Shown in pieces: positions 1 through 64,000 of a stretch of 64,000 bases of DNA. Each line of letters begins with the position of its first letter. The first letter of the stretch is position 1. This DNA is from Pedobacter chinensis (lineage in GTDB: Bacteria; Bacteroidota; Bacteroidia; Sphingobacteriales; Sphingobacteriaceae). Location: positions 372,001-436,000 of the forward strand of contig NZ_QPKV01000006.1 of assembly GCF_003339865.1 (NCBI RefSeq), written 5' to 3'. The notes below the pieces were generated by a model. It did no database searches and was not told the DNA's origin. It saw only the letters and a list, made by a program, of their open reading frames with translations. The position numbers and the translations under genes were made by a program.

Positions 1-302
1 AGGTTCCCTGCATGTTCAATAAGTGTATCATGCTCAAACCATGCATAGGCATATTTTCTCCGATCATAAAATTTTACAATTTCTGCCTCATAGGGATCAA
101 ATAGAGGGAATTTCTTTAAAAAGGAATCAATAGCTGTGCTGTCAAAAGTAGAACTGAGTTGCGAACTGAAATGACCAGCTATGGATGCATTGTTATAAAG
201 CTTTTTCTTTTGTGCTTTTTTACCTTTCTGCACACAGCCTGTTAACCAACAACAAAGCGTAATAATGATTAAAAATAACAGTGATCGGGACTTTTGCGAC
301 AT
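1..302 (-). CDS. L,D-transpeptidase-like lipoprotein, N-terminal part (cut by window edge)
   Basis: The reading frame starts at the ATG at 300-302 and runs off the left edge without a stop. The first 23 residues are hydrophobic and end in a lipobox-like LTGC, so this is probably an exported lipoprotein. The following part (FLKKFPLFDPYEAEIVKFY, then KYAYAWFEHDTLIEHAGN) resembles the N-terminal scaffold of YcbB-type murein L,D-transpeptidases in Bacteroidota, which cross-link peptidoglycan. The catalytic domain lies outside the window, so the assignment rests on family resemblance alone. The gene is divergent from the small gene beginning at 550. Confidence 0.6.
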   Translation of the reverse strand, partial: MSQKSRSLLFLIIITLCCWLTGCVQKGKKAQKKKLYNNASIAGHFSSQLSSTFDSTAIDSFLKKFPLFDPYEAEIVKFYDRRKYAYAWFEHDTLIEHAGN

Positions 303-549
303 ATTGTAGAGTTGTAAATGCCTTTGGCCAGTACAAGATAAACATTAAATGGCAATCAGAAAAGAATCTTATGTGATGGGTTGAACCGAAAGGAGTATCG
401 ATTATAAATAGTATTGAATACTGGAGATGGATTAGTTTAAATAATTATTACTGTTAAGCATATTGTGCAGAGAATCAAGATTGATCATGACCCGTATCAT
501 TTTTAACTGCAGTTGATTACCTAATTTTATTTCAGCAAATCGGATTTTT

Positions 550-855
550 ATGAAACATCTTCACTTTAATTTTCAATCTCCTACAAAGGGTACTTATACC
601 ATAACTTCTTATTCAGAAACTAGTGATGAATCTTATCAGGCTGATTTCGAAGTTCAGCAAAATGGCATTTTGAAGGTTCCCCTTGAATCGCTCGATGAAG
701 GACAATGGGAAATCGTAATCAGGTGGGAAATTTCTGGAAAGCAGTTTGAGAGACGCAGAAAATTCTCAGTCCTTGCCGAAAGGAATCTTTTTCATGCCAA
801 CAAATATGCAAGTGCCTGTTTGAATGAAAAAAAGGGGCAGCTGTTTCATCATTAA
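550..855 (+). CDS. small hypothetical protein, beta-rich
   Basis: A 101-residue protein of unknown function. No signal peptide or membrane segment is visible. The alternating hydrophobic pattern (YTITSYSETSDESYQADFEV, then QWEIVIRWEISGKQFERRRK) suggests a small beta-sandwich, somewhat like the extracytoplasmic part of FixH-type proteins, but I cannot place it in a family. It stands alone, convergent with the lipoprotein gene at 939-1157. The ATG at 550 is the only start giving a sensible length. Confidence 0.6.
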   Translation: MKHLHFNFQSPTKGTYTITSYSETSDESYQADFEVQQNGILKVPLESLDEGQWEIVIRWEISGKQFERRRKFSVLAERNLFHANKYASACLNEKKGQLFHH

Positions 856-938
856 GTTTGAATCCCATACTACAATGCAGGCTTATAGAGCTGGCAACGG
901 CATTCGTTAATTAGTATATCTTACTTTGATTATTCGGG

Positions 939-1157
939 TTACCACAATCTCGCTGGGTGTGATCTCATGAATAGGTGCGCTGCAAACCAAGTGTCGTCTG
1001 AATTTCTTATAGTAGTCGCATAGAAGCCTTCCCTGTATTTCTTAACAGTAATTTTATTTTTACCGGAGTTTTTATCTTGTTGTCTTTTTACACAACTCAT
1101 GCAGCAGATTGTGGATAGAGTGATAAATAATACACACGCAAATTTAAATTTTTTCAT
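939..1157 (-). CDS. small putative lipoprotein
   Basis: 72 residues, third gene of the ArsR/SRPBCC operon, starting 3 bp after the SRPBCC stop codon. The N-terminus has a lysine-rich start, a hydrophobic stretch and a Cys around residue 22 in a lipobox-like context (CCMSC), so it is likely a secreted lipoprotein. The rest is short and basic. The C-terminus (FMRSHPARLW) looks abrupt, so it could be the truncated remains of a longer protein. Function unknown. Confidence 0.5.
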   Translation of the reverse strand: MKKFKFACVLFITLSTICCMSCVKRQQDKNSGKNKITVKKYREGFYATTIRNSDDTWFAAHLFMRSHPARLW

Positions 1158-1160
1158 TCT

Positions 1161-1643
1161 TTAATTATTCGTTAATATTGTTTGAAGGCGATCAAACATA
1201 CTGAACCAGCTTTGATATGCGCCTGTTTTTTTAGCTTCTGATTCATCAACGGTTTGGTGTAGCGTAACCTTAGTTTGTTTGCCAATGGCAGTGAAAGTAA
1301 CTGTAGTTAGGATGGTTTCCGGCCATTCATCTGATTTTCCGGCAGCATTAGCGCTAACGATATCTCCATGCTCATTGGATAGAATCATAGAAAAAACTAA
1401 TTTTTTGGGAATTATAATTTCCTGATAAATACCTTTAATCCAGCAATCTCCATGAACAGGATCGTTTATAACGGAATGAAATTGGCTTCCTTTTTTTACT
1501 TCTATGGACTTAAATTCGATACTGCATCCATCTGGTGCATACCAATGTTTTAATTTTTCGGGATCTGTCCACGCGCTAAAAACGATTTCACGTGGTGCAT
1601 CAAACAAATGTGTGATTAACAGGTCTTTTTTATTTTTTTCCAT
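1161..1643 (-). CDS. SRPBCC / AHSA1-domain protein
   Basis: 160 residues matching the activator-of-Hsp90-ATPase-like (AHSA1) branch of the SRPBCC/START-like fold. Hallmarks are the N-terminal FDAPREIVFSAWTDPEKLKH with WYAP following, and the late WFSMFDRLQ helix that closes the hydrophobic cavity. In bacteria these single-domain proteins are usually encoded beside an ArsR-type repressor. That is the case here, since the start overlaps the end of the ArsR gene by 14 bp, which implies translational coupling. The ligand or activity is unknown. Confidence 0.9.
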   Translation of the reverse strand: MEKNKKDLLITHLFDAPREIVFSAWTDPEKLKHWYAPDGCSIEFKSIEVKKGSQFHSVINDPVHGDCWIKGIYQEIIIPKKLVFSMILSNEHGDIVSANAAGKSDEWPETILTTVTFTAIGKQTKVTLHQTVDESEAKKTGAYQSWFSMFDRLQTILTNN

Positions 1644-1965
1644 CTTCTTTGGTTTTTATTTCGGTTAAATATTGATCTAATTTTTCAAAACTTCGAACCC
1701 AATGTTTCCTTGATTGTTCTACCCATGTCACTACTTCATCAAGTTGATCTAACTTTGCTTCACAAAAGCGATCCCTTCCATATTGTTTTACCGTGATCAG
1801 TCCGCACTCTACCAATATCCCAATGTGCAAAGAAATGGCTTGTCTGCTCGTGTCAAATTTTTCTGCTATCGAATTTACATTTTGTGGTTGACCAGCAATT
1901 AAATTTATAATTGCTCTTCTGGTTGGATCGGCTATTGCCTGATATACATCTCTTCTGGCTTTCAT
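1630..1965 (-). CDS. ArsR-family winged-helix transcriptional regulator
   Basis: 111-residue DNA-binding protein. The segment from IADPTRRAIINLI through FDTSRQAISLHIGILVECGL is the classic ArsR helix-turn-helix; VKQYGRDRFCEAKLDQLDEV forms the wing and dimerization end. No metal-binding Cys cluster (ELCVCDL type) is visible, so it belongs to the non-metal-sensing branch that pairs with SRPBCC proteins. It is the first gene of a three-gene operon and probably autoregulates it. Start at the ATG at 1963-1965. Confidence 0.93.
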   Translation of the reverse strand: MKARRDVYQAIADPTRRAIINLIAGQPQNVNSIAEKFDTSRQAISLHIGILVECGLITVKQYGRDRFCEAKLDQLDEVVTWVEQSRKHWVRSFEKLDQYLTEIKTKEDGKK

Positions 1966-2228
1966 ATGTGCAAGTAAGTGATTGCAAATATAAGCGCAAG
2001 TATTTGCTTGCGCAAGAAAAAAGGTGATTTTTTTGAAAATGGTTTGATTCGCTTCGCGGTTTTCTTTAGTTATTGACGGTATTGACCATTATTAAGATAT
2101 TTGTTGCTTCGAACTAAACTTTTTTGTAATGAATTCAATAATTTGGGTTTAGAAATAAACTTCCACGATAGAAAATTACAATGAAGTTTGCGAAGTTTTA
2201 TTCCTTGCCTGCTATTTTCAAACGTTTT

Positions 2229-3029
2229 TTAAACATGATAAATTAGTCCACTACCTTTATCTAGCGATTTGATAGTTGTCATATCATCGGATGACAGCTC
2301 AAAGTCAAATACATTGAAATTTTCATTTATCCTTTTCATATTTGCTGATTTCGGAATAACCACAACTTCTTTTTGAATTAACCATCGTAAAACCACTTGG
2401 GCAATGCTCTTATTATATTTGTTTGAAAGCGCTTTTAAAAGTTCATTATTAAAAAGATTGTTTTTCCCCTGAGCAAATGGGGCCCATGATTCCAACTGGA
2501 TGCCTTGAGATTTCAAAGCTTTCTGCATTTCTGTTTTTTGGGAAAATGGATGTGTCTCCACTTGATTGACTGCTGGTATCACACTATGCTGCTTAAGTAA
2601 ATTCTGAATCTGATTCATATTGAAATTACTTACACCTATAGCCCTTACTATACCTTCTTTATATAATTCTTCCATTGCTGTCCAGGAGGAGTTTACGTCT
2701 CCCTGCGGGAGATGAATCAAGTACAGATCAATATAGTCAAGACCCAATTTCTTTAGTGATGTTTCAAAAGCGCACTTTGCTTTTTCATATCCGAGATCCA
2801 CTGGCGAAAGTTTTGTGGTCACAAAGATTTCTTCTCGTTTGACATTACTTTTTTTAATCGCTCTGCCCACCGATTCCTCATTATAGTATGCCGCAGCTGT
2901 GTCTATCAGTCTGTAGCCAATATTTAAAGCATTTAGTACAGACTGCTCACACTCTAAACCATCTCGAAGCAAATAAGTGCCAAAACCAAGCAGCGGCATT
3001 TCTACGCCGTTATTTAATGTTATGTTCAT
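2229..3029 (-). CDS. aldo/keto reductase (2,5-diketo-D-gluconate reductase-like)
   Basis: 266-residue cytosolic NADPH-dependent oxidoreductase of the AKR superfamily. The catalytic tetrad is visible as Asp43, Tyr48, Lys73 and His106 (in LIDTAAAYY, VTTKL and LYLIHLPQ). The cofactor-binding end is present as VVIPKSANMKRINEN. The length fits the AKR3/AKR5 type, which reduces small aldehydes and ketones. The ATG at 3027-3029 is preferred over the TTG one codon upstream. It lies 123 bp downstream of a second, different aldo/keto reductase on the same strand. Substrate unknown. Confidence 0.93.
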   Translation of the reverse strand: MNITLNNGVEMPLLGFGTYLLRDGLECEQSVLNALNIGYRLIDTAAAYYNEESVGRAIKKSNVKREEIFVTTKLSPVDLGYEKAKCAFETSLKKLGLDYIDLYLIHLPQGDVNSSWTAMEELYKEGIVRAIGVSNFNMNQIQNLLKQHSVIPAVNQVETHPFSQKTEMQKALKSQGIQLESWAPFAQGKNNLFNNELLKALSNKYNKSIAQVVLRWLIQKEVVVIPKSANMKRINENFNVFDFELSSDDMTTIKSLDKGSGLIYHV

Positions 3030-3152
3030 CAATTATATCTATCTGTATGCTGTTTTACGATAACTTGATTGGGTTGGAGCTTGATTGAGCGTCATGACAC
3101 ATTTTTTTAGCCTTAACTCTGTAAAAATTAACCTTTTATCTCAGGGCAATGT

Positions 3153-4145
<993 letters not shown>

Positions 4146-4265
4146 TTATACTGCAAAGTTGTGAAGAAAAGGCGAGCCGTTTTGTATACAGATTACGGGT
4201 TCTCTTACCAATATTACTGATTGGAAAGGCCAGTAGCAAAAGAGCACGCCAGAACCTGTAAGTTT

Positions 4266-4305
4266 GTAGCGATAAAAGAATTGTAAATTCGTAGCGATAG
4301 AAGAA
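4266..4305 (+). repeat. direct repeat in the AKR/AraC intergenic region
   Basis: Two 15-bp copies, GTAGCGATAAAAGAA at 4266-4280 and GTAGCGATAGAAGAA at 4291-4305, differ at one position. They start 25 bp apart, immediately before the AraC-family start codon and within the shared divergent promoter region. Direct half-sites about two helical turns apart are typical AraC-family operators, so these may be the binding sites of the adjacent regulator. Confidence 0.5.
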
Positions 4306-4311
4306 CAAGGT

Positions 4312-5208
4312 ATGGAAGAGATTATAAAAATTGGCAGTATAGCGCAATACAATACCATGCGGGGCGTAACGACCAAACATCCTCTGGTTGCTGTGATTGA
4401 TCTCTCGAAAGCGCAATCTATGCCCGCCAGGTCATTTAACTTTGGTTTGTATGCGGTGGGTCTGAAAGAACTGAACAGTGGCCAATTGCGTTATGGAAGA
4501 AGGCACTATGACTACCAGGAAGGAAGTCTGATATTTGTAGCGCCCGGACAGGTAATAGGTGTGCAACCCAATGTTGAATTATTTGCTCCGAAAGGCTGGG
4601 TATTGCTCTTTCATCCCGACTTGTTAAATGGCACTCCGTTAGGCAAACATATTCAGGAGTATTCTTTCTTTTCGTATGATGTAAATGAAGCGCTTCACCT
4701 GTCGGATAAAGAGAGAAGTATTGTGATTGATTGCTTCTCAAAAATTGAGTACGAACTGGATCAAAATATAGACAAGCACAGCAAAGGACTGATTGCATCC
4801 AACATCGAGTTGCTGCTCAATTATTGCATCCGTTTTTACGACCGCCAGTTCATTACGCGCGACAATGCAAACAAAGGAGTCCTGGAACGGTTTGAATACT
4901 TATTAAAAGGTTATTTTTCATCCGATAAACCGCAGAGCGAAGGCTTACCTTCCGTAGCTTATTGCGCCGAAGCACTACATTTATCACCCAACTATTTTGG
5001 TGACCTGGTAAAGAAAGAAACCGGCCAATCTGCTCAGGAATACATTCAATCACAAGTGATAGATGTGGCGAAAGAGAGACTGTTTGACATGAATAAGTCT
5101 GTAAGTGAAATTGCCTACGAATTGGGCTTTAAATACCCGCAGCATTTTACCCGTTTATTCAAACAAAAAGCAGGCGTTACACCGAATGATTACCGGATGA
5201 TGAATTAA
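4312..5208 (+). CDS. AraC-family transcriptional regulator
   Basis: 298 residues. The N-terminal half looks like a cupin-type sensor (YQEGSLIFVAPGQVIGVQP, then GWVLLFHPDLL). The C-terminal hundred residues carry the two helix-turn-helix motifs (AEALHLSPNYFGDLVKKETG and VSEIAYELGFKYPQHFTRLF, ending KAGVTPNDYR). It is divergent from the aldo/keto reductase at 3153-4136, which is its most plausible target. A hairpin terminator follows at 5249. Confidence 0.95.
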   Translation: MEEIIKIGSIAQYNTMRGVTTKHPLVAVIDLSKAQSMPARSFNFGLYAVGLKELNSGQLRYGRRHYDYQEGSLIFVAPGQVIGVQPNVELFAPKGWVLLFHPDLLNGTPLGKHIQEYSFFSYDVNEALHLSDKERSIVIDCFSKIEYELDQNIDKHSKGLIASNIELLLNYCIRFYDRQFITRDNANKGVLERFEYLLKGYFSSDKPQSEGLPSVAYCAEALHLSPNYFGDLVKKETGQSAQEYIQSQVIDVAKERLFDMNKSVSEIAYELGFKYPQHFTRLFKQKAGVTPNDYRMMN

Positions 5209-5248
5209 ATGAACTCATTTCATTGATTATCATGTATTTTGAAAAGAT

Positions 5249-5277
5249 AAAGGGATTGGTGTTCTACCAATCCCTTT
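5249..5277. terminator. bidirectional hairpin terminator between araC-type gene and ssrA
   Basis: Perfect 12-bp stem AAAGGGATTGGT / ACCAATCCCTTT with a 5-nt loop. It lies 40 bp after the AraC stop codon and 3 bp beyond the tmRNA 3' end, so it can stop transcription from both sides. The U-tract is short in both directions. Confidence 0.7.
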
Positions 5278-5280
5278 AAG

Positions 5281-5643
5281 TGGAGCCGAAGGGAGTCGAA
5301 CCCTTGTCCAGTTGTGAGATAAATTATACCTTCTACATGCTTATTTTTCAATTGATTTTAGGGAAATAAACGGGCTGAAAACCGACCTTATTTAAATCCT
5401 TAGGTACTTGATCTCACTTCAAGTCGTACCTCCTTGAAGCCAGCTTTGTTGTTTCGATGCCCCATATTCTAACCCAACAAGGCAGCAGTTAGAGGGACAA
5501 AAGCTAGTTAGTTCTAAACTAAGCAGCTAAGGCGTAAGTATTTTCGCCAACTAAAATGTGAACGTTCACTTTAAGTGCTCTCCGTACAACGCACTGCATG
5601 CTAGCATAACCTTCGCCACCCCGTCAAATCCAAGAACGGCCCC
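5281..5643 (-). ncRNA. ssrA: transfer-messenger RNA (tmRNA)
   Basis: 363-nt tmRNA that rescues stalled ribosomes together with SmpB. The two ends form the tRNA-like acceptor stem: 5' GGGGCCG pairs with 3' CGGCUCC, with discriminator A at 5281. The T-arm GGTTCGACTCC is intact, and the 5' side carries the conserved TTGGATTTGACGGGGTGGC. The internal reading frame encodes the tag GENTYALAA followed by a stop at 5519-5521. The 3' CCA is not encoded (genomic CTT), so it must be added after processing. One-piece form, not permuted. Confidence 0.96.
5519..5548 (-). other. tmRNA proteolysis-tag reading frame
   Basis: Within ssrA, the resume codon GGC at 5546-5548 opens GGC GAA AAT ACT TAC GCC TTA GCT GCT TAG, giving the tag GENTYALAA. 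The YALAA end is the universal ClpXP/ClpAP degron, and a Gly-Glu-Asn start is typical for Bacteroidota tags. Confidence 0.85.
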
Positions 5644-5690
5644 GGTTTTAATTTTCAATCTAAAGGTGATAAGCCATCAGATTGAGGGCA

Positions 5691-5720
5691 CAAATATACA
5701 AATATTAAGCCAGATTACAA
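5691..5720 (-). promoter_or_regulatory. predicted ssrA promoter (TTG-N19-TATATTTG)
   Basis: On the minus strand the -7 element TATATTTG lies at 5691-5698 and a TTG -33 element at 5718-5720, with a 19-bp spacer. This is the Bacteroidota sigma-70 consensus. Transcription would begin about 45 nt upstream of the mature tmRNA 5' end at 5643. The -33 element sits inside the hairpin at 5710-5752. Confidence 0.55.
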
Positions 5721-5752
5721 TTGTCAGTTTGTAACTGACAATTGTAATCTGG
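5710..5752. repeat. perfect 20-bp inverted repeat with 3-nt loop
   Basis: Left arm 5710-5729 and right arm 5733-5752 are exact reverse complements, with core ACAATTGTCAGTT and loop TGT. It lies between the aminotransferase stop codon and ssrA, both on the minus strand, so it could end aminotransferase transcription. There is no proper U-tract, so it is not a textbook intrinsic terminator. It overlaps the predicted -33 element of ssrA. Confidence 0.75.
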
Positions 5753-5766
5753 GCAAGCAATGCCTG

Positions 5767-6963
5767 TTAAACTCTTCCCGGATATTGTTGAAGTGCAATT
5801 TCCAGACAGTCCATTGATGCATTTAAATCATCCGTATTTAAAACATAAGCCATCCTCACTTCATTTTTACCCGACCCTGGAGTAGAGTAAAAACCTGTAG
5901 CAGGAGCCATCATCACGGTTTGGTTGTGATGACTAAATTCTTCCAACATCCACTGACAAAATTTATCGGCATCATCAATCGGGAATTTTGCCACCACATA
6001 AAATGCACCTCCAGGATTCGGACAAAAAACTCCATCAATACTATTTAAACGACCTACCAGCGTATCTCTACGTAAGGTGTATTCAGTATTTACTTTTTCA
6101 AAGTAAAGATCAGGGGTATCAACAGCAGCTGCACCGGCAATTTGTTCAACCATTCCCGGGCTTAGCCTTGCCTGAGCAAACTTTAAACCCGATGCAATAA
6201 CTTCTTTATTTTTGGTAATTAAACAACCTAAACGGGCACCGCAGGCACTGTAACGCTTTGAAACCGTATCCATGATCACTACATTTTCATCCAGGCCATC
6301 CAGGTGCATTGGAGAAATAAACTCCCTGCCATCATAACAAAATTCACGATAGGCCTCATCCGAAAACAGGAACAAATCGTATTTAATACATAATGTTTTC
6401 AATGCTTCCAGCTCTTCTTTAGAATACAGGTATCCGGTAGGATTATTAGGGTTGCAAATGATAATCGCTTTGGTTTTATCAGTAATCAGTTTCTCAAATT
6501 CTGCAATTGGAGGTAAAGCAAAACCATTTTCAATATAGGATAGGATAGGTTTTACAACAACATTGCTCATACAGGCAAAGCCATTGTAATTGGCATAAAA
6601 AGGCTCTGGTATAATAATTTCATCACCTTCGTTTACACAAGTTTGCATAGCGATGGTAATGGCTTCAGAACCACCAACAGTTACCAATATATTTTCTGGT
6701 TTGATGTTGTAACCTAACTTGTTGTAATATTCTGTTAGTTTCAAGCGATAAGCAAGTGTACCTTCAGATGGGGTGTATGCCCAAACATTAAAATCAATGT
6801 TTTTTATGGCGTTTAACATTCCTTCAGGTGTTTCAATATCTGGCTGGCCGATATTTAAATGGTAAACTTTCTTACCATCTTGCTTTGCTTGATCAGCGAA
6901 TGGCGTTAATTTTCTGATTGGCGATGCAGGCATCTGCAAGCCCTTTTGTGAAATTTTTGGCAT
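5767..6963 (-). CDS. pyridoxal-phosphate aminotransferase, class I (aspartate aminotransferase-like)
   Basis: 398-residue cytosolic fold-type I aminotransferase. Visible hallmarks: LNIGQPDIETPEG near the N-terminus, NPNNPTGYLYS, the PLP-contacting SDEAYREF, and the Schiff-base lysine in VSKRYSACGARLG at about residue 240. The length is normal. The family transfers amino groups between amino acids and 2-oxoacids, including aromatic ones. The nearby aromatic pathway makes a role in Phe/Tyr synthesis possible, but substrate cannot be read from sequence. It sits upstream of ssrA on the same strand. Confidence 0.94.
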   Translation of the reverse strand: MPKISQKGLQMPASPIRKLTPFADQAKQDGKKVYHLNIGQPDIETPEGMLNAIKNIDFNVWAYTPSEGTLAYRLKLTEYYNKLGYNIKPENILVTVGGSEAITIAMQTCVNEGDEIIIPEPFYANYNGFACMSNVVVKPILSYIENGFALPPIAEFEKLITDKTKAIIICNPNNPTGYLYSKEELEALKTLCIKYDLFLFSDEAYREFCYDGREFISPMHLDGLDENVVIMDTVSKRYSACGARLGCLITKNKEVIASGLKFAQARLSPGMVEQIAGAAAVDTPDLYFEKVNTEYTLRRDTLVGRLNSIDGVFCPNPGGAFYVVAKFPIDDADKFCQWMLEEFSHHNQTVMMAPATGFYSTPGSGKNEVRMAYVLNTDDLNASMDCLEIALQQYPGRV

Positions 6964-6977
6964 GGCACAAAAATAAA

Positions 6978-7003
6978 AAAGTCCCGATGAAAATCGGGAC
7001 TTT
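6978..7003 (-). terminator. hairpin terminator after the DUF1573 gene
   Basis: 11-bp stem AAAGTCCCGAT / ATCGGGACTTT with a 4-nt loop, between the DUF1573 stop codon and the aminotransferase start codon. On the minus strand the stem is followed by a U-rich tract, as expected for an intrinsic terminator of the DUF1573 transcript. Confidence 0.8.
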
Positions 7004-7023
7004 AAATATTATTAATTGAAATA

Positions 7024-7422
7024 TTACTTTGAGCTTGCTGCAACAGTTTCTCCTTTAATGTAAAGAACTTTTACCGGAGTTTTTGCATTTGAAGTAATGG
7101 TTACGGCTTTTGAGAAAGGTGACGGGCCGGCTGCCGCGTTAAAAGTTACAGAAATTACACCAGTTTCGCCTTTTTTGATTGGTGTGCTGATATACTTTGG
7201 AACGGTACATCCGCAACTCGCTTCTGCTTTAGTGATAATTAATGGCTCTTCTCCAACGTTAGTGTATTTAAAATCGAAAGAAACAGGCTTTCCCATTTCA
7301 ATTTTGCCGAAATCGTGAGTTTCTGCTTCGAATTTAAATTCAGCTGGTTTTGCAGCCGTTTGTGCGTTTGCAACAACACCAAAACCCAAAATAAAAGCAA
7401 ATAATACTAAGATCTTTTTCAT
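7024..7422 (-). CDS. DUF1573 domain protein, secreted
   Basis: 132 residues with a clear Sec signal peptide (MKKILVLFAFILGFGVVANA). The mature part is one DUF1573 domain, an Ig-like beta sandwich: FEAETHDFGKIEMGKPVSFD, then EPLIITKAEASCGCTVPKY with its conserved CGC motif, then GVISVTFNAAAGPSPFSKAV. Such small periplasmic or surface proteins are very common in Bacteroidota, and their role is not established. It forms a single-gene unit bounded by a terminator at 6978. Confidence 0.93.
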   Translation of the reverse strand: MKKILVLFAFILGFGVVANAQTAAKPAEFKFEAETHDFGKIEMGKPVSFDFKYTNVGEEPLIITKAEASCGCTVPKYISTPIKKGETGVISVTFNAAAGPSPFSKAVTITSNAKTPVKVLYIKGETVAASSK

Positions 7423-7564
7423 GTTATGTTTGATAATTATTTTTTGAAATTTATTAAAACAAATTTAATCTTTTCAGCTTAAAACAAAAACTATTCCAAT
7501 TATATTTTTGCTTATCCATATATAATTTTACAATTCAAGATAAAGGCAAACTTTTAATTTTGTA

Positions 7565-7572
7565 TATATTTG
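7565..7572 (+). promoter_or_regulatory. predicted -7 element of the E1 dehydrogenase gene
   Basis: TATATTTG matches the Bacteroidota -7 consensus TAnnTTTG and lies 19 bp before the ATG at 7592, implying a very short leader. No convincing TTTG -33 element is seen at the usual 19-21 bp spacing, so support is partial. Confidence 0.4.
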
Positions 7573-7591
7573 CCGCAACCAATATTTGATT

Positions 7592-10015
7592 ATGATGCAG
7601 AATGAAAAATTTATAACCAACTCTATTGACAGTTCCGAATTAAGTTTTGACGATTTTAAAACCATCGTTATCAATGATTATAAAATAGCCTACGAAAGCA
7701 GACAAGCAAGTGTTTTAGGGCGAAGAGAAGTGTTAACAGGGAAGGCTAAATTTGGCATTTTCGGTGATGGTAAAGAAGTTCCTCAAATTGCCATGGCCAA
7801 AGCTTTCAAAAATGGTGATTGGCGTTCTGGCTATTACCGCGATCAAACTTTTGCATTTGCTACAGGAATTTCGACAATTAAAGAATTTTTTGCGCAGTTA
7901 TATGCAAATCCAACCAATGGGGCAGATCCGTTTTCTGGTGGCCGGCAAATGAATTGTCATTTTGCCACAAAATCCGTTAATGAGGATGGCAGCTGGAATG
8001 ATTTAACTCAAATTAAAAATTGTTCATCAGATATTTCTCCAACCGGAGGCCAAATGGCCAGATTGGTTGGTCTGGCTTATGCTTCAAAACTTTTCAGAAA
8101 CAATAGAGAATTAGATTATCTAAAACACTTTTCTGTTTATGGTAATGAAGTAGCATTTGGTACAATTGGTAATGCTTCTACATCAGAAGGCGTGTTTTTT
8201 GAAGCCATCAATGCTGCCGGGGTTTTGCAAGTACCTATGGCGATTTCTATTTGGGATGATGCCTATGGCATTTCTGTTCCAGCCAAATATCAAACAACAA
8301 AAGAAGACATTTCAGAGGTTTTAAAAGGTTTTCAGAGAGATGCAGAAAATCCAGGTTACGAAATTTATAAAGTAAAAGGCTGGGACTATCCTGCTTTATG
8401 TGAGGTTTACGAAAAGGCCATACATATTTGCAGAGAAGAACATGTTCCTGTTTTGATTCATGTTACCGAGCTCACTCAACCTCAGGGACATTCTACTTCC
8501 GGTTCTCATGAACGGTACAAATCCAAAGACCGTTTGGCCTGGGAAAATGATTATGACTGCATTTTAAAGATGCGGGAATGGATGCTTGACTCTGCAGTTG
8601 CAACTGAAGATGAGATTGCTGAAATTGAAAAAAATGCGAAAACATTCGTTAGGGATATGCAAAAAGAAGCATGGAACGAATTTTTAGATAGCATAAAGCC
8701 TGAACAAAAACAAGTAGTAGACCTAATAAGTGGTTTAGCAAAGCACCAGCCAGAACTGGCTAAAATTTCGGCTCAATTGGCGGCAACGGCCGATGCTCAG
8801 CGTAGGGAAGTTTTTTCTGCAGCACGTAAGGCCATTCGTTTATCAGCCAAAATTGATTCGCCTGAAAGAGCTGAAATGCTAAAATGGTATAAGGATCAAA
8901 ATGCTTTAAATTACGATAGATATAATTCAAAACTTCATACCGAGGGTAAGGAAAGCCCGGATATGATTGAAATAACAGATGCTGTATACGATGATCTGTC
9001 AAAAATGGTTGATGGCAGGGAAGTATTGAATGCCTGTTTCAATGAAAATTTTGCTCGTGATCAGCGATTGGTCGCTTTCGGTGAAGATTTAGGTAATATA
9101 GGAGATGTAAATCAGGGTTTTGCAGGTTTACAGGCAAAATTCGGTGAACTACGGATTACCGACACCGGAATTCGTGAAATGACCATTATGGGGCAAGGAA
9201 TCGGATTAGCCATGAGAGGTTTAAAGCCAATCGCAGAAATACAGTATCTTGATTATTTGATATTTGCATTAAATGTTCTGAGCGATGATCTGGCATCCTT
9301 ATCTTACAGAACCAAAGGAATTCAAAAGGCACCGGTTATTGTTCGTACAAGAGGACACCGTTTAGAAGGAATATGGCATTCAGGATCGCCAATAAGTATG
9401 TTGTTAGGTTCTTTGAGAGGGATGCACCTCTGCGTGCCGAGAAATATGACTCAAGCCGCCGGGATGTACAACACACTTTTTAGAGCCGATGAACCCGCTG
9501 TTGTGATTGAATGCCTGAATGGCTACCGGTTAAAAGAAAAGCTTCCAAATAATGTTGGCGATTTTACTGTTCCGTTAGGTAAAGCTGAGGTTTTGGAAGT
9601 AGGGTCTGATATCACGGTCATTTCTTACGGTTCAACATTAAGATTGGTACAAGAAGCAGCTGAAGAATTGGCAGGAATGGATATTTCTGTTGAAGTAATT
9701 GATCCTCAAACCCTTTTGCCTTTTGATGTTACAAATGTTTGCGCAACATCATTAGCAAAAACAAACAAACTTTTAGTAGTTGATGAAGATGTTCCAGGTG
9801 GGGCATCGGCTTATATTCTGCAAAAAGTTTTAGAAGAACAAAAAGGATATTTTAGTTTAGATGGTCAGCCAAGAACACTATCTGCTCAGGCACATCGTCC
9901 TCCGTTTGGTTCTGATGGTGATTATTTCAGTAAACCATCAGTTGATGATATCATCGAAACCATATACGGCATGATGCACGATGCCAATCCATCAAAATAT
10001 CCAAAAATATTTTAG
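7592..10015 (+). CDS. 2-oxoacid dehydrogenase E1 component, fused alpha and beta subunits (branched-chain type)
   Basis: 807-residue thiamine-diphosphate enzyme in which E1-alpha (about residues 30-400) and E1-beta (about 470-807) are one polypeptide. The alpha half has a ThDP-site variant (GNASTSEGVFFEAINAAGV with WDDAYG). The beta half has FGEDLGNIGDVNQGF, a TDTGIREMTI stretch and the terminal HRPPFGSDGDYFSKPS. It would decarboxylate branched-chain 2-oxoacids (or pyruvate) and transfer the acyl group to E2, feeding branched-chain fatty acid synthesis. E2/E3 genes are not adjacent. The ATG at 7592 is preferred to the TTG at 7586. Confidence 0.94.
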   Translation: MMQNEKFITNSIDSSELSFDDFKTIVINDYKIAYESRQASVLGRREVLTGKAKFGIFGDGKEVPQIAMAKAFKNGDWRSGYYRDQTFAFATGISTIKEFFAQLYANPTNGADPFSGGRQMNCHFATKSVNEDGSWNDLTQIKNCSSDISPTGGQMARLVGLAYASKLFRNNRELDYLKHFSVYGNEVAFGTIGNASTSEGVFFEAINAAGVLQVPMAISIWDDAYGISVPAKYQTTKEDISEVLKGFQRDAENPGYEIYKVKGWDYPALCEVYEKAIHICREEHVPVLIHVTELTQPQGHSTSGSHERYKSKDRLAWENDYDCILKMREWMLDSAVATEDEIAEIEKNAKTFVRDMQKEAWNEFLDSIKPEQKQVVDLISGLAKHQPELAKISAQLAATADAQRREVFSAARKAIRLSAKIDSPERAEMLKWYKDQNALNYDRYNSKLHTEGKESPDMIEITDAVYDDLSKMVDGREVLNACFNENFARDQRLVAFGEDLGNIGDVNQGFAGLQAKFGELRITDTGIREMTIMGQGIGLAMRGLKPIAEIQYLDYLIFALNVLSDDLASLSYRTKGIQKAPVIVRTRGHRLEGIWHSGSPISMLLGSLRGMHLCVPRNMTQAAGMYNTLFRADEPAVVIECLNGYRLKEKLPNNVGDFTVPLGKAEVLEVGSDITVISYGSTLRLVQEAAEELAGMDISVEVIDPQTLLPFDVTNVCATSLAKTNKLLVVDEDVPGGASAYILQKVLEEQKGYFSLDGQPRTLSAQAHRPPFGSDGDYFSKPSVDDIIETIYGMMHDANPSKYPKIF

Positions 10016-10237
10016 TTCAATGTTGATATAAATCAATATCTAATAGGGATATCTTTGTATTTTTTGTACTACATTTAAATAAAAGATTTGATTATTCGTT
10101 TAGCTTTGTTATAAAAAGAATATATTACAACTAAATAAACGTTTAATCAATCCTATTTTTTATGCTCCCAATTCAATTCAGATATTCCATTCCAACTTTA
10201 ATTATTTGCAATATTAAACTTTCTTAAGATCTTATCA

Positions 10238-12517
10238 TTGAGAAGGAGAGTTAAATATTGTTCAGATCAGTTTCTGCCCGAGAAAAATCACGGAAAGAAA
10301 TGGTTATGCTATTTGCTTTTTTTTGGTGTTTTTTTACTCCGTTTTCCTTCTTTTGCGCAATCTGTAAATCAACAGGAAAGATTAGATAGTTTGTTGCTTC
10401 AAAATCAAACATATAATCAGCCCGATTCTATAAAAGTCAAAATCCTTACCGAAATCTACAGGCAATACATGAGGATGAAGGATGTTGAAAGAACAGAGGA
10501 TTATGTAGACCGAACCATTCAACTTGCCCAAAAGCTCAAATTAAAAAAGTTTTCTGCCCTGGCTTACTATAGAAGAGGACTGTTTTATCACGGCAGAACA
10601 GATTACGTAAGAGCAGAAGAAAATTATCTAAAGGCTGTGGCAGAATATAATCAGATACGTAATTTAGACATGGTAGCCGGTACCTATCTTAATTTAGGTG
10701 CTTTATATTCCATCATTCCTGATTATGCAAAAGCTTTAGAAGTAAATCAAAAGGCCATCGCTATTTATGAGAAAATGGGAAATGAGCAAGATATGGCCAG
10801 TTGTTATACTAATATTTCGAGTATATACCAGGATCTTGGAAAGATTAGTCAATCTTTGATTTATCTTAAAATGGCTCTTAAAGTTTTTCTTAAAGAGGGT
10901 GAAAACAGCAGGGGAGTTGGCGTGGTTTATAATTTAATGGGTTCTGCTTATTTAAATGCTTCTAGTGATGAACTGATAAAAATGGGCACAAACGTTCAGC
11001 AAAGATTAAAACTTGCGCTGGAGAATTTTGAAAGATCTCTAAAGACTGCAGAAATGTTGAAGGATAATGAATTGATCTCAACAAATAAAAAAAGCATAGG
11101 GAATGTTTACAATGAATTGGGTGAAAATGATTTAGCCCTGAAATCTTACCAAAAGGCCATTCAAATTAGTAAAACAAGCGATGATAAAAGTATTTATGCG
11201 GAATGCCTTTATGCTTTAGGTAATTTCTACGAAAAACAAAAAGATTATGAAAATGCTTTGGTACTCTATGCAAACTGTTTTGATATGGCAAAAAGGGCCA
11301 ATCTATTGGAAATCAAGAAAAAATCAGTTTTAGGATTGAGCGATGTTTATGAAGAATTAAAGAACTATGATAAAGCACTTGCATTTTACAAGGAGTATAT
11401 TTTAATTAAAGACCAGATTTTTAATGCCGACAAAGAAAAAGAAATTACCCGCAGGCAAATGCAGATTGATTTCGGATTTAAAGAGAAAGATTATCAGTTT
11501 AAACAAAAAATAACAAATATAGAGCTTCAAAAACAAGTTTTATTAGCAAAGCAACAACAACAGGCACTTTTTTTAAAACAACAACAACTGGCATTAAGCG
11601 ATAATGAAAAAGCCTTGCAAAGGCTTGCCTTCCTGAAAAAACAAGTTGATTTGGAAATAGAGCGGGAAGTACAAAATGGTAAGTTTGAAAGGGCAAAGTT
11701 GCGGGCTAAATATGAAACATCTTTAAGAGATAGACAAATTAATAAACAGGAACAGCAAATTAAGTTTGACTGGAGAGTCAAAATATTTCTTTCGGTTGCA
11801 ATAACACTTGTTTTATTAACAGCAATAATTATCTTTTTTAACCAAAGAAAAACTACTCGTTTAAACAAAATAATCAGCACACAAAAAAGGAAACTTGAAC
11901 ACCTGAGCAGGGTTAAAGACCGCATTTTTAGTGTCGTTAGTCATGATATGAGAACACCAGTGAACTCATTGATCTCTTTTATTCAACTTCTGGAAGGTGG
12001 AGCCATTGAGCAGGAGAAGTTAACCAGGTATGCAGCTTCGTTACGAAATAATTTAACTTATACCTCTACAATGATGGAAAACCTTCTGAATTGGGCAGCA
12101 AGCCAGATGCAGGGTTTTAATCCATATTTAGAATCTCTTGATATTCATAATGTTGTTTTAGAGGTTGTAAAATCATTAAAAGACCAGGCTGAGCAAAAAA
12201 ATATTACACTGGAAAGTAGCATTGCAGCCGATACAATTTGTAAGGCAGATGCAAATATGCTATCGCTTATAATGCGAAACCTCATCAGCAACTCAATTAA
12301 ATTTACACCTAAAGGTGGCCAGATCTCAATTGAATCATCGGAAATGCCTGGTTACCTTGCTATAAAAATTATAGATACTGGTATTGGACTAACTGCCGAA
12401 CAAATTAACCATTTTAATAAACCTGGTTTTTTAGGAGCAGGAGTAAGCACTTTAGGAACGGATAAAGAAAAGGGAACCGGCTTAGGCTTAATGCTTGCAG
12501 AACTTTTATTGGTTTAA
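10238..12517 (+). CDS. TPR-containing sensor histidine kinase, C-terminus displaced by a frameshift
   Basis: 759 residues as read. A signal sequence (WLCYLLFFGVFLLRFPSFAQ) is followed by about eight TPR repeats (about 45-400), a Gln/Lys-rich coiled coil, a membrane span (about 515-535) and a kinase core. The core has an H-box with His569 (SHDMRTPVNSL), N-box NLISNSIKFTPKGG, and G-boxes DTGIGLT and GTGLGLML. The frame then hits TAA at 12515-12517, about 25 residues before the domain should end; the missing end lies in another frame to 12588. No in-frame ATG precedes the signal peptide; TTG at 10238 is the best start. Likely partner: the LytTR regulator at 12834. Confidence 0.85.
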   Translation: MRRRVKYCSDQFLPEKNHGKKWLCYLLFFGVFLLRFPSFAQSVNQQERLDSLLLQNQTYNQPDSIKVKILTEIYRQYMRMKDVERTEDYVDRTIQLAQKLKLKKFSALAYYRRGLFYHGRTDYVRAEENYLKAVAEYNQIRNLDMVAGTYLNLGALYSIIPDYAKALEVNQKAIAIYEKMGNEQDMASCYTNISSIYQDLGKISQSLIYLKMALKVFLKEGENSRGVGVVYNLMGSAYLNASSDELIKMGTNVQQRLKLALENFERSLKTAEMLKDNELISTNKKSIGNVYNELGENDLALKSYQKAIQISKTSDDKSIYAECLYALGNFYEKQKDYENALVLYANCFDMAKRANLLEIKKKSVLGLSDVYEELKNYDKALAFYKEYILIKDQIFNADKEKEITRRQMQIDFGFKEKDYQFKQKITNIELQKQVLLAKQQQQALFLKQQQLALSDNEKALQRLAFLKKQVDLEIEREVQNGKFERAKLRAKYETSLRDRQINKQEQQIKFDWRVKIFLSVAITLVLLTAIIIFFNQRKTTRLNKIISTQKRKLEHLSRVKDRIFSVVSHDMRTPVNSLISFIQLLEGGAIEQEKLTRYAASLRNNLTYTSTMMENLLNWAASQMQGFNPYLESLDIHNVVLEVVKSLKDQAEQKNITLESSIAADTICKADANMLSLIMRNLISNSIKFTPKGGQISIESSEMPGYLAIKIIDTGIGLTAEQINHFNKPGFLGAGVSTLGTDKEKGTGLGLMLAELLLV

Positions 12518-12588
12518 TGGATGGTAAAATTAAGGTTCAACCAAATGCAGCTAAAGGAAGCATTTTTATCATTATGTTGCCTAAGTAG
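12506..12588 (+). pseudogene. out-of-frame C-terminal end of the histidine kinase
   Basis: In another frame of the same strand, the sequence after GAA CTT reads IGLMDGKIKVQPNAAKGS, followed by IFIIMLPK and a stop at 12586-12588. This is exactly how HATPase_c domains end (glycine-rich turn, then a final beta strand). One extra T in the T4 run near 12507 would join the frames as AELFIGLMDGKIKV. It may be a true mutation or a homopolymer read error. Confidence 0.75.
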
Positions 12589-12833
12589 ATTATTTTCCTT
12601 TTTGCCACCCGCTATTAAAAATCACTTAATCTACATATTGTTTACAGAATCAATTCTAAACTTATTGACGGTTAATCGTTGTTTTGGAGCTAAAATTAAT
12701 CATGATCGGTCATCTCTCCAGAAAATATAATGGCTTAGCACAAAAATATTTTTATTCGCAACTTATTCTTAAGTTTTATGGTATTTTTATACTAGAGAAT
12801 GAACAAAAACAGGTTGCAAAGAAACCTTAATAG

Positions 12834-13586
12834 CTATTTAGTAAATCTGGATAAAATTTTCTTATCAATTGTGTTTTCCAGGAGTTCTTGCCTGTTGGCT
12901 ACACTGATTGGAACAACAAAATTGAAATCTAAATGAACCTCGTGATTGGTTAGTGTGGTAATATGATTAATGTTGATCATATATTGTTTATGAACACGGG
13001 TAAAAATTTCGCCTGGTAATTGTTTTTCGAGATTTTTTAAGCTAACCAGAATAACATGCTTATCGTTACGGGTGAATAGCTTAGAAAAATCACCCATACT
13101 TTCAATGTAAATTACATCATTATATTTCAGTTTGGATATTCCTTTGGTTTCTCTGAAATAGAAATAATCATCATGGTTTTTTTTAAAATCAGCATCTTCG
13201 ATTGGCTCGTTACTGATTTGTTTTTTTAATTCGAGATACTCTATTGCCTTATTTACAGATTTTAAAATCCTTTCAAATGTAGCTGGTTTTACAATAAAAT
13301 CGATCGCATCCAAATCAAAACTTTCTACAGCATATTCACTATGTGAGGTTATAAAGATAAATAAAGGTTTGTTTTTTGTGCTTTTTAATAATGCCATGCC
13401 AGATAATTCGGGCATATCAATATCAGAGAAAACAAGATCAACATCAGTGTGAGAGAGCACACTGGCGGCTTCAATGCCGCTTTTGCAAACTTTAATTATA
13501 TCTAACGATGGGATTTTTTTAAGGTGCATTTCAAGAGCATCTCTCTCAATCTCATTATCATCAACAATTATGCATGTATATTTCAT
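12834..13586 (-). CDS. LytTR-family response regulator
   Basis: 250 residues. Receiver domain (1-120): acidic pocket Asp9/Asp10 (IIVDDNE), phosphoacceptor Asp55 (VFSDIDMPELSG), then ITSHSEYAVESFDLDAIDFI and the conserved VKP. LytTR DNA-binding domain (about 148-248): YFYFRETKGISKLKY, DVIYIESMGDFSKLF, and FTRVHKQYMININHI. It is convergent with the TPR histidine kinase, which is the probable phosphodonor. Such kinase/LytTR pairs are common in Bacteroidota; the regulon is unknown. Confidence 0.95.
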   Translation of the reverse strand: MKYTCIIVDDNEIERDALEMHLKKIPSLDIIKVCKSGIEAASVLSHTDVDLVFSDIDMPELSGMALLKSTKNKPLFIFITSHSEYAVESFDLDAIDFIVKPATFERILKSVNKAIEYLELKKQISNEPIEDADFKKNHDDYFYFRETKGISKLKYNDVIYIESMGDFSKLFTRNDKHVILVSLKNLEKQLPGEIFTRVHKQYMININHITTLTNHEVHLDFNFVVPISVANRQELLENTIDKKILSRFTK

Positions 13587-13694
13587 AGGGATAATTATTT
13601 CTTATTATACAGGATTAAAATTGCTTTGTTTCAAATTTAATCTATTCAGGTATTAAAACCACAATAATTGTATATATTATAATACAAACCTACT

Positions 13695-14306
13695 TTAATC
13701 ATTTTTATGCTTTTTATCTCCTGTATAAAGCTTTTCTCCCGCCATTATTTCTAATTGCAAATCATTTTCTTCTGGCGGAACCGGGCAACGATAGCCATCA
13801 CTGTATGCACAATAGGGATTGTAGGCTTTATTAAAATCAACTTCAATTTTATGGTTAAGGATTGCCTTTGAGCTTAAATCAATATAACGGCCACCTCCAT
13901 AGGTTTCTTTATTATTGGTCTCATCAGTAAATGGCAAAAAAAGTAAATCCTTATATGCAGGATTACTGGCCAGCGCAATGCTTTTATACAAAGTCATTGT
14001 TATAGGTTTGCCATTTAAAGTGAATTTGATTTTTGCATAACGGTAAAACTCTTTGCTTGTGCCATCGTAAGTTGGCATTTTGAAAATCTTCTCATTTTTT
14101 AAAATTTCAATATCAGCTAAAACTTTATAAGTACTATCTGCATCATAAAAATGAAGGTTTTGTAAATCATTTTCCTTTAAAGGAGCATAACTGTCTTTTA
14201 TGAAATCCTGCTTATAGTTTTCACGATGTTTTGCGATTTGCCCGGAGTATGTTTGAGCAAAAGAATTTAGACTGATGAAGAGGAAGAATACAGAAAGAAG
14301 TTTCAT
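13695..14306 (-). CDS. DUF1684 family secreted protein
   Basis: 203 residues with an N-terminal signal peptide (MKLLSVFFLFISLNSFAQ). The body matches DUF1684: FTLNGKPITMTLYKS, FLPFTDETNNKETYGGGRYI, the signature NKAYNPYCAYSDGYRCPVPP, and the closing LQLEIMAGEK. Function is unknown although the family is widespread. It lies 52 bp downstream of aroC on the same strand, so it may share its transcript; a metabolic link is not evident. Confidence 0.92.
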   Translation of the reverse strand: MKLLSVFFLFISLNSFAQTYSGQIAKHRENYKQDFIKDSYAPLKENDLQNLHFYDADSTYKVLADIEILKNEKIFKMPTYDGTSKEFYRYAKIKFTLNGKPITMTLYKSIALASNPAYKDLLFLPFTDETNNKETYGGGRYIDLSSKAILNHKIEVDFNKAYNPYCAYSDGYRCPVPPEENDLQLEIMAGEKLYTGDKKHKND

Positions 14307-14358
14307 GATTTTTATCTAATTGCACTATAATTAAGAGTTGTTGTAATGACGATTTTTG

Positions 14359-15456
14359 CTATACAACACTCACTTTATTTCTTAGAAACTGATCAGCTAA
14401 TACCAATGCCGCCATTGCTTCAACAATTACAACTGCTCTGGGTACCACACAAGGATCATGGCGACCTTTGCCTTTAATTTCAGCAGCTTCTCCGGCAGCA
14501 TTTATTGTTTGCTGATTATGCATAATGGTTGCCACCGGCTTGAATGCAACTTTAAAGGTAATATCCATTCCATTGGAAATTCCACCTAAAATTCCACCGG
14601 CATAGTTTGTAGTTGTTTTGAAAACTTTTGAATCGGCAGCTTTTGGCTGCGGAATATCGTTATGTTGCGAACCTCTCCATTCACTTCCGGCAAAGCCTGA
14701 TCCGTATTCAAAACCATGCACAGCATTAATACTTAACATTGCTTTACCTAAATCGGCATGTAATTTATCAAAAACAGGCTCGCCTAAACCTGCCGGACAA
14801 CCTTTTATCACACAACCAATTTTTCCGCCAACGGTATCGCCGTCTTTTCTGACTGAATCTATAAATTCAATCATTTCATGTGCGGTAGCAGGATCGGCGC
14901 AGCGGACGATATTTTCTTCTCTGATATTCAGTAAAGCAGACAAATCATTGCTTTCCAAATTAGGTGCTTCGATGGTACCAACTGAGGTAACATGAGCGAA
15001 AATTTCAATGCCCTGTTGCTTTAAGAATAATTTAGCAATGGCGCCTGCGGCTACACGGGCAGCAGTTTCACGAGCTGATGAGCGACCACCGCCACGATGA
15101 TCGCGAATGCCGTATTTTGCATCGTAAACGTAATCGGCATGACTCGGACGGTAAACATCAACATTATGGCCATAGTCTTTCGAACGCTGATCTTCGTTTG
15201 GAATCAATAAAGCAATTGGTGTTCCTGTACTTTTTCCCTCAAAAACACCAGATAAGATTTGAACCGTATCGCTTTCTTTTCTTTGTGTGGTAATTTTCGA
15301 TTGACCTGGCTTACGCTTATCCAATTCTGATTGAATAAAATCCATGTCGATATCCAGCTGTGCCGGACAGCCATCAATAATTACACCAATAGCTACGCCG
15401 TGAGATTCGCCAAAAGTGGTAATGCGAAATAGTTGTCCGAATGAGTTGCCTGCCAT
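14359..15456 (-). CDS. aroC: chorismate synthase
   Basis: 365 residues, the usual length. It converts 5-enolpyruvylshikimate-3-phosphate to chorismate with reduced FMN, the last step of the shikimate pathway. Hallmarks: [40 protein letters not shown] followed by [16 protein letters not shown], and [20 protein letters not shown]. It is last in a minus-strand aromatic cluster (pheA, DAHP synthase/chorismate mutase, aroA, aroC). The 115-bp gap to aroA holds a low-complexity repeat. Confidence 0.98.
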
Positions 15457-15460
15457 ATTA

Positions 15461-15530
15461 TTTTAGATGTTAGATTTGAGATATTAGATTTGAGATTTCA
15501 CTCAACCGGTATCTAAATCTAATTAGATTT
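15461..15530. repeat. low-complexity AGATTTGAG-type repeat
   Basis: The aroA-aroC gap contains repeated TTAGATTTGAGAT units (from about 15465) and, shortly after, complementary ATCTAAATCTAATTAGATTT. Together they can fold into imperfect hairpins. Similar word families recur at 59757-59827. These look like dispersed intergenic elements rather than gene-specific signals. Confidence 0.5.
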
Positions 15531-15571
15531 TACATTTTGTTTTTTGAGTTTCACGTTTAGTGCTTCAATTC

Positions 15572-16861
15572 TCATATCTCCTTTACTTCAAATCCTGCTT
15601 TTTTCAAATCTTCCCAAAAATAAGGATAAGATTTTTCAACTACCTGCATTTCTTCAATTTCTACTTCATTGATTAATAATGCAAGTGGGGCAAAAGCCAT
15701 GGCCATACGATGATCCTCGTAAGTGGCAATGGTGATTTTTTCAGGGAAATGAAGTTTATCGGTATTTAAAGTATAAATCAAATTATCTTCAGTTAAAGTA
15801 ACACCGATTTTTGCGAGCTCATTTTGTAAAGCCTTGATTCGGTCAGTTTCTTTTATTTTTAAAGTTTCCAAACCCGTGAACGACATGTTTTTACCTAATA
15901 CAGCTGCAATAACCACAATGGTTTGTGCCAAATCAGGGCAGGTTTTTAAATCTAAAACCCGGTTGGTTTCTAATAATAAGCCTAAATTGCTGATTGAAAT
16001 TCCTGTTTCACTTTTGCTGGTTGCAATTCCGAAAATCTTCATGATTTTCTGGATTTGACTATCTCCTTGCAGGCTTTTTTCTTTCAGGGCCGGTAAGCTG
16101 ATTTCGGCCTCACCTGCTAAAGCTGCAATGCTATACCAATAAGATGCTGCGCTCCAATCCGGCTCGACAACTAATGTTCCTGCCTTAAATGCTTGTGGCT
16201 TAATCGAAATTGAATTTCCATTCCAGGAATGTTCAATGCCAACTTCTGCCAGCATATCCAAAGTCATATCTACATACGGCTTAGAAGTTAGCTCGCCTTC
16301 AATTTCCAAAGTTAAGCCTTGTGGCAGGATAGGTGCAATCATCAGTAATGCTGAAATGTATTGACTACTCACATCGCCTTTGATTTTAACCTGAGCAGCT
16401 TTTTGATTCAACGGGCCGATAATATTTAATGGCGGGAAACCATTTGTTTCTGTATAAGTGATATCTGCACCAATGGTTTTTAAAGCCTCAGCCAAAATCC
16501 CAATCGGGCGTTGTTTCATACGTTCGGTTCCGGTTAATAGAAAGTTTCCGTTTTTAGCAGAAAGATAGGCAGAAAGAAAACGCATGGCCGTTCCCGCAGG
16601 ACCAACATCAACAAGTTTTGAGTTTTGAGTTTTGAGTTTTGAGTTTTCTCCCAACTCATTGCTCTCAACTCCCAACTTGTTAAGGATCCCATCAAGTGTA
16701 ACAGTATCGGCGGCATTTGATAAGTTTTCTACTTTAACCAGTTTATTGCTTAAAGCGCTGATAATTAATGCCCTGTTGCATTCGCTTTTTGAGCCTGTTA
16801 ATTGAATTTCCGTATTAATATTCCTGGTTCCTTTAAAAGAAACTAAGGCATTTTTTGACAT
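15572..16861 (-). CDS. aroA: 3-phosphoshikimate 1-carboxyvinyltransferase (EPSP synthase)
   Basis: About 429 residues from the ATG at 16859-16861 (MSKNALVSFKG). A longer in-frame start at 16936 is rejected because it lies in a repeat. The enzyme joins shikimate-3-phosphate and PEP. Hallmarks: LTGSKSECNRALI, VDVGPAGTAMRFLSAYLS, KGDVSSQYISALLM, PDWSAASYW, IKETDRIKALQNEL and YEDHRMAMAFAPLAL. A variable loop just before VDVGPAGTAMR contains an inserted repeat-derived segment (KLKTQNSKL). Both sides of the active site are intact, so it is probably functional. Confidence 0.96.
   Translation of the reverse strand: MSKNALVSFKGTRNINTEIQLTGSKSECNRALIISALSNKLVKVENLSNAADTVTLDGILNKLGVESNELGENSKLKTQNSKLVDVGPAGTAMRFLSAYLSAKNGNFLLTGTERMKQRPIGILAEALKTIGADITYTETNGFPPLNIIGPLNQKAAQVKIKGDVSSQYISALLMIAPILPQGLTLEIEGELTSKPYVDMTLDMLAEVGIEHSWNGNSISIKPQAFKAGTLVVEPDWSAASYWYSIAALAGEAEISLPALKEKSLQGDSQIQKIMKIFGIATSKSETGISISNLGLLLETNRVLDLKTCPDLAQTIVVIAAVLGKNMSFTGLETLKIKETDRIKALQNELAKIGVTLTEDNLIYTLNTDKLHFPEKITIATYEDHRMAMAFAPLALLINEVEIEEMQVVEKSYPYFWEDLKKAGFEVKEI
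16614..16647. repeat. 7-bp tandem repeat inside aroA
   Basis: Nearly five head-to-tail copies of AGTTTTG (minus strand CAAAACT) lie inside the aroA coding region, followed by a diverged AT-rich stretch. Because 7 x 3 = 21, the repeat translates as a seven-residue periodic peptide (LKTQNSK) and stays in frame only for certain copy numbers. It maps to a surface-loop position between two conserved blocks. Confidence 0.85.
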
Positions 16862-16898
16862 TTTATTCTGTTTTTTATGCTTAATGAGTTGTTTAAAA

Positions 16899-16974
16899 GC
16901 TGTCATGTTGAGTCCGTCGAAACTAGATTCTTCCACATTTTGGGTTCAGTGCAGACTGAGCTCAGAATGACAGC
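16899..16974. repeat. REP-like palindromic element upstream of aroA
   Basis: GCTGTCATGTTGAG at 16899-16912 and CTCAGAATGACAGC at 16961-16974 are imperfect inverted repeats (two mismatches) about 75 bp end to end. Elements with this arrangement are common in Sphingobacteriaceae intergenic regions (from memory). It fills part of the gap between the DAHP synthase gene and aroA. Confidence 0.65.
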
Positions 16975-17130
16975 ATGTAAAATACAACACCATTTCTTCT
17001 ATAAATCATTATTGCGAGGCATAAAGAATTTTCATGTTTAACACATTAAGATTGCTTTGTTCCTCGCAATGATGTGGCGTTTAGGCCTTGCTTTTCGCTT
17101 TAGTCTTTGTGCTTTAAGCTTTTCGCTCAA

Positions 17131-18270
17131 CTACGCTTTAACTTCGTTATGTTGTTCGGCGGCAATTCCTTTCTCAGCCTTACCAGCATTCATAATTTCA
17201 GTTTGTTTACGGATAGATTCGCCGTGCATTAATTCTAAGAATTTCTCCGTAAAGTTCAAGTCTAACTTTAGAGCTTTTGCAAATGCATGACCTTTTTTAA
17301 TAATGGCATCCCAGCGGTTAACCTGTAAAATAGTTACCTGATTATCACGTTTGAACTCGCCGATTTTTTCAACGATAGCCATACGCTCGCCTAATTTTTG
17401 CAATAAGATATCATCAATTTTATCAATTGATTTACGTAAATCGGCTAGTTTATCTGCAAAAGCTTCGTTTGGTGCTTCAGGCTCACGAACCGTTAAGCGG
17501 TCAACCAATTCTGCCAAAGCAGCTGGTGTAACTTGTTGTTTAGCATCTGTCCATGCAACAGAAGGATCAACATGAGATTCGATCATTAAACCCTGCATAT
17601 CTAAATCCAAAGCTTTTTGAGAGATATAAGGAATTAACTCGCGGTTACCACAAATGTGACTTGGATCGTTAATGATTGGCAATTCAGGGCATAAAGTTTT
17701 TAGTTGGATAGCAAGTTCCCACATCGGTTCGTTGCGGAAAGAGCTTTTCTCAAAAGAAGAAAAACCACGGTGGATAGCACCAATCTTAGTAATTCCTGCA
17801 CCGTTGATCCGCTCGATTGCACCAATCCATAATTGTAAATCAGGATTTACAGGGTTTTTAATTAAAACAGGAACATCATGTCCTTTCAAAGCATCAGCAA
17901 TTTCCTGTACCGTGAATGGGTTTACAGTAGAACGTGCGCCAATCCAAAGGATATCAACACCTGCGGCCAAAGCCTCTTCAACATGTTTCGCATTTGCAAC
18001 CTCAACAGCTATTGGTAAACCAGTTTCTGCTTTAGCACGTTTTAACCACTCTAAACCAATGCTTCCGATACCCTCAAATTCTCCCGGGCGGGTACGTGGC
18101 TTCCAGATACCAGCTCTTAAAACTGATATCTTACCAGTTGCAGCTAGTAAATGTGCTGTGGTTAATAATTGTTCTTCGGTTTCTGCACTGCAGGGGCCGG
18201 AAATTAACAATGGTTCGTTGTTTGTGTTTAACCAGGTGTTTAAAGGTTGAATGTTTAAATTAAGTTTCAT
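17131..18270 (-). CDS. bifunctional 3-deoxy-7-phosphoheptulonate synthase / chorismate mutase type II
   Basis: 379 residues. Residues about 1-260 form a DAHP synthase: LLISGPCSAETEEQLL, SVLRAGIWKPRTRPGEFEG, IGARSTVNPFTVQEI, PVLIKNPVNPD, GAIHRGFSS and NDPSHICGNRE. The C-terminal ~95 residues are an AroQ-type chorismate mutase (LADLRKSIDKIDDILLQKLG, RMAIVEKIGEFK, LMHGESIRKQ). It catalyses the first step of the shikimate pathway and chorismate to prephenate. It is downstream of pheA across a 165-bp repeat-rich gap, so cotranscription and hence pheA attenuator control are possible but unproven. Confidence 0.96.
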   Translation of the reverse strand: MKLNLNIQPLNTWLNTNNEPLLISGPCSAETEEQLLTTAHLLAATGKISVLRAGIWKPRTRPGEFEGIGSIGLEWLKRAKAETGLPIAVEVANAKHVEEALAAGVDILWIGARSTVNPFTVQEIADALKGHDVPVLIKNPVNPDLQLWIGAIERINGAGITKIGAIHRGFSSFEKSSFRNEPMWELAIQLKTLCPELPIINDPSHICGNRELIPYISQKALDLDMQGLMIESHVDPSVAWTDAKQQVTPAALAELVDRLTVREPEAPNEAFADKLADLRKSIDKIDDILLQKLGERMAIVEKIGEFKRDNQVTILQVNRWDAIIKKGHAFAKALKLDLNFTEKFLELMHGESIRKQTEIMNAGKAEKGIAAEQHNEVKA

Positions 18271-18287
18271 GATTATGGGGTTTAAAA

Positions 18288-18434
18288 GTCTGGCGTCCGC
18301 AGTCGGAAGTCAGAAGATATATTTTGATAAATTAAATTGTTATAAGTTATTGTTTATGCTGTAACGTTAATACTTGGGTTGTCAACCTTGTTTTTGCTTA
18401 TTCATCTTCCGTCATCTGACTTCGGACCTCTGAC
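18288..18434. repeat. inverted low-complexity repeat between pheA and the DAHP synthase gene
   Basis: The left part (around 18288-18317, words GTCGGAAGTCAGAAG) and the right part (18406-18434, words CTTCCGTCATCTGACTTCGG) are imperfectly complementary, built from the word GTCNGAAG. The same word family occurs at 50268-50436. A long imperfect hairpin could form in the intergenic RNA and affect read-through from pheA. Confidence 0.55.
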
Positions 18435-18435
18435 A

Positions 18436-19269
18436 TTACACTTTATCATTCTTTTGATACTCGCCTAAGATGTTAAAATTTGAAGTGTATTTTAATGCTT
18501 TTCTTACGGCTTTATCATACTTTTCTGTGCTGGGCCATTCTAAATCGACATAAAAATAATATTCGTTTCTTTTCCCTAACACCGGCATTGATTGTATTTT
18601 TGTTAAGCTTACTTCCTGCTCGGCAAAGATGTTTAATACCGTTGCCAACGAGCCTGCTTTGTGACCAACCTGAAAACAGATCGAGGCTTTATTGATTTTC
18701 TTACCTTCATCTGTTTTGTCTTTTTTAAGAATAAGAAAACGGGTATAGTTTTTTTTGTTGGATTCTACGCGGCGCTCTAAAATGTTTAAACCATAAAGAT
18801 CTGCAGCTAAGTTGTTTGCAATGGCCATAGTATCTGTTAGCTTTTCTTCCTGAATACGCTTGGCACAAGCAGCAGTATCATTGCTTTCCACGATTTTAAT
18901 GTGCGGATAATCATAAAAGAAATCGATACATTGACGGATCGCAATGGGGTGGGAGGTTACGATTTTGATATCCTCAAATTTTACACCCGGTAGGGCCATT
19001 AAATGTAGCTGAATAGGTAAGTAAACTTCTCCAACTACCGAGAAACCATAATCGCGAATTAAAGTATAGTTTGGCAATAAGCTACCGGCGATTGAGTTTT
19101 CGATAGCCATTACCACAAAATCAGCCTCATTTTTCTCCAGTTTATCGCAGGTTTCTTTAAATGAATTACATTCTACAGTTTCGATGTTTTTACCAAAGAA
19201 TTTGTAGGCCGCTTCTTCATGAAAGGATGCTTTGATACCTTGAATTGCTACTCGTTTTGTCGTTTCCAT
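18436..19269 (-). CDS. pheA: prephenate dehydratase
   Basis: 277 residues from the ATG at 19267-19269 (METTKRVAIQG). It converts prephenate to phenylpyruvate, committing to phenylalanine. The dehydratase domain (about 1-185) has FHEEAAYKFFG, MAIENSIAGSLLPNY and the catalytic TRFLIL. A C-terminal ACT domain (about 195-275) would bind phenylalanine, although the usual ESRP motif reads QSMP here. A longer frame opening at 19320 (MYKKSRQTAG) is rejected because it reads through the attenuator terminator. Upstream lies a complete Phe/Tyr leader attenuator. Confidence 0.96.
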   Translation of the reverse strand: METTKRVAIQGIKASFHEEAAYKFFGKNIETVECNSFKETCDKLEKNEADFVVMAIENSIAGSLLPNYTLIRDYGFSVVGEVYLPIQLHLMALPGVKFEDIKIVTSHPIAIRQCIDFFYDYPHIKIVESNDTAACAKRIQEEKLTDTMAIANNLAADLYGLNILERRVESNKKNYTRFLILKKDKTDEGKKINKASICFQVGHKAGSLATVLNIFAEQEVSLTKIQSMPVLGKRNEYYFYVDLEWPSTEKYDKAVRKALKYTSNFNILGEYQKNDKV

Positions 19270-19283
19270 TTTTGTGTAAAACA

Positions 19284-19314
19284 AAAAAGTCCCGGCTGTT
19301 TGCCGGGACTTTTT
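19284..19314 (-). terminator. pheA attenuator: intrinsic terminator hairpin
   Basis: A 13-bp perfect stem, 19284-19296 with 19302-19314 (core AGTCCCGGC / GCCGGGACT), has a 5-nt loop. On the minus strand a U6 run ends it. It lies between the leader peptide and pheA, ending 13 nt before the pheA ATG. Formed in the nascent RNA it would stop transcription before pheA; its 5' arm can pair instead with the end of the leader reading frame. Confidence 0.88.
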
Positions 19315-19359
19315 ATACATTTAATATTGTTATATATTTTTTTGCATATTAGCCCCGGC
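19302..19359 (-). promoter_or_regulatory. pheA attenuator: antiterminator pairing
   Basis: The minus-strand segment GCCGGGGCT at 19351-19359, which contains the last codons and the stop of the leader peptide, is complementary over all nine positions (one G-U) to the terminator 5' arm AGTCCCGGC (19302-19310). A ribosome stalled on the upstream Phe/Tyr codons would leave this segment free to pair and block the terminator. A ribosome at the stop codon would cover it and let the terminator form. Confidence 0.8.
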
Positions 19360-19411
19360 TCTTACTAAAAAAGTAAAAGTAACCAAAGTAATATGTGTTG
19401 AATAATTTCAT
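19349..19411 (-). CDS. Phe/Tyr-rich leader peptide of the pheA attenuator
   Basis: A 20-residue frame, MKLFNTYYFGYFYFFSKSRG, then TAA at 19349-19351. Nine of 20 codons are Phe (five) or Tyr (four), clustered at positions 4-15, as in PheL-type leaders of other bacteria. It starts about 19 nt after the end of a predicted -7 element, and its stop overlaps the antiterminator segment. The product is a regulatory peptide with no function of its own: low charged tRNA-Phe or tRNA-Tyr stalls the ribosome and keeps pheA on. Too short for normal ORF calling. Confidence 0.85.
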   Translation of the reverse strand: MKLFNTYYFGYFYFFSKSRG

Positions 19412-19429
19412 TTTCGTTTTTGAATGAGC

Positions 19430-19459
19430 CAAATGTAATAACAAAATTTAATTTGTCAA
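19430..19459 (-). promoter_or_regulatory. predicted pheA leader promoter (TTG-N19-TACATTTG)
   Basis: -7 element TACATTTG at 19430-19437 and -33 TTG at 19457-19459 on the minus strand, 19-bp spacer, fitting the Bacteroidota consensus TTG-N19-21-TAnnTTTG. The start site would fall near 19424, leaving a 5' leader of roughly a dozen nucleotides before the leader peptide. Confidence 0.7.
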
Positions 19460-19663
19460 TAAGAAATTGAAAATAATTTTAATAAAATTTAATTTTCCTT
19501 GATTTAGACCGTTTTGAAGATAGGTATGAAACAGGGGTTTTGATAGTTTTAAAGGCGTGTGTCTAGTTTGTCTTGCAGCTGGTAAAATTAGATGGTGGTG
19601 CACTTTGACAGCGTTAAGATATTATCCAACTCTTTTTGCATTTTGCCGGTATGCACCCAGTTT

Positions 19664-19690
19664 CCCCCGCTGGCGGGGGATTAAAGGGGG
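19664..19690. repeat. G-rich hairpin end, downstream side of the DUF559 gene
   Basis: CCCCCGC-TG-GCGGGGG (7-bp stem, 19664-19679) is followed by GGGGG at 19686-19690. The gene's TAA stop (19681-19683) lies inside this element. It is an inverted counterpart of the repeat at 20116-20140. Confidence 0.75.
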
Positions 19691-20082
19691 TGGCTCTTTT
19701 CAAATTCTTCAATATAAAAACAAATGGAACGATTTACATTTTCCAAATCTGTCAGAACTTCCTCATCACTAAAACGAATTATAGTAAAACCAATTTCAGA
19801 AAGTATTTTTTCTCTTAAAATATCTTTTTCAGCTACTGTTTCCCATTGATGTGTTAAACCGTCAATTTCAATAATTAACATTAGGTCTTTACACATGAAA
19901 TCGGCAATAAAATTTAGTATAGGTCTTTGTCTTCGAAATGAATAACCCATCATTTGTTTGCTGCTTAAAAGAAATTTCCAGATACAGGCCTCGGCTTTGG
20001 TCATGTTCTTTCTGTTTGTATTTGCAAATGCTGTTAAATTGCTATTATAGTGCCAAAGGTTTTCTTTCTTAGCTTTTTCCAT
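19681..20082 (-). CDS. DUF559 endonuclease-like protein
   Basis: 133 residues from the ATG at 20080-20082 (MEKAKKENLWHYN). The earlier in-frame start at 20154 reads through a G-rich repeat and is rejected. It matches DUF559, a Vsr-like PD-(D/E)XK fold: MTKAEACIWKFLLSSKQMMG, YSFRRQRPILNFIADFMC with the metal-binding Asp, LMLIIEIDGLTHQW with the E-x-D core, and LSEIGFTIIRFSDEEVL. It is flanked by inverted hairpin-plus-G5 elements at 19664 and 20116, and sits between the pheA attenuator and a sterol-desaturase-family gene. Probably a small mobile or selfish gene; biochemical role unknown. Confidence 0.9.
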   Translation of the reverse strand: MEKAKKENLWHYNSNLTAFANTNRKNMTKAEACIWKFLLSSKQMMGYSFRRQRPILNFIADFMCKDLMLIIEIDGLTHQWETVAEKDILREKILSEIGFTIIRFSDEEVLTDLENVNRSICFYIEEFEKSHPL

Positions 20083-20115
20083 GATTCTAAAATAAAAAAT
20101 ATTTACAATAATCCT

Positions 20116-20140
20116 CCCCCTTGCCCCCTCGAAGAGGGGG
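20116..20140. repeat. G-rich hairpin end, upstream side of the DUF559 gene
   Basis: CCCCC (20116-20120), then CCCCCTC-GAA-GAGGGGG (7-bp stem, 20124-20140). Read on the opposite strand it has the same order as the left copy at 19664: hairpin of C5/G5, short spacer, then another G5. The pair therefore brackets the DUF559 gene as inverted repeats about 475 bp apart. Confidence 0.75.
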
Positions 20141-20233
20141 ATAACACAGTGCAAAAAAAATCCCTCAAATTTTCTTTATAAATAAAAAACGGCCTGTAAG
20201 TACAGACCGAAATTTATGATTTTGCCACTTGCC

Positions 20234-20267
20234 CCCATGTCCCACGATTTAAATCGTGGGACATGGG
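20234..20267. repeat. 34-bp perfect palindrome
   Basis: CCCATGTCCCACGATTT and its exact reverse complement are fused without a spacer. It lies 9 bp after the stop codon of the sterol-desaturase-family gene on the minus strand. It may act as a terminator-like hairpin, but has no U-tract; repeats built on CCCACGATTTAAATCGTGGG are dispersed in related genomes (from memory). Confidence 0.75.
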
Positions 20268-20275
20268 TAATGTGC

Positions 20276-21247
20276 CTATCCCGTTGAGCTTAATTCTCTT
20301 TGTTGCTCGTTGAAGTCTTTAACGTTGTTGTTATCTTTATCTTTACGCTGATTTTCCAACGCTTCTGCCTCACGCAATTCTTGTTGCATTATTTTAGCAA
20401 TTTTAGTGCTGCCATCGTGGCTCCATCCCGGCGGGTTAAAGATATATTTTACTTTATCCATAAAAGTTGGTGCTTTTTTAACATCAGCAGTTAAAGCGAT
20501 AAACTCATGGAAAATGATATTTACAGGACCGGTATCTTTTGGTTGAGTGGTTAAGCCGTATTTGATTTCATCTTCAGGTAGTTCTTCCTGAAAAGTACCG
20601 AACCATCTATCCCAAAGGATTAATACCATCCCCATATTTTTATCCAGATAACGTACGTTACTGGCATGATGAACACGGTGGTGTGATGGTGTCACGAAAA
20701 CATATTCATACCATTTTGGGAACTTGATTTTGTATTGGGTGTGAACCAGGTTTCCATAAATCTGCGTTACCAGGTAAGCAAAAAGAATGTCCATTGCTGT
20801 GAAACCCATAAATGCCAGTGGCAAATAGAAGAACACACGGTAAAGTGGTTCAAAAACAGTAGAACGGAAACCAGTGGTTAAATTGAAATGCTCTGATGAG
20901 TGGTGAGTGACGTGCATTGCCCAGAAAAAGCGCACATAATGACCAACGGTATGCAAAAACCAATACAGGAAATCCTGAACTAAAATCAACACAATCCAAT
21001 AAATCCAAACGTTTTGAATTTGGAATAAACGGAACTGGTAACAATAATCCAGTAAAAAGAAAGTAGCCGTTTTCATGCCTAAATTAATCACTACAGCTGC
21101 AGTCATTAAATAGATATTTGTCCAGGTATCTCTTTTTGTATATAATTTTTTATCGTGTTGATAGCTGAAATACATCTCCACGATGGTTAGTACGATTACA
21201 AAACCGAATAGCGCACCAACAGAAATATCGCCGCTTGAAAAATTCAT
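20276..21247 (-). CDS. sterol desaturase / fatty acid hydroxylase family membrane protein
   Basis: 323-residue integral membrane di-iron oxygenase. Four or five hydrophobic spans occupy the first 170 residues, with the histidine clusters HTVGHYVRFFWAMHVTHHSSEHFN, spread over two motifs, and PSHHRVHHASN, plus a later GTFQEELPEDEI block. The family hydroxylates or desaturates lipids with O2; the substrate here is unknown. The C-terminal 40 residues are charged and probably disordered. It begins 1 bp after aroB ends, so the two are probably cotranscribed, with no obvious metabolic link. Confidence 0.93.
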   Translation of the reverse strand: MNFSSGDISVGALFGFVIVLTIVEMYFSYQHDKKLYTKRDTWTNIYLMTAAVVINLGMKTATFFLLDYCYQFRLFQIQNVWIYWIVLILVQDFLYWFLHTVGHYVRFFWAMHVTHHSSEHFNLTTGFRSTVFEPLYRVFFYLPLAFMGFTAMDILFAYLVTQIYGNLVHTQYKIKFPKWYEYVFVTPSHHRVHHASNVRYLDKNMGMVLILWDRWFGTFQEELPEDEIKYGLTTQPKDTGPVNIIFHEFIALTADVKKAPTFMDKVKYIFNPPGWSHDGSTKIAKIMQQELREAEALENQRKDKDNNNVKDFNEQQRELSSTG

Positions 21248-21248
21248 C

Positions 21249-22307
21249 TTATAAACTATTATAATACTCCAAACTGCTTAAAATATCGGCAGTACTTACA
21301 CGGCAGTTAAACGTGCATTTGCCTGTTGTTTCTAATAAAGAGAATAAAATGTTGCCATCCTCATTCTTTTTATCACTTTGCATCAATTCCAAAAGCGTAT
21401 CGAAACTTTCTTTTTTAATGTGATATTTAGGATATAACGCTAAAATATAATCGCTGATATCTTTTAATTCCTCCCTGGTAAGAGCGCTGTTCTTGATAGA
21501 AAGAGCAGCTTCACATACAAAACCAATAGCAATAGCTTCACCATGAGTAAGTGGGTTTTCATCATTTGCGAGTGAATAACCTTCTACTGCGTGACCAATA
21601 GTATGACCAAAATTTAAAATCTTACGCAGATTTTTTTCATGAGGGTCAATCGTTACTACCTCATTTTTAATTTCTACTGAACGGTAAATATCTTCAGCCG
21701 ATGGCATTAAATAGTCAGTCGTTTTTAATTTTTCGTAATAAGCTTTATCGTAAATCAATCCATGTTTGATCATTTCGGCAAAGCCAGATAAAAGCTCTCG
21801 TTGAGGTAGGGTTTTTAAAAATTCAGTTTCAATAAAAACCATTTGAGGCAAGGTAAAAGTGCCCACCATGTTTTTCACGTTATCGATATCTATGCCAGTT
21901 TTACCGCCAACTGAGGCATCGACCTGTGAAAGCAGGGTAGTTGGAACATTTATGAAATCTATTCCCCGTTTATATGTAGATGCAATAAAACCACCCATAT
22001 CAGTAATTACCCCACCACCTAAATTGATCATTAAACTTTTGCGGTCCGCCTCAAAATCCAAAAGTGTTTTCCAGATGCCGATACAGAAATCGATGTTTTT
22101 GTTTTCTTCACCTGCAGCGGTTTCAATCAAATCAAAATCAGCAAAATCGTCCATTAACGATTGAAAAACAGGTAAACAGATTTCACTGGTATTTTCATCA
22201 GCAAGTACAAATACCTTGCTGTATTTATTGCTCTCTAAAAGTGTTTTTAAGGCTTCTAAATTGCTTTCGAAATAAAGCGAATGACCTGCGCTGGTTAAAG
22301 TTTCCAT
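21249..22307 (-). CDS. aroB: 3-dehydroquinate synthase
   Basis: 352 residues, normal length. It cyclises DAHP to 3-dehydroquinate using NAD+ and a divalent metal, the second shikimate step. Hallmarks: NLGGGVITDMGGFIASTYKR, PTTLLSQVDASVGGKTGID, GFAEMIKHGLIYD, KILNFGHTIGHAVEG and LTHGEAIAIGF with its metal-binding His. The start codon overlaps the stop of the S4 gene by 1 bp (TTAATGG), so translation is coupled. It is separated from the other aro genes by the desaturase-family gene and the DUF559 element. Confidence 0.97.
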   Translation of the reverse strand: METLTSAGHSLYFESNLEALKTLLESNKYSKVFVLADENTSEICLPVFQSLMDDFADFDLIETAAGEENKNIDFCIGIWKTLLDFEADRKSLMINLGGGVITDMGGFIASTYKRGIDFINVPTTLLSQVDASVGGKTGIDIDNVKNMVGTFTLPQMVFIETEFLKTLPQRELLSGFAEMIKHGLIYDKAYYEKLKTTDYLMPSAEDIYRSVEIKNEVVTIDPHEKNLRKILNFGHTIGHAVEGYSLANDENPLTHGEAIAIGFVCEAALSIKNSALTREELKDISDYILALYPKYHIKKESFDTLLELMQSDKKNEDGNILFSLLETTGKCTFNCRVSTADILSSLEYYNSL

Positions 22308-22513
22308 TAAATTACTTCGATTTTATCTTGTTCAAAAGTGATGATATCGCCAACTCTAACTTTATAACGTTTTCGAAATTCTACCTCTCCGTTGCATTTT
22401 ACTAAGCCATCCACTACAGCAGCCTGGGCATCGCCACCTGTACCAACCAAGCCAATGGCTTTTAAAAGTTGGATTAATGGAATAAACTCGCCTTCTAATT
22501 TGAATTGTATCAT
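22307..22513 (-). CDS. S4-domain RNA-binding protein
   Basis: 68 residues composed of one S4 domain in the YaaA/YbcJ style (FIPLIQLLKAIGLVGTGGDA, VVDGLVKCNGEVEFRKRYKV, VGDIITFEQDKIEV). Such tiny S4 proteins bind structured RNA, probably in ribosome assembly or quality control. It is first in the operon with aroB and the sterol-desaturase-family gene and divergent from the proline dehydrogenase gene. Confidence 0.92.
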   Translation of the reverse strand: MIQFKLEGEFIPLIQLLKAIGLVGTGGDAQAAVVDGLVKCNGEVEFRKRYKVRVGDIITFEQDKIEVI

Positions 22514-22608
22514 TTTGCTGCAAAAATACGATTATTTAGTTGTTTTTAATTTCTACAATCAATGCTTTTTATAATTTTGCATCCATCTGACTTATTAAAT
22601 ATCAAATA

Positions 22609-23793
22609 ATGGATTTATCCCCCAACAAACAACCGAATTTCGATAATACAGAAGTAGCCTTTCGTCAAAAAACCAATGCAGAATTGAAAAAAGCTTATTG
22701 GCTTTTTAAAATGATTGGCAGTAACTTCCTTACAAAGGTTGGCCCGCCCATAACTAATTTTTTTTTAAACATCGGGTTGCCCATTCAAGGCGCTATAAAA
22801 GCAACCATTTTTCAGCAATTTTGTGGTGGTGAAACCATTGCCGAATGCGATAAAGCCATTGCTCAACTGGCAAAAGGAGGCGTTGGGACCATTTTAGATT
22901 ATTCTGTTGAAGGTGAGGAAGAAGAAAAAGTTTTCGACGAAACTTGTCAGGAAATTATTCGTACCATTCTTCGTGCTGATGGTGATCCAAATATTCCGAT
23001 CACGGTTTTCAAAATCACGGGTATTGGTCGTTTTGCATTGTTAGAGAAATTAGATGCAAAAAAAGCATTAACCACAGATGAACAAGCTGAATTTAATAAA
23101 GTGAAATTGCGCTGTGAAATGATTTGCAGAACCGCTTTTGATAAGGGCGTGCCAATTATGATTGATGCCGAAGAAACCTGGATTCAGGATACTATTGATG
23201 AGCTGGCTTTGGATATGATGCGTAAATTCAATCGCGAACGTATTATTGTTTACAATACTTATCAAATGTATCGCCATGATAAACTGGCTGATATGAAAGC
23301 AGATCACTTAATTGCTAAAGCAGATGGATTTATTTTAGGAGTGAAAATGGTTCGCGGCGCTTATATGGAGAAAGAACGTAAACGTGCTGTTGAGATGGGA
23401 TACCCTTCTCCAATTCAGCCAGATAAAGAATCTTCAGATAGAGACTATAACGAATCGCTACGTTATTGCGTTGATCATATTGACGAAATTGCCATTGTTT
23501 GTGGAACGCACAATGAAGATAGCAGTCGCCTTTTAACTTATCTTTTAGAGGAGAAAAAAGTGCCTCATAATCATCCTCATGTTTATTTTGCTCAGCTTTT
23601 AGGAATGAGTGATAACTTAAGTTTCAATCTGGCAGATTCAAATTACAATGTAACCAAATATGTTCCTTACGGGCCAATTAAAGCAGTAATGCCTTATCTA
23701 TTTAGAAGAGCCCAGGAAAATACCTCAGTTGCCGGACAAACAGGGCGGGAGTTGGGTTTAATTGAAAGAGAATTAAAGAGAAGAAAACTGTAA
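22609..23793 (+). CDS. proline dehydrogenase
   Basis: 394-residue FAD enzyme oxidizing proline to pyrroline-5-carboxylate, first step of proline catabolism. Signature elements of the PRODH barrel: GVGTILDYSVEGEEEE, ITVFKITGIGRFALLEKL, VPIMIDAEETWIQD, NRERIIVYNTYQMYR, LGVKMVRGAYMEKER, CGTHNEDSS and VPYGPIKAVMPYLFRRAQEN. The length fits the monofunctional form; the P5C dehydrogenase is encoded elsewhere. It is a single-gene unit, divergent from the aroB operon. Confidence 0.96.
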   Translation: MDLSPNKQPNFDNTEVAFRQKTNAELKKAYWLFKMIGSNFLTKVGPPITNFFLNIGLPIQGAIKATIFQQFCGGETIAECDKAIAQLAKGGVGTILDYSVEGEEEEKVFDETCQEIIRTILRADGDPNIPITVFKITGIGRFALLEKLDAKKALTTDEQAEFNKVKLRCEMICRTAFDKGVPIMIDAEETWIQDTIDELALDMMRKFNRERIIVYNTYQMYRHDKLADMKADHLIAKADGFILGVKMVRGAYMEKERKRAVEMGYPSPIQPDKESSDRDYNESLRYCVDHIDEIAIVCGTHNEDSSRLLTYLLEEKKVPHNHPHVYFAQLLGMSDNLSFNLADSNYNVTKYVPYGPIKAVMPYLFRRAQENTSVAGQTGRELGLIERELKRRKL

Positions 23794-23804
23794 TTCAATT
23801 AACA

Positions 23805-24012
23805 GTTTTCAGTTAACAGTTGGGGTTTTCAGCTTTGGATTAAGACGTTCAAGGTTGAAAATTTCCAGCCGTTTTTTTAGCGAGACCTCATGTGATTTGT
23901 AGCGAAGCGGAAAGGTACGGAGTAAATTTATTTTAAAAGGAGAGTCAGTATTGCAGCTACTTCATGGTCAGCATCTTTTTGCCATTAAGGCCCTGAAATG
24001 AATTCAGGGCAA
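23805..24012. repeat. intergenic AACAGTT repeats and a REP-like hairpin
   Basis: After the proline dehydrogenase stop, TTAACAGTTTTCAGTTAACAG (about 23800-23821) repeats an AACAGTT word. Further on, GCCCTGAA (23989-23996) and TTCAGGGC (24003-24010) form a short hairpin resembling the one in the 121-bp tandem repeat at 53451. No gene is seen in this 263-bp gap. Confidence 0.5.
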
Positions 24013-24056
24013 TGATTGTTTATAATCAGTGCTTAATTAAGCGTTCAAATTTAAGA

Positions 24057-24377
24057 TTATTTTTTCACCACAAAACTTTGTTTACCAGTCAGTAAATCAT
24101 AAAAAAGAATAAAATCACTGGCCAGACAATAACCTGGATATTGAAAAGTAGCGGGTTTGTTCTTTTCGAAAAAAAAGTGACCAACCCAGGCGAAGCCATA
24201 ACCTAAAAGAGGCATGGCAAGAAAAAACCGCCAATCGTGAAATAAAAAACCTGTAAAGAAAGCTAATAAAACTAAACCTGTGCCAATGAAATGTAAAATA
24301 CGTGAAGTGGTGTTGATGTGTTCTGATAAGTAAAAAGGGTAGAACTCTTTAAGCGATTTAAACTTTTTCTCTGACAT
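24057..24377 (-). CDS. Mpo1-like (DUF962) membrane protein
   Basis: 106 residues with three hydrophobic stretches, matching DUF962/Mpo1: LKEFYPFYLSEHINTTSRIL with the conserved His, HFIGTGLVLLAFF, GYGFAWVGHFFFEKNKPATF, then PGYCLASDFILFYDLLTG. The yeast homologue is a 2-hydroxy fatty acid dioxygenase; bacterial members are usually assumed similar, but that is transfer by family. It starts 8 bp after the HAD gene and is probably cotranscribed with it. Confidence 0.92.
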   Translation of the reverse strand: MSEKKFKSLKEFYPFYLSEHINTTSRILHFIGTGLVLLAFFTGFLFHDWRFFLAMPLLGYGFAWVGHFFFEKNKPATFQYPGYCLASDFILFYDLLTGKQSFVVKK

Positions 24378-24385
24378 AACTAAAA

Positions 24386-25021
24386 TTACAAAATTCCATT
24401 TGCTTTCAAAAATGATTCAAGTTGTGCTGGCTTCTCTGTCATGAGCAAGGTATTTAAGCCTACTTTTTTAGCGCCTTCAATATGCTGCGGACTGTCATCA
24501 ATAAACAATGTTTCGGCTGGATTTAAATTGTTGTCCTTTAATACCTGTTCAAAAATATTAATGTTTGGTTTACGCAATTTCATGTGTTGAGAAAAATAGG
24601 CTTTCTCAAAATATTCATCGTAATTATTAAGTTGAAAAGTAGTTTTAAGGTAATTGATTATCCAATCATAATGGATTTCATTATTGTTGCTCAACAAAAA
24701 AGTCCGGTATTTTTCTTTAACCCTTAAAAGCAAATCATGGTTTTCTTGTATCGTTCCAATTAATAAACTATTCCAGGCCTCATCAATTTGAGCATCAGTG
24801 AGTTCAGTTTTTTTTGCTGCTTTCCTAATTCCTGCTCTAAATTCTGCAGGAGAAATAGCACCAGTTTCAAAATCATCAAATAATTGATTATGACTTTTGT
24901 GCGCAAAGAAATTTTCTATATCAGTAATACCTAACTTTTGGAATGAAGCTTGTGCAATTTTGAAATCAATATCGAAAATTACGTTTCCGTAATCAAAAAT
25001 GATGTTTTTAATCTTGTGCAT
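24386..25021 (-). CDS. HAD-superfamily hydrolase
   Basis: 211 residues, subfamily IA like YihX. Motif I is atypical, IIFDYGNVIFDID (Asp-x-Gly in place of DxD), as in the YihX/epoxide-hydrolase-N branch; motif II is FLLSNNNEIH; motif III Lys is in MKLRKPNINIFEQVL; and motif IV is LFIDDSPQHIEGAKKVGL. The usual substrate is a small phosphorylated metabolite such as glucose-1-phosphate, not determined here. Upstream gene of a pair with the Mpo1-like protein. Confidence 0.93.
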   Translation of the reverse strand: MHKIKNIIFDYGNVIFDIDFKIAQASFQKLGITDIENFFAHKSHNQLFDDFETGAISPAEFRAGIRKAAKKTELTDAQIDEAWNSLLIGTIQENHDLLLRVKEKYRTFLLSNNNEIHYDWIINYLKTTFQLNNYDEYFEKAYFSQHMKLRKPNINIFEQVLKDNNLNPAETLFIDDSPQHIEGAKKVGLNTLLMTEKPAQLESFLKANGIL

Positions 25022-25254
25022 GAATCTTTAAATTTTATGCAAATATCTTTAAATATTTATGAATACAAATAATAAGTGAGATTAAGCACAAGTTCGATTT
25101 TATAGAGTCCTTTTACAAAGCAATGTATTTTCCTATTTGAATAATCAACAATTAAAGGAGCGTTATCTATTTATTTCAGCTACATATCTACTGTATGAAG
25201 CACTTTAATTTCTGTTGACTAGTTTTATTTTAATTAACACTCTAAAAAAACATT

Positions 25255-25494
25255 ATGACTGGTGTAATTACAGCTTATAACAAACAAAGAGGTTTCGGAT
25301 TAATCTCTCAGGAATTGGTAATACAAAGTATTTATTTTGATATATCGGATTGTAAAACTAAAGGTTTATATGTTGGTAGCTCAGTTGAGTTTGATATTGC
25401 TATAACAAAAAAGGGACGTGTGGCAAAAAATATTATGGGTGTGGCAAAAGCCAGAATCCAAACAAAAAACCAACCATCCATTTATCTGCTATAA
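25255..25494 (+). CDS. divergent cold-shock-domain protein
   Basis: 79 residues. The N-terminal GVITAYNKQRGFGLIS corresponds to strand 1 and RNP1 of a cold-shock domain (normally KGFGFI). The RNP2 region has degenerated (SIYFDISD), and the C-terminus is a basic tail (KARIQTKNQPSIYLL). It probably binds single-stranded RNA or DNA more weakly or differently from CspA. It is the first of three cold-shock-like genes on this strand within 1.3 kb. Confidence 0.8.
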   Translation: MTGVITAYNKQRGFGLISQELVIQSIYFDISDCKTKGLYVGSSVEFDIAITKKGRVAKNIMGVAKARIQTKNQPSIYLL

Positions 25495-25850
25495 ACAGAT
25501 AATTCTCTTAACGATGATAACACTAATTGCTGTTAGAAATTAACATGTGATCAATTTGATCGTTTAATAAGCCCTGATATGTACTTTCTATGGTAACAGG
25601 CAATACCTCATTCCAGATAAAATTGCATTTGTAAAAGATCATCATAGGAGAAAACGAGGTTTTAGAGGTTAATATTGAGAATCTATCAATAAAACCAGTG
25701 TATATTGTACTAACCTCAACCCAGTCAGGCTAGCTGAAATAAGGATTAAAAATCATAAAATAATTTTTTAAAGTTAAATAAATTTAAACACTGCGGTTGT
25801 ATTTGTGTTAAATCATCTCTATGTCATTATTTTTTTTGTAGCTTACCAAA

Positions 25851-25943
25851 ATGGACGATAAAATGAATTTAATTTTGGGGATTATTTTTATACTTAGTGG
25901 CTTTACCGTTTTTTGGGTAATTTTTTCAAGCAAGAAAATATAA
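25851..25943 (+). CDS. possible 30-residue membrane microprotein
   Basis: ATG at 25851 opens a 30-codon frame with Asp/Lys-rich ends and one strongly hydrophobic segment (LILGIIFILSGFTVFWVIF), closed by SSKKI and TAA. The topology suits a single-span inner-membrane microprotein. It lies alone in the 647-bp gap between the first and second cold-shock genes. No homology is claimed; it could be a chance frame, but its composition is suggestive. Confidence 0.4.
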   Translation: MDDKMNLILGIIFILSGFTVFWVIFSSKKI

Positions 25944-26142
25944 AATCCATCTCTTTCTCATTTGCCGTTCGAGTAGATGATCATTTCAGTTAAAAGTAAA
26001 TATTGATTTAAAGGTAAATTTTAAATCAATTATTTAAACGCCCGTAAATATTTATTCATCTATTAAATTCCCATCAAAATCTATTTGGTTCGTTAAACTT
26101 TTTTTCTTTTGCTATGTTTATAAAATATAAACTATCTAATTA

Positions 26143-26328
26143 ATGCAAGGAACAGTAAAATTTTATAATGAATCTAAAGGCTTTGGGTTTATCAAATCTG
26201 AAAATGGAGAAGAAATCTTTGTGCATGTTACAGGCTTGATTGATAAAATCAATCAGGAGGATCAGGTTGAGTTTGAGGTGGCTCAAGGTAAAAAAGGTTT
26301 AAATGCCGTAAATGTTAAATTGATATAG
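26143..26328 (+). CDS. cold-shock protein (CspA family)
   Basis: 61-residue single cold-shock domain with both nucleic-acid-binding motifs intact: RNP1 in ESKGFGFIK and RNP2 in EEIFVHVTG. It would act as an RNA chaperone that melts secondary structure in the cold or during growth transitions. It is 9 bp upstream of another cold-shock gene, so the two form an operon ending at the terminator at 26558. The long upstream gap (over 190 bp after the microprotein frame) could hold a cold-responsive leader. Confidence 0.94.
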   Translation: MQGTVKFYNESKGFGFIKSENGEEIFVHVTGLIDKINQEDQVEFEVAQGKKGLNAVNVKLI

Positions 26329-26337
26329 GTTTTTGAA

Positions 26338-26535
26338 ATGCGACTAGGGACTGTAAAATATTACAACAGCGAAAAAGGATTTGGTTTTATAACGCCATCA
26401 AATGGTGGGAATGATTTATTTTTTTCAGCTCAGGGATTAATAGATAAAATTGAAACAAAAAATATTGTTCTTTTCGATATCAATGTTTCGAATAGCAGTG
26501 TTGAAGCTGTAAAAGTTACAGTACTGAAATCCTGA
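26338..26535 (+). CDS. cold-shock protein with altered RNP2
   Basis: 65 residues. RNP1 is canonical (EKGFGFITPS) but RNP2 reads NDLFFSAQGL instead of the usual VFVHFS-like sequence, losing the conserved His. It is cotranscribed with the preceding csp gene (9-bp gap) and followed by a good intrinsic terminator. The pair probably provides one standard and one specialised single-strand binding protein. Confidence 0.9.
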   Translation: MRLGTVKYYNSEKGFGFITPSNGGNDLFFSAQGLIDKIETKNIVLFDINVSNSSVEAVKVTVLKS

Positions 26536-26557
26536 TTAGTATTCCCATTAAGATATT

Positions 26558-26593
26558 AAAAATGCAAACTGTTATTTAGTTTGCATTTTTTTT
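26558..26593 (+). terminator. intrinsic terminator of the cold-shock pair
   Basis: 13-bp stem AAAAATGCAAACT / AGTTTGCATTTTT (26558-26570 with 26578-26590), 7-nt loop, then further U residues. It starts 22 bp after the second cold-shock stop codon. Confidence 0.88.
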
Positions 26594-27027
26594 GTGATTA
26601 ACTTCGTGGGTTAAAACTGACGCTTTAACCATTATCTGATTAAAGATTGACATAATTATTTATGTTATACCTTATAAAATTAGCGTGGATTAGCAGAGCA
26701 AATAAAGGCGGAATTGTGCAGCATTAGCGTGAAAATGAAGAATTTTGATATATTTAAACAGCAACTGGCATAAACATATTAGCGCATAAAGATGAAATTA
26801 TAAATAAATCTGCCTGTAAAGCGGCAGTAAAGTTACCTTTGAGCAGTGTAAGTATTGGAGTTACTATAAATGTTAAGTTGGAAAATTAGAGCTTGTAAGT
26901 TTTACGTAATTTCTTTTTTGATAAGGAACTCATATTTATATAACAGATTCTTACAAAATTAATAACCTTGATAATAGGATTAACTTTTAATTATGCGAAC
27001 GGAAAATATACAATAACCTAATTCTAT
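26594..27027. other. gene-free stretch before the AraC-family gene
   Basis: About 430 bp, AT-rich, with stop codons in all frames. I see no RNA gene, clear repeat or convincing long leader; it presumably carries the promoter of the AraC-type gene at 27028. Confidence 0.5.
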
Positions 27028-27804
27028 ATGATACAACTTGAGGTTATAAAGGGATTTTACAAAAAAGAAAGAGCGCTGCAAGCCACATATCCTCTGCGAA
27101 TCTTAGTGATTAAGAAGGCACAGGGTTTTCTTCATATGAATTCTGGTGATTATGAATTGCTGGATGGACGTATATTTTTCATCCCTGAAGAAGGTTTGGT
27201 CAGGTTGGAAGGAGAAGTGGAATTTGCCTATTGGTTAACTTTCAGTAGTGTGCTCTATGCTGAATTTCTGCTCCAGCATCTCGATCCGTTAGCCAAAAAT
27301 CTGTTTTTAGCGCTTTCTTACAAAGATTTGGATGAAAATGGCTCGAAAAAAACATATAGCCTGATTGAACAATTGCGAAGAGAAATAGAAACTAAAAGAG
27401 ATGTACCATTTCTTTCACAATATTTATCACTCTTTTTAGGTTATACCGCAAATTTGGATGGTTATCTTACTGCATTATCACTTGATGAATTACAACAGGT
27501 TTTACGTTTCAGAGCGATATTGGAGCAATTTTATAAAAAAGAACGTGCCATACAATTCTACGCAGACGGGATGGGGATAAGTCCGCGAAAGCTCAATATA
27601 TTTTTAGATAAAGTATTAGGAAAAAGCCTTTCAGTGCTTATTAAGGATAGGATTATGAGAGAGGCAGAAGAATTATTGCTGCATACAGATCATTCAGTTG
27701 ATGAGATTGCAAAAATTTTAGGTTTCGAACAAACTTCTAATTTTAATTCCTCTTTTAGAAGATATAAAGGAATGTCTGCAACTCAGTTTAGTCACTTAGG
27801 ATGA
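27028..27804 (+). CDS. AraC-family transcriptional regulator
   Basis: 258 residues. The N-terminal 100 or so residues look like a small cupin-type sensor (LHMNSGDYELLDGRIFFIPE). The C-terminal domain has the two AraC helix-turn-helix motifs (RAIQFYADGMGISPRKLNIF and VDEIAKILGFEQTSNFNSSF, ending RYKGMSATQF). The ligand is unknown, and there is no divergent partner gene. It is unrelated in detail to the AraC regulator at 4312. Confidence 0.93.
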   Translation: MIQLEVIKGFYKKERALQATYPLRILVIKKAQGFLHMNSGDYELLDGRIFFIPEEGLVRLEGEVEFAYWLTFSSVLYAEFLLQHLDPLAKNLFLALSYKDLDENGSKKTYSLIEQLRREIETKRDVPFLSQYLSLFLGYTANLDGYLTALSLDELQQVLRFRAILEQFYKKERAIQFYADGMGISPRKLNIFLDKVLGKSLSVLIKDRIMREAEELLLHTDHSVDEIAKILGFEQTSNFNSSFRRYKGMSATQFSHLG

Positions 27805-28087
27805 TTGAAAATTAATGCAGCTGTTAAAGAAATACTGGTCAGTTTGACTTTATTTCTTCTAGTAAACAGGTTTTATGCACCTCACAACATATTTTGCCTT
27901 AGCGCTATACGCGTAAAGTGTTGTTAACTGCTCCTACTTTTATCAGCCGCATTAATTTTGCGTCGCTAAATTATAAAATCTGTAATAAAACAAAAAAAAT
28001 ATTCCCCTATGGGTTAGGAATGGGTATAACTACACAATTGTTAATAACTTTTAAGACAACAGCTCTTTCTTTAAAATTACAATACAG

Positions 28088-29356
28088 TTAATTTTCAAAC
28101 AAATAGCCGCTGTACGCCAAACCTTTGGCTACACTCTTAAAGTTATCGCCTGAATTTAATGGAATGTGCGGAAATTTACGCTTAAACAAACTTTGTATTG
28201 CCGAAACCATCGATGTTCCTCCCGTTAAAAACAAACAATCAATTTCTTCAGGTCTAATTTCATAAGTTTTCATGAATTGATTAAGATAGGCTTCAATTTT
28301 ATCCACATCCTTCTCAATAATAGAATTATATTGATTTAAGGAAATGTCTTCATTTATTTCGATTCCCATGTTTGAGTAAGCGAAATTTGAAACTGTCTGA
28401 TCAGAAAGTTCAATCTTGGTTTTTTCAATTGATCTGAATAAAGAATAACCCAAATTATGCTCAACCAGGGTAATAAGGTTTTTAAATTTAGGATCGTTTC
28501 CTGAATAGTAATAATAATTCGCGATCTCTTTTTGAATTTTTAAGCCATTGAAAAAATTCATCTTATCCCAGGTGCAAATATTGGCAAAAAGAGATTTCGG
28601 AACATTTAAAACTTTTCCTGGTGTGGCTTCATAAGTGGTGTTTTTTCCAAAATACGGCGTGCCCTTATCCCACATAAACGCAGAATCCAAACTATCGCCA
28701 CCAATGTAAATGCCACCTGATGCAATCATATCATTCTTACGGTCCTTACTTCCAACTTTTTCCGGATCAAGAATCAGATAGGTAAAATCAGTGGTTCCTC
28801 CGCCTAAGTCGGCCACTAAAACACGTTCTTTTCTGGTAATGGTCTTCTCGTATGCAAAAGCGGCTCCAATAGGTTCAAATTGAAAACGAACATCTGTAAA
28901 ACCTGCATTTTCAGCTGCTTTTTTTAATCTCGTTTGCGCCAATGTATCTTTTTGGGTATTGTCATCGTCAAAGAAAACCGGGCGACCTATTATCGCTTTA
29001 CTACAATCTTCTCCAATAATACGATCTGCTTTTGTCTTTAAATCTTTAAGAATCAAGGTTACCAGATCAGAAGCAGTGTATCTTTTATTATGAATTCTGG
29101 TTTCGGTAAAGGTGGTTCTTGATAAAATCTGTTTAATGGATTTAATGAAACGTCCTTTCATCCCATCATTTAAATAAGCATCGATTGCTTTTTCGCCAAC
29201 AATATGACTCTCGCCATCGATGAGGCTTTTGGCTTCAGTAAAATAAATTAAAGATGGAATGGATATAGTATCCACAATCTCTTTTTTTTCTTCATCATAA
29301 ATGGAAAGTGCCGAATTGGTTGTCCCAAAATCGATACCATACAGAAACTTACTCAT
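28088..29356 (-). CDS. Hsp70-family protein lacking a full substrate-binding domain
   Basis: 422 residues, against about 610-640 for DnaK. The nucleotide-binding domain is complete: LYGIDFGTTNSALSIYDEE, VLVADLGGGTTDFTYLIL, and LFLTGGTSMVSAIQSLFKR. No classical beta-sandwich substrate-binding domain or C-terminal EEVD-like tail is present. It resembles YegD-type Hsp70 paralogues of unknown role. No DnaJ or GrpE partner is next to it. It is a single-gene unit, convergent with the AraC-type gene. Confidence 0.92.
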   Translation of the reverse strand: MSKFLYGIDFGTTNSALSIYDEEKKEIVDTISIPSLIYFTEAKSLIDGESHIVGEKAIDAYLNDGMKGRFIKSIKQILSRTTFTETRIHNKRYTASDLVTLILKDLKTKADRIIGEDCSKAIIGRPVFFDDDNTQKDTLAQTRLKKAAENAGFTDVRFQFEPIGAAFAYEKTITRKERVLVADLGGGTTDFTYLILDPEKVGSKDRKNDMIASGGIYIGGDSLDSAFMWDKGTPYFGKNTTYEATPGKVLNVPKSLFANICTWDKMNFFNGLKIQKEIANYYYYSGNDPKFKNLITLVEHNLGYSLFRSIEKTKIELSDQTVSNFAYSNMGIEINEDISLNQYNSIIEKDVDKIEAYLNQFMKTYEIRPEEIDCLFLTGGTSMVSAIQSLFKRKFPHIPLNSGDNFKSVAKGLAYSGYLFEN

Positions 29357-29840
29357 AGTAAACGAATTTAAATATTTAGGAATCCTTATTTTAAGCAGGA
29401 TTGGTATGATTCATTTATATTCTGAATCGACGTGATCAAAAACTGATCGTTAATCGGTTTTTATCTTTAGCCTAGCTGGCTCGAACGTTAACCAGAGATT
29501 TATGAATCTTTTAGCTGATTATGTTCCAAACCGCAAAGGTTGCAAAATTTTTCTATTTCGAATATGATTATGGAGAAAAATTTTATGATTGATATTGCGA
29601 TAGATGATAAATTTCAATTTGAATTGACTGATCAGTTTAATGTGATAATGGTATGCTGATTAATCAATACGAACAATTGCCCTGTTGATTGATGCTTCTG
29701 CAACATTAAAGAATTAAATTATAGTTAAATCCAAACTATCTCATATTACGTTCATATATTTACAGGCCGCCCATTAATGGTGGCACAACTTGATGAACTC
29801 GGAGTATCGCCCTTGTACATAGGGTAGATAGGATGGGTAT
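29357..29840. other. gene-free stretch between the Hsp70 and desaturase genes
   Basis: About 480 bp between divergent genes. The longest plausible frame is 31 codons (29564-29659, MIMEKNFMIDIAIDDKFQFE...), which has no start-site support and may be a fragment. No RNA gene or strong hairpin is seen. Confidence 0.45.
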
Positions 29841-30923
29841 ATGAAAGTAAAAACAAAATTTCCAGCTCCAGGTGAGATAAATTTTTATGCAGAATTGCGT
29901 AGAAGAGTTAACGATGATTTGAGGGCTCGTGGATTAAAAGTCAATGCCAATTCCTTCATGTGGTTGAAGACAGCTGTATTTCTCTGTCTGTTTGTAATTC
30001 TTTATTTTACTATTTTATTGTCAGGCCTAAACGCAATCTATTTAATACCACTGACTTTGATTTTGGGCATTGTTTGTGCTTTTATTGGTTTTAATGTTTG
30101 TCACGATGCCATTCATGGATCATTTTCATCGAGCAAGCGCACTAACAAGCTTTTGGGAATGATTTTTCACTTATTAGGAGCAAGTCCTTATGTGTGGAAC
30201 ATTACCCACAATGTAGTACATCATACTTACACCAACATTCCTGGTCATGATGAAGATATTGAAATTGCACCGGGTTTGATCCGTATTAGCCACGAAGATA
30301 CGCTTAAACCTCATCAACGTTTTCAACACTGGTATGCTTTTCCATTATATGGACTGGCCTCATTATCATGGGTGCTCAGGAAAGACTTTAAGAAATTCTT
30401 TCAACAACAGATTGGGGCGAGGGAGAATGTTCATCCTAAAATTGAATATTTCAATCTGTTTTTCTATAAATTTCTGTACTATTTCCTGTTTATTGGTCTT
30501 CCTATCCTTGTTATGGATCTGGCTTGGTGGCAAGTGATTTTAGGATTTGTTTTGCTTCACTTGGCACAGGGCATAACTATGGGTTTGGTTTTTCAACTGG
30601 CTCATGTAGTAGAAGGAACAACTTTTCCTGTTCCAAATGAGGCGGGGAATATGGAGGAAGCCTGGGCTGAGCATCAGATGCATACAACTGCAAATTTTGC
30701 AACAAACTGTCCTGTTGCCGCATTTTTTCTCGGCGGGTTGAACAGGCAAATAGAACATCATTTATTTCCAAAAATATGCCATGTTCATTATGGTTGGATA
30801 TCCGTAATTGTAAAAAATACTGCCTTAGAGTTTGGTATTCCTTATCATGAGAACCGAACTTTTTTAACTGCGCTTCGTTCCCATTGCCGTATGCTCAAAA
30901 AAATGGGCAATCCGGTTCTTTAA
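29841..30923 (+). CDS. membrane fatty acid desaturase
   Basis: 360-residue di-iron desaturase of the acyl-lipid/front-end type. The three histidine boxes are visible: HDAIHGSF (about residue 90), HNVVHHTYTN (about 123) and the QxxHH-type QIEHHLFPKICHVHY (about 305). Hydrophobic spans lie at about 45-85 and 205-255. It introduces double bonds into membrane acyl chains using O2 and an electron donor, probably for fluidity control. No cytochrome b5 domain is fused. The following genes (FMN-type protein, stress protein) suggest a stress-adaptation neighbourhood. Confidence 0.93.
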   Translation: MKVKTKFPAPGEINFYAELRRRVNDDLRARGLKVNANSFMWLKTAVFLCLFVILYFTILLSGLNAIYLIPLTLILGIVCAFIGFNVCHDAIHGSFSSSKRTNKLLGMIFHLLGASPYVWNITHNVVHHTYTNIPGHDEDIEIAPGLIRISHEDTLKPHQRFQHWYAFPLYGLASLSWVLRKDFKKFFQQQIGARENVHPKIEYFNLFFYKFLYYFLFIGLPILVMDLAWWQVILGFVLLHLAQGITMGLVFQLAHVVEGTTFPVPNEAGNMEEAWAEHQMHTTANFATNCPVAAFFLGGLNRQIEHHLFPKICHVHYGWISVIVKNTALEFGIPYHENRTFLTALRSHCRMLKKMGNPVL

Positions 30924-31165
30924 AATAAAGCAGGTAAGATTTGGATCGCACCAGTGTGAAAATGACGACTGTATTTGATATCTGTAGGTTAGCCAATGCT
31001 CCTGTTCAACTATTTTCCCTCTAATCCAGGAATTGAATATGTGAAAGTTCATTGTGGATTGTGATCAATGTCACTTTTTGAGTAAGGAATTGTATGATTT
31101 TTGTATAAATAATCAGAAAGAGGCTATTAATGATAGCCTTGTATGAACTTTAAATTAATTGAACC

Positions 31166-31612
31166 ATGATTGGAGAGTTAAGCAAAAAACAGATTATTGA
31201 CCTGATGGAACAACAGGTTATAGGACGCTTAGGTTGTCATGCAGAAGATGAAACCTATATCGTTCCAATCAATTATGTATATAGAGATAATGCGATATAT
31301 GCACATTCTGGCGAGGGTAAAAAACTTACAATGATGCGGCAAAACCCAAAAGTATGCTTTCAGGTCGATGATATTATCGATACTTTCAACTGGAAAAGTG
31401 CATTGGTTTGGGGAGTATTTGAGGAACTTTCCGGTACTGAGCGTCAACAGGTTATGCAGAGCCTCATCCATCGCATTATGCCTTTAACCAACAAGCCTTC
31501 AGAAGCTCCTTCTCATGCAATAGATCAAAATAAACTGGATAACCTTATCGTATACAGAATCAGGATTAGTGAGGGAAGTGGCCGTTTTGAATCTCATGAA
31601 TCTGAGCAGTAA
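31166..31612 (+). CDS. pyridoxamine 5'-phosphate oxidase-like FMN-binding split-barrel protein
   Basis: 148 residues of the PNPOx-like fold: IDLMEQQVIGRLGCHAEDET, YIVPINYVYRDNAIYAHSG, GKKLTMMRQNPKVCFQVDDI, then NWKSALVWGVFEELSG. These proteins typically bind FMN, F420 or heme and reduce small molecules; the actual cofactor is not readable. It lies downstream of the desaturase and upstream of a universal stress protein on the same strand, in a likely stress-response group. Confidence 0.9.
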   Translation: MIGELSKKQIIDLMEQQVIGRLGCHAEDETYIVPINYVYRDNAIYAHSGEGKKLTMMRQNPKVCFQVDDIIDTFNWKSALVWGVFEELSGTERQQVMQSLIHRIMPLTNKPSEAPSHAIDQNKLDNLIVYRIRISEGSGRFESHESEQ

Positions 31613-31761
31613 CCATAATTTTCGGTTCCTGATTTATGTCAAATGATAAAGGTTAGTAAAATCTTCTTGAATAAACCCCGTGAAGATTCGTGATTAAGCT
31701 CTGACCATCTCTGTAACTGGCTCTTAGATAAACGTATTACAAGATATAATTGTCAATTAAA

Positions 31762-32220
31762 ATGAAAAAGATACTTATACTTACTACACTGAGTAATCGC
31801 GATAGCGCGATAGCAGAATCGGCACTGGTACTGGCATTAAAACTTCAGACGGATATTGTGCTTTTGAGTACGTTTGAGCTAATTGAGCCGGAATCTGTGG
31901 GCATCAGTCCACAAAGTACGGATGATTGTCACACTATTCTTCAATCCAGACTAAAAGTAGAAAAAGATCGGCTGGCTGAACTTACGACAAAACAACCGAA
32001 TATAGCATATCATCCGTGTATTGAAACCATATCAAGAGAAGGACAACTTGCAGAGATAGTTTGGCAACTGACATTAGGGGGAAATTACCTACTGGTTGTT
32101 ATGGGCGGAAAAAAATCCGGATGGAATGACAGTTATCTTTGTACTGAACTCATCGCTGTCACCGCCAGATCCAATTGCCCGGTGCTTGTGGTAGGGGAAG
32201 ATCAGATGATTCAATTTTAG
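31762..32220 (+). CDS. universal stress protein family protein
   Basis: 152 residues from the ATG at 31762 (MKKILILTTLSNRDSAIAES), which is preferred over the TTG at 31750. The single UspA domain has DIVLLSTFELIE in the first half, LLVVMGGKKSGW as the region equivalent to the nucleotide-binding loop, and the closing SNCPVLVVGE. The usual G-x2-G-x9-G-S/T ATP motif is degraded, so it may not bind ATP. The stop overlaps the convergent lipoprotein gene by 4 bp. Confidence 0.85.
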   Translation: MKKILILTTLSNRDSAIAESALVLALKLQTDIVLLSTFELIEPESVGISPQSTDDCHTILQSRLKVEKDRLAELTTKQPNIAYHPCIETISREGQLAEIVWQLTLGGNYLLVVMGGKKSGWNDSYLCTELIAVTARSNCPVLVVGEDQMIQF

Positions 32221-32972
32221 TCAATGTGTTTTCCATTAAATTCTACATATCTATCGATATGACCAGAAATCTTAATCTCACTTCCCTTAAGTAACTGCGA
32301 ATTCATTACCCCATTTTTTGTGGCACCGAACTTAAGTTCCAAGCTGCTTATGGTAGATTTCGGATTAATATAGCTTGATTTGGCCAGGACAAATGTTCCA
32401 TTACCCGCAATCTTTTTTATAGGCTGCGGTTCAAAATCATATTTTTGATCCTTACTTGTTGAATTACTTAACAGCAATCGTTTGGTGACTGACAGTTGAT
32501 CAATATCTTTCAAATTCTTCCAGGAAACCACAAAATCCTGATTGAAATTACCCGTTTTATCACAGACGATATTCTGATCATTGTTCTCTGAAAGTGGGCT
32601 AATCCTACCCAAAAAATAAGATTTACCGTTTGACAAGGCAATCCGAAAATTGTATTCCCGTTCAGCAGGAATATCACTTGCCCAATATTTCGAACTCGTT
32701 ATATAGTAAAGTTCCTGCCGCTCTGTATACACTAAATCTTGGCCATTTACATTTAGCTTGATAGCTTTGTTCCGCACAGGCTTGCCATTTTCATCATATA
32801 AAAAAATGCTGATTTCATTTTTTCTTTGGTTGGTTAGGTCCTGAACGATCTCAATACGTACATCCATTGCCGATGGATCATTTAAATTTCCTTCTGACAA
32901 AGGAGATTGACAGCTACTAAAAAGAAAGACCAGGCACAACGATAATAAGCTTGTAAAAAATAATCTATTCAT
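32217..32972 (-). CDS. hypothetical lipoprotein
   Basis: 251 residues with a lipoprotein signal peptide (SLCLVFLFSSCQSPL, Cys at about residue 21). The mature part is beta-rich, first with MDVRIEIVQDLTNQRKNEIS and KPVRNKAIKLNVNGQDLVYT, resembling an Ig-like or carboxypeptidase-regulatory fold. No enzymatic motif is seen. It is exposed at the cell envelope; function unknown. It sits downstream of the TetR-family gene on the same strand, about 250 bp away. Confidence 0.85.
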   Translation of the reverse strand: MNRLFFTSLLSLCLVFLFSSCQSPLSEGNLNDPSAMDVRIEIVQDLTNQRKNEISIFLYDENGKPVRNKAIKLNVNGQDLVYTERQELYYITSSKYWASDIPAEREYNFRIALSNGKSYFLGRISPLSENNDQNIVCDKTGNFNQDFVVSWKNLKDIDQLSVTKRLLLSNSTSKDQKYDFEPQPIKKIAGNGTFVLAKSSYINPKSTISSLELKFGATKNGVMNSQLLKGSEIKISGHIDRYVEFNGKHID

Positions 32973-33222
32973 TTTATAATGAATTTAAAGTTTAATGATC
33001 TTTTCGTCATAAAGATTATAGGGGAAAAATATGCACTAAGAACATCAATAGTGGTAAAGTTCTCTTCATTAGTTCTTAGGGTTGAAAAATGGACTCAAAT
33101 CTAAAAATAATAAACCGCATATACGTGATATATTATGTATGAAACGAAATTGAATGAGAAATGAATTGGCACAAATTCGAATGAAAGTGGCTACAATGAT
33201 ATTGCTATAATTCCCAAGCCAG

Positions 33223-33855
33223 TTAAGTATAAATGAGGTCAATCAAATCCTTAAGTGCCTTCTTAATTTGTTCCTGGCCTATTGGCTCCTGTAAATCTAT
33301 TCCACAAAAGGGATTTTCCTGCATTTTGGCATGGAGCGTCAGGTAGTAAACGCCTCCCATAAGTATTGCATACATCGCCCTGAAGTTTTTATCACTGTTT
33401 TCAAAGTGACTATCGGCCACTGCACTCAACAGCTGGTTGCCCATATTCTCGCGTTTCAAGTCTAATTCTCTTAGGGCTGGCAGCTTGTCGATAAGTCCCC
33501 AGGTAATAATACGGCGCATCTCTTCATTATTGATCAAACTATCGAACTGATCTTCGAGTACTGAATAGGCCACCCCCTTTCCTGCATCTGCCTGGCAGGC
33601 TTGCACAATGCCATCGATTTCATTGGGATTCATTTTCCAGTAATCATGGCTATTGAGGTATTCTTTCACCATTCCTTCCAGATCTCCGAAATAGTCGTAG
33701 ATAAGCCTTCTATCCACTTTGGCCTCGTTGGCAATATTTGTGATGCTCACTCCGGAAAAACCATTTTTTTTCAGGATATTTCCAAGCGCACCCAAAAGGT
33801 TCGACTTTGTACGCTCCTTATTTCTAATGGGTCCGTCTGTAACTTTTCTAGCCAT
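33223..33855 (-). CDS. TetR-family transcriptional regulator
   Basis: 210 residues from the ATG at 33853-33855 (MARKVTDGPIRNKERTKSNL); a start 39 bp earlier is possible. The N-terminal helix-turn-helix is complete (ALGNILKKNGFSGVSITNIA, NEAKVDRRLIYDYFGDLEGM). The helical C-terminal domain would bind an unknown ligand. The target may be its own promoter or the lipoprotein gene downstream; no efflux pump is adjacent. Confidence 0.92.
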   Translation of the reverse strand: MARKVTDGPIRNKERTKSNLLGALGNILKKNGFSGVSITNIANEAKVDRRLIYDYFGDLEGMVKEYLNSHDYWKMNPNEIDGIVQACQADAGKGVAYSVLEDQFDSLINNEEMRRIITWGLIDKLPALRELDLKRENMGNQLLSAVADSHFENSDKNFRAMYAILMGGVYYLTLHAKMQENPFCGIDLQEPIGQEQIKKALKDLIDLIYT

Positions 33856-34136
33856 TGATTCAACTTTGATGCAAGTTGCGATTTTTTGGGCCACCTACAA
33901 AAATTTGACCAGATAAAATCCTAACCTTTCTATCTGTAGTTGCCTCAGATTTGACTTGGCCGATATAGGACCAAACAAAAAAAGATTAAATAATTATATC
34001 ACGTATTTGTGAGATAATAATTATTTATTACTTTTGGTCTTACTTGCGCACAGGCAGCCTAGCTCAAAAAAGAGAATGAGCAGGATAAAAAATATTTTAT
34101 TGCGGCTTATTAACGTTTAAAAATAAACTATAAATT

Positions 34137-34382
34137 ATGAATGACGATCGAAAAGACCTTAACAAATTGATCAAAAATAGGGATATTTATAAGGCACTAC
34201 TTATTTGTGCTTTTATTCTTTGGCCCTGTATACTTATAGCAGCAATTTATTTCTATTCAAAGAAAGGAAGTATCGCTCTATTCATACCTGTTTTCACTTT
34301 AATAGCCGTTTTCGTTCCTGTCTATATACAGTTCAGGTCATTGAACGCTGAAGTAAAATCCAAAGAACAAGGGAAATTGTAA
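34137..34382 (+). CDS. small two-span membrane protein
   Basis: 81 residues. Two hydrophobic segments (ALLICAFILWPCILIAAIYF and SIALFIPVFTLIAVFVPVYI) are separated by a short basic loop, with a charged N-terminus (MNDDRKDLNKLIKNRDIYK) and tail. Function unknown; it is a lone gene between the TetR regulator and the fragment at 34466. Confidence 0.7.
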   Translation: MNDDRKDLNKLIKNRDIYKALLICAFILWPCILIAAIYFYSKKGSIALFIPVFTLIAVFVPVYIQFRSLNAEVKSKEQGKL

Positions 34383-34465
34383 ATATGCATAAAAGCCAGT
34401 ACATGAAAAAAATTACCGTAAGAAAAGTTGTTTAACTTTGACTTAATTAAATAATTTTAAACTAG

Positions 34466-34648
34466 CGCCAGTTGTGCGCCAAATGCGAAACAAAACTAGC
34501 TAGAACTGAAATAAAAAAGGCCCTCAGAGTTTATCTGAAAGCCATCGCTTGTACCGTCCAAGACGACTATTTTGAACACCTAGAGCGCTTCTGTAGGCTA
34601 TTGGAACCCATAATTGAAGACTTAAAAAGTAAAGGTTTTATAGAATAG
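34466..34648 (+). pseudogene. start-less reading frame, probable gene remnant
   Basis: A 60-codon open frame between two stops with no usable ATG. It reads QLCAKCETKLARTEIKKALR, continues through LKAIACTVQDDYFEHLERF, and ends IEDLKSKGFIE. The protein-like composition and helical periodicity suggest the C-terminal piece of a once longer gene whose upstream part has been lost. Family not recognised. Confidence 0.35.
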
Positions 34649-34733
34649 GTTTGATTTTTTTAATCGATAATTCGGGACGGTTTAGCCTTTATCGGATTAC
34701 TTTAGAACTTTTAATTTGGCAAATATTGAAGAA

Positions 34734-35855
34734 TTACCACACCCCTATAAAATCTCTAAAATTTTCATTCGTAACGATAGTTACATTGGCATTGTAGGTT
34801 TGAGTGAAATTTGCTGGAATATTTGTCTTTACTCTCGGGCTCCATTTAAATTCAAATCCACTAATTTTGCCATCTTTTTCCTCTACATAATCTATCTCTT
34901 GTTGTTGCTTGGTACGCCAGAAATATCGGTTGGTAAACAAACGGTGATAGTGATTTCTTTTTAGTCGCTCGGTGATCAGGAAATTTTCCCATAGGGCGCC
35001 GATATCATTTCTCAGTTCAATCGGATTAAAATTTTGTATCAACGCATTGCGAATGCCATTATCATAGAAATAAATCTTTTGGTTAGTTTTAATTTCATTA
35101 CGCAGATTTCTGCTGAAGGAGGTTAATGGATAAACGATATAGGATAAAGTTAATAAATGGATATAATTGGCAACCGTTTTTTTGTCTACACCAGTTAGTT
35201 GGGCTATTTCGTTATAACTTACTTCACTACCTACTTGAAAAGCCAATGCCCGAAGAATTTTTTCTAATACCTCGGGTTTCTTGATATTTCCATAAACTAA
35301 AATATCCTTAAACAAATAACTCTGGGCAATCTCGTTCAAAATATCACGCTCTTCGCCTGGATTGTTGATCACATCAGGATAAAAGCCATACACCAAACGG
35401 TTTTCCAACTGCTTTCTCGCATCAAGATAATTCGTTGATTTTTCCAATTCTTCATAGGAAATCGGATAGAGATTATACTCCCATTTTCTGCCCGTCAATG
35501 GTTCATTGGTATGGTTCCTAAGTTCAAATGCAGAAGATCCGCTCATAAGAAGCTGCACATCTTTAAATTGATCGTGGATAATCTTGGCTGTAATTCCAAT
35601 ATTTTCGATACGTTGGGCTTCGTCGATAAATACCAATTTTGCGTTGCCTATTATAGCTTCTATTTCCTTCGTGTTGGGATTTGTTAATTGGGTTCTCACG
35701 AATGGGTCATCTCCATCAAGAAATAGAAAATCATGATCTCTCAGTACTTTTTTGAGCAATGTTGTTTTGCCTACTTGCCGAGGTCCAGTGACAATAATTG
35801 TCTTGCCTTTAAACAATTTTTCAGAAAGTAACTTTTCAATAGTCCTCTTGATCAT
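34734..35855 (-). CDS. AAA ATPase with DUF4143 domain
   Basis: 373 residues from the ATG at 35853-35855; the TTG two codons upstream is less likely. Walker A is VTGPRQVGKTTLLKKV (about 23-38), Walker B KLVFIDEAQR. The C-terminal DUF4143 half has WENFLITERLKRN and a nuclease-fold-like EIDYVEEKDGKISGFEFKW. These ATPases are widespread, often horizontally transferred, and their function is unsettled (suggested roles in stress or defense). It lies in a patch with broken small genes, hinting at an acquired region. Confidence 0.93.
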   Translation of the reverse strand: MIKRTIEKLLSEKLFKGKTIIVTGPRQVGKTTLLKKVLRDHDFLFLDGDDPFVRTQLTNPNTKEIEAIIGNAKLVFIDEAQRIENIGITAKIIHDQFKDVQLLMSGSSAFELRNHTNEPLTGRKWEYNLYPISYEELEKSTNYLDARKQLENRLVYGFYPDVINNPGEERDILNEIAQSYLFKDILVYGNIKKPEVLEKILRALAFQVGSEVSYNEIAQLTGVDKKTVANYIHLLTLSYIVYPLTSFSRNLRNEIKTNQKIYFYDNGIRNALIQNFNPIELRNDIGALWENFLITERLKRNHYHRLFTNRYFWRTKQQQEIDYVEEKDGKISGFEFKWSPRVKTNIPANFTQTYNANVTIVTNENFRDFIGVW

Positions 35856-36075
35856 TATCAAATTATTAATTCCCCAAAAGTAATGTTTTTTAGGGAACTT
35901 ACTCCCTAAAAGTAATATCTATTAATGATTTATCTTTCATGAGACATACAGTTTTATATTGCCAATACCGAAAACAAACTGAAAAAAAATGTAATCTATT
36001 TTTAACAAACACCAAATATTTAAATAATATAATAACCCTAATTTCATTTACCTTTTATTGGCATTAATTACTGTA

Positions 36076-36293
36076 ATGAACTCTCCCAAAAGAAAAGCTA
36101 AGGGAATAGCAAAACATCCCAAAATTGAGGATGAAGCCATTTCAAAAGAGGAAGATAAACTATTAACACTAATTGCGGCATTATAGTTGATATTGTTTTA
36201 AAAGAAATTGATGACGAAGAAAAAGCTGAAATTGAGAAAATGAAAAAGGGTATGCTTAAGGGGGATAATCAGACTGGATTTGAACACCAATGA
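36076..36293 (+). pseudogene. small gene broken by a frameshift
   Basis: ATG at 36076 opens MNSPKRKAKGIAKHPKIEDE..., reaching KEEDKLLTLIAAL and a TAG at 36184-36186. Another frame continues seamlessly as IIVDIVLKEIDDEEKAEIEK and on to a TGA at 36291-36293. One inserted base near 36178 would give a single ~72-residue basic-then-acidic protein with LIADIIVDIVLKE, a pattern I associate with short unannotated Bacteroidota proteins. No known family. Confidence 0.5.
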
Positions 36294-36447
36294 TAATCAA
36301 TAACTTAACTGTAAACTACTAAAAATCAACCTAATAAACATCTAAATAATCATCAACCACTAAAACCACAAAACATTGATAGACAAAATGTTACTGAAAA
36401 TCAAAATTGGTGTTCAAAGGTAAAAAACAGAAGTTTTAATAAACACA

Positions 36448-36476
36448 AAAGCCTAATAATCAGATTATTAGGCTTT
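36448..36476 (-). terminator. terminator of tRNA-Arg
   Basis: 13-bp perfect stem AAAGCCTAATAAT / ATTATTAGGCTTT with loop CAG. On the minus strand it begins 17 bp after the tRNA 3' end and is followed by U residues. Confidence 0.82.
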
Positions 36477-36492
36477 AAAAATTAATGTCCAG

Positions 36493-36566
36493 TACCCCGG
36501 AAGGGATTCGAACCCCTGACCCACGGTTTAGAAAACCGTTGCTCTATCCAACTGAGCTACCGAGGC
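36493..36566 (-). tRNA. tRNA-Arg (anticodon UCU)
   Basis: 74-nt tRNA on the minus strand. Acceptor stem GCCTCGG/CCGGGGT with discriminator A at 36493; D-arm AGCTCAGTTGGATAGAGC; anticodon loop TTTCTAA between ACGGT and ACCGT; T-arm GGTTCGAATCC. The anticodon TCT decodes AGA/AGG. The 3' CCA is not encoded. Confidence 0.96.
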
Positions 36567-36676
36567 CCGTTTTTGTAACGAGTTGCAAATATAGAAGTTC
36601 TATTTAATAAGCAAAAATATATTTTAAAGTATTTCCGCCTAATTTTTGATCTGTTTTTTAAAGCTTTAAAAACTAA

Positions 36677-37114
36677 TTAATTAGCCTGGTTACATTCTTT
36701 ACAAATACCAGATACAATCAGGTTCATATCTTCAATTTTAAACCCTCCGCCAATTTTTAAAGGTGGAATTTTAACATCATCAAGGCAATAAACCCTTAAA
36801 CAGTTATTGCAGTTGAAGTGAACGTGTTCATCATGGTGATGATGTTCGGTACATGAATTAGAACAAATTGCATAATTAGCAGTACCTTGTTTATCTAACA
36901 CACGGTGAATAATCCCTTTTTCTTCGAAAGTTTTTAAAATTCTGTAAAGCGTAACCCTGTCAATATCTTTTCCAACAACGTGTTCTAAATAGGGTTGAGA
37001 TGTTGCAGAATTTCTGTGAGATAAAATATCCAAAACTTGTAAACGAGCGCCGGTTCTCTTTAAGCCATTTTTAACTAAAAGACTTTCGTATTGTTGTGTT
37101 TTAATATCGTTCAT
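36677..37114 (-). CDS. Fur-family metal-dependent repressor (Zur-like candidate)
   Basis: 145 residues. Winged helix about 1-80 (NGLKRTGARLQVLDILSHRN, DRVTLYRILKTFEEKGIIHR). The metal-binding half has HHHHDEHVHFNCNNCLRVYC and a C-terminal CKEC, giving two CxxC structural zinc pairs plus the His-rich regulatory site. Fur, Zur and PerR cannot be separated with certainty. The company (MerC-like protein, FtsX-type ABC transporter, DUF3299-like proteins, TonB receptor) favours zinc. It is the last gene of the seven-gene operon and probably autoregulatory through the boxes at 40486-40538. Confidence 0.93.
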   Translation of the reverse strand: MNDIKTQQYESLLVKNGLKRTGARLQVLDILSHRNSATSQPYLEHVVGKDIDRVTLYRILKTFEEKGIIHRVLDKQGTANYAICSNSCTEHHHHDEHVHFNCNNCLRVYCLDDVKIPPLKIGGGFKIEDMNLIVSGICKECNQAN

Positions 37115-37125
37115 AATACCTGAGA

Positions 37126-37575
37126 TTATATGATCAACTTTGCATTCACAATGGAAACCGGAGGTTGATAGGTTGCATTAGCATTGGTAAGTTTTAAAAT
37201 CCCTTTTACCCTGATCGGTTTATCTGTAAAAGCGATGGCATTTTCCATTTCAACCATGATCATGATGGGAACTCCATTTTGTCCGCAAAAGTAGCACTGA
37301 TTGATCGGTAAGGTTGCCAGTAAAAATTTTTGATGCTTCCCGCTGTTTTTAATCGGAATTAAATAACCTTTCAAATCAAATTCCTTGTTTCTAAACCTGT
37401 TGATGCTTTCCCCATAAACAGGTAGAAGTTCATTTTGATCTGTTAGTTCGAATTTTACGGTTCCAATAACGTCCCAATTCAATGATTTAATCTGATCATT
37501 ACTGTTATGCTGTTTATTTTGAGCTGATGCAGAATTGAGCATGAAAAGCATCAACACAAATAATGTGTGTTTCAT
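37126..37575 (-). CDS. DUF3299-like periplasmic protein, copy 1
   Basis: 149 residues with a signal peptide (MKHTLFVLMLFMLNSASAQ). The core (LNWDVIGTVKFEL, KEFDLKGYLIPIKNSGKHQK, FLLATLPINQCYFCGQNGVP, IMIMVEMENAIAFTDKPIRV) matches the DUF3299-type pattern with a CxxC-like CYFC pair. It is a paralogue of the upstream gene, overlapping it by 4 bp. The two Cys may bind metal or thiols in the periplasm. It is cotranscribed with the ABC transporter and the Fur-family gene, so a role in metal acquisition is inferred. Confidence 0.85.
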   Translation of the reverse strand: MKHTLFVLMLFMLNSASAQNKQHNSNDQIKSLNWDVIGTVKFELTDQNELLPVYGESINRFRNKEFDLKGYLIPIKNSGKHQKFLLATLPINQCYFCGQNGVPIMIMVEMENAIAFTDKPIRVKGILKLTNANATYQPPVSIVNAKLII

Positions 37576-38015
37576 TGTACTTGTTTTGCATCTAACAAAA
37601 AGAACTCCGATCTATTATCGCCAGAATTATTGATTACAAATTTACCCTTAATTTTGATGGGTTTTTCTGTAAAAGGTAAGGGCGCAAGCATTTTTACTTC
37701 TACCATTGATGGAATATCGCCAGTTCCGCAAAAAGGGCAGGATTCTATTGGAACAATGGAGAGCAGAAACTCTGAAAACTTTGACCCCACTTTTGTTGGA
37801 TAGATGTAACCAGGCAATTCTATTGTTTTATTATGAAGTGCCATTAATTCAGGCGGGAAAATGCTTACCCATTTTAATGGCTCAATTTGCTTTTCATATC
37901 GCAAACCAATCAAGTTCCAGTTGGCAGTCCGCATATCTTTATGAACCTTAACCTGCGCCTGAACGTTGATAAGCGAAATGCAACAAACCACTATGATCAT
38001 TAATATCCTTTTCAT
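37572..38015 (-). CDS. DUF3299-like periplasmic protein, copy 2
   Basis: 147 residues, signal peptide MKRILMIIVVCCISLINVQA. It has the same architecture as the neighbouring copy: WNLIGLRYEKQIEPLKW, NKTIELPGYIYPTKVGSKFS, FLLSIVPIESCPFCGTGDIP, SMVEVKMLAPLPFTEKPIKI. The CPFC pair is conserved between the copies. Its start overlaps the permease stop by 1 bp, which suggests function alongside that permease. Tandem duplication has allowed the pair to diverge. Confidence 0.86.
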   Translation of the reverse strand: MKRILMIIVVCCISLINVQAQVKVHKDMRTANWNLIGLRYEKQIEPLKWVSIFPPELMALHNKTIELPGYIYPTKVGSKFSEFLLSIVPIESCPFCGTGDIPSMVEVKMLAPLPFTEKPIKIKGKFVINNSGDNRSEFFLLDAKQVQ

Positions 38016-39214
38016 TATTTGTCCTTTGAAAGTGTGCGGGCAATATCTACACGGTAAGTTTGTAAAGCTGGAATTATTGAGGCAACAACTCCTATTACCA
38101 ATCCGGCAATGATCAAATATAATTCATCGGCAACAAAATACAATCCGGTTAATCTGGCTTGCGATGATTCCTGGTAAAATCCAATGATCTGCAAAGCCAA
38201 ATGCCCTAATAACAAACCCAATATTGCTCCGCTAACGGTAATCAGTAATCCTTCAATCATAACCAGAAAGAATAGTTTCGGTTTAGATGCACCCAAACAA
38301 CGCATTACGGCCAAATCATACTTTTTTTCTTTCATGGCATTATATAAGCTGATGAATACACTTAAAGCTGATATGGCCATGATTAAAATGGCAAACCATT
38401 TTAAGGTTTCAATACCCACTCCAATGAGTGAAAACAGCCTTGCGCTTTCCATCGCAGGAGAAGCAGCCTGCATATTAGTGCTTTGATTAACCATTCTGGG
38501 GAAAATCACTACTGACATTGGCGAACGATATTGAATGAGGATAGATGTTATTTCCTTATTGTTTATTTCTTCATGATGTTTTTCATTTTCATCGTGTTCT
38601 GGTTCGTGCATCTTATAAACACTCCCAATGTTGGTCAAAATTAAATTATCCGTTACATTGCCTTGTGGTTGCAAAATGCCGCTAACTGTATAAGCATGTT
38701 GTTTATGTTCGTCACTTGCATCACTTAAACCATGTGCTCCGAAAAATTTATCGCCTATTTTTAGTTTTGATTCTGCAGCAACAGTACTGCCAATGGTAGC
38801 TTCCAGGTCTTTTGCCCAAAACTTTCCATTGCCCAGCTTTAAATCGTAAAGACTTACGAAACCCGAATCGGTTCCAACAATCCGATGCCCTTCATAGTTA
38901 TCACCGAGCGCCAATGGTACAGCTCGTTTAACCATTGGGTTTTGCATCAATTCCAGTGCATCTTTTGCAGGAATATTCCCGGTTGGAAAATCAATGTGAT
39001 AAATACTGCTCAGTATTAACTGAAGCGGGCTTCCTTTTGCACCAACCACTAAATCTATATCCCTGGCATTTCGTTCCAGTTTATTGCCAATTTGCGTTGA
39101 TGCCAGGAATAGGATAGAGAGTATTGCGACTCCAAATGCAACTAATATAATGTTAAGAAACGTGGTTAACTTATTTCTTAGTAAATTTTTGGTGCTTAAT
39201 TTGAGTATGTTCAT
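38015..39214 (-). CDS. FtsX/MacB-type ABC transporter permease with a His-rich periplasmic loop
   Basis: 399 residues: an N-terminal span (about 18-40), a large periplasmic domain, and three C-terminal spans (about 275-395) of the FtsX type (LAVMRCLGASKPKLFFLVMI, GAILGLLLGHLALQI). Around residues 200-220 the periplasmic domain carries HEPEHDENEKHHEE, a His/Glu stretch suited to zinc binding. Its ATPase is encoded directly upstream (1-bp overlap) and the DUF3299-like proteins directly downstream. MacB-type permeases usually act mechanically on periplasmic partners rather than importing solute; here the partner may be a zinc carrier. Confidence 0.92.
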   Translation of the reverse strand: MNILKLSTKNLLRNKLTTFLNIILVAFGVAILSILFLASTQIGNKLERNARDIDLVVGAKGSPLQLILSSIYHIDFPTGNIPAKDALELMQNPMVKRAVPLALGDNYEGHRIVGTDSGFVSLYDLKLGNGKFWAKDLEATIGSTVAAESKLKIGDKFFGAHGLSDASDEHKQHAYTVSGILQPQGNVTDNLILTNIGSVYKMHEPEHDENEKHHEEINNKEITSILIQYRSPMSVVIFPRMVNQSTNMQAASPAMESARLFSLIGVGIETLKWFAILIMAISALSVFISLYNAMKEKKYDLAVMRCLGASKPKLFFLVMIEGLLITVSGAILGLLLGHLALQIIGFYQESSQARLTGLYFVADELYLIIAGLVIGVVASIIPALQTYRVDIARTLSKDK

Positions 39215-39840
39215 TACAATAAATATTCCTTGCTAACCCGGTTCCTGACTCTTTTATCATGTGTGGCAATGACGAGGGATGCATGATTCCCTGCAGCTTG
39301 CTCCGTTAAAATACTAATTACATTTTCTGCATTTTCATCATCCAGACTTGATGTTGGTTCATCAGCAATTAATAGCGATGGATTGTTTATCAGTGCTCTG
39401 GCAATGGAAACTCTTTGTAACTGACCCTGACTTAACTCATCAGGAAAATTCTTTCTTTTTTCTGCCAGGCCTAAAGATTCCAGCAAGGTCATTACACGCG
39501 ATTTGTTTATTTTTAAGCCCGCCAATGATGAGGCCAGAGCAATGTTATCAAAAATATCAAGACTTTTAATGAGATGAGGTTTTTGAAAAACAATACCAAT
39601 GCTTTGTCCCCTGAATCGATCCATATCTTTTAAGGGTAGACTATAAATGTCTGTTCCGTTTATTTTTATCTCGCCAGAATCAGGTTTAAGCAATCCGGAT
39701 ATAATATTCAATAAGGTGCTTTTTCCACTTCCCGATGCCCCTAAAAGAAGCCATTGCTCCTCGTCCTGTATAATCCAGTCAGGAAAAGTTAAGGTTGGGC
39801 CATGGTTATATTTTTTTGTTATAGATTGAATGCTGATCAT
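39214..39840 (-). CDS. ABC transporter ATP-binding protein (LolD/MacB type)
   Basis: 208 residues. Walker [18 protein letters not shown], signature DELSQGQLQRVSIARAL, Walker B SLLIADEPTSSLDDEN, and a later TEQAAGNHASLVIATHDKRV with the H-loop. It energises the adjacent FtsX-type permease, whose start overlaps this stop by 1 bp. It belongs to the zinc-type operon between the small lipoprotein and the permease. Confidence 0.95.
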   Translation of the reverse strand: MISIQSITKKYNHGPTLTFPDWIIQDEEQWLLLGASGSGKSTLLNIISGLLKPDSGEIKINGTDIYSLPLKDMDRFRGQSIGIVFQKPHLIKSLDIFDNIALASSLAGLKINKSRVMTLLESLGLAEKRKNFPDELSQGQLQRVSIARALINNPSLLIADEPTSSLDDENAENVISILTEQAAGNHASLVIATHDKRVRNRVSKEYLL

Positions 39841-39847
39841 AACTTTT

Positions 39848-39991
39848 TTAAGGTTTCATAGGCTGAATATTTTTAATTGCATAACGTCTATATAATTCCT
39901 GTGCATTATTAGTACTGTGTTTGCATGCAGGGTTCATGGTGCAAATGAAAGAGATTGCTGTGATAAAAAATAGTTTAATTTTTCTTTGCAT
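39848..39991 (-). CDS. small lipoprotein in the metal operon
   Basis: 47 residues from the ATG at 39989-39991 (MQRKIKLFFITAISFICTMN, lipobox Cys in MNPACKHST). The mature part is only about 22 residues (STNNAQELYRRYAIKNIQPM). A longer in-frame start at 40048 is less convincing because it precedes the signal peptide. It lies 7 bp upstream of the ATPase, so it is an operon member; it may be a small envelope partner. Function unknown. Confidence 0.6.
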   Translation of the reverse strand: MQRKIKLFFITAISFICTMNPACKHSTNNAQELYRRYAIKNIQPMKP

Positions 39992-40071
39992 GGTACAAAT
40001 ATATAATCCTTTTATGGTTAAGAAATTGTTTCGATGGTATTGATACAAACCATTGTATATAGTTTTTCTAG

Positions 40072-40461
40072 CTAGTGATGGTGTTTACAGCTTTTGGTTA
40101 ATTTTAAATTTAAAAAGTGTGCACCAGCAATAGTGAAACCTCCTAGAGGAATGAGTATTGGTTCTAAAATTTCTATTCCGGAAAAATGCCCAAATAAAAT
40201 AAATCCAAAGCCTAAAGCCAAAATAATGATTGGGCCGGGGTTATGATGAACAATGCGATAAGATTTGTTTAGCGACCAGACACCGAGCAGCAATGATAAC
40301 AGGATCATAAAAATTTCCAGTGCCGGAGTGGCTAAAAACTCCAGCCCCCATAATGGGAGTAAAGTAAGCAAAAAGGGCAATATTGCGCAGTGAATGGCAC
40401 AGGCTGTAGAGGCTGTAATTCCAATCTTATCCAGATTGATCATTTTTAAATTCTTCATCAT
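40072..40461 (-). CDS. MerC-like membrane protein
   Basis: 129 residues, four hydrophobic spans. The first has the Cys-x3-Cys of MerC (STACAIHCAILPFLLTLLPL), and the tail ends SCKHHH. MerC proteins carry Hg(II) across the inner membrane in mer operons; related proteins without a mer context, as here, are candidates for other soft metals such as zinc. It is the first gene of the operon, starting 25 bp from the first palindromic box, and divergent from the TonB receptor gene. Confidence 0.88.
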   Translation of the reverse strand: MMKNLKMINLDKIGITASTACAIHCAILPFLLTLLPLWGLEFLATPALEIFMILLSLLLGVWSLNKSYRIVHHNPGPIIILALGFGFILFGHFSGIEILEPILIPLGGFTIAGAHFLNLKLTKSCKHHH

Positions 40462-40485
40462 TAAAATTTATTGAACAAATATAAA

Positions 40486-40538
40486 AGCAATTTAGTTGCA
40501 TTTAGTTGTTTTGATTTTTATTTTGCAACTTAATTGCA
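40486..40538. promoter_or_regulatory. two palindromic operator candidates (Fur/Zur-type boxes)
   Basis: AGCAATTTAGTTGCA at 40486-40500 and TGCAACTTAATTGCA at 40524-40538 share the inverted repeat (T)GCAA-N5-TTGCA. Their centres are 38 bp apart in the region between the MerC operon and the TonB receptor gene, where one bound repressor could control both transcripts. The Fur-family gene at the operon end is the natural candidate regulator. Confidence 0.65.
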
Positions 40539-40657
40539 TTTGCGTGATAAAACACTTTTATAAGAACAAAATAAAGAGTGCTTTAAAATTATAATTTGAT
40601 ATACTTAAAAATAAATTTAGATTTGTCTAAATATAAATTTAGATTAACTTTAAGCTA

Positions 40658-43114
40658 ATGAAATTTTTAACATTTTACTTTATTCTTTTCTCATGCTGTT
40701 TTGTTGGATATGCTCAGCATTCAGGTATAAGCGGTAGAATAACTTCAAAAGGAAATCCCTTAGAAAACATTACGGTCAAACTTATCGGGCTCAATAAATC
40801 CACTAAATCTGATCGGGCGGGATTTTATGAGTTTAACAACCTTCTGAAGGGAGCGGTAGAGATTCAATTTTCAGGGGTATCCTTCCAATCGAAAAGTATC
40901 AAAGCAAACCTGCAAAATGATAGTTTATCGCTCAATATTGAGCTTGTGGATTTAGAATCCAATTTAAATGATATTATAATCACTGGCGTAAACCGTGCAA
41001 CAGAATTAAAAAAAAGCCCTGTTCCAATAGCTGTTTTAACTAAAAAGTCAATGGATCAAAATGTAAATACCAATCTTATTGAAGCCATTGTGAAGGGAGT
41101 TCCTGGAGTTACGGCAGTTACCACCGGGCCAAATGTTTCCAAGCCATTTATAAGGGGCTTAGGTTATAATCGTGTGTTGACTTTATATGATGGTTTACGG
41201 CAGGAAGGACAACAGTGGGGCGATGAACATGGAATAGAGGTTGATGAATATGGAATAAATCGGGTTGAAGTGGTTAAGGGACCAGCCAGTTTAACCTACG
41301 GTTCTGATGCGCTGGCAGGCGTGATCAACATGATTCCTTATACGCCAAATTTTGAAAGCGGAAAGTTGAGAGGAGATTTTACAAGCAATTATCAGAGTAA
41401 CAATGGTACGTTTGGCACATCTTTAGGATTGGCATACATTAATCACGATTGGAAATATACTTTAAGAGCAACAGGAAAAGCTGCGCATAATTACAGCAAT
41501 AAAATCGACGGACTGGTTTATGGAACTGCTTTCAGAGAATATAATTTATCGGCCAGTGCCCGGGTGGATAAATCATGGGGATTTTCTAAAACGGCGATAA
41601 CCTATTATAATAATTTAATGGAGATTCCGGATGGAAGCAGGGATTCCTTAACCCGAAAGTTTACCAGACAGGTTTTAGATGAGGGCGATGATATTAAAAA
41701 CCGGCCGATTGTTTCTGTAAATGATTTAAGCAGCTACTCAATTAATCCTTTACACCAGCATATTCAGCATTACCGTTTTTATAATACAAGTCAGTTTAAA
41801 TTTGAAAACAGTGATTTAAACTTATTAATTGGCGGACAACAAAGCGTGCGCAGAGAATATAACCATCCAACGATTCCTGTTCAGGCAGGTTTATATGTGG
41901 TGCTAAACACATTCAATTATGATGTAAAGTACAATCTTGCTGATTTTTCAGGAATTGAAAGCACCATTGGCATAAATGGCATGTATCAGGCAAACAGAAG
42001 TAAGGCTGCTACCGATTTTCCTATCCCTGATTACGATTTGTTCGATATCGGTGTTTTTTATTATGCAAAGAAATCATTCGGCAAAATAGACTTGACTGGT
42101 GGAATCAGGATGGACAGGAGAAACATCAATTGGAATAACTTTTATGTAGGAACAGATTCACAAACAGGATTCGGGAAAAAATCTGATGAACATGATCAAG
42201 CTGCTGATTTGCAGTTTCCAGCGTTTAATAAGAATTATTACGGTTTGTCAGGTAGTTTGGGGTTAACTTATAATATTTCAGAAAAGCTTTTAATCAAAGC
42301 AAATATTGCCAGAGGTTATCGTGCACCGAATATTACCGAAATCGGATCTAACGGCCTGGATCCCGGAGCACATATTGTTTATTTGGGAAACCGAACATTT
42401 AAACCTGAGTTTAATCTCCAGGAAGATGTTGGGATCATCGCCTATTTGGAGGATGCAGATATCAGCATGGAGATTTTTAATAACAATATTCAAAATTATA
42501 TCTACCAATCCCGCTTAACTGATGAAAATGGAAACCCCGTTGTAGTTGTTCCTGGCAATTTAACTTATCAGTATCAACAATCAAAGGCCAGACTTTATGG
42601 TACAGAATTAGCGGTTAACTTACATCCATCGTCAATAAAGTGGCTCACATTCAATAATAGTTTTGCTTATGTGGTGGGCTTAAATAAAAATGAAGAACTA
42701 TTGAGATTACACGGAAGAGATGCTGAATATTTACCCTTTATACCGCCTTTGCAAATCAGGTCTGAACTAAAGGTCACTGCTCAAAAGTCGATTGGTTTTT
42801 TAGAAAAACCTTATTTCAAGGTAGATGCTGTTGTTTTTGCTGATCAAAATAAATTTTATGCATTAGATGATACGGAAACATTTACCAGGGGTTATACATT
42901 GTTCAATGCGGGTTTGGGCTCTACATTAAAATCTAAATCAGGCAAAAATATTTTAGATATTTTTGTTCAGGTTGATAATATTTTTAATGTTGCTTATCAA
43001 TCTCACTTAAACCGCTTAAAATATTTCGAATATTATCAATCAACACCAAATGGAAGATCAGGGATCTATAACATGGGTAGAAATATGAGTTTTAAAATAG
43101 TGGTTCCATTTTAG
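40658..43114 (+). CDS. TonB-dependent outer-membrane receptor
   Basis: 818 residues, signal peptide MKFLTFYFILFSCCFVGYAQ. A carboxypeptidase-regulatory-like N-terminal domain (about 22-105), a plug (GVPGVTAVTTGPNVSKPFIR, GYNRVLTLYDGLRQEGQQWG, VDEYGINRVEVVKGPASLTY), and a 22-strand barrel ending FKIVVPF. It takes up a metal chelate or similar small ligand through the outer membrane. It shares the box-containing promoter region with the MerC/ABC/Fur operon, so it is probably the outer-membrane entry step of that system. Confidence 0.94.
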   Translation: MKFLTFYFILFSCCFVGYAQHSGISGRITSKGNPLENITVKLIGLNKSTKSDRAGFYEFNNLLKGAVEIQFSGVSFQSKSIKANLQNDSLSLNIELVDLESNLNDIIITGVNRATELKKSPVPIAVLTKKSMDQNVNTNLIEAIVKGVPGVTAVTTGPNVSKPFIRGLGYNRVLTLYDGLRQEGQQWGDEHGIEVDEYGINRVEVVKGPASLTYGSDALAGVINMIPYTPNFESGKLRGDFTSNYQSNNGTFGTSLGLAYINHDWKYTLRATGKAAHNYSNKIDGLVYGTAFREYNLSASARVDKSWGFSKTAITYYNNLMEIPDGSRDSLTRKFTRQVLDEGDDIKNRPIVSVNDLSSYSINPLHQHIQHYRFYNTSQFKFENSDLNLLIGGQQSVRREYNHPTIPVQAGLYVVLNTFNYDVKYNLADFSGIESTIGINGMYQANRSKAATDFPIPDYDLFDIGVFYYAKKSFGKIDLTGGIRMDRRNINWNNFYVGTDSQTGFGKKSDEHDQAADLQFPAFNKNYYGLSGSLGLTYNISEKLLIKANIARGYRAPNITEIGSNGLDPGAHIVYLGNRTFKPEFNLQEDVGIIAYLEDADISMEIFNNNIQNYIYQSRLTDENGNPVVVVPGNLTYQYQQSKARLYGTELAVNLHPSSIKWLTFNNSFAYVVGLNKNEELLRLHGRDAEYLPFIPPLQIRSELKVTAQKSIGFLEKPYFKVDAVVFADQNKFYALDDTETFTRGYTLFNAGLGSTLKSKSGKNILDIFVQVDNIFNVAYQSHLNRLKYFEYYQSTPNGRSGIYNMGRNMSFKIVVPF

Positions 43115-43241
43115 CAAAAGCCATTTTCAAAGAGGTGTAACCGATCTCACGATCTGATTGTGAATGATAAATAATGAATGTTTGGTTTACTTCGCTTTTT
43201 GATTATTACACCTTACATTTACTGTATTAACATTGCATTAA

Positions 43242-43682
43242 ATGGAAGAATCATTAAGTGAACAACGGTTAAATTTCCTCAGAAAATCTATTGGGAAAGT
43301 GATAACAGCATCGCCATCAAATTTTATGAACTGGTTAGCACCTGTGCTGATAAAAGCTGAAAACGGAGTATTGGTTTGCCAATATACCATTCGGAAGGAG
43401 ATGACCAATCCTTATCAAATTTTGCATGGTGGCGTAACGGCCGGAATTATTGACGATTTAATCGGAGCCACGGTTTATACCATGGGTTTAAATGATCGGT
43501 ATACAACGGTAAACAATTATATCGATTATTTTGCGCCTGCTGCAGAGGGAGATGAAATAGTGGCAGAAACCGCTATTGTGAAAAGAGGAAAAACCATATT
43601 AAATTTGCAGTGTGAGATATTTTTACCTTCAAAAAAACGTTTAATAGCTAAAGGCTATTCCAATATGTTAAACATAGGTTAA
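43242..43682 (+). CDS. PaaI-family hotdog thioesterase
   Basis: 146 residues with the hotdog signature: NPYQILHGGVTAGIIDDLIG containing the catalytic-site HGG and the Asp, then VNNYIDYFAPAAEGDEIVAE. Members hydrolyse acyl-CoA (aromatic or medium-chain) esters; substrate here is unknown. It is a single-gene unit between the TonB receptor and a small hypothetical gene. Confidence 0.92.
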   Translation: MEESLSEQRLNFLRKSIGKVITASPSNFMNWLAPVLIKAENGVLVCQYTIRKEMTNPYQILHGGVTAGIIDDLIGATVYTMGLNDRYTTVNNYIDYFAPAAEGDEIVAETAIVKRGKTILNLQCEIFLPSKKRLIAKGYSNMLNIG

Positions 43683-43783
43683 GCGTTTTTTAAGTATTTA
43701 AGAATTATTTGTTGATTCCTTTAAATTAACGAAACATTCTCATTAATACATTTGTTGTAACTTAACCAAAAATATGATGAGCC

Positions 43784-44023
43784 ATGTTAGAAAATTATTC
43801 AACCCTGCAATTTATTGTGAGAGGCAAGATTTTTAAAGGATTTTGCATGCGCATTCAAGATGATTTTCATGAAACTTATGCCGTTGTTTTGGATGGTTAT
43901 CATTCTTTCTGTATATGGCTTGATAATAAGAATTCAAAATGGTGCGCATCAAAAAATGTAGCGATCGATCCGGATGCTATTGACGAAATTATTAATAGAA
44001 TTTCGGTTCCTCAATCTTCCTAG
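43784..44023 (+). CDS. small hypothetical protein
   Basis: 79 residues, soluble, no signal peptide. It reads YSTLQFIVRGKIFKGFCMRI, AVVLDGYHSFCIWLDNKN and KNVAIDPDAIDEIINRISVP, a compact alpha/beta pattern. No family recognised. It stands alone upstream of the susC gene. Confidence 0.6.
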   Translation: MLENYSTLQFIVRGKIFKGFCMRIQDDFHETYAVVLDGYHSFCIWLDNKNSKWCASKNVAIDPDAIDEIINRISVPQSS

Positions 44024-44210
44024 TTTCTGTAATAACAACGTTACGCTGCAAATACTTTAATCCCTTTGCAGGAATTTGCAGCATTATGCGGTATTCTTCC
44101 ACTTTTACAGTCTGCATTTTAGCTTGATGATTGTTTGATGGGCGGTTTTGATGAGTTAAAATTTGTATTTTAACAACAACTTAACAAATCAATAACCTAA
44201 ATCATTCATT

Positions 44211-47200
44211 ATGAACAGAAAATCTTTACTAATTCTATTAGGGATTTTAACCTGTTATGTCGTTTCTTATGCCCAAACCACTATTAGAGGTAAAGTTACA
44301 GACGATAACAGGATTCCCCTGCCCGGCGTAAGTGTGTTACTGAAAGGTAGCACAACAGGCGTTTCCACCAGTAGCGATGGAACTTACAGTATTACAGTTC
44401 CGGCAAACTCCACAACACTTATTTTTTCATCATTGGGTTTTGGAACCAGAGAAATTGCCATTGGTGGGCGAACGCAGATTGATATCACTTTATCAAGTAG
44501 TGAAAATAAACTGGATGAAGTAATGGTTGTAGCATACGGTACAGCTCGACGGGATAGTTACACTGGATCTGCAGCTGTAATCAACCAAGATAAATTAAAA
44601 GAAGTACCGGCAACTTCATTTCAAAATGCACTCACGGGGCGTGCTGCTGGCGTTCAGATTACTGCTTCTTCCGGACAAGCAGGTTCAACACCAAGCATAA
44701 GAATCAGAGGTATTGGCTCTATTAATGCTTCTAACGATCCGCTATATGTTGTAGATGGAGTTCCTGTCGTTTCTGGAAATATTGGCCAGGGTAGCGACTA
44801 TACTTTTGCTACTAACAATATCATGAACACGATAAACCCCGCTGATATAGAAAGTATTACAATTCTAAAAGATGCGGCAGCATCTTCCTTGTATGGCTCC
44901 AGGGCAGCAAATGGTGTTGTATTAATTAATACTAAACGCGGTAAATCAGGAAAACCGAAAATTGAATTTAGGACATCATTGGGTTTGACCCCAACCTGGG
45001 CAACAGATAACTATGAAATAGCAGGAGTACAGGAGCAGGTAAATATGCTTTATCGCATTTTTCACGACGTGAGGACTTCTGCAGGTCAAAGCGAAGCTGC
45101 CGGAAATACTTATGCTTTAACTCAATTGAATACAAGATTTAACAGGCACGGCTATCGTTTTACCACAGATGGAACTGGTTTAGGTGTTAATGTAAATATT
45201 CTGGGCATGACCGATGGAATAGAAAATCGTGAAGGTAAATATTTTGATTGGGACGATGCACTTTTTAGAACTGCAAAATATCAGACTAATGATCTATCAG
45301 TAAGTGGTGGAGATGATAATACAAAGTATTATTCGTCATTTTCATATACAAAAGATCAAAGTCGAGTCAAAGTAAATGATTTTGACAGATTTTCCGGCAG
45401 AATTAATTTGAGCCAGAAAATAGGTAAATACGTTGAAATTGGCTCTAATGTAAATATAACCAGATCAGCACAAAGTGGTTATAATGATACCCGAAATACA
45501 GGATCAAATAGCTACATGCAAACCCGAAATTTACTTTGGCCACTTTATTGGCCTACCGATTATAAAACTGGTCAGCCTTTTACTGCAAGATTCGGAAGCT
45601 TGGCACAAAATAATATCTACTACGATAATCAATGGAATAATAAATCGGTAACTAAGAGATTTATTGCTAATCCATATATCCAGGCCAATATTTTACCTGA
45701 ATTAACCCTTAAATCAGTATTTTCATATGATAACTCTCAGGTAAGCGATCATATTTATTATAGTGCACTTCACTTTAATGGTTTAACTAATAATGGAAGT
45801 GTTAATGAAATAACCACCAATTATAATAAGATGGTTTCTTCAAGTACGCTTAATTATAACAAACAGTTTGGCTTGCACTCAATCAGTTTTTTAGCAGGTT
45901 TTGAGGCAGAAAAGAATGTTACTGATTTTCAAAGAGCTACAGGTGTAGACTTAGGAAGCAGTGAGCTGCAAAGTGTTTCTACAGCAGGAACAACATCCTC
46001 ATCAGCATATAACTGGGGAAATTCAATAGTTTCAGGACTTTCACGTTTAGAGTACAACTATAACCAGAAATATTTTATCACTACATCTTTGAGAAGAGAT
46101 GGATCATCAAGATTAGGAGATGTCAACAGATGGGGTACTTTTTGGTCAGTAGGTGCATCCTGGAAAGTCAATGGCGAAAACTTCTTAAAAGATGCTTCCG
46201 CAATTGATAATTTAAGATTACGTGGGTCTTATGGAACCAATGGAACATTGCCGTCTAATAATTATGACTGGCGTGAATTAACATCTTTTTCTAGTAAATA
46301 TCTTGGTCAACCAGCTGCATTATATGCTTCGCTTTCCAATCCAATACTGACCTGGGAAAATAGCTATTCAACTAACGTAGCGTTAGAATTTGGCTTTTTT
46401 AAAATATTTACTGGAACTATCGAATATTTTAATAGAGATACAAAAAATTTATTATTAGGTGTACCTGTTTCAATGACTACTGGTTTTAGTTCTACACTTA
46501 GAAACATCGGCGAAATTAATAACAGAGGGCTTGAGTTTGATTTGAACGCTACTGTTATTAACAGAAATGATTGGAAATGGAATTTGGGTATAAATGGTTC
46601 ATTTACGAGATCGAAAGTAACTAAACTCTACAAACCTGAAGGTGCGGCGACAGGGAATAATATCATTTGGAATGATCCTACCGGTGGAGATGCCAGGGCA
46701 CAATTTCTTTATAGCGAAGGCCTATCAATGTTAAGCTTCTATGGTTTTGAGTGGGCTGGGGTTAATCCTGCAAATGGTAGAAATGTTTGGTATTTGAATG
46801 GTGCAACACCAGCGACAGGCGGGTTTGATTATAATGGAAGACCAGCTACTTATAATTATAATGATGCAAACAGGGTTGTAATAGGAGATGGTACACCAGA
46901 TGTTTTTGGTGGAATTAATACAGACCTGACATATAAAGGATTCAGTTTGGGATTAAACTTTATTTATAAAATAGGTGGTCAAATTTACGATGGTGCTTAC
47001 AAAGATGTAGCAGATGATGGTTACTATTGGGAACGTATTAGAGCACAAAGCTATTATGAAAACATGTGGACGCCAACAAATACCTCTGGTACCCTACCAA
47101 AACTTGATGGTAATGATCTTACTGATCCAATGCAATACAGCACACGTCAGTTACATAGTGCCAGTTTCCTAAGGTTGAAAAATATATTATTTGCATATAG

Positions 47201-47384
47201 GTTACCCGAAAAAGTAGCCGCAAAAATCGGAGCTTCAAATATAAGAGCCTATTTTAATGGCTCCAACCTGCTAACCTTTTCTAAGTATAAAGAGGCTGAT
47301 CCAGAAGTAGGAAATTATAGCACGAGAGGTTGGGAAACACCGTTTGGTAAAACATATACTTTCGGATTAGAATTTGGTTTTTAA
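44211..47384 (+). CDS. SusC-type TonB-dependent outer-membrane transporter
   Basis: 1057 residues. Signal peptide MNRKSLLILLGILTCYVVSYA; carboxypeptidase-regulatory-like domain (TIRGKVTDDNRIPLPGVSV, ending SFGTREIAIGG-like); plug with SIRIRGIGSINASNDPLYVV and DGVPV; then a large barrel ending FGLEFGF. SusC proteins import oligosaccharides or peptides through the outer membrane with a SusD lid, encoded 19 bp downstream. No glycoside hydrolase, sulfatase or peptidase is linked to the pair, so its substrate is not predictable. Confidence 0.96.
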   Translation: MNRKSLLILLGILTCYVVSYAQTTIRGKVTDDNRIPLPGVSVLLKGSTTGVSTSSDGTYSITVPANSTTLIFSSLGFGTREIAIGGRTQIDITLSSSENKLDEVMVVAYGTARRDSYTGSAAVINQDKLKEVPATSFQNALTGRAAGVQITASSGQAGSTPSIRIRGIGSINASNDPLYVVDGVPVVSGNIGQGSDYTFATNNIMNTINPADIESITILKDAAASSLYGSRAANGVVLINTKRGKSGKPKIEFRTSLGLTPTWATDNYEIAGVQEQVNMLYRIFHDVRTSAGQSEAAGNTYALTQLNTRFNRHGYRFTTDGTGLGVNVNILGMTDGIENREGKYFDWDDALFRTAKYQTNDLSVSGGDDNTKYYSSFSYTKDQSRVKVNDFDRFSGRINLSQKIGKYVEIGSNVNITRSAQSGYNDTRNTGSNSYMQTRNLLWPLYWPTDYKTGQPFTARFGSLAQNNIYYDNQWNNKSVTKRFIANPYIQANILPELTLKSVFSYDNSQVSDHIYYSALHFNGLTNNGSVNEITTNYNKMVSSSTLNYNKQFGLHSISFLAGFEAEKNVTDFQRATGVDLGSSELQSVSTAGTTSSSAYNWGNSIVSGLSRLEYNYNQKYFITTSLRRDGSSRLGDVNRWGTFWSVGASWKVNGENFLKDASAIDNLRLRGSYGTNGTLPSNNYDWRELTSFSSKYLGQPAALYASLSNPILTWENSYSTNVALEFGFFKIFTGTIEYFNRDTKNLLLGVPVSMTTGFSSTLRNIGEINNRGLEFDLNATVINRNDWKWNLGINGSFTRSKVTKLYKPEGAATGNNIIWNDPTGGDARAQFLYSEGLSMLSFYGFEWAGVNPANGRNVWYLNGATPATGGFDYNGRPATYNYNDANRVVIGDGTPDVFGGINTDLTYKGFSLGLNFIYKIGGQIYDGAYKDVADDGYYWERIRAQSYYENMWTPTNTSGTLPKLDGNDLTDPMQYSTRQLHSASFLRLKNILFAYRLPEKVAAKIGASNIRAYFNGSNLLTFSKYKEADPEVGNYSTRGWETPFGKTYTFGLEFGF

Positions 47385-47403
47385 TAAATAGCTAATTAAA
47401 AAT

Positions 47404-48861
47404 ATGAAAAGAATAAACATCATACTGATCAGTATCTTCATGTTAAGTATACTATCATGTAAAAAGTTTTTAGATATGACCCCCAGTAATTCAGCTGATG
47501 CAAATAGGGCGATTCAAACCCCCAGGGATGCACAGATATTAATTAATGGGATCATGAACCAGATGACCGACGCATCTTATTATGGCAGAAATTTGTTTAT
47601 GTATGGAGATGTTAAAGGAGGAGACATGACAGTTTACTCCCAAGGGCGTGGTTTAGATGCATTATATACGTTCAATCAAAATGCAAATACAAATAGTTTT
47701 TCAGGTTTCTGGTCACAGATTTATAATTGCATTCTTCAAGCGAATTATCTTCTCGAAGAAATTGCTAAACAGGAGGCGCTGGGAACTAGTGGATTCGACA
47801 CATACAAGGGACAGGCTTTAACAGCAAGGGCTTTAATGTATTTCGATCTGGTTAGATTATACGGAAAAGCTTATACTGATAATAATCAATCATTTGGAGT
47901 TCCATTAATCTTAACAAGGCAGGGGTATGGCGCCCAGCCATTACGTTCTACAGTTGCACAAACTTATAATCAAATTGTGAAAGATTTAACAGATGCTGCT
48001 CCATTATTACCTAAAACAAAATTAAATGGATATATTAATTATTATGCTAATAAAGCTATACAAGCCAGGGTTTATTTGTATATGAATGATATGCCTAAAT
48101 CGTTATTGGCTGCCGAGGAAGTAATAGCTGCAACAAGTTTATATACCCTTTACAGCAATTCAACATGGGTGGACTCATGGAAAAGTCAATATGGATCGGA
48201 GTCTATTTTTGAATTAGGTGTTAATCCATTGGAGAATGACCTTGGTACGGGTTCACTTGGTGTTTATCAAAGGAACAGAAATGTTGGAACAACAGCAGCC
48301 TTAGGGTTTTTCTATTCCAGTACAGATTTTTTAAATCGTTTAAATCAAGGTACAAGTGATATTAGACGAGGTATCATGGCACGTGATGAAAGTTCAGCTA
48401 CAAGATTAGGGGCGCTTTATAAATACAGCGGAAGTATTGCATTGGCTGGTGATAAAAGTACGGCAAATAATACTGCAGTTAATATTAAGCTAATTCGCCT
48501 ATCTGAAATGTATTTAATTGCTGCAGAAGCTGCTCTTCCAACAAATGCAACGAAGGCTGCCGATTATCTGAATGCAATTCGTCAACGAAATCCATCTTTA
48601 ATACCTGCAACAGCCGCAACTGTTACGGTTGACATGATTCTTGATGAAAAAAGTAAGGAGCTATATGGTGAAGGACACCGTTTTTTCGATCTGATCAGAA
48701 CAAACAAATCAATCACTTATAATGATGAATTTGGCGGTTTAACGATTACCAGTAGACCGAAAACAATTGACAGAACTTTTAATAAAACACTTCTTCCGAT
48801 TCCACAAACTGAAATAAATGCAAATCCCGGAATAAAAGCACAGCAAAATCCTGGATATTAA
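47404..48861 (+). CDS. SusD/RagB-type surface lipoprotein
   Basis: 485 residues. Lipoprotein signal MKRINIILISIFMLSILSCK (Cys at about 19), then the SusD helical scaffold: GFWSQIYNCILQANYLLEEI, TARALMYFDLVRLYGKAYTD, and the C-terminal IKLIRLSEMYLIAAEAAL with TNATKAADYLNAIRQRNPS, ending ELYGEGHRFFDLIRTNKS. It caps the SusC barrel and captures ligand. Followed by a strong terminator, so the susC-susD pair is the complete transcript. Confidence 0.95.
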   Translation: MKRINIILISIFMLSILSCKKFLDMTPSNSADANRAIQTPRDAQILINGIMNQMTDASYYGRNLFMYGDVKGGDMTVYSQGRGLDALYTFNQNANTNSFSGFWSQIYNCILQANYLLEEIAKQEALGTSGFDTYKGQALTARALMYFDLVRLYGKAYTDNNQSFGVPLILTRQGYGAQPLRSTVAQTYNQIVKDLTDAAPLLPKTKLNGYINYYANKAIQARVYLYMNDMPKSLLAAEEVIAATSLYTLYSNSTWVDSWKSQYGSESIFELGVNPLENDLGTGSLGVYQRNRNVGTTAALGFFYSSTDFLNRLNQGTSDIRRGIMARDESSATRLGALYKYSGSIALAGDKSTANNTAVNIKLIRLSEMYLIAAEAALPTNATKAADYLNAIRQRNPSLIPATAATVTVDMILDEKSKELYGEGHRFFDLIRTNKSITYNDEFGGLTITSRPKTIDRTFNKTLLPIPQTEINANPGIKAQQNPGY

Positions 48862-48878
48862 AATAGATTATTGGAGGC

Positions 48879-48917
48879 AAAAATCCCTGCCGGAAACTAT
48901 CGGGCAGGGATTTTTTA
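48879..48917 (+). terminator. terminator after the susD gene
   Basis: Stem AAAAATCCCTGCC / GGCAGGGATTTTT (about 48879-48891 with 48903-48915) with an 11-nt loop, followed by more U. It begins 17 bp after the susD stop codon. Confidence 0.85.
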
Positions 48918-48935
48918 TTTATTAATATAATTTCT

Positions 48936-50207
48936 CTATCCAAAAAACAAATACGCAAGGCTAATTGCAGTACAAACGCCTACTAAATCTGCCAATAACA
49001 TTGCACCAACGGCGTAGCGTGTGTTTTTTATGCTTACAGAACCAAAATACACGGCAATCACATAAAATGTTGTATCAGAAGCACCCTGGAAAATTCCAGA
49101 TAGTTTACTTGGGAAAGAATCTGCCCCATAAGCGGTCATGGTATCAACCATCATTCCTCTGGCTGCACCACCACTTAAAGGCCTGATTAATGCTGTAGGC
49201 AAAGCTTCCACAAAACGAGTATCTGCCCCTAGCATTACAAATAAATTTTTAATGCCCATAATCACAACATCAAATGTGCCGCTGGTGCGTAACATGCTTA
49301 TCGCTACCAGCATACCTACTAAATAAGGAATAATTTTAACAGCCGTTTCGAAACCGTTTTTAGCGCCATCAATAAAGGCATCAAAAACATCAATTTTTTT
49401 ATAAATCCCCCCTAAAACAATGAGGAAAAAAACAAGTAAGATAAGCCCATTGCTCAACAATCCCGAAAACGATTTAATTCCGTCAGCATCCAAAGTGGTC
49501 ACATAAAAAACCAATAGGGCTATGATAACGGAAATACTCAATATCCAGCCGATAATAACTGGCTGAAACAAATTAATTTTTTGCTTAAATGATACAATTA
49601 ACATAGCGGCCATTGTACCAACGAAAGTTACAATTAAACAAGGAATAAAAACATCTGTAGGATCTGAAGCATTTTGCGAAGCACGGATAGCAATAACACT
49701 TACAGGGATGAGGCTTAATCCTGCAGCGTGCAAACATAAAAACATTAACTGTGAATTACTGGCAGTATCTTTATTCGGGTTCAGTTCCTGTAAACTTTCC
49801 ATCGCTTTTAAACCGAAGGGTGTTGCCGCATTATCTAAACCCAGCAGATTGGCAGAGAAATTCATGATCATGTGTCCCATAGATGGATGTCCTTTAGGGA
49901 TTTCCGGGAAAAGTTTAGAGAAAAACGGGCCAACAATTCTGGATAATAAACGAATTCCACCAGCTCTTTCTGCAATGCTCATAAAACCCATAAACAGGGC
50001 TAATATGCCAATTAATTTCAGGCATAACTCTACTGAAGTCCAGCAGGTTTCAATGATGCCATTAATCTTCGTTAAGTTTGTTGGGTCGTCTGCTCTACCG
50101 GTAACCATCCAGCTAAAAATTTCTGTTTGTCCAAAAAAGATACATTTAATCGTTGCTACCAGTATTGCTACAATAATAAATGCAGACCAGATTCTACTTA
50201 ATGCCAT
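48936..50207 (-). CDS. nucleoside recognition domain membrane protein (SpmA/SpmB-like fusion)
   Basis: 423 residues with about nine hydrophobic spans. Two Gate/nucleoside-recognition halves are visible: MSIAERAGGIRLLSRIVGPF with FPEIPKGHPSMGHMIMNFSA and ANLLGLDNAATPFGLKAM in the first, and AVKIIPYLVGMLVAISMLR with RPLSGGAARGMMVDTMTAYG in the second. It resembles fused spore maturation proteins A and B, which occur in non-sporulating bacteria as well. Function is not established (possibly transport). Convergent with the susCD pair. Confidence 0.93.
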   Translation of the reverse strand: MALSRIWSAFIIVAILVATIKCIFFGQTEIFSWMVTGRADDPTNLTKINGIIETCWTSVELCLKLIGILALFMGFMSIAERAGGIRLLSRIVGPFFSKLFPEIPKGHPSMGHMIMNFSANLLGLDNAATPFGLKAMESLQELNPNKDTASNSQLMFLCLHAAGLSLIPVSVIAIRASQNASDPTDVFIPCLIVTFVGTMAAMLIVSFKQKINLFQPVIIGWILSISVIIALLVFYVTTLDADGIKSFSGLLSNGLILLVFFLIVLGGIYKKIDVFDAFIDGAKNGFETAVKIIPYLVGMLVAISMLRTSGTFDVVIMGIKNLFVMLGADTRFVEALPTALIRPLSGGAARGMMVDTMTAYGADSFPSKLSGIFQGASDTTFYVIAVYFGSVSIKNTRYAVGAMLLADLVGVCTAISLAYLFFG

Positions 50208-50267
50208 TAGGGTTGTTTAGTTTATTTTGAAGGGTGTAAATTAGCTTTTTTACTTTAAAAATCATAA

Positions 50268-50440
50268 AGAGTCAGAAGTCAGAAGACCGGCTGTCGGAAG
50301 TTTGGATACTAATTATCAGTCAATTTTGATTCAAATCAAGGGATCAGAGTTTATCCAAAAATAAAATCCGTAGCCAATAACAGAAACTATTGACTACGGA
50401 TTTTATCTTCTGACATCGGACTCCCGACATCTGACTAGTT
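50268..50440. repeat. GTCAGAAG-type inverted intergenic repeat
   Basis: Between the SpmAB-like gene and the S9 peptidase, GAGTCAGAAGTCAGAAGACC near 50268 and TCTGACATCGGACTCCCGAC near 50408 are imperfectly complementary, using the same words as the repeat at 18288. Another internal pair (AATCCGTAGCCAATA at 50365 and TTGACTACGGATTTT at 50389) forms a clear hairpin downstream of the peptidase, which may be its terminator. Confidence 0.6.
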
Positions 50441-53300
50441 AAGGTTTATCATCTGTTAATTCAAAACCCCATGTTTTTCCTTTTTCAGTTGCAGGGATAC
50501 CGCTGGTCATCCAGGCAGGAGCCTTAGCACCTTTCAGGTAGTGATCAAAAAACTGTTGCTCACGAATTTGAATGTCTTTACGGTTTTGACGTTGAACAAG
50601 GTTATGAGCTTCGCCATTGTAGTTTAACATCCAAACAGGTTTACCTAAACGACGTAAACCTGTGAACATTTCAATACCCTGATACCAGGGCACGGCTCCG
50701 TCTGCATCATTAGCCATTACCACCACTGGTGTATTTACTTTAGGAAACATAAATAATGGAGAGTTTTCTAAATACAACTCAGGTTTTTCCCAAAGATTTG
50801 CACCAATTCGGCTTTGCGTTTTCTCATATTGGAACTGGCGATTCATTCCACTTTCCCAACGGATACCACCGTAAGCAGATGTCATGTTTACCACCGGAGC
50901 ACCAGCCCATGCGGCAGCATACATATCATTTTGAGTAATTAAATATGCAACCTGGTAACCGCCCCAGCTTTGACCTTGAATACCGATTTTGCTGCCATCA
51001 ACCCAACTGTTTTTCTTTAAGCTTTCTACGCCTGAGTTAATAAATTCAACTGCCGATTGTCCGGGATGCCCGGTTTCATAGCTAATATCGGGAGCAAAAA
51101 CCAAATACCCGTTGCTTACAAAGAATGAAATATTCAATCGGGAAGGGGTAGGTGCCGGAGCTTGATAACTATATAAACCATCTGAAAGCTTTTCGTAGAA
51201 ATAAGCAATCATTGGATATTTCTTATTTGGGTCGAAGTTTTCAGGCTTATATAAAATACCTTCAGCCTGGTAACCTTTTGGAGTGGTCCACTTTACCAGC
51301 TCTGCAGTTCCCCAATTATAATTTTGTTGCTGCGGATTGGTATTGGTTAGTTTGGTTTCGGTTTTAAAATCTGTAGTTACATAAACATTTGGTGATGCTA
51401 CATAGTTACCTTTATCGAAAATATAAACATCAGCATTTTTAGCTTTAATTAAATTGGAATATTTATTTTTAGTCATTACAACCAGGTCAGGTGCTTTTAC
51501 TGCGCCAACATTGGTACGATAAAATCCGTTTTCTTTAGTTACGTTGTTAAAACCACTTAACCAAACCAGTTCATTCGCTTTAACAAATTTATTATCAATG
51601 TTTCTTTCAAATCTGTTTTCTTGCTGAGCTCTTTCATACCGGAATGTGATTTTATTTGTTCTTCCGAATCCTGCAGTAATGTTTTTAGGTTGAGATTTTC
51701 CATCAGGTGAAAACGACCAGATATCGTATCTATCATTCAGTAAAACGGCCTTATCACCCTCAGTCCAGGTTGCAATTCCATAAGCAGATGGAAGATCAGG
51801 AACGTCATTGTCCTCATCAACAAATTTCACATTTAAGCTTTCTGTTAAGGCTACGGTTTTTCCGCTGGCCACAACATAAGTGTACCAGTTTCCATTTTTT
51901 CTATCGAAATATAAAATATAATTTCCGCCAGGTGACGCCATTGCATATCCATTCAAGCCTGTGATGATTTTCTTGCGCTGGCCATTTTTAGTATCAACCA
52001 AATAATAGTCTTTTGAGGTTGAACCGCTCCATTGTGATTCAATTCTACGACCATAATCAGTTGATGCCAAAACAAAATTTGCATTCCCTTCGTTAACCAT
52101 ATTTGCATCTGGTAAGGTTAAATCAGTTAATGGAATTACTTTTGGATCGCTGCTAAAAACATCAATCACAGATAAATAGCTTTTCTTGCTGTCACGATCA
52201 ACATTTTTCAGCTGCATTGGTTGCAGGTAATCATCTTTGTAATTCCAAACATCAACCTTCGCGACTTCAAAGTCAACAATTGTAGTGTCTTTTGCTTTTT
52301 TAACAGGAGAGATGCCAAAGAACAGCTTTTTACCATCTTTACTGAATGTTACTCTTCCATCACCATTTACTGACCACTTTGCAGGTAACCCTGGCATATC
52401 ATAATCTACAATGGTTTGGGCAGTGTCTAAACTCAATGAGTTGTAGTAAACATTATAATTTTTTATTTCTTGTTTTTCAGGATCTTGTTCACCAACAAAA
52501 GCCAGATGCTCACTATCCTCATCAAATGCAAAATTTTTGAAACTGCCTTTTCCTTTTACCAAGGTTTTGAGTGTTCCTTTTTCGGTATTTAATAAATATA
52601 CACCTTGAGGGGCTGTTTTGTCTTTTTTAGAGCCGCTGCAAGCAAAAACCAATAATTTCCCGTTTTTGCTGAATGAATAATCAGTAACGAATTTATAGGT
52701 TTTGTCTACTCCAGTTAAAAGATTTTTAACCACTAAATCAGTTCCTTCTTCAGTTTTTCCTTTGCCAGCCACAGGATCATCATCTGCCAAATCAAATGCT
52801 GAGTCCTTTTTCTCTGCAGGTTTAGTAACATTTTTAGCAGTATCAGGTTTTTCAGTTAAATAGGCCATCACACCAGAACCATCTTCAGGAAATTTAAATG
52901 ATTTTACCCGGGCAATTTTAGTAACTGCATTTGTTGTTAAGTTTACAATACCTAAAGAGTCTTTGGGCATTTCATCTGGCTTTTTCTTTTTAATTTTAGC
53001 CTGACGAATATTCTCGTTTAACGGACGAATATTGAACGCGGCAAACTTGGAATCATTACTAAACTGTGAATTCATCCCCCGTGGGATATTTAATTTAGCA
53101 TTGGTTTTAAGATTCGTGATGTAAAGTTGTGCATCGCCTTCTTGTTGCAATACTCCATACATGGCCCATTGGCCATTGTTTGATAATTGCTTTGTTCCTA
53201 TCGACTCCCATTTATCATAAACAGTATGATCTAAAGGTTTTTTTTGTGCATAGGCAAAGCTGACAACGAAAAACAGGATGATTGTTAGTCTCTTTTGCAT
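50439..53300 (-). CDS. S9-family prolyl oligopeptidase-like peptidase, secreted
   Basis: 953 residues with a signal peptide (MQKRLTIILFFVVSFAYAQ). The N-terminal ~650 residues are beta-propeller-like. The C-terminal alpha/beta-hydrolase domain holds the catalytic serine (KIGIQGQSWGGYQVAYLITQ), the aspartate (MANDADGAVPWYQGIEMF) and the histidine (NYNGEAHNLVQRQNRKD). It cleaves short peptides, probably in the periplasm or outside the cell. It is a single-gene unit with repeats on both sides. Confidence 0.95.
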   Translation of the reverse strand: MQKRLTIILFFVVSFAYAQKKPLDHTVYDKWESIGTKQLSNNGQWAMYGVLQQEGDAQLYITNLKTNAKLNIPRGMNSQFSNDSKFAAFNIRPLNENIRQAKIKKKKPDEMPKDSLGIVNLTTNAVTKIARVKSFKFPEDGSGVMAYLTEKPDTAKNVTKPAEKKDSAFDLADDDPVAGKGKTEEGTDLVVKNLLTGVDKTYKFVTDYSFSKNGKLLVFACSGSKKDKTAPQGVYLLNTEKGTLKTLVKGKGSFKNFAFDEDSEHLAFVGEQDPEKQEIKNYNVYYNSLSLDTAQTIVDYDMPGLPAKWSVNGDGRVTFSKDGKKLFFGISPVKKAKDTTIVDFEVAKVDVWNYKDDYLQPMQLKNVDRDSKKSYLSVIDVFSSDPKVIPLTDLTLPDANMVNEGNANFVLASTDYGRRIESQWSGSTSKDYYLVDTKNGQRKKIITGLNGYAMASPGGNYILYFDRKNGNWYTYVVASGKTVALTESLNVKFVDEDNDVPDLPSAYGIATWTEGDKAVLLNDRYDIWSFSPDGKSQPKNITAGFGRTNKITFRYERAQQENRFERNIDNKFVKANELVWLSGFNNVTKENGFYRTNVGAVKAPDLVVMTKNKYSNLIKAKNADVYIFDKGNYVASPNVYVTTDFKTETKLTNTNPQQQNYNWGTAELVKWTTPKGYQAEGILYKPENFDPNKKYPMIAYFYEKLSDGLYSYQAPAPTPSRLNISFFVSNGYLVFAPDISYETGHPGQSAVEFINSGVESLKKNSWVDGSKIGIQGQSWGGYQVAYLITQNDMYAAAWAGAPVVNMTSAYGGIRWESGMNRQFQYEKTQSRIGANLWEKPELYLENSPLFMFPKVNTPVVVMANDADGAVPWYQGIEMFTGLRRLGKPVWMLNYNGEAHNLVQRQNRKDIQIREQQFFDHYLKGAKAPAWMTSGIPATEKGKTWGFELTDDKP

Positions 53301-53450
53301 TTTAGAAATGATTATTTGTTGGTTGGGATTTTAATCTTCTAAAATTGTAAATTTTTAGCTGATTTGGAAACTTGTATGCCAAATATTACAATTAAAAGGT
53401 GTTTATTTTAAGACTGCCAGTGTTATGCTTAATTCGTTTGACTTGGCCAT
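53301..53450. other. upstream region of the S9 peptidase gene
   Basis: The first 150 bp of a 572-bp gene-free stretch. AT-rich, presumably holding the S9 peptidase promoter; no other structure seen before the tandem repeat begins. Confidence 0.4.
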
Positions 53451-53814
53451 TACATCATGCCGAATTATTTCAGCACCTTATCTTACTATGCGTTCCTGCC
53501 ATTAAGATCCTGAAACGAGTTCAGGAGGACGACCGTTCATGTTAGGTGCTTTATACATTGTGCCTAACCACCACATCATGCCGAATTATTTCAGCACCTT
53601 TCTTACTATGCGTTCCTGTCAATAAAGATCCTGAAACGAGTTCAGGAGGACGACCGTTCATGTTAGGTGCTTTATACATTGTGCCTAACCACCACATCAT
53701 GCCGAATTATTTCAGCATTTTTCTTACTATGTATTCCTGCCATTAAGATCCTGAAACGAGTTCAGGAAGATAACCGTTCATGTTTGGTGTTTTATGCATT
53801 GTGCTTAACCACCA
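53451..53814. repeat. 121-bp tandem repeat, three copies, with REP-like hairpins
   Basis: Three head-to-tail copies with period 121 bp, judged from the word CATCATGCCGAATTATTTC beginning at 53453, 53574 (53573 within a few bases) and 53695. Each copy has a hairpin TCCTGAAACGAGTTCAGGA and the word GACCGTTCATGTTAGG. Copies 1 and 2 are almost identical; copy 3 has drifted. The hairpin resembles the one at 23989-24010. Confidence 0.88.
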
Positions 53815-53821
53815 AAAACAA

Positions 53822-53853
53822 AAAACCTCGATCGCGAATGTGATCGAGGTTTT
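53822..53853 (-). terminator. terminator after yidC
   Basis: 12-bp stem AAAACCTCGATC / GATCGAGGTTTT with an 8-nt loop, 20 bp after the yidC stop on the minus strand, followed there by U6 and further U residues. Confidence 0.88.
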
Positions 53854-53872
53854 GCCAATTATAATTGAATAA

Positions 53873-55672
53873 TTATTTTTTAGCTTGTTGTTGTTGACGC
53901 ATATAGTCATCCAAACGCTGCTGAAATTTAGATTTTTTCTTTTTCTCGTCAGCTGGTCTGGCTTTGTTTTGTTGGATCAAAGCATGAATTTTATCATCAT
54001 CCACCATTTTACGAATTAAAAACTGCTGTCCGAAAGTCATTAAATTCGCTAAGAAATAATAATAGTTTAATCCTGCAGGATAGCTATTTAAAACCCCTAA
54101 GAAAATGATTGGCATGATATAACCAATGTATTTCATCTGACCAGTTGCGCCCGAAACCTGATTGTTAAAGTAAGTCATGATTAAGGTAGAGATGGTCATT
54201 AAAACACACATCAAACTTAAGTGGTCGCCAATAAATGGAACTTTAAAGCCAAATTTAATAAACTCATCATAAGTTGATAAATCTTTCATCCACAAGAAAC
54301 TCTCGCCACGTAACTCAAAAAGGTTAGGGAAGAAGAAGAAGAAAGCCATTACCAAAGGCAATTGTAAAAGCATTGGCAAACAACCACCCAGTGGATTTAC
54401 ACCAGCCTTTTTATAGAGTTTTAAATATTCCTGTTGAACCAATGTTGGATTATCTTCGCCCACTTTAGCTTTAATTTCATCCATTTCTGGTTTTAAAACC
54501 CTCATTTTAGCCATAGATAAATATGACTTATAGGTAAGCGGCGACAAGGCTACTTTTAACAAGATGGTTAGCACCAGGATAATTAAGCCAAAGTTCCATC
54601 CGAAATTGTTAAGGAAATTAAACACGGGTAATACAATGAAACGGTTGATGTATTTCAGCGGCCAATAACCTAAATCTACTTGTTTCTCCAATTCATAACC
54701 CTGATCTTTTAAGGCTGAGAATTTATTTGTACCAAAGTAGAATTCCAAATCGTAAACCTGAGTTGCAGTATGCGTGTAAGGTAATTCCATGTTGGCATCA
54801 TAAAATTTTACCTGACCAGGTGCTGTAGGAATCTTAACTTCTAAACTCCCTTTTTCAAATCCTTGTTTTGCAATTAATGTTGCTGAGAAAAAGTGCTGTT
54901 TAAAAGAAAACCATTGAATTTTGCCTTTTGATAGTTCTTCTTTCTCATCTTTAGAAACGCTTAAGTGATCTACATCGCCATCTAAATATTTATAATACGG
55001 TGCAGAATAACGATGCTCGCTTTCTATGGATTTTTCTTGTTGTAACAAAGTAGTTTGCCAGTTTAAGCCAATATTATTGCCAGCTATTACTTGTTGCAAA
55101 CCAACCAGGTTAATATTAAAACCAACTTTATTGGTTAATCCCTTTAAGTCGTAAACATATTCTACATATGCATCGGCGTTATAGTTAGCCCGCATAGTAA
55201 CAGTGTTTCCGGTTTTTGTAGGGGTAAAGTACAAGTCGTTTGTGTTGATTACTTTACCTGCAGCATTTAACGTTAAGCCAAACTTGTTCGCACTACCATC
55301 AAATAAAATAAGAGGCTTGCCGGTATAAGTTTTTTGCCCTTTAACCTGCACTGACGAGATTTTTCCGCCTTTATTGCTTAACGTGATGATTAAGTTTTCA
55401 TTTTCCAGTAAGGTGTTCGATTCTGTTCCGTTTAAAGCAGTTCCGAAAGGACCTTTTATGGCCGATGAATCAGCAACTGGTGTTGCGATTACAGCAGAAG
55501 TATCTTTTTGGACTGGTTTAATACCAGCATTTCTTAGTGAATCGGCTCTTTTTGTAGAGTCAATCCTGGCATTTTCTTTTTTTATTTCAGCATCATTCGG
55601 CCCAAAAAAGTAGAATGATCCGGCCAGAATGATCATAATCAGGAATAATCCTGTAAAGGTATTTCTATCCAT
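53873..55672 (-). CDS. yidC: membrane protein insertase YidC
   Basis: 599 residues, the long Gram-negative form. N-terminal span (TGLFLIMIILAGSFYFFG), a large periplasmic beta domain (about 85-345), then the conserved insertase core (FNFLNNFGWNFGLIILVL, SLAKMRVLKPEMDEIK, KKAGVNPLGGCLPMLLQLPL, AGLNYYYFLANLMTFGQQ) and a basic tail. It inserts and folds inner-membrane proteins, alone or with SecYEG. It follows pyrG by 20 bp and is probably cotranscribed; a good terminator ends the unit. Confidence 0.97.
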   Translation of the reverse strand: MDRNTFTGLFLIMIILAGSFYFFGPNDAEIKKENARIDSTKRADSLRNAGIKPVQKDTSAVIATPVADSSAIKGPFGTALNGTESNTLLENENLIITLSNKGGKISSVQVKGQKTYTGKPLILFDGSANKFGLTLNAAGKVINTNDLYFTPTKTGNTVTMRANYNADAYVEYVYDLKGLTNKVGFNINLVGLQQVIAGNNIGLNWQTTLLQQEKSIESEHRYSAPYYKYLDGDVDHLSVSKDEKEELSKGKIQWFSFKQHFFSATLIAKQGFEKGSLEVKIPTAPGQVKFYDANMELPYTHTATQVYDLEFYFGTNKFSALKDQGYELEKQVDLGYWPLKYINRFIVLPVFNFLNNFGWNFGLIILVLTILLKVALSPLTYKSYLSMAKMRVLKPEMDEIKAKVGEDNPTLVQQEYLKLYKKAGVNPLGGCLPMLLQLPLVMAFFFFFPNLFELRGESFLWMKDLSTYDEFIKFGFKVPFIGDHLSLMCVLMTISTLIMTYFNNQVSGATGQMKYIGYIMPIIFLGVLNSYPAGLNYYYFLANLMTFGQQFLIRKMVDDDKIHALIQQNKARPADEKKKKSKFQQRLDDYMRQQQQAKK

Positions 55673-55692
55673 TATATTTGTTATACTGCTTT

Positions 55693-57309
55693 TTAATTCG
55701 TTTTCTTTTTCGCAAACTCCATCGCAGCGGCGACAAATTTAACAAAAAGTGGGTGAGGATTAGCAACTGTTGATTTTAATTCTGGGTGAAACTGGCCACC
55801 AACGAAAAAAGGATGATTTTTAAGCTCCACAATTTCAACTAAATTGGTTTGTGGATTTATGCCGGATGCAATCATTCCAGCCTCTTCGTACTGCTTTAAA
55901 TAAGCGTTATTAAATTCATAACGATGACGGTGACGTTCGTTAATATGCGCCTTACCGTAAATTGAAAAAGCCTTGGTTCCTTTTTTAATATCGCAAGGAT
56001 AAGAGCCTAAACGCATAGTTCCACCCATATTCACAATGTTTTTTTGCTCTTCCATCATATTGATCACCGGATTTTTTGAATCGGCTTCAATTTCTGTTGT
56101 ATGTGCATCTTGCAAACCTAAAACATTACGTCCAAACTCAATAACGGCACATTGCATGCCGAGGCAAATTCCAAAGAAAGGAATGTTATTTTCACGAACA
56201 TATTTAATTGTGTCAATTTTTCCCTCAATACCCCGGCTACCAAATCCTGGAGCAACTAAAACGCCATGTAAATGACCCAATTTCTCTTTTACGTTATCAG
56301 GGAAAATGCTTTCAGAGTGAATATATTCCACACGAACTTTGCACTCATTTTTTGAGCCTGCGTGTACAAACGATTCAATAATTGATTTGTAGGCATCAGG
56401 TAATTCAACATATTTACCAATTAAACCGATTTTAACTTCGGCAGTCGGATTTTTTAAACGGCCAAGAAAGTCTTTCCAGCTTTCCATATCTGGTTCACTT
56501 TTAGTTGGAAGTTTTAATTTCGCTAAAACTGTTTTGTCCAGTTGCTCTTTCATCATTAACAAAGGCACATCATAAATAGTGGATGCATCCATTGATTCGA
56601 TTACCGCATTGACGTTAACGTTACAGAAAAGTGCGATTTTTTTTCTTAGGTCGGCGCCTAAGTGGTGTTCGGTACGGCAAACCAAAATATCTGGTTGAAT
56701 ACCGTACTCTAATAATGCTTTAACAGAGTGTTGTGTTGGTTTAGTTTTTAATTCGCCGGCAGCAGCTAAATAAGGCACTAAAGTTAAGTGAATAACAATG
56801 GCGTTAGAGTTTCCTTCTTCCCATTTAAACTGACGAACGGCTTCGATAAATGGTAATGATTCAATATCGCCAACAGTTCCGCCAAGCTCAGTAATGATGA
56901 TATCATAATCTCCGCTTTCGCCTAAAATACGCATATTGCGTTTAATCTCATCGGTAATGTGAGGCACCACCTGAACGGTTTTACCTAAGTATTCTCCTTT
57001 ACGCTCTTTGCTGATTACGTTTTGATAAATACGACCAGTTGTAATGTTGTTTGCCTGTGAAGTTGGAACGTTTAAAAAACGCTCGTAGTGACCAAGATCC
57101 AGATCCGTTTCGGCACCATCCTCTGTAACAAAGCATTCTCCATGCTCGTATGGATTTAGTGTTCCAGGATCGATATTAATGTACGGATCGAATTTTTGAA
57201 TGGTTACACGGTAGCCCCGTGCCTGTAAAAGTTTAGCTAAAGATGCGGAAATGATGCCCTTACCCAAAGAGGAAGTAACACCGCCCGTAACAAAAATATA
57301 CTTAGTCAT
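55693..57309 (-). CDS. pyrG: CTP synthase
   Basis: 538 residues, the usual length. The synthetase domain (about 1-270) begins [19 protein letters not shown] and holds the P-loop, [20 protein letters not shown] and [14 protein letters not shown]. The C-terminal glutamine amidotransferase has the nucleophile [13 protein letters not shown] and the terminal FHPELKS His/Glu. It makes CTP from UTP, ATP and glutamine. First gene of the pyrG-yidC unit. Confidence 0.98.
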
Positions 57310-57483
57310 GTTTGTGATTTTTTACAGCAAAATGTAATTATTGCCGCTTTTTGTACGGGATACAAAGGTATGAAAATTCCTCGTTTCTGTTGGCTTAAAA
57401 TTTAGATATTTTAAAAATGATAATGATATGTTTATCAGAAAATTAGCTGATTGACTATTTTTTGTTGAATCTTTTGAGTCATC

Positions 57484-57530
57484 AGAGTTGACAACTTTTT
57501 TTCTGATTTGCTATTAAAGTTGTCAACTCT
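57484..57530. repeat. 15-bp inverted repeat upstream of pyrG
   Basis: AGAGTTGACAACTTT at 57484-57498 and AAAGTTGTCAACTCT at 57516-57530 are exact reverse complements with a 17-nt loop. It lies between pyrG and the lipoprotein gene (both minus strand), about 60 bp after the lipoprotein stop, so it may terminate that transcript. Confidence 0.7.
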
Positions 57531-57589
57531 TAAAAAAACAAAAGGAGGCTGAATGAATGCCCGTCTGCAATGGAATAGAACGATCTTGT

Positions 57590-58129
57590 TTAGCAGCAGT
57601 TATAATAAATTTTTACTTTTTGTTCTTTTTCGCTCCAGGCAATATAAATATTGTTTTCTTTACCTAATCGATATTTGAAACCATTTAATCCTGATTTTTT
57701 TAATTCTTCGTAAAGGACTTTATCAGGCACATAATTATCAGCTTTATCTTCAGGCATTACCGCAGGCTCAAGAAAATTATCTTCGGCAAAAAAATCATCA
57801 GCTATGGTTTTTAAAAACACAATCTGGGCTTTTTCTTTCGACAAATCTAAATTTGGATCAGTGCTGCCCAATAAATCAGTTCCTTTTAATTTGACATTAT
57901 ATATTTCTTTGCCTGCAGCATTTTTGATTGTAAAAGTTAAAACCATTTCTTCTGGTTTTCTTCCTGTTAGTTCGATGTTAAAAGTGTCTAGCTTTTCTAA
58001 ATCGGAAAATGATTTGGCGACACTTTGATTCACATTTTTAAACTCAATGGAATCTTCTTTTTCGTTTTTGCCTGTTTGGCAGGCTAAAAATAATATGCTG
58101 ATTGTGATTAGGAGCAGTAATTTTCTCAT
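57590..58129 (-). CDS. hypothetical lipoprotein
   Basis: 179 residues. Lipoprotein signal MRKLLLLITISILFLACQTG (Cys17). The mature part is acidic, with VLTFTIKNAAGKEIYNVKLK, then VLYEELKKSGLNGFKYRLGK and a terminal IYYNCC. No family recognised; envelope-anchored. It is a single-gene unit between kdsB and pyrG. Confidence 0.82.
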   Translation of the reverse strand: MRKLLLLITISILFLACQTGKNEKEDSIEFKNVNQSVAKSFSDLEKLDTFNIELTGRKPEEMVLTFTIKNAAGKEIYNVKLKGTDLLGSTDPNLDLSKEKAQIVFLKTIADDFFAEDNFLEPAVMPEDKADNYVPDKVLYEELKKSGLNGFKYRLGKENNIYIAWSEKEQKVKIYYNCC

Positions 58130-58193
58130 TCTCGAAATTACAAATTTTAAGTTTCTATCAAATATTTTAAATCAGAATTAGAAAGTGGGGTTA

Positions 58194-58276
58194 CCACAGA
58201 TTCGCAGATTTTTTTCCATAAAGAAAATGGCTTCAACTTTTGAAACCATTTAAAATATTAATCTGCGAATCTGTGG
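58194..58276. repeat. 17-bp inverted repeat downstream of kdsB
   Basis: CCACAGATTCGCAGATT at 58194-58210 and its exact reverse complement at 58260-58276 flank a 49-nt loop. The right arm ends 8 bp before the kdsB stop codon region, so transcripts of kdsB could fold it as a terminator-like hairpin. I recall similar CACAGATT words as dispersed repeats in Bacteroidota. Confidence 0.75.
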
Positions 58277-58284
58277 CTAAAAAA

Positions 58285-59070
58285 TTACTCCAGTTTTAAA
58301 GCTTCAAGTAATTTATTCAACTTCAAAAGGTCTTCAGGTGTATCAATCGCCACGGTTTCCAAATCCGTAACTTTTGTTTGAATGTAAAATCCATTCTCAA
58401 TCCAGCGGAGTTGTTCCAAACTTTCTGCAATTTCTAAAGAGGATGGAGGCAGCTTTGTAATGGCTTTTAATGATTCCGTTCTATAACCATAAATGCCAAT
58501 ATGCTTGTAGAACTGATGTTTTTCTGCCCAAACGCCTGGTTCGCCATTTCTGATAAACGGAATAGGGCTTCGGCTAAAATACATAGCCCTGCCATTTACA
58601 TCAATTACAACTTTCGGACTATTGGGATTGTAAATGCTTTCCTGACTTTGAATAGGTTTAATGAGTGTAGCCAGCTGTACTTTTTCTTCCATAAAACAAC
58701 TTGCAAGCAAATCGATTTGAGCGGGTTCAATAAATGGCTCATCCCCCTGGATATTAATTACAATGTCGAATTCCGGTAATTGATCAATAACTTCGGCACA
58801 TCGGTCAGTTCCGCTTTGATGCGTTGATGATGTGAAAACAAATTCTCCGCCAAATCTTTTTACCTCATCCGCAATTCGTTCGTCATCAGTAGCAATAACC
58901 ACTTTTGATAAACTTTTTGCTTTAGATGCTTGTTCGTAAACGCGTTGAATCATGCTTTTTCCAGCAATATCAATTAATGGCTTTCCCGGAAAACGGGTAG
59001 AGGCGTAACGAGCAGGAATTATTCCGATAATTTTTAAGTCTAAAAAAGATTTTGAATGCACATCGTTCAT
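58285..59070 (-). CDS. kdsB: 3-deoxy-manno-octulosonate cytidylyltransferase
   Basis: 261 residues from the ATG at 59068-59070 (MNDVHSKSFLDLKIIG); the TTG at 59091 is less likely. Activates KDO with CTP for lipopolysaccharide core assembly. Hallmarks: IIGIIPARYASTRFPGKPLI, FTSSTHQSGTDRCAEVIDQL, DIVINIQGDEPFIEP, YFSRSPIPFIR and QLRWIENGF. It confirms an LPS-bearing outer membrane. It lies downstream of the deoxynucleoside kinase on the same strand. Confidence 0.95.
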   Translation of the reverse strand: MNDVHSKSFLDLKIIGIIPARYASTRFPGKPLIDIAGKSMIQRVYEQASKAKSLSKVVIATDDERIADEVKRFGGEFVFTSSTHQSGTDRCAEVIDQLPEFDIVINIQGDEPFIEPAQIDLLASCFMEEKVQLATLIKPIQSQESIYNPNSPKVVIDVNGRAMYFSRSPIPFIRNGEPGVWAEKHQFYKHIGIYGYRTESLKAITKLPPSSLEIAESLEQLRWIENGFYIQTKVTDLETVAIDTPEDLLKLNKLLEALKLE

Positions 59071-59132
59071 ATTATCTGTAATTCTAATCAAGCCTATTCA
59101 TCTTACCTCTAGCGCTCTCTTCAGTGTGGGGC

Positions 59133-59747
59133 TTAAAAAAGTCCGTTTATTTCAGCTTCAATTGCCTGAATCACTGTGCCCAAATCTTCAGGGTTATTGG
59201 TGAAATCCAATTTATCTTTATCCAAAATCAATAGCTTTCCTAAGTTGTAACCTTTAATCCAGGCTTCATATTTTTCATTTAACTTAGAAAGGTAATCAAT
59301 GCGAATGCCGGCTTCATATTCACGGCCACGACGTTGAATATTATTTACTAAAGTTGGTACAGATGCGCGCAGATAAACCAATAAATCTGGGGGTTTAATA
59401 AATGAAGTGACGTTATCAAAAATGGCCCGGTAATTATCATGATCACGGGTAGTCATCAAAGCCATATCGTGCAAATTTTCAGCAAAAATATGGGCATCTT
59501 CATAAATGGTTCTATCCTGAATAACGTTGCGCTTATTTATTTCAATATCAGTGATTTGCTGGAAACGACTGTTTAGGAAATAAATCTGAAGATTGAAACT
59601 CCAGCGCTTCATATCGCTATAAAAATCTTCCAGATACGGGTTGTTGTCCACAGCTTCGTATAAAGCTTCCCATCCATAATTTTTTGCCAGTAAACCTGTT
59701 AAAGTGGTTTTTCCGGCACCTATATTTCCTACGATTGCTATGTGCAT
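59133..59747 (-). CDS. deoxynucleoside kinase
   Basis: 204 residues. P-loop IAIVGNIGAGKTTLTGLLAK, then FNLQIYFLNSRFQQ, the active-site DRTIYEDAHIFAENLHD, and PPDLLVYLRASVPTLVNNIQ. It phosphorylates deoxyadenosine/deoxyguanosine or deoxycytidine for salvage; specificity is not readable. The LID motif is present near RRGREYEAGIRIDYL. It is between trpS and kdsB on the same strand. Confidence 0.93.
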   Translation of the reverse strand: MHIAIVGNIGAGKTTLTGLLAKNYGWEALYEAVDNNPYLEDFYSDMKRWSFNLQIYFLNSRFQQITDIEINKRNVIQDRTIYEDAHIFAENLHDMALMTTRDHDNYRAIFDNVTSFIKPPDLLVYLRASVPTLVNNIQRRGREYEAGIRIDYLSKLNEKYEAWIKGYNLGKLLILDKDKLDFTNNPEDLGTVIQAIEAEINGLF

Positions 59748-59756
59748 CTTTTTTAG

Positions 59757-59827
59757 ATATGAGATTTGAGATCTGAGACGGGAGAATGTGCGTTGGGCTC
59801 AAATCTAATGTCTCAGACCTCAAATCT
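59757..59827. repeat. AGATTTGAG-type inverted intergenic repeat
   Basis: GATATGAGATTTGAGATCTG near 59757 and GTCTCAGACCTCAAATCT near 59810 are imperfect inverted repeats. They use the same words as the aroA-aroC gap at 15461. The hairpin sits between trpS and the deoxynucleoside kinase gene. Confidence 0.55.
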
Positions 59828-59837
59828 ATTAAATTAA

Positions 59838-60836
59838 TTAAAAACTTTTAAATCCGATTAAACTACGGACTTCTTTAATGGTTTTCTGGGCACTTTCACG
59901 AGCTTTTAAAGCACCGTGTTTGGCAACCTGCCTCAAATATGAATCATCTTTTGCAATTTCCTGAATGCGCTCACGCATTGGCGCAGTGGCAATAATCATA
60001 TCTTCTGCCAGCTGTTTCTTGAAATCGCCATAACGGATTTGCATTTTATTGTACAAATCATCGAAATGTTGATGTGTATCAGTGCTGGAAACAACCTTCA
60101 TTAAATCAAATAAATTTTGAATTGGTTCTGGTTTTACCTGGTTTTCTTCTGTTGGTCCGCCGTCACTTACCGCTCTCATTACCTTCTTACGAATCGTTTC
60201 CGGATCATCTGATAAATAGACTGCATTGGCTTCTCCTTCTGATTTCCCCATTTTTCCTTTACCATCCAATCCTGGTACTTTAACTAACTTTTCAGTGTAA
60301 CTGAAAGCGTAAGGCTCAGGGAAATATTCAGTATGGTATAATCTATTGAAACGATTTCCAAAAGTCCTGGCCATTTCTAAATGCTGCTCCTGATCTTTTC
60401 CCACAGGCACTTTTGTAGCCTTATGGATTAAGATATCGGCAGCCATTAAAACAGGATAAGTTAATAAACCTGCATTCACGTTATCAGGATTGGCACGCAC
60501 TTTATCTTTAAATGATGTGCTTCGCTCAAGCTCGCCCATATAGGCATTCATGTTCAGGTATAAATAAAGTTCAGCTATTTCCGGAACGTCACTCTGGATA
60601 TAAATGGTGCTGTTTTCCGGATCGATTCCACTGGCCAGGTATTCAACCAAAACATGTTTAATATTACCATGTAAATCGGCAGGAGTGGGGTGTGTGGTTA
60701 AAGAGTGTAAATCGGCGATAAAAAAGTAGCAGTTGTAATCATTTTGCATCTGCACAAAGTTTTTTACCGCACCGTAATAATTACCTAGATGTAATTTTCC
60801 TGTTGAGCGAATGCCGCTCACCACTGTTTCTTTCAT
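59838..60836 (-). CDS. trpS: tryptophan--tRNA ligase
   Basis: 332 residues, normal length. Class I aminoacyl-tRNA synthetase: HIGH-type signature STGKLHLGNYYGAVKNF, AYMGELERSTSFKDK, NAGLLTYPVLMAADIL, VGKDQEQHLEMARTFGNRFN, and the KMSKS equivalent GKMGKSEGEANA. It charges tRNA-Trp. It is divergent from the acyltransferase gene; its 5' region shows no leader peptide or T-box. Confidence 0.97.
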   Translation of the reverse strand: MKETVVSGIRSTGKLHLGNYYGAVKNFVQMQNDYNCYFFIADLHSLTTHPTPADLHGNIKHVLVEYLASGIDPENSTIYIQSDVPEIAELYLYLNMNAYMGELERSTSFKDKVRANPDNVNAGLLTYPVLMAADILIHKATKVPVGKDQEQHLEMARTFGNRFNRLYHTEYFPEPYAFSYTEKLVKVPGLDGKGKMGKSEGEANAVYLSDDPETIRKKVMRAVSDGGPTEENQVKPEPIQNLFDLMKVVSSTDTHQHFDDLYNKMQIRYGDFKKQLAEDMIIATAPMRERIQEIAKDDSYLRQVAKHGALKARESAQKTIKEVRSLIGFKSF

Positions 60837-61143
60837 AATGGCACGAAATTAAAAATAAATTACTTGCAAAGTACATATCGGTTAAATTTTAATGAGAACA
60901 TTTTTTAAGAAACCATAGTAATGATTCTTAGATCGTATCACTTCCGTTAATGCTGTCGGCAAGTGAAAAATTCGTCATCTGCATAAATTGAGGATTAAAT
61001 AACCTCCATACATCTTTTTAAAAAGTTGTGAAAATAAACAATGCCTGTGCTTTAAATGTCAATTATACATTTTTTTGCTGTAATGGTTTTTGTATTAAAT
61101 ACGCTTATTTAAATATGAAACTATTTTATATTTTTGATTAGCT
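60837..61143. other. gene-free stretch between trpS and the acyltransferase gene
   Basis: 307 bp of AT-rich sequence between divergent genes. No RNA gene, leader peptide or strong hairpin is seen; presumably two promoters. Confidence 0.45.
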
Positions 61144-61869
61144 ATGATTCACTTTTTAAGGCATGTACACCGGGTATGGTTTTTATTCTGGATACTTTTT
61201 TTCTTCATCTTATTTTATCCGCTGTATTATTTCACTTCGCGGAATCCGGATTATTATGGAATACTAAACTTGTGTAGAAAAGCGAATAGTTTTTTTAGCA
61301 GTTTGTTATCTGGCGTGTTTTTTAGGTATCAATACGAACAAAAGTTAAACTACAACCAAACTTACATTTATTGTGCTAATCATACATCAAACCTTGATAT
61401 CATGGTGTTTTGTATCATGTGCCATGGAAAGTTTCACTTTATGGGGAAAGATGAACTGTTAAACAATCCCATATTAAGTATATTTTTTAAAACGATTGAT
61501 ATTTCTGTTAATCGCGAAAGCAAGATTTCAGCATTCAGGGCTTTCAAAAAGGCTGGGGAAAACTTAGAAAGAGGGATGAGTTTAATCATTTTTCCTGAAG
61601 GAAAGATTGATGATCATTATCCGCCAAAACTTGGAGAATTTAAAAATGGTCCGTTTCGGTTAGCCATTGATAAAAATATTTCATTGGTACCTGTGAGCAT
61701 TACCAATGTTTGGAAAATAAATTGGGATGATGGCGCTAAATATGGAAGTAAGCCCGGAATTTGCGATATTTACGTCCACAAACCGATTAACACTTCAGAA
61801 TTGGCAGATGTTGATTCGGATGTGTTAAAAGAAAAAGTTTTTCAATTAATTGATAGTAAGCTGATTTAG
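61144..61869 (+). CDS. 1-acyl-sn-glycerol-3-phosphate acyltransferase-like
   Basis: 241 residues of the PlsC family. N-terminal membrane anchor (FLFWILFFFILFYPLYYFTS). The acyltransferase boxes are seen as CANHTSNLDIMVF (H-x4-D), FMGKDELLNNP, and FPEGKIDDHYPP. It would acylate lysophosphatidic acid or a similar lysolipid. gatC starts 2 bp after its stop, so the two are cotranscribed despite different roles. Confidence 0.92.
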   Translation: MIHFLRHVHRVWFLFWILFFFILFYPLYYFTSRNPDYYGILNLCRKANSFFSSLLSGVFFRYQYEQKLNYNQTYIYCANHTSNLDIMVFCIMCHGKFHFMGKDELLNNPILSIFFKTIDISVNRESKISAFRAFKKAGENLERGMSLIIFPEGKIDDHYPPKLGEFKNGPFRLAIDKNISLVPVSITNVWKINWDDGAKYGSKPGICDIYVHKPINTSELADVDSDVLKEKVFQLIDSKLI

Positions 61870-61871
61870 AT

Positions 61872-62162
61872 ATGAATTTAGACGCAAAAACCATTTATAA
61901 AATAGCCGATTTAGCAAGAATTCATACCGATGAAAAAGAGGTTGATACACTCATTCTGGAAATGAACAAAATATTGTCTTTCATGGAAAAACTTAATGAG
62001 CTGGATACTTCAAATGTTAAACCATTGGTTTATATGAATGAGGCAACCAACGTTTGGCGGGAAGATGTGGTTAAACAAGAAATTTCTACAGCCGATGGAT
62101 TGAAGAATGCAGCGAAACATACTGATCAATTTTTCATGGTTCCAAAAATTATTGAGAAATAA
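61872..62162 (+). CDS. gatC: Asp/Glu-tRNA(Asn/Gln) amidotransferase subunit GatC
   Basis: 96 residues, the usual GatC length: TIYKIADLARIHTDEKEVDT, NKILSFMEKLNELDTSNVKP, NVWREDVVKQE and NAAKHTDQFFMVPKIIE. It stabilises GatA/GatB, which amidate mischarged Glu-tRNA(Gln) or Asp-tRNA(Asn). gatA and gatB are not in this window. Confidence 0.96.
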   Translation: MNLDAKTIYKIADLARIHTDEKEVDTLILEMNKILSFMEKLNELDTSNVKPLVYMNEATNVWREDVVKQEISTADGLKNAAKHTDQFFMVPKIIEK

Positions 62163-62254
62163 TATTCAATCGTGATACAGCCTGGCAGAATAAGAGAATA
62201 TTTCAGACCTCTTGTAACATCTTACCCTTTACGCTTGTCTAAAAAAGAAAAAAC

Positions 62255-63013
62255 ATGGAGAAACCACTTATTACCATAAAAGAAATTGGCCGTAAATATG
62301 TAATCGGATCAGAAGTTATCCATGCTTTAAAATCAGTTTCTTTAGATATTAACAAGGGAGAATTTGTTGCTTTGATGGGGCCATCAGGCTCTGGAAAATC
62401 AACATTGATGAATATTTTAGGTTGTTTAGATACCCCATCAAGCGGCACTTATATTTTAAACGGAACAAATGTTAGTCAAATGAGTGATGATGCTCTGGCT
62501 GAAGTTCGCAACAAGGAAATTGGCTTTGTTTTTCAAACTTTTAACTTGTTGCCTCGTTCCACATCATTGGATAATGTTGCTTTGCCTTTAATTTATGCAG
62601 GTAACAGTAAAAAAGATCGCCAGGCCAGAGCTGCTAAAGCTTTAGAAAATGTAGGTTTAGGAAATCGCATGGATCATAAACCCAATGAATTATCAGGTGG
62701 TCAGCGTCAACGTGTTGCGGTGGCAAGAGCCTTAATAAATGATCCTTCCATTATTCTTGCCGATGAGCCTACAGGTAACCTGGATACTAAAACTTCCATT
62801 GAGATTATGGGGCTGTTAGAAGAAATTCACAGCAAAGGAAACACCATTATTCTGGTAACTCACGAAGAAGATATTGCACAACATGCTCATCGCATTGTTC
62901 GTATGCGTGATGGATTGATTGAAAACGATTATGTTAATACTGATGTAAAAAATGTTTCTCCACGATTACAGGCTTTGAAAGATAGTGGCAGTGATTGGGA
63001 AAAAATAAATTAA
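62255..63013 (+). CDS. ABC transporter ATP-binding protein (MacB/LolD type)
   Basis: 252 residues. Walker [18 protein letters not shown]-loop [10 protein letters not shown], signature [17 protein letters not shown], Walker [16 protein letters not shown], and H-loop [10 protein letters not shown]. It would energise a MacB/FtsX-type permease, but no permease is adjacent, so its partner is encoded elsewhere. The C-terminal 20 residues extend slightly beyond the usual core. Confidence 0.95.
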
Positions 63014-63094
63014 TTTTAAGGTTTATGGTTAGAGGTATAGGATTTAAGGTTTAAAACCATTTACTTTTAACCTTCTACCTTTAACTTTCTTGAA

Positions 63095-63643
63095 ATGAAA
63101 ATCTACACTAAAACAGGCGATAAGGGGCAAACATCATTAATAGGCGGCACCCGCGTTCCTAAATATCATTTACGCATTGAAGCTTACGGGACTGTAGATG
63201 AGTTAAATTCATATATAGGATTAATTATGTGCCAGCATATTAACCCTCATTATCAACAGCTGTTAAAGGAGGTTCAAGATCGTTTATTTACGGTGGGCGC
63301 TTCATTAGCAGCAGACCCTGAAAAATCCAGGATGAAGATTCCTGATTTACATGATGCCGACATTATTATGCTGGAAAATGAGATGGATGCAATGAATGAG
63401 GTTTTACCCGCGTTAAAACATTTTATTTTGCCTGGTGGAAACACTGTGGTTTCTTACTGTCATATTGCTAGATGCGTTTGCAGAAGGGCTGAAAGATTGA
63501 CAGTGGAACTTGCAGAAAATAGCTTTGTAGATGAGCGTGTAACAGTTTATTTAAATCGTTTAAGCGATTATTTATTCGTTTTGGCACGAAAACTGAACAT
63601 GGATTTTAAGGCAGAGGAAAATATTTGGGTACCTCGTGTTTAA
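63095..63643 (+). CDS. ATP:cob(I)alamin adenosyltransferase (PduO type)
   Basis: 182 residues. The PduO-type signature opens the protein (KIYTKTGDKGQTSLIGGTRV, LRIEAYGTVDELNSYIGLIM), with LKHFILPGGNTVVSYCHIAR and CRRAERLTVELAENS, followed by YLNRLSDYLFVLARKLN. It adenosylates cobalamin, giving coenzyme B12 for methylmalonyl-CoA mutase or ribonucleotide reductase. No other B12 genes are nearby, consistent with salvage of imported cobalamin. Confidence 0.95.
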   Translation: MKIYTKTGDKGQTSLIGGTRVPKYHLRIEAYGTVDELNSYIGLIMCQHINPHYQQLLKEVQDRLFTVGASLAADPEKSRMKIPDLHDADIIMLENEMDAMNEVLPALKHFILPGGNTVVSYCHIARCVCRRAERLTVELAENSFVDERVTVYLNRLSDYLFVLARKLNMDFKAEENIWVPRV

Positions 63644-63728
63644 TAGTGGAAAAATAAGTTTGCTTTGCTCAAAAATTTTAATATACTTTGCGCATTGTTA
63701 AGAACAAGAATTTAATTGAATTGAAGAT

Positions 63729-63950
63729 ATGTATTGGACATTAGAATTAGCATCGCACTTGGAAGACGCACCATGGCCTGCAACTAAAGACGAATTAATT
63801 GATTACGGTATCCGTTCTGGTGCCCCGGTAGAGGTTATTGAAAACTTACAGGCATTAGAAGATGATGGCGAGCCATATGAAACCATTGAGGAAATTTGGC
63901 CGGATTATCCTACTAAAGAAGACTTCTTTTTTAATGAGGATGAATACTAA
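63729..63950 (+). CDS. DUF2795 small acidic protein
   Basis: 73 residues, strongly acidic, matching DUF2795: YWTLELASHLEDAPWPATKD, ELIDYGIRSGAPVEVIENLQ, EEIWPDYPTKEDFFFNEDEY. These small proteins are near-universal in Bacteroidota but uncharacterised. It is a single-gene unit followed by a terminator. Confidence 0.9.
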   Translation: MYWTLELASHLEDAPWPATKDELIDYGIRSGAPVEVIENLQALEDDGEPYETIEEIWPDYPTKEDFFFNEDEY

Positions 63951-63965
63951 AAACCTGAAAAGATA

Positions 63966-63996
63966 AAACCTCCCAATGAAAGTTGAGAGGTTTTTT
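63966..63996 (+). terminator. terminator after the DUF2795 gene
   Basis: AACCTCCCAA and TTGAGAGGTT pair with one mismatch around a 7-nt loop; the stem is followed by U6. It begins about 16 bp after the stop codon. Confidence 0.82.
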
Positions 63997-64000
63997 GTTT

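Follow-up and report, generated by a model that had tools for sequence, protein, structure and literature searches.

The whole stretch of Pedobacter chinensis DNA analysed here (64,000 nucleotides, henceforth the window) carries on its minus strand a series of aromatic-pathway genes, the first of which is pheA (18436-19269), encoding a 277-aa prephenate dehydratase (PF00800, E 8.5e-56) that shares as much as 99% identity with proteins of Pedobacter. It is followed by a gene for DAHP synthase/chorismate mutase (17131-18270; PF00793 and PF01817), by aroA (EPSP synthase, 15572-16936; TIGR01356), whose start codon is uncertain, and by aroC (chorismate synthase, 14359-15456; TIGR00033). The same gene order recurs in another genus (L246). 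No strong terminator was found between these genes, and with a gap of 165 nt behind pheA, the DAHP synthase/chorismate mutase gene, together with aroA-aroC, probably shares the pheA transcript. A small DUF559-type protein is encoded on the same strand 5' of the pheA promoter (window 19681-20154).

Direct reading of the minus strand from 19459 to 19284 reveals a Bacteroidota promoter, a leader, an anti-terminator segment, and a terminator, in that order, before pheA. The predicted promoter (19430-19459), TTG-N19-TACATTTG, consists of TTG at 19459-19457, a 19-nt spacer, and TACATTTG at 19437-19430. A two-part promoter of the form TTG-N18-20-TAnnTTTG lies 5' of 100 of the 109 Sphingobacteriaceae leaders, and the -7 motif TAnnTTTG is found at most 45 nt from the leader start in 102 of the 109 cases, compared with 2% in shuffled sequence. 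The leader peptide ORF (19349-19411; ATG at 19411, stop codon TAA at 19351-19349) encodes MKLFNTYYFGYFYFFSKSRG in 20 codons, among which are five Phe (codons 4, 9, 12, 14, and 15) and four Tyr (codons 7, 8, 11, and 13) control codons. Its final codons and the first base of the stop constitute segment 2 (GCCGGGGCU, 19351-19359), the 5' strand of the anti-terminator. Segment 3 (AGUCCCGGC, 19302-19310) has two alternative partners, segments 2 and 4; GCCGGGGCT (19359-19351) is complementary to AGTCCCGGC (19310-19302) over 9 bp, including one G-U. Segments 3 and 4 form the intrinsic terminator hairpin (19284-19314), which has 13 bp, a 5-nt loop, and a U6 tract at 19288-19283, and which is situated, as in a classical attenuator, between the leader and the structural gene.

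The original prediction, which had listed the promoter with its 19-nt spacer, the 20-codon leader with five Phe and four Tyr codons, the 9-nt pairing between the leader end and the 5' arm of the terminator, and the 13-bp terminator with U6, was thus accurate in each of these respects. Its sole numerical slip concerned the distance from the end of the terminator stem to the pheA ATG (19269), which is 14 nt rather than 13 nt. All the parts it named are present, but it overlooked the third classical element, the 1:2 hairpin, exposed by folding, in which the Tyr/Phe codons of segment 1 (19372-19395) pair with 19366-19345; this hairpin therefore overlaps the control codons. The fold of the leader RNA is far more stable than expected (z = -6.7), and none of 200 shuffles was equally good. 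The original prediction had also pointed to a long pheA start at 19320. Such a start does exist; however, an in-frame start 5' of the hairpin is found in only 13 of 78 Pedobacter loci, and 19320 is thus not a conserved start and was rejected as the true one.

The leader is present in all 80 Pedobacter loci, with peptides resembling TY[YW]FGYFY[YF]FSKSR[GDQ], and a recognised terminator accompanies it in nearly all of them. Several features suggest that the leader is translated in its proposed frame. Its stop codon is always kept yet is variable within the family (TAA in 76, TGA in 21, and TAG in 12 cases), alignment gaps within the leader are mostly three bases long, and pN/pS is 0.49 in frame, compared with 1.94 in frame +1 and 0.63 in the other frame. 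Thus, 9 of 20 codons of this short ORF specify Phe or Tyr, clustered as in a classical leader, and the frame is under selection. A small RNA whose terminator happens to lie close to the start of a gene can resemble this arrangement, and several sRNA families match weakly here, so that the terminator might be constitutive or belong to an unrelated small RNA, with the leader as a chance ORF. The conserved frame, the three-way pairing described below, and the absence of comparable arrangements from 1750 shuffled sequences refute this explanation, to which we give virtually no weight.

Within the Sphingobacteriaceae, the core of the peptide, YFGYFYYFSKSR, is near-invariant, as might be expected if the nascent leader were an arrest peptide, with an aromatic ligand in the ribosomal tunnel as its signal instead of the charging of tRNA. 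However, much of this invariance is accounted for by base pairing, and across families the richness in Phe, Tyr, and Trp is conserved whereas the sequence is not. Furthermore, in several genera the leader is shortened (FGYFYYYQ or FGYFYYFR, followed by a stop codon), and the SKSR tail is gone from the peptide while the RNA of segment 2 is retained 3' of the stop. Since segment 2 RNA outlives the peptide tail, it can be argued that the RNA, and not the tail, is the object of selection. Arrest-peptide sensing is accordingly regarded as very improbable.

All three stems show compensatory change. In an alignment of 52 distinct family members, the terminator (3:4) is 96% paired, with two-sided changes in 8 of 13 pairs; the anti-terminator (2:3) is likewise 96% paired, with two-sided changes in 2 of 9 pairs; and the 1:2 helix is 94% paired, with two-sided changes in 7 of 21 pairs. 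It should be noted that covariation of 2:3 within the family is modest, as its two two-sided pairs were matched by 125 of 500 shuffles. In one Pedobacter group (L103, L106, and L111), the leader codon CGG has changed to CAG, and the two terminator arms have changed with it (CCCGG to CCTGG and CCGGG to CCAGG), which preserves both alternative stems. Across families, the three segments co-vary and retain their complementarity, for example as CGAGACCT/AGGTCTCG in L177 and GGAGGCGGGA/TCCCGCCTCC in L183. The 2:3 anti-terminator and the 3:4 terminator are thus mutually exclusive structures, as in classical attenuators. The comparison with relatives that had been proposed as a check therefore came out in favour of the prediction: relatives keep the leader frame and its Phe/Tyr codons as well as the two alternative stems, and compensatory changes are present.

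A structured 5' UTR with a terminator before an amino-acid gene could also harbour a metabolite-binding riboswitch or a T-box that controls the terminator. However, no T-box or amino-acid riboswitch covariance model of Rfam matched the 5' UTR at gathering scores; only tmRNA and tRNA reach this level in the window. Conserved sequence is confined to the leader and the three segments, and the spacer between stop and terminator is free to vary. A riboswitch or T-box thus appears even less probable than an arrest peptide. Matches to STnc370, STnc430, and other sRNA entries of Rfam were also considered and set aside, as they fall below gathering and reflect the terminator.

With all parts in order, and with conservation and compensatory changes in relatives, it is very probable that the element is a classical ribosome-mediated transcription attenuator of pheA. 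Polymerase would initiate just 3' of TACATTTG, and a ribosome would enter the 20-codon leader. When Phe-tRNA (and probably Tyr-tRNA) is ample, the ribosome would reach the stop codon and occlude segment 2, so that the 3:4 terminator could form and transcription would stop near 19283. When charged tRNA is scarce, the ribosome would stall at a Phe or Tyr codon and occlude segment 1; segment 2 would then pair with segment 3, the terminator would be pre-empted, and transcription would read through into pheA and probably also into DAHP synthase-aroA-aroC. Without translation, the 1:2 hairpin may sequester segment 2 and favour termination.

The positions of the control codons fit this attenuation scheme. 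When the nascent RNA was folded with a ribosome-sized stretch masked, the anti-terminator formed with a probability of 0.97 or more for every A-site position from codon 4 to codon 14. The value was 0.66 when codon 15, the final Phe, occupied the A site, fell to 0.16 for codon 16, and was 0 from codon 17 to the stop. Because this probability drops after codon 15, the aromatic codons end exactly where stalling ceases to help. In 40 relatives, the folding model allows the anti-terminator at 322 of 331 aromatic codons (97%) but at only 1 of 40 stop codons, and in other families (n = 25) at 205 of 228 aromatic codons versus 8 of 25 stop codons. In this model, then, stalls free segment 2 and a ribosome at the stop covers it, which is the behaviour of a classical attenuator. 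At equilibrium, the terminator always wins on the full-length RNA, and the model therefore relies on the co-transcriptional order of events. On truncated RNA without a ribosome, 2:3 is preferred over 1:2 at equilibrium, and thus the outcome without translation is uncertain.

To follow the element beyond the genus, 175 pheA upstream regions from the family, class, and phylum were scanned for a three-part signature: a 10- to 36-codon ORF in which Phe, Tyr, and Trp together make up 30% or more, a terminator at most 110 nt away, and a near-stop segment complementary to the 5' arm of that terminator. Dinucleotide shuffles (n = 1,750) served as the control. The signature was found in 134 of the 175 Bacteroidota regions and in 0 of 1750 shuffles. 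When 731 ORFs from the window and from the 80 Pedobacter loci were screened, all 66 matches preceded pheA, and none preceded any other gene. Approximately one quarter of the sampled pheA genes are without the signature, in some cases owing to the strict thresholds and in others truly (family f43, L237); many of the negative regions keep an aromatic leader or have a terminator marginally under the threshold. Some loci have tandem units within 400 nt 5' of pheA, i.e., two aromatic leaders, each with its own terminator (L205 and L235; probably also L209 and L230), and in L205 and L235 each unit possesses a complementary anti-terminator segment. It thus appears that the same switch precedes pheA in most of Bacteroidota and has apparently been described only in outline before.

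Which amino acids the leader senses can be approached from its codons and from the genes nearby. Phe and Tyr both occur in all 134 leaders, and Trp in 55 of them (approx. 40%); Tyr is the commonest residue (21%, compared with 18% for Phe). In many relatives, tyrA lies slightly 3' of pheA, and in several families immediately so (e.g., the f4 member L244, in which the order is pheA, aminotransferase, tyrA, and DAHP synthase/chorismate mutase), whereas in Pedobacter it does not. The apparent tyrA of Pedobacter, located on a different contig from the pheA operon, encodes a divergent 418-aa prephenate dehydrogenase-like protein (L238:1342-2598) that has a weak PF02153 match and falls short of the curated cut-offs of the bacterial models. 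The genome also encodes a 592-aa aromatic amino acid hydroxylase (C18, L249:474-2252; PRK14056, 812 bits). The idea that Pedobacter has no tyrA and makes Tyr from Phe by means of a hydroxylase was dropped in that form, as the weak PF02153 match represents a divergent prephenate dehydrogenase. Hydroxylase-related genes are also present in relatives that have no strong PDH_N match.

Within this context, it is very likely that the leader senses Phe, and, judging from its codons, sensing of Tyr is plausible. With both codons in all leaders, tyrA near pheA in many relatives (if not in Pedobacter), and a hydroxylase present, it is reasonable, albeit unproven, to assume that Tyr is sensed as well. 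The element might also be the proposed attenuator but respond to Phe only, with the Tyr (and Trp) codons as passengers kept by RNA pairing or slow translation. The Tyr codons do form part of the 1:2 stem, so that pairing restricts their bases; the Pedobacter operon is without tyrA; and the aroR attenuator of Corynebacterium glutamicum, the nearest known case, whose Phe-Tyr-Phe leader precedes a DAHP synthase gene, is reported to answer Phe limitation and not Tyr availability (PMC11802643). However, Phe and Tyr occur together, with Tyr the commoner, even where the sequences of families are unrelated, tyrA directly follows pheA in several families, and the anti-termination zone holds Tyr codons as well as Phe codons. 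Phe-only sensing thus seems somewhat unlikely. A broader alternative, plausible although somewhat less likely than not, is an attenuator that responds to any aromatic amino acid throughout the phylum, in which charging of Phe-tRNA, Tyr-tRNA, and, in approx. 40% of the leaders found, Trp-tRNA would jointly control entry into pheA and the genes that follow, and in which tandem units would constitute a double gate in some lineages.

Leader-peptide attenuation is a textbook mechanism, known chiefly from Proteobacteria and Actinobacteria; in their 2004 survey, Vitreschak and colleagues reportedly predicted some attenuators in Bacteroidetes as well. The Pedobacter element resembles the E. coli pheL attenuator in having a leader with Phe codons, alternative hairpins, and a terminator before a prephenate dehydratase gene. 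However, the E. coli pheA leader is rich in Phe, whereas the leaders described here mix Tyr and Phe and often include Trp; in addition, pheA in the window has no chorismate mutase domain and lies 5' of DAHP synthase, aroA, and aroC. Nor does the element belong to the Rfam family Phe_leader (RF01859), against which it scores 27.0 bits (E 0.013), compared with a gathering score of 55. The thrL and ilvL leaders of enterobacteria each monitor more than one amino acid from a branched pathway, but they use Thr/Ile and Ile/Val/Leu codons, respectively, whereas the pheA leader is aromatic.

The C. glutamicum aroR attenuator, which controls the aroF (DAHP synthase) operon (Neshat et al. 2014, via PMC11802643), is similar in its leader with Phe and Tyr codons, in ribosome stalling, and in its aromatic-pathway operon; it differs in phylum, in the first gene, and in having only Phe-Tyr-Phe. 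Phylum and gene are both shared with a conserved structured element, without an Rfam match, in the pheA 5' region of Flavobacterium psychrophilum and further Flavobacteriaceae. The 2021 study that described it (PMC9723704) also reported strong indications that amino-acid operons are preceded by leader-peptide attenuators; its main text gives no leader sequence, codons, pairing, or spread past Flavobacteriaceae. Another candidate cis-regulatory RNA of Bacteroidetes, the trp-named Bacteroid-trp motif (RF01692; PMC2864571), matched neither the window nor the examined loci that carry the attenuator. The mechanism is thus known and classical; what is new is its complete anatomy, together with compensation among the three pairings, occurrence across the phylum, frequent Trp codons, and tandem copies.

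Other leaders were observed in the same genome. A Trp attenuator lies before trpE (C22, L239), with the leader MINNIHTWLWQGNSKQNCAGCV starting 240 nt 5' of the trpE match, followed by the terminator GCCCGGCG..CGCCGGGC, and without an Rfam match. A His-rich leader, MKLTLNHHLHLHHRR, is located 276 nt 5' of the hisG match (C16, L247, reverse strand); no G+C-rich intrinsic terminator is evident after it, and its mechanism may therefore differ.

Bacteroidota are known for translation that is poor in Shine-Dalgarno sequences. The leader of pheA is intergenic and is passed over by gene callers, and the analysis supplies testable predictions for a group in which data on RNA regulation are sparse. Conservation and compensatory change make attenuation of pheA a standing feature of Bacteroidota that is absent from Rfam, and the element suggests a ready-made control element responsive to aromatic amino acids.
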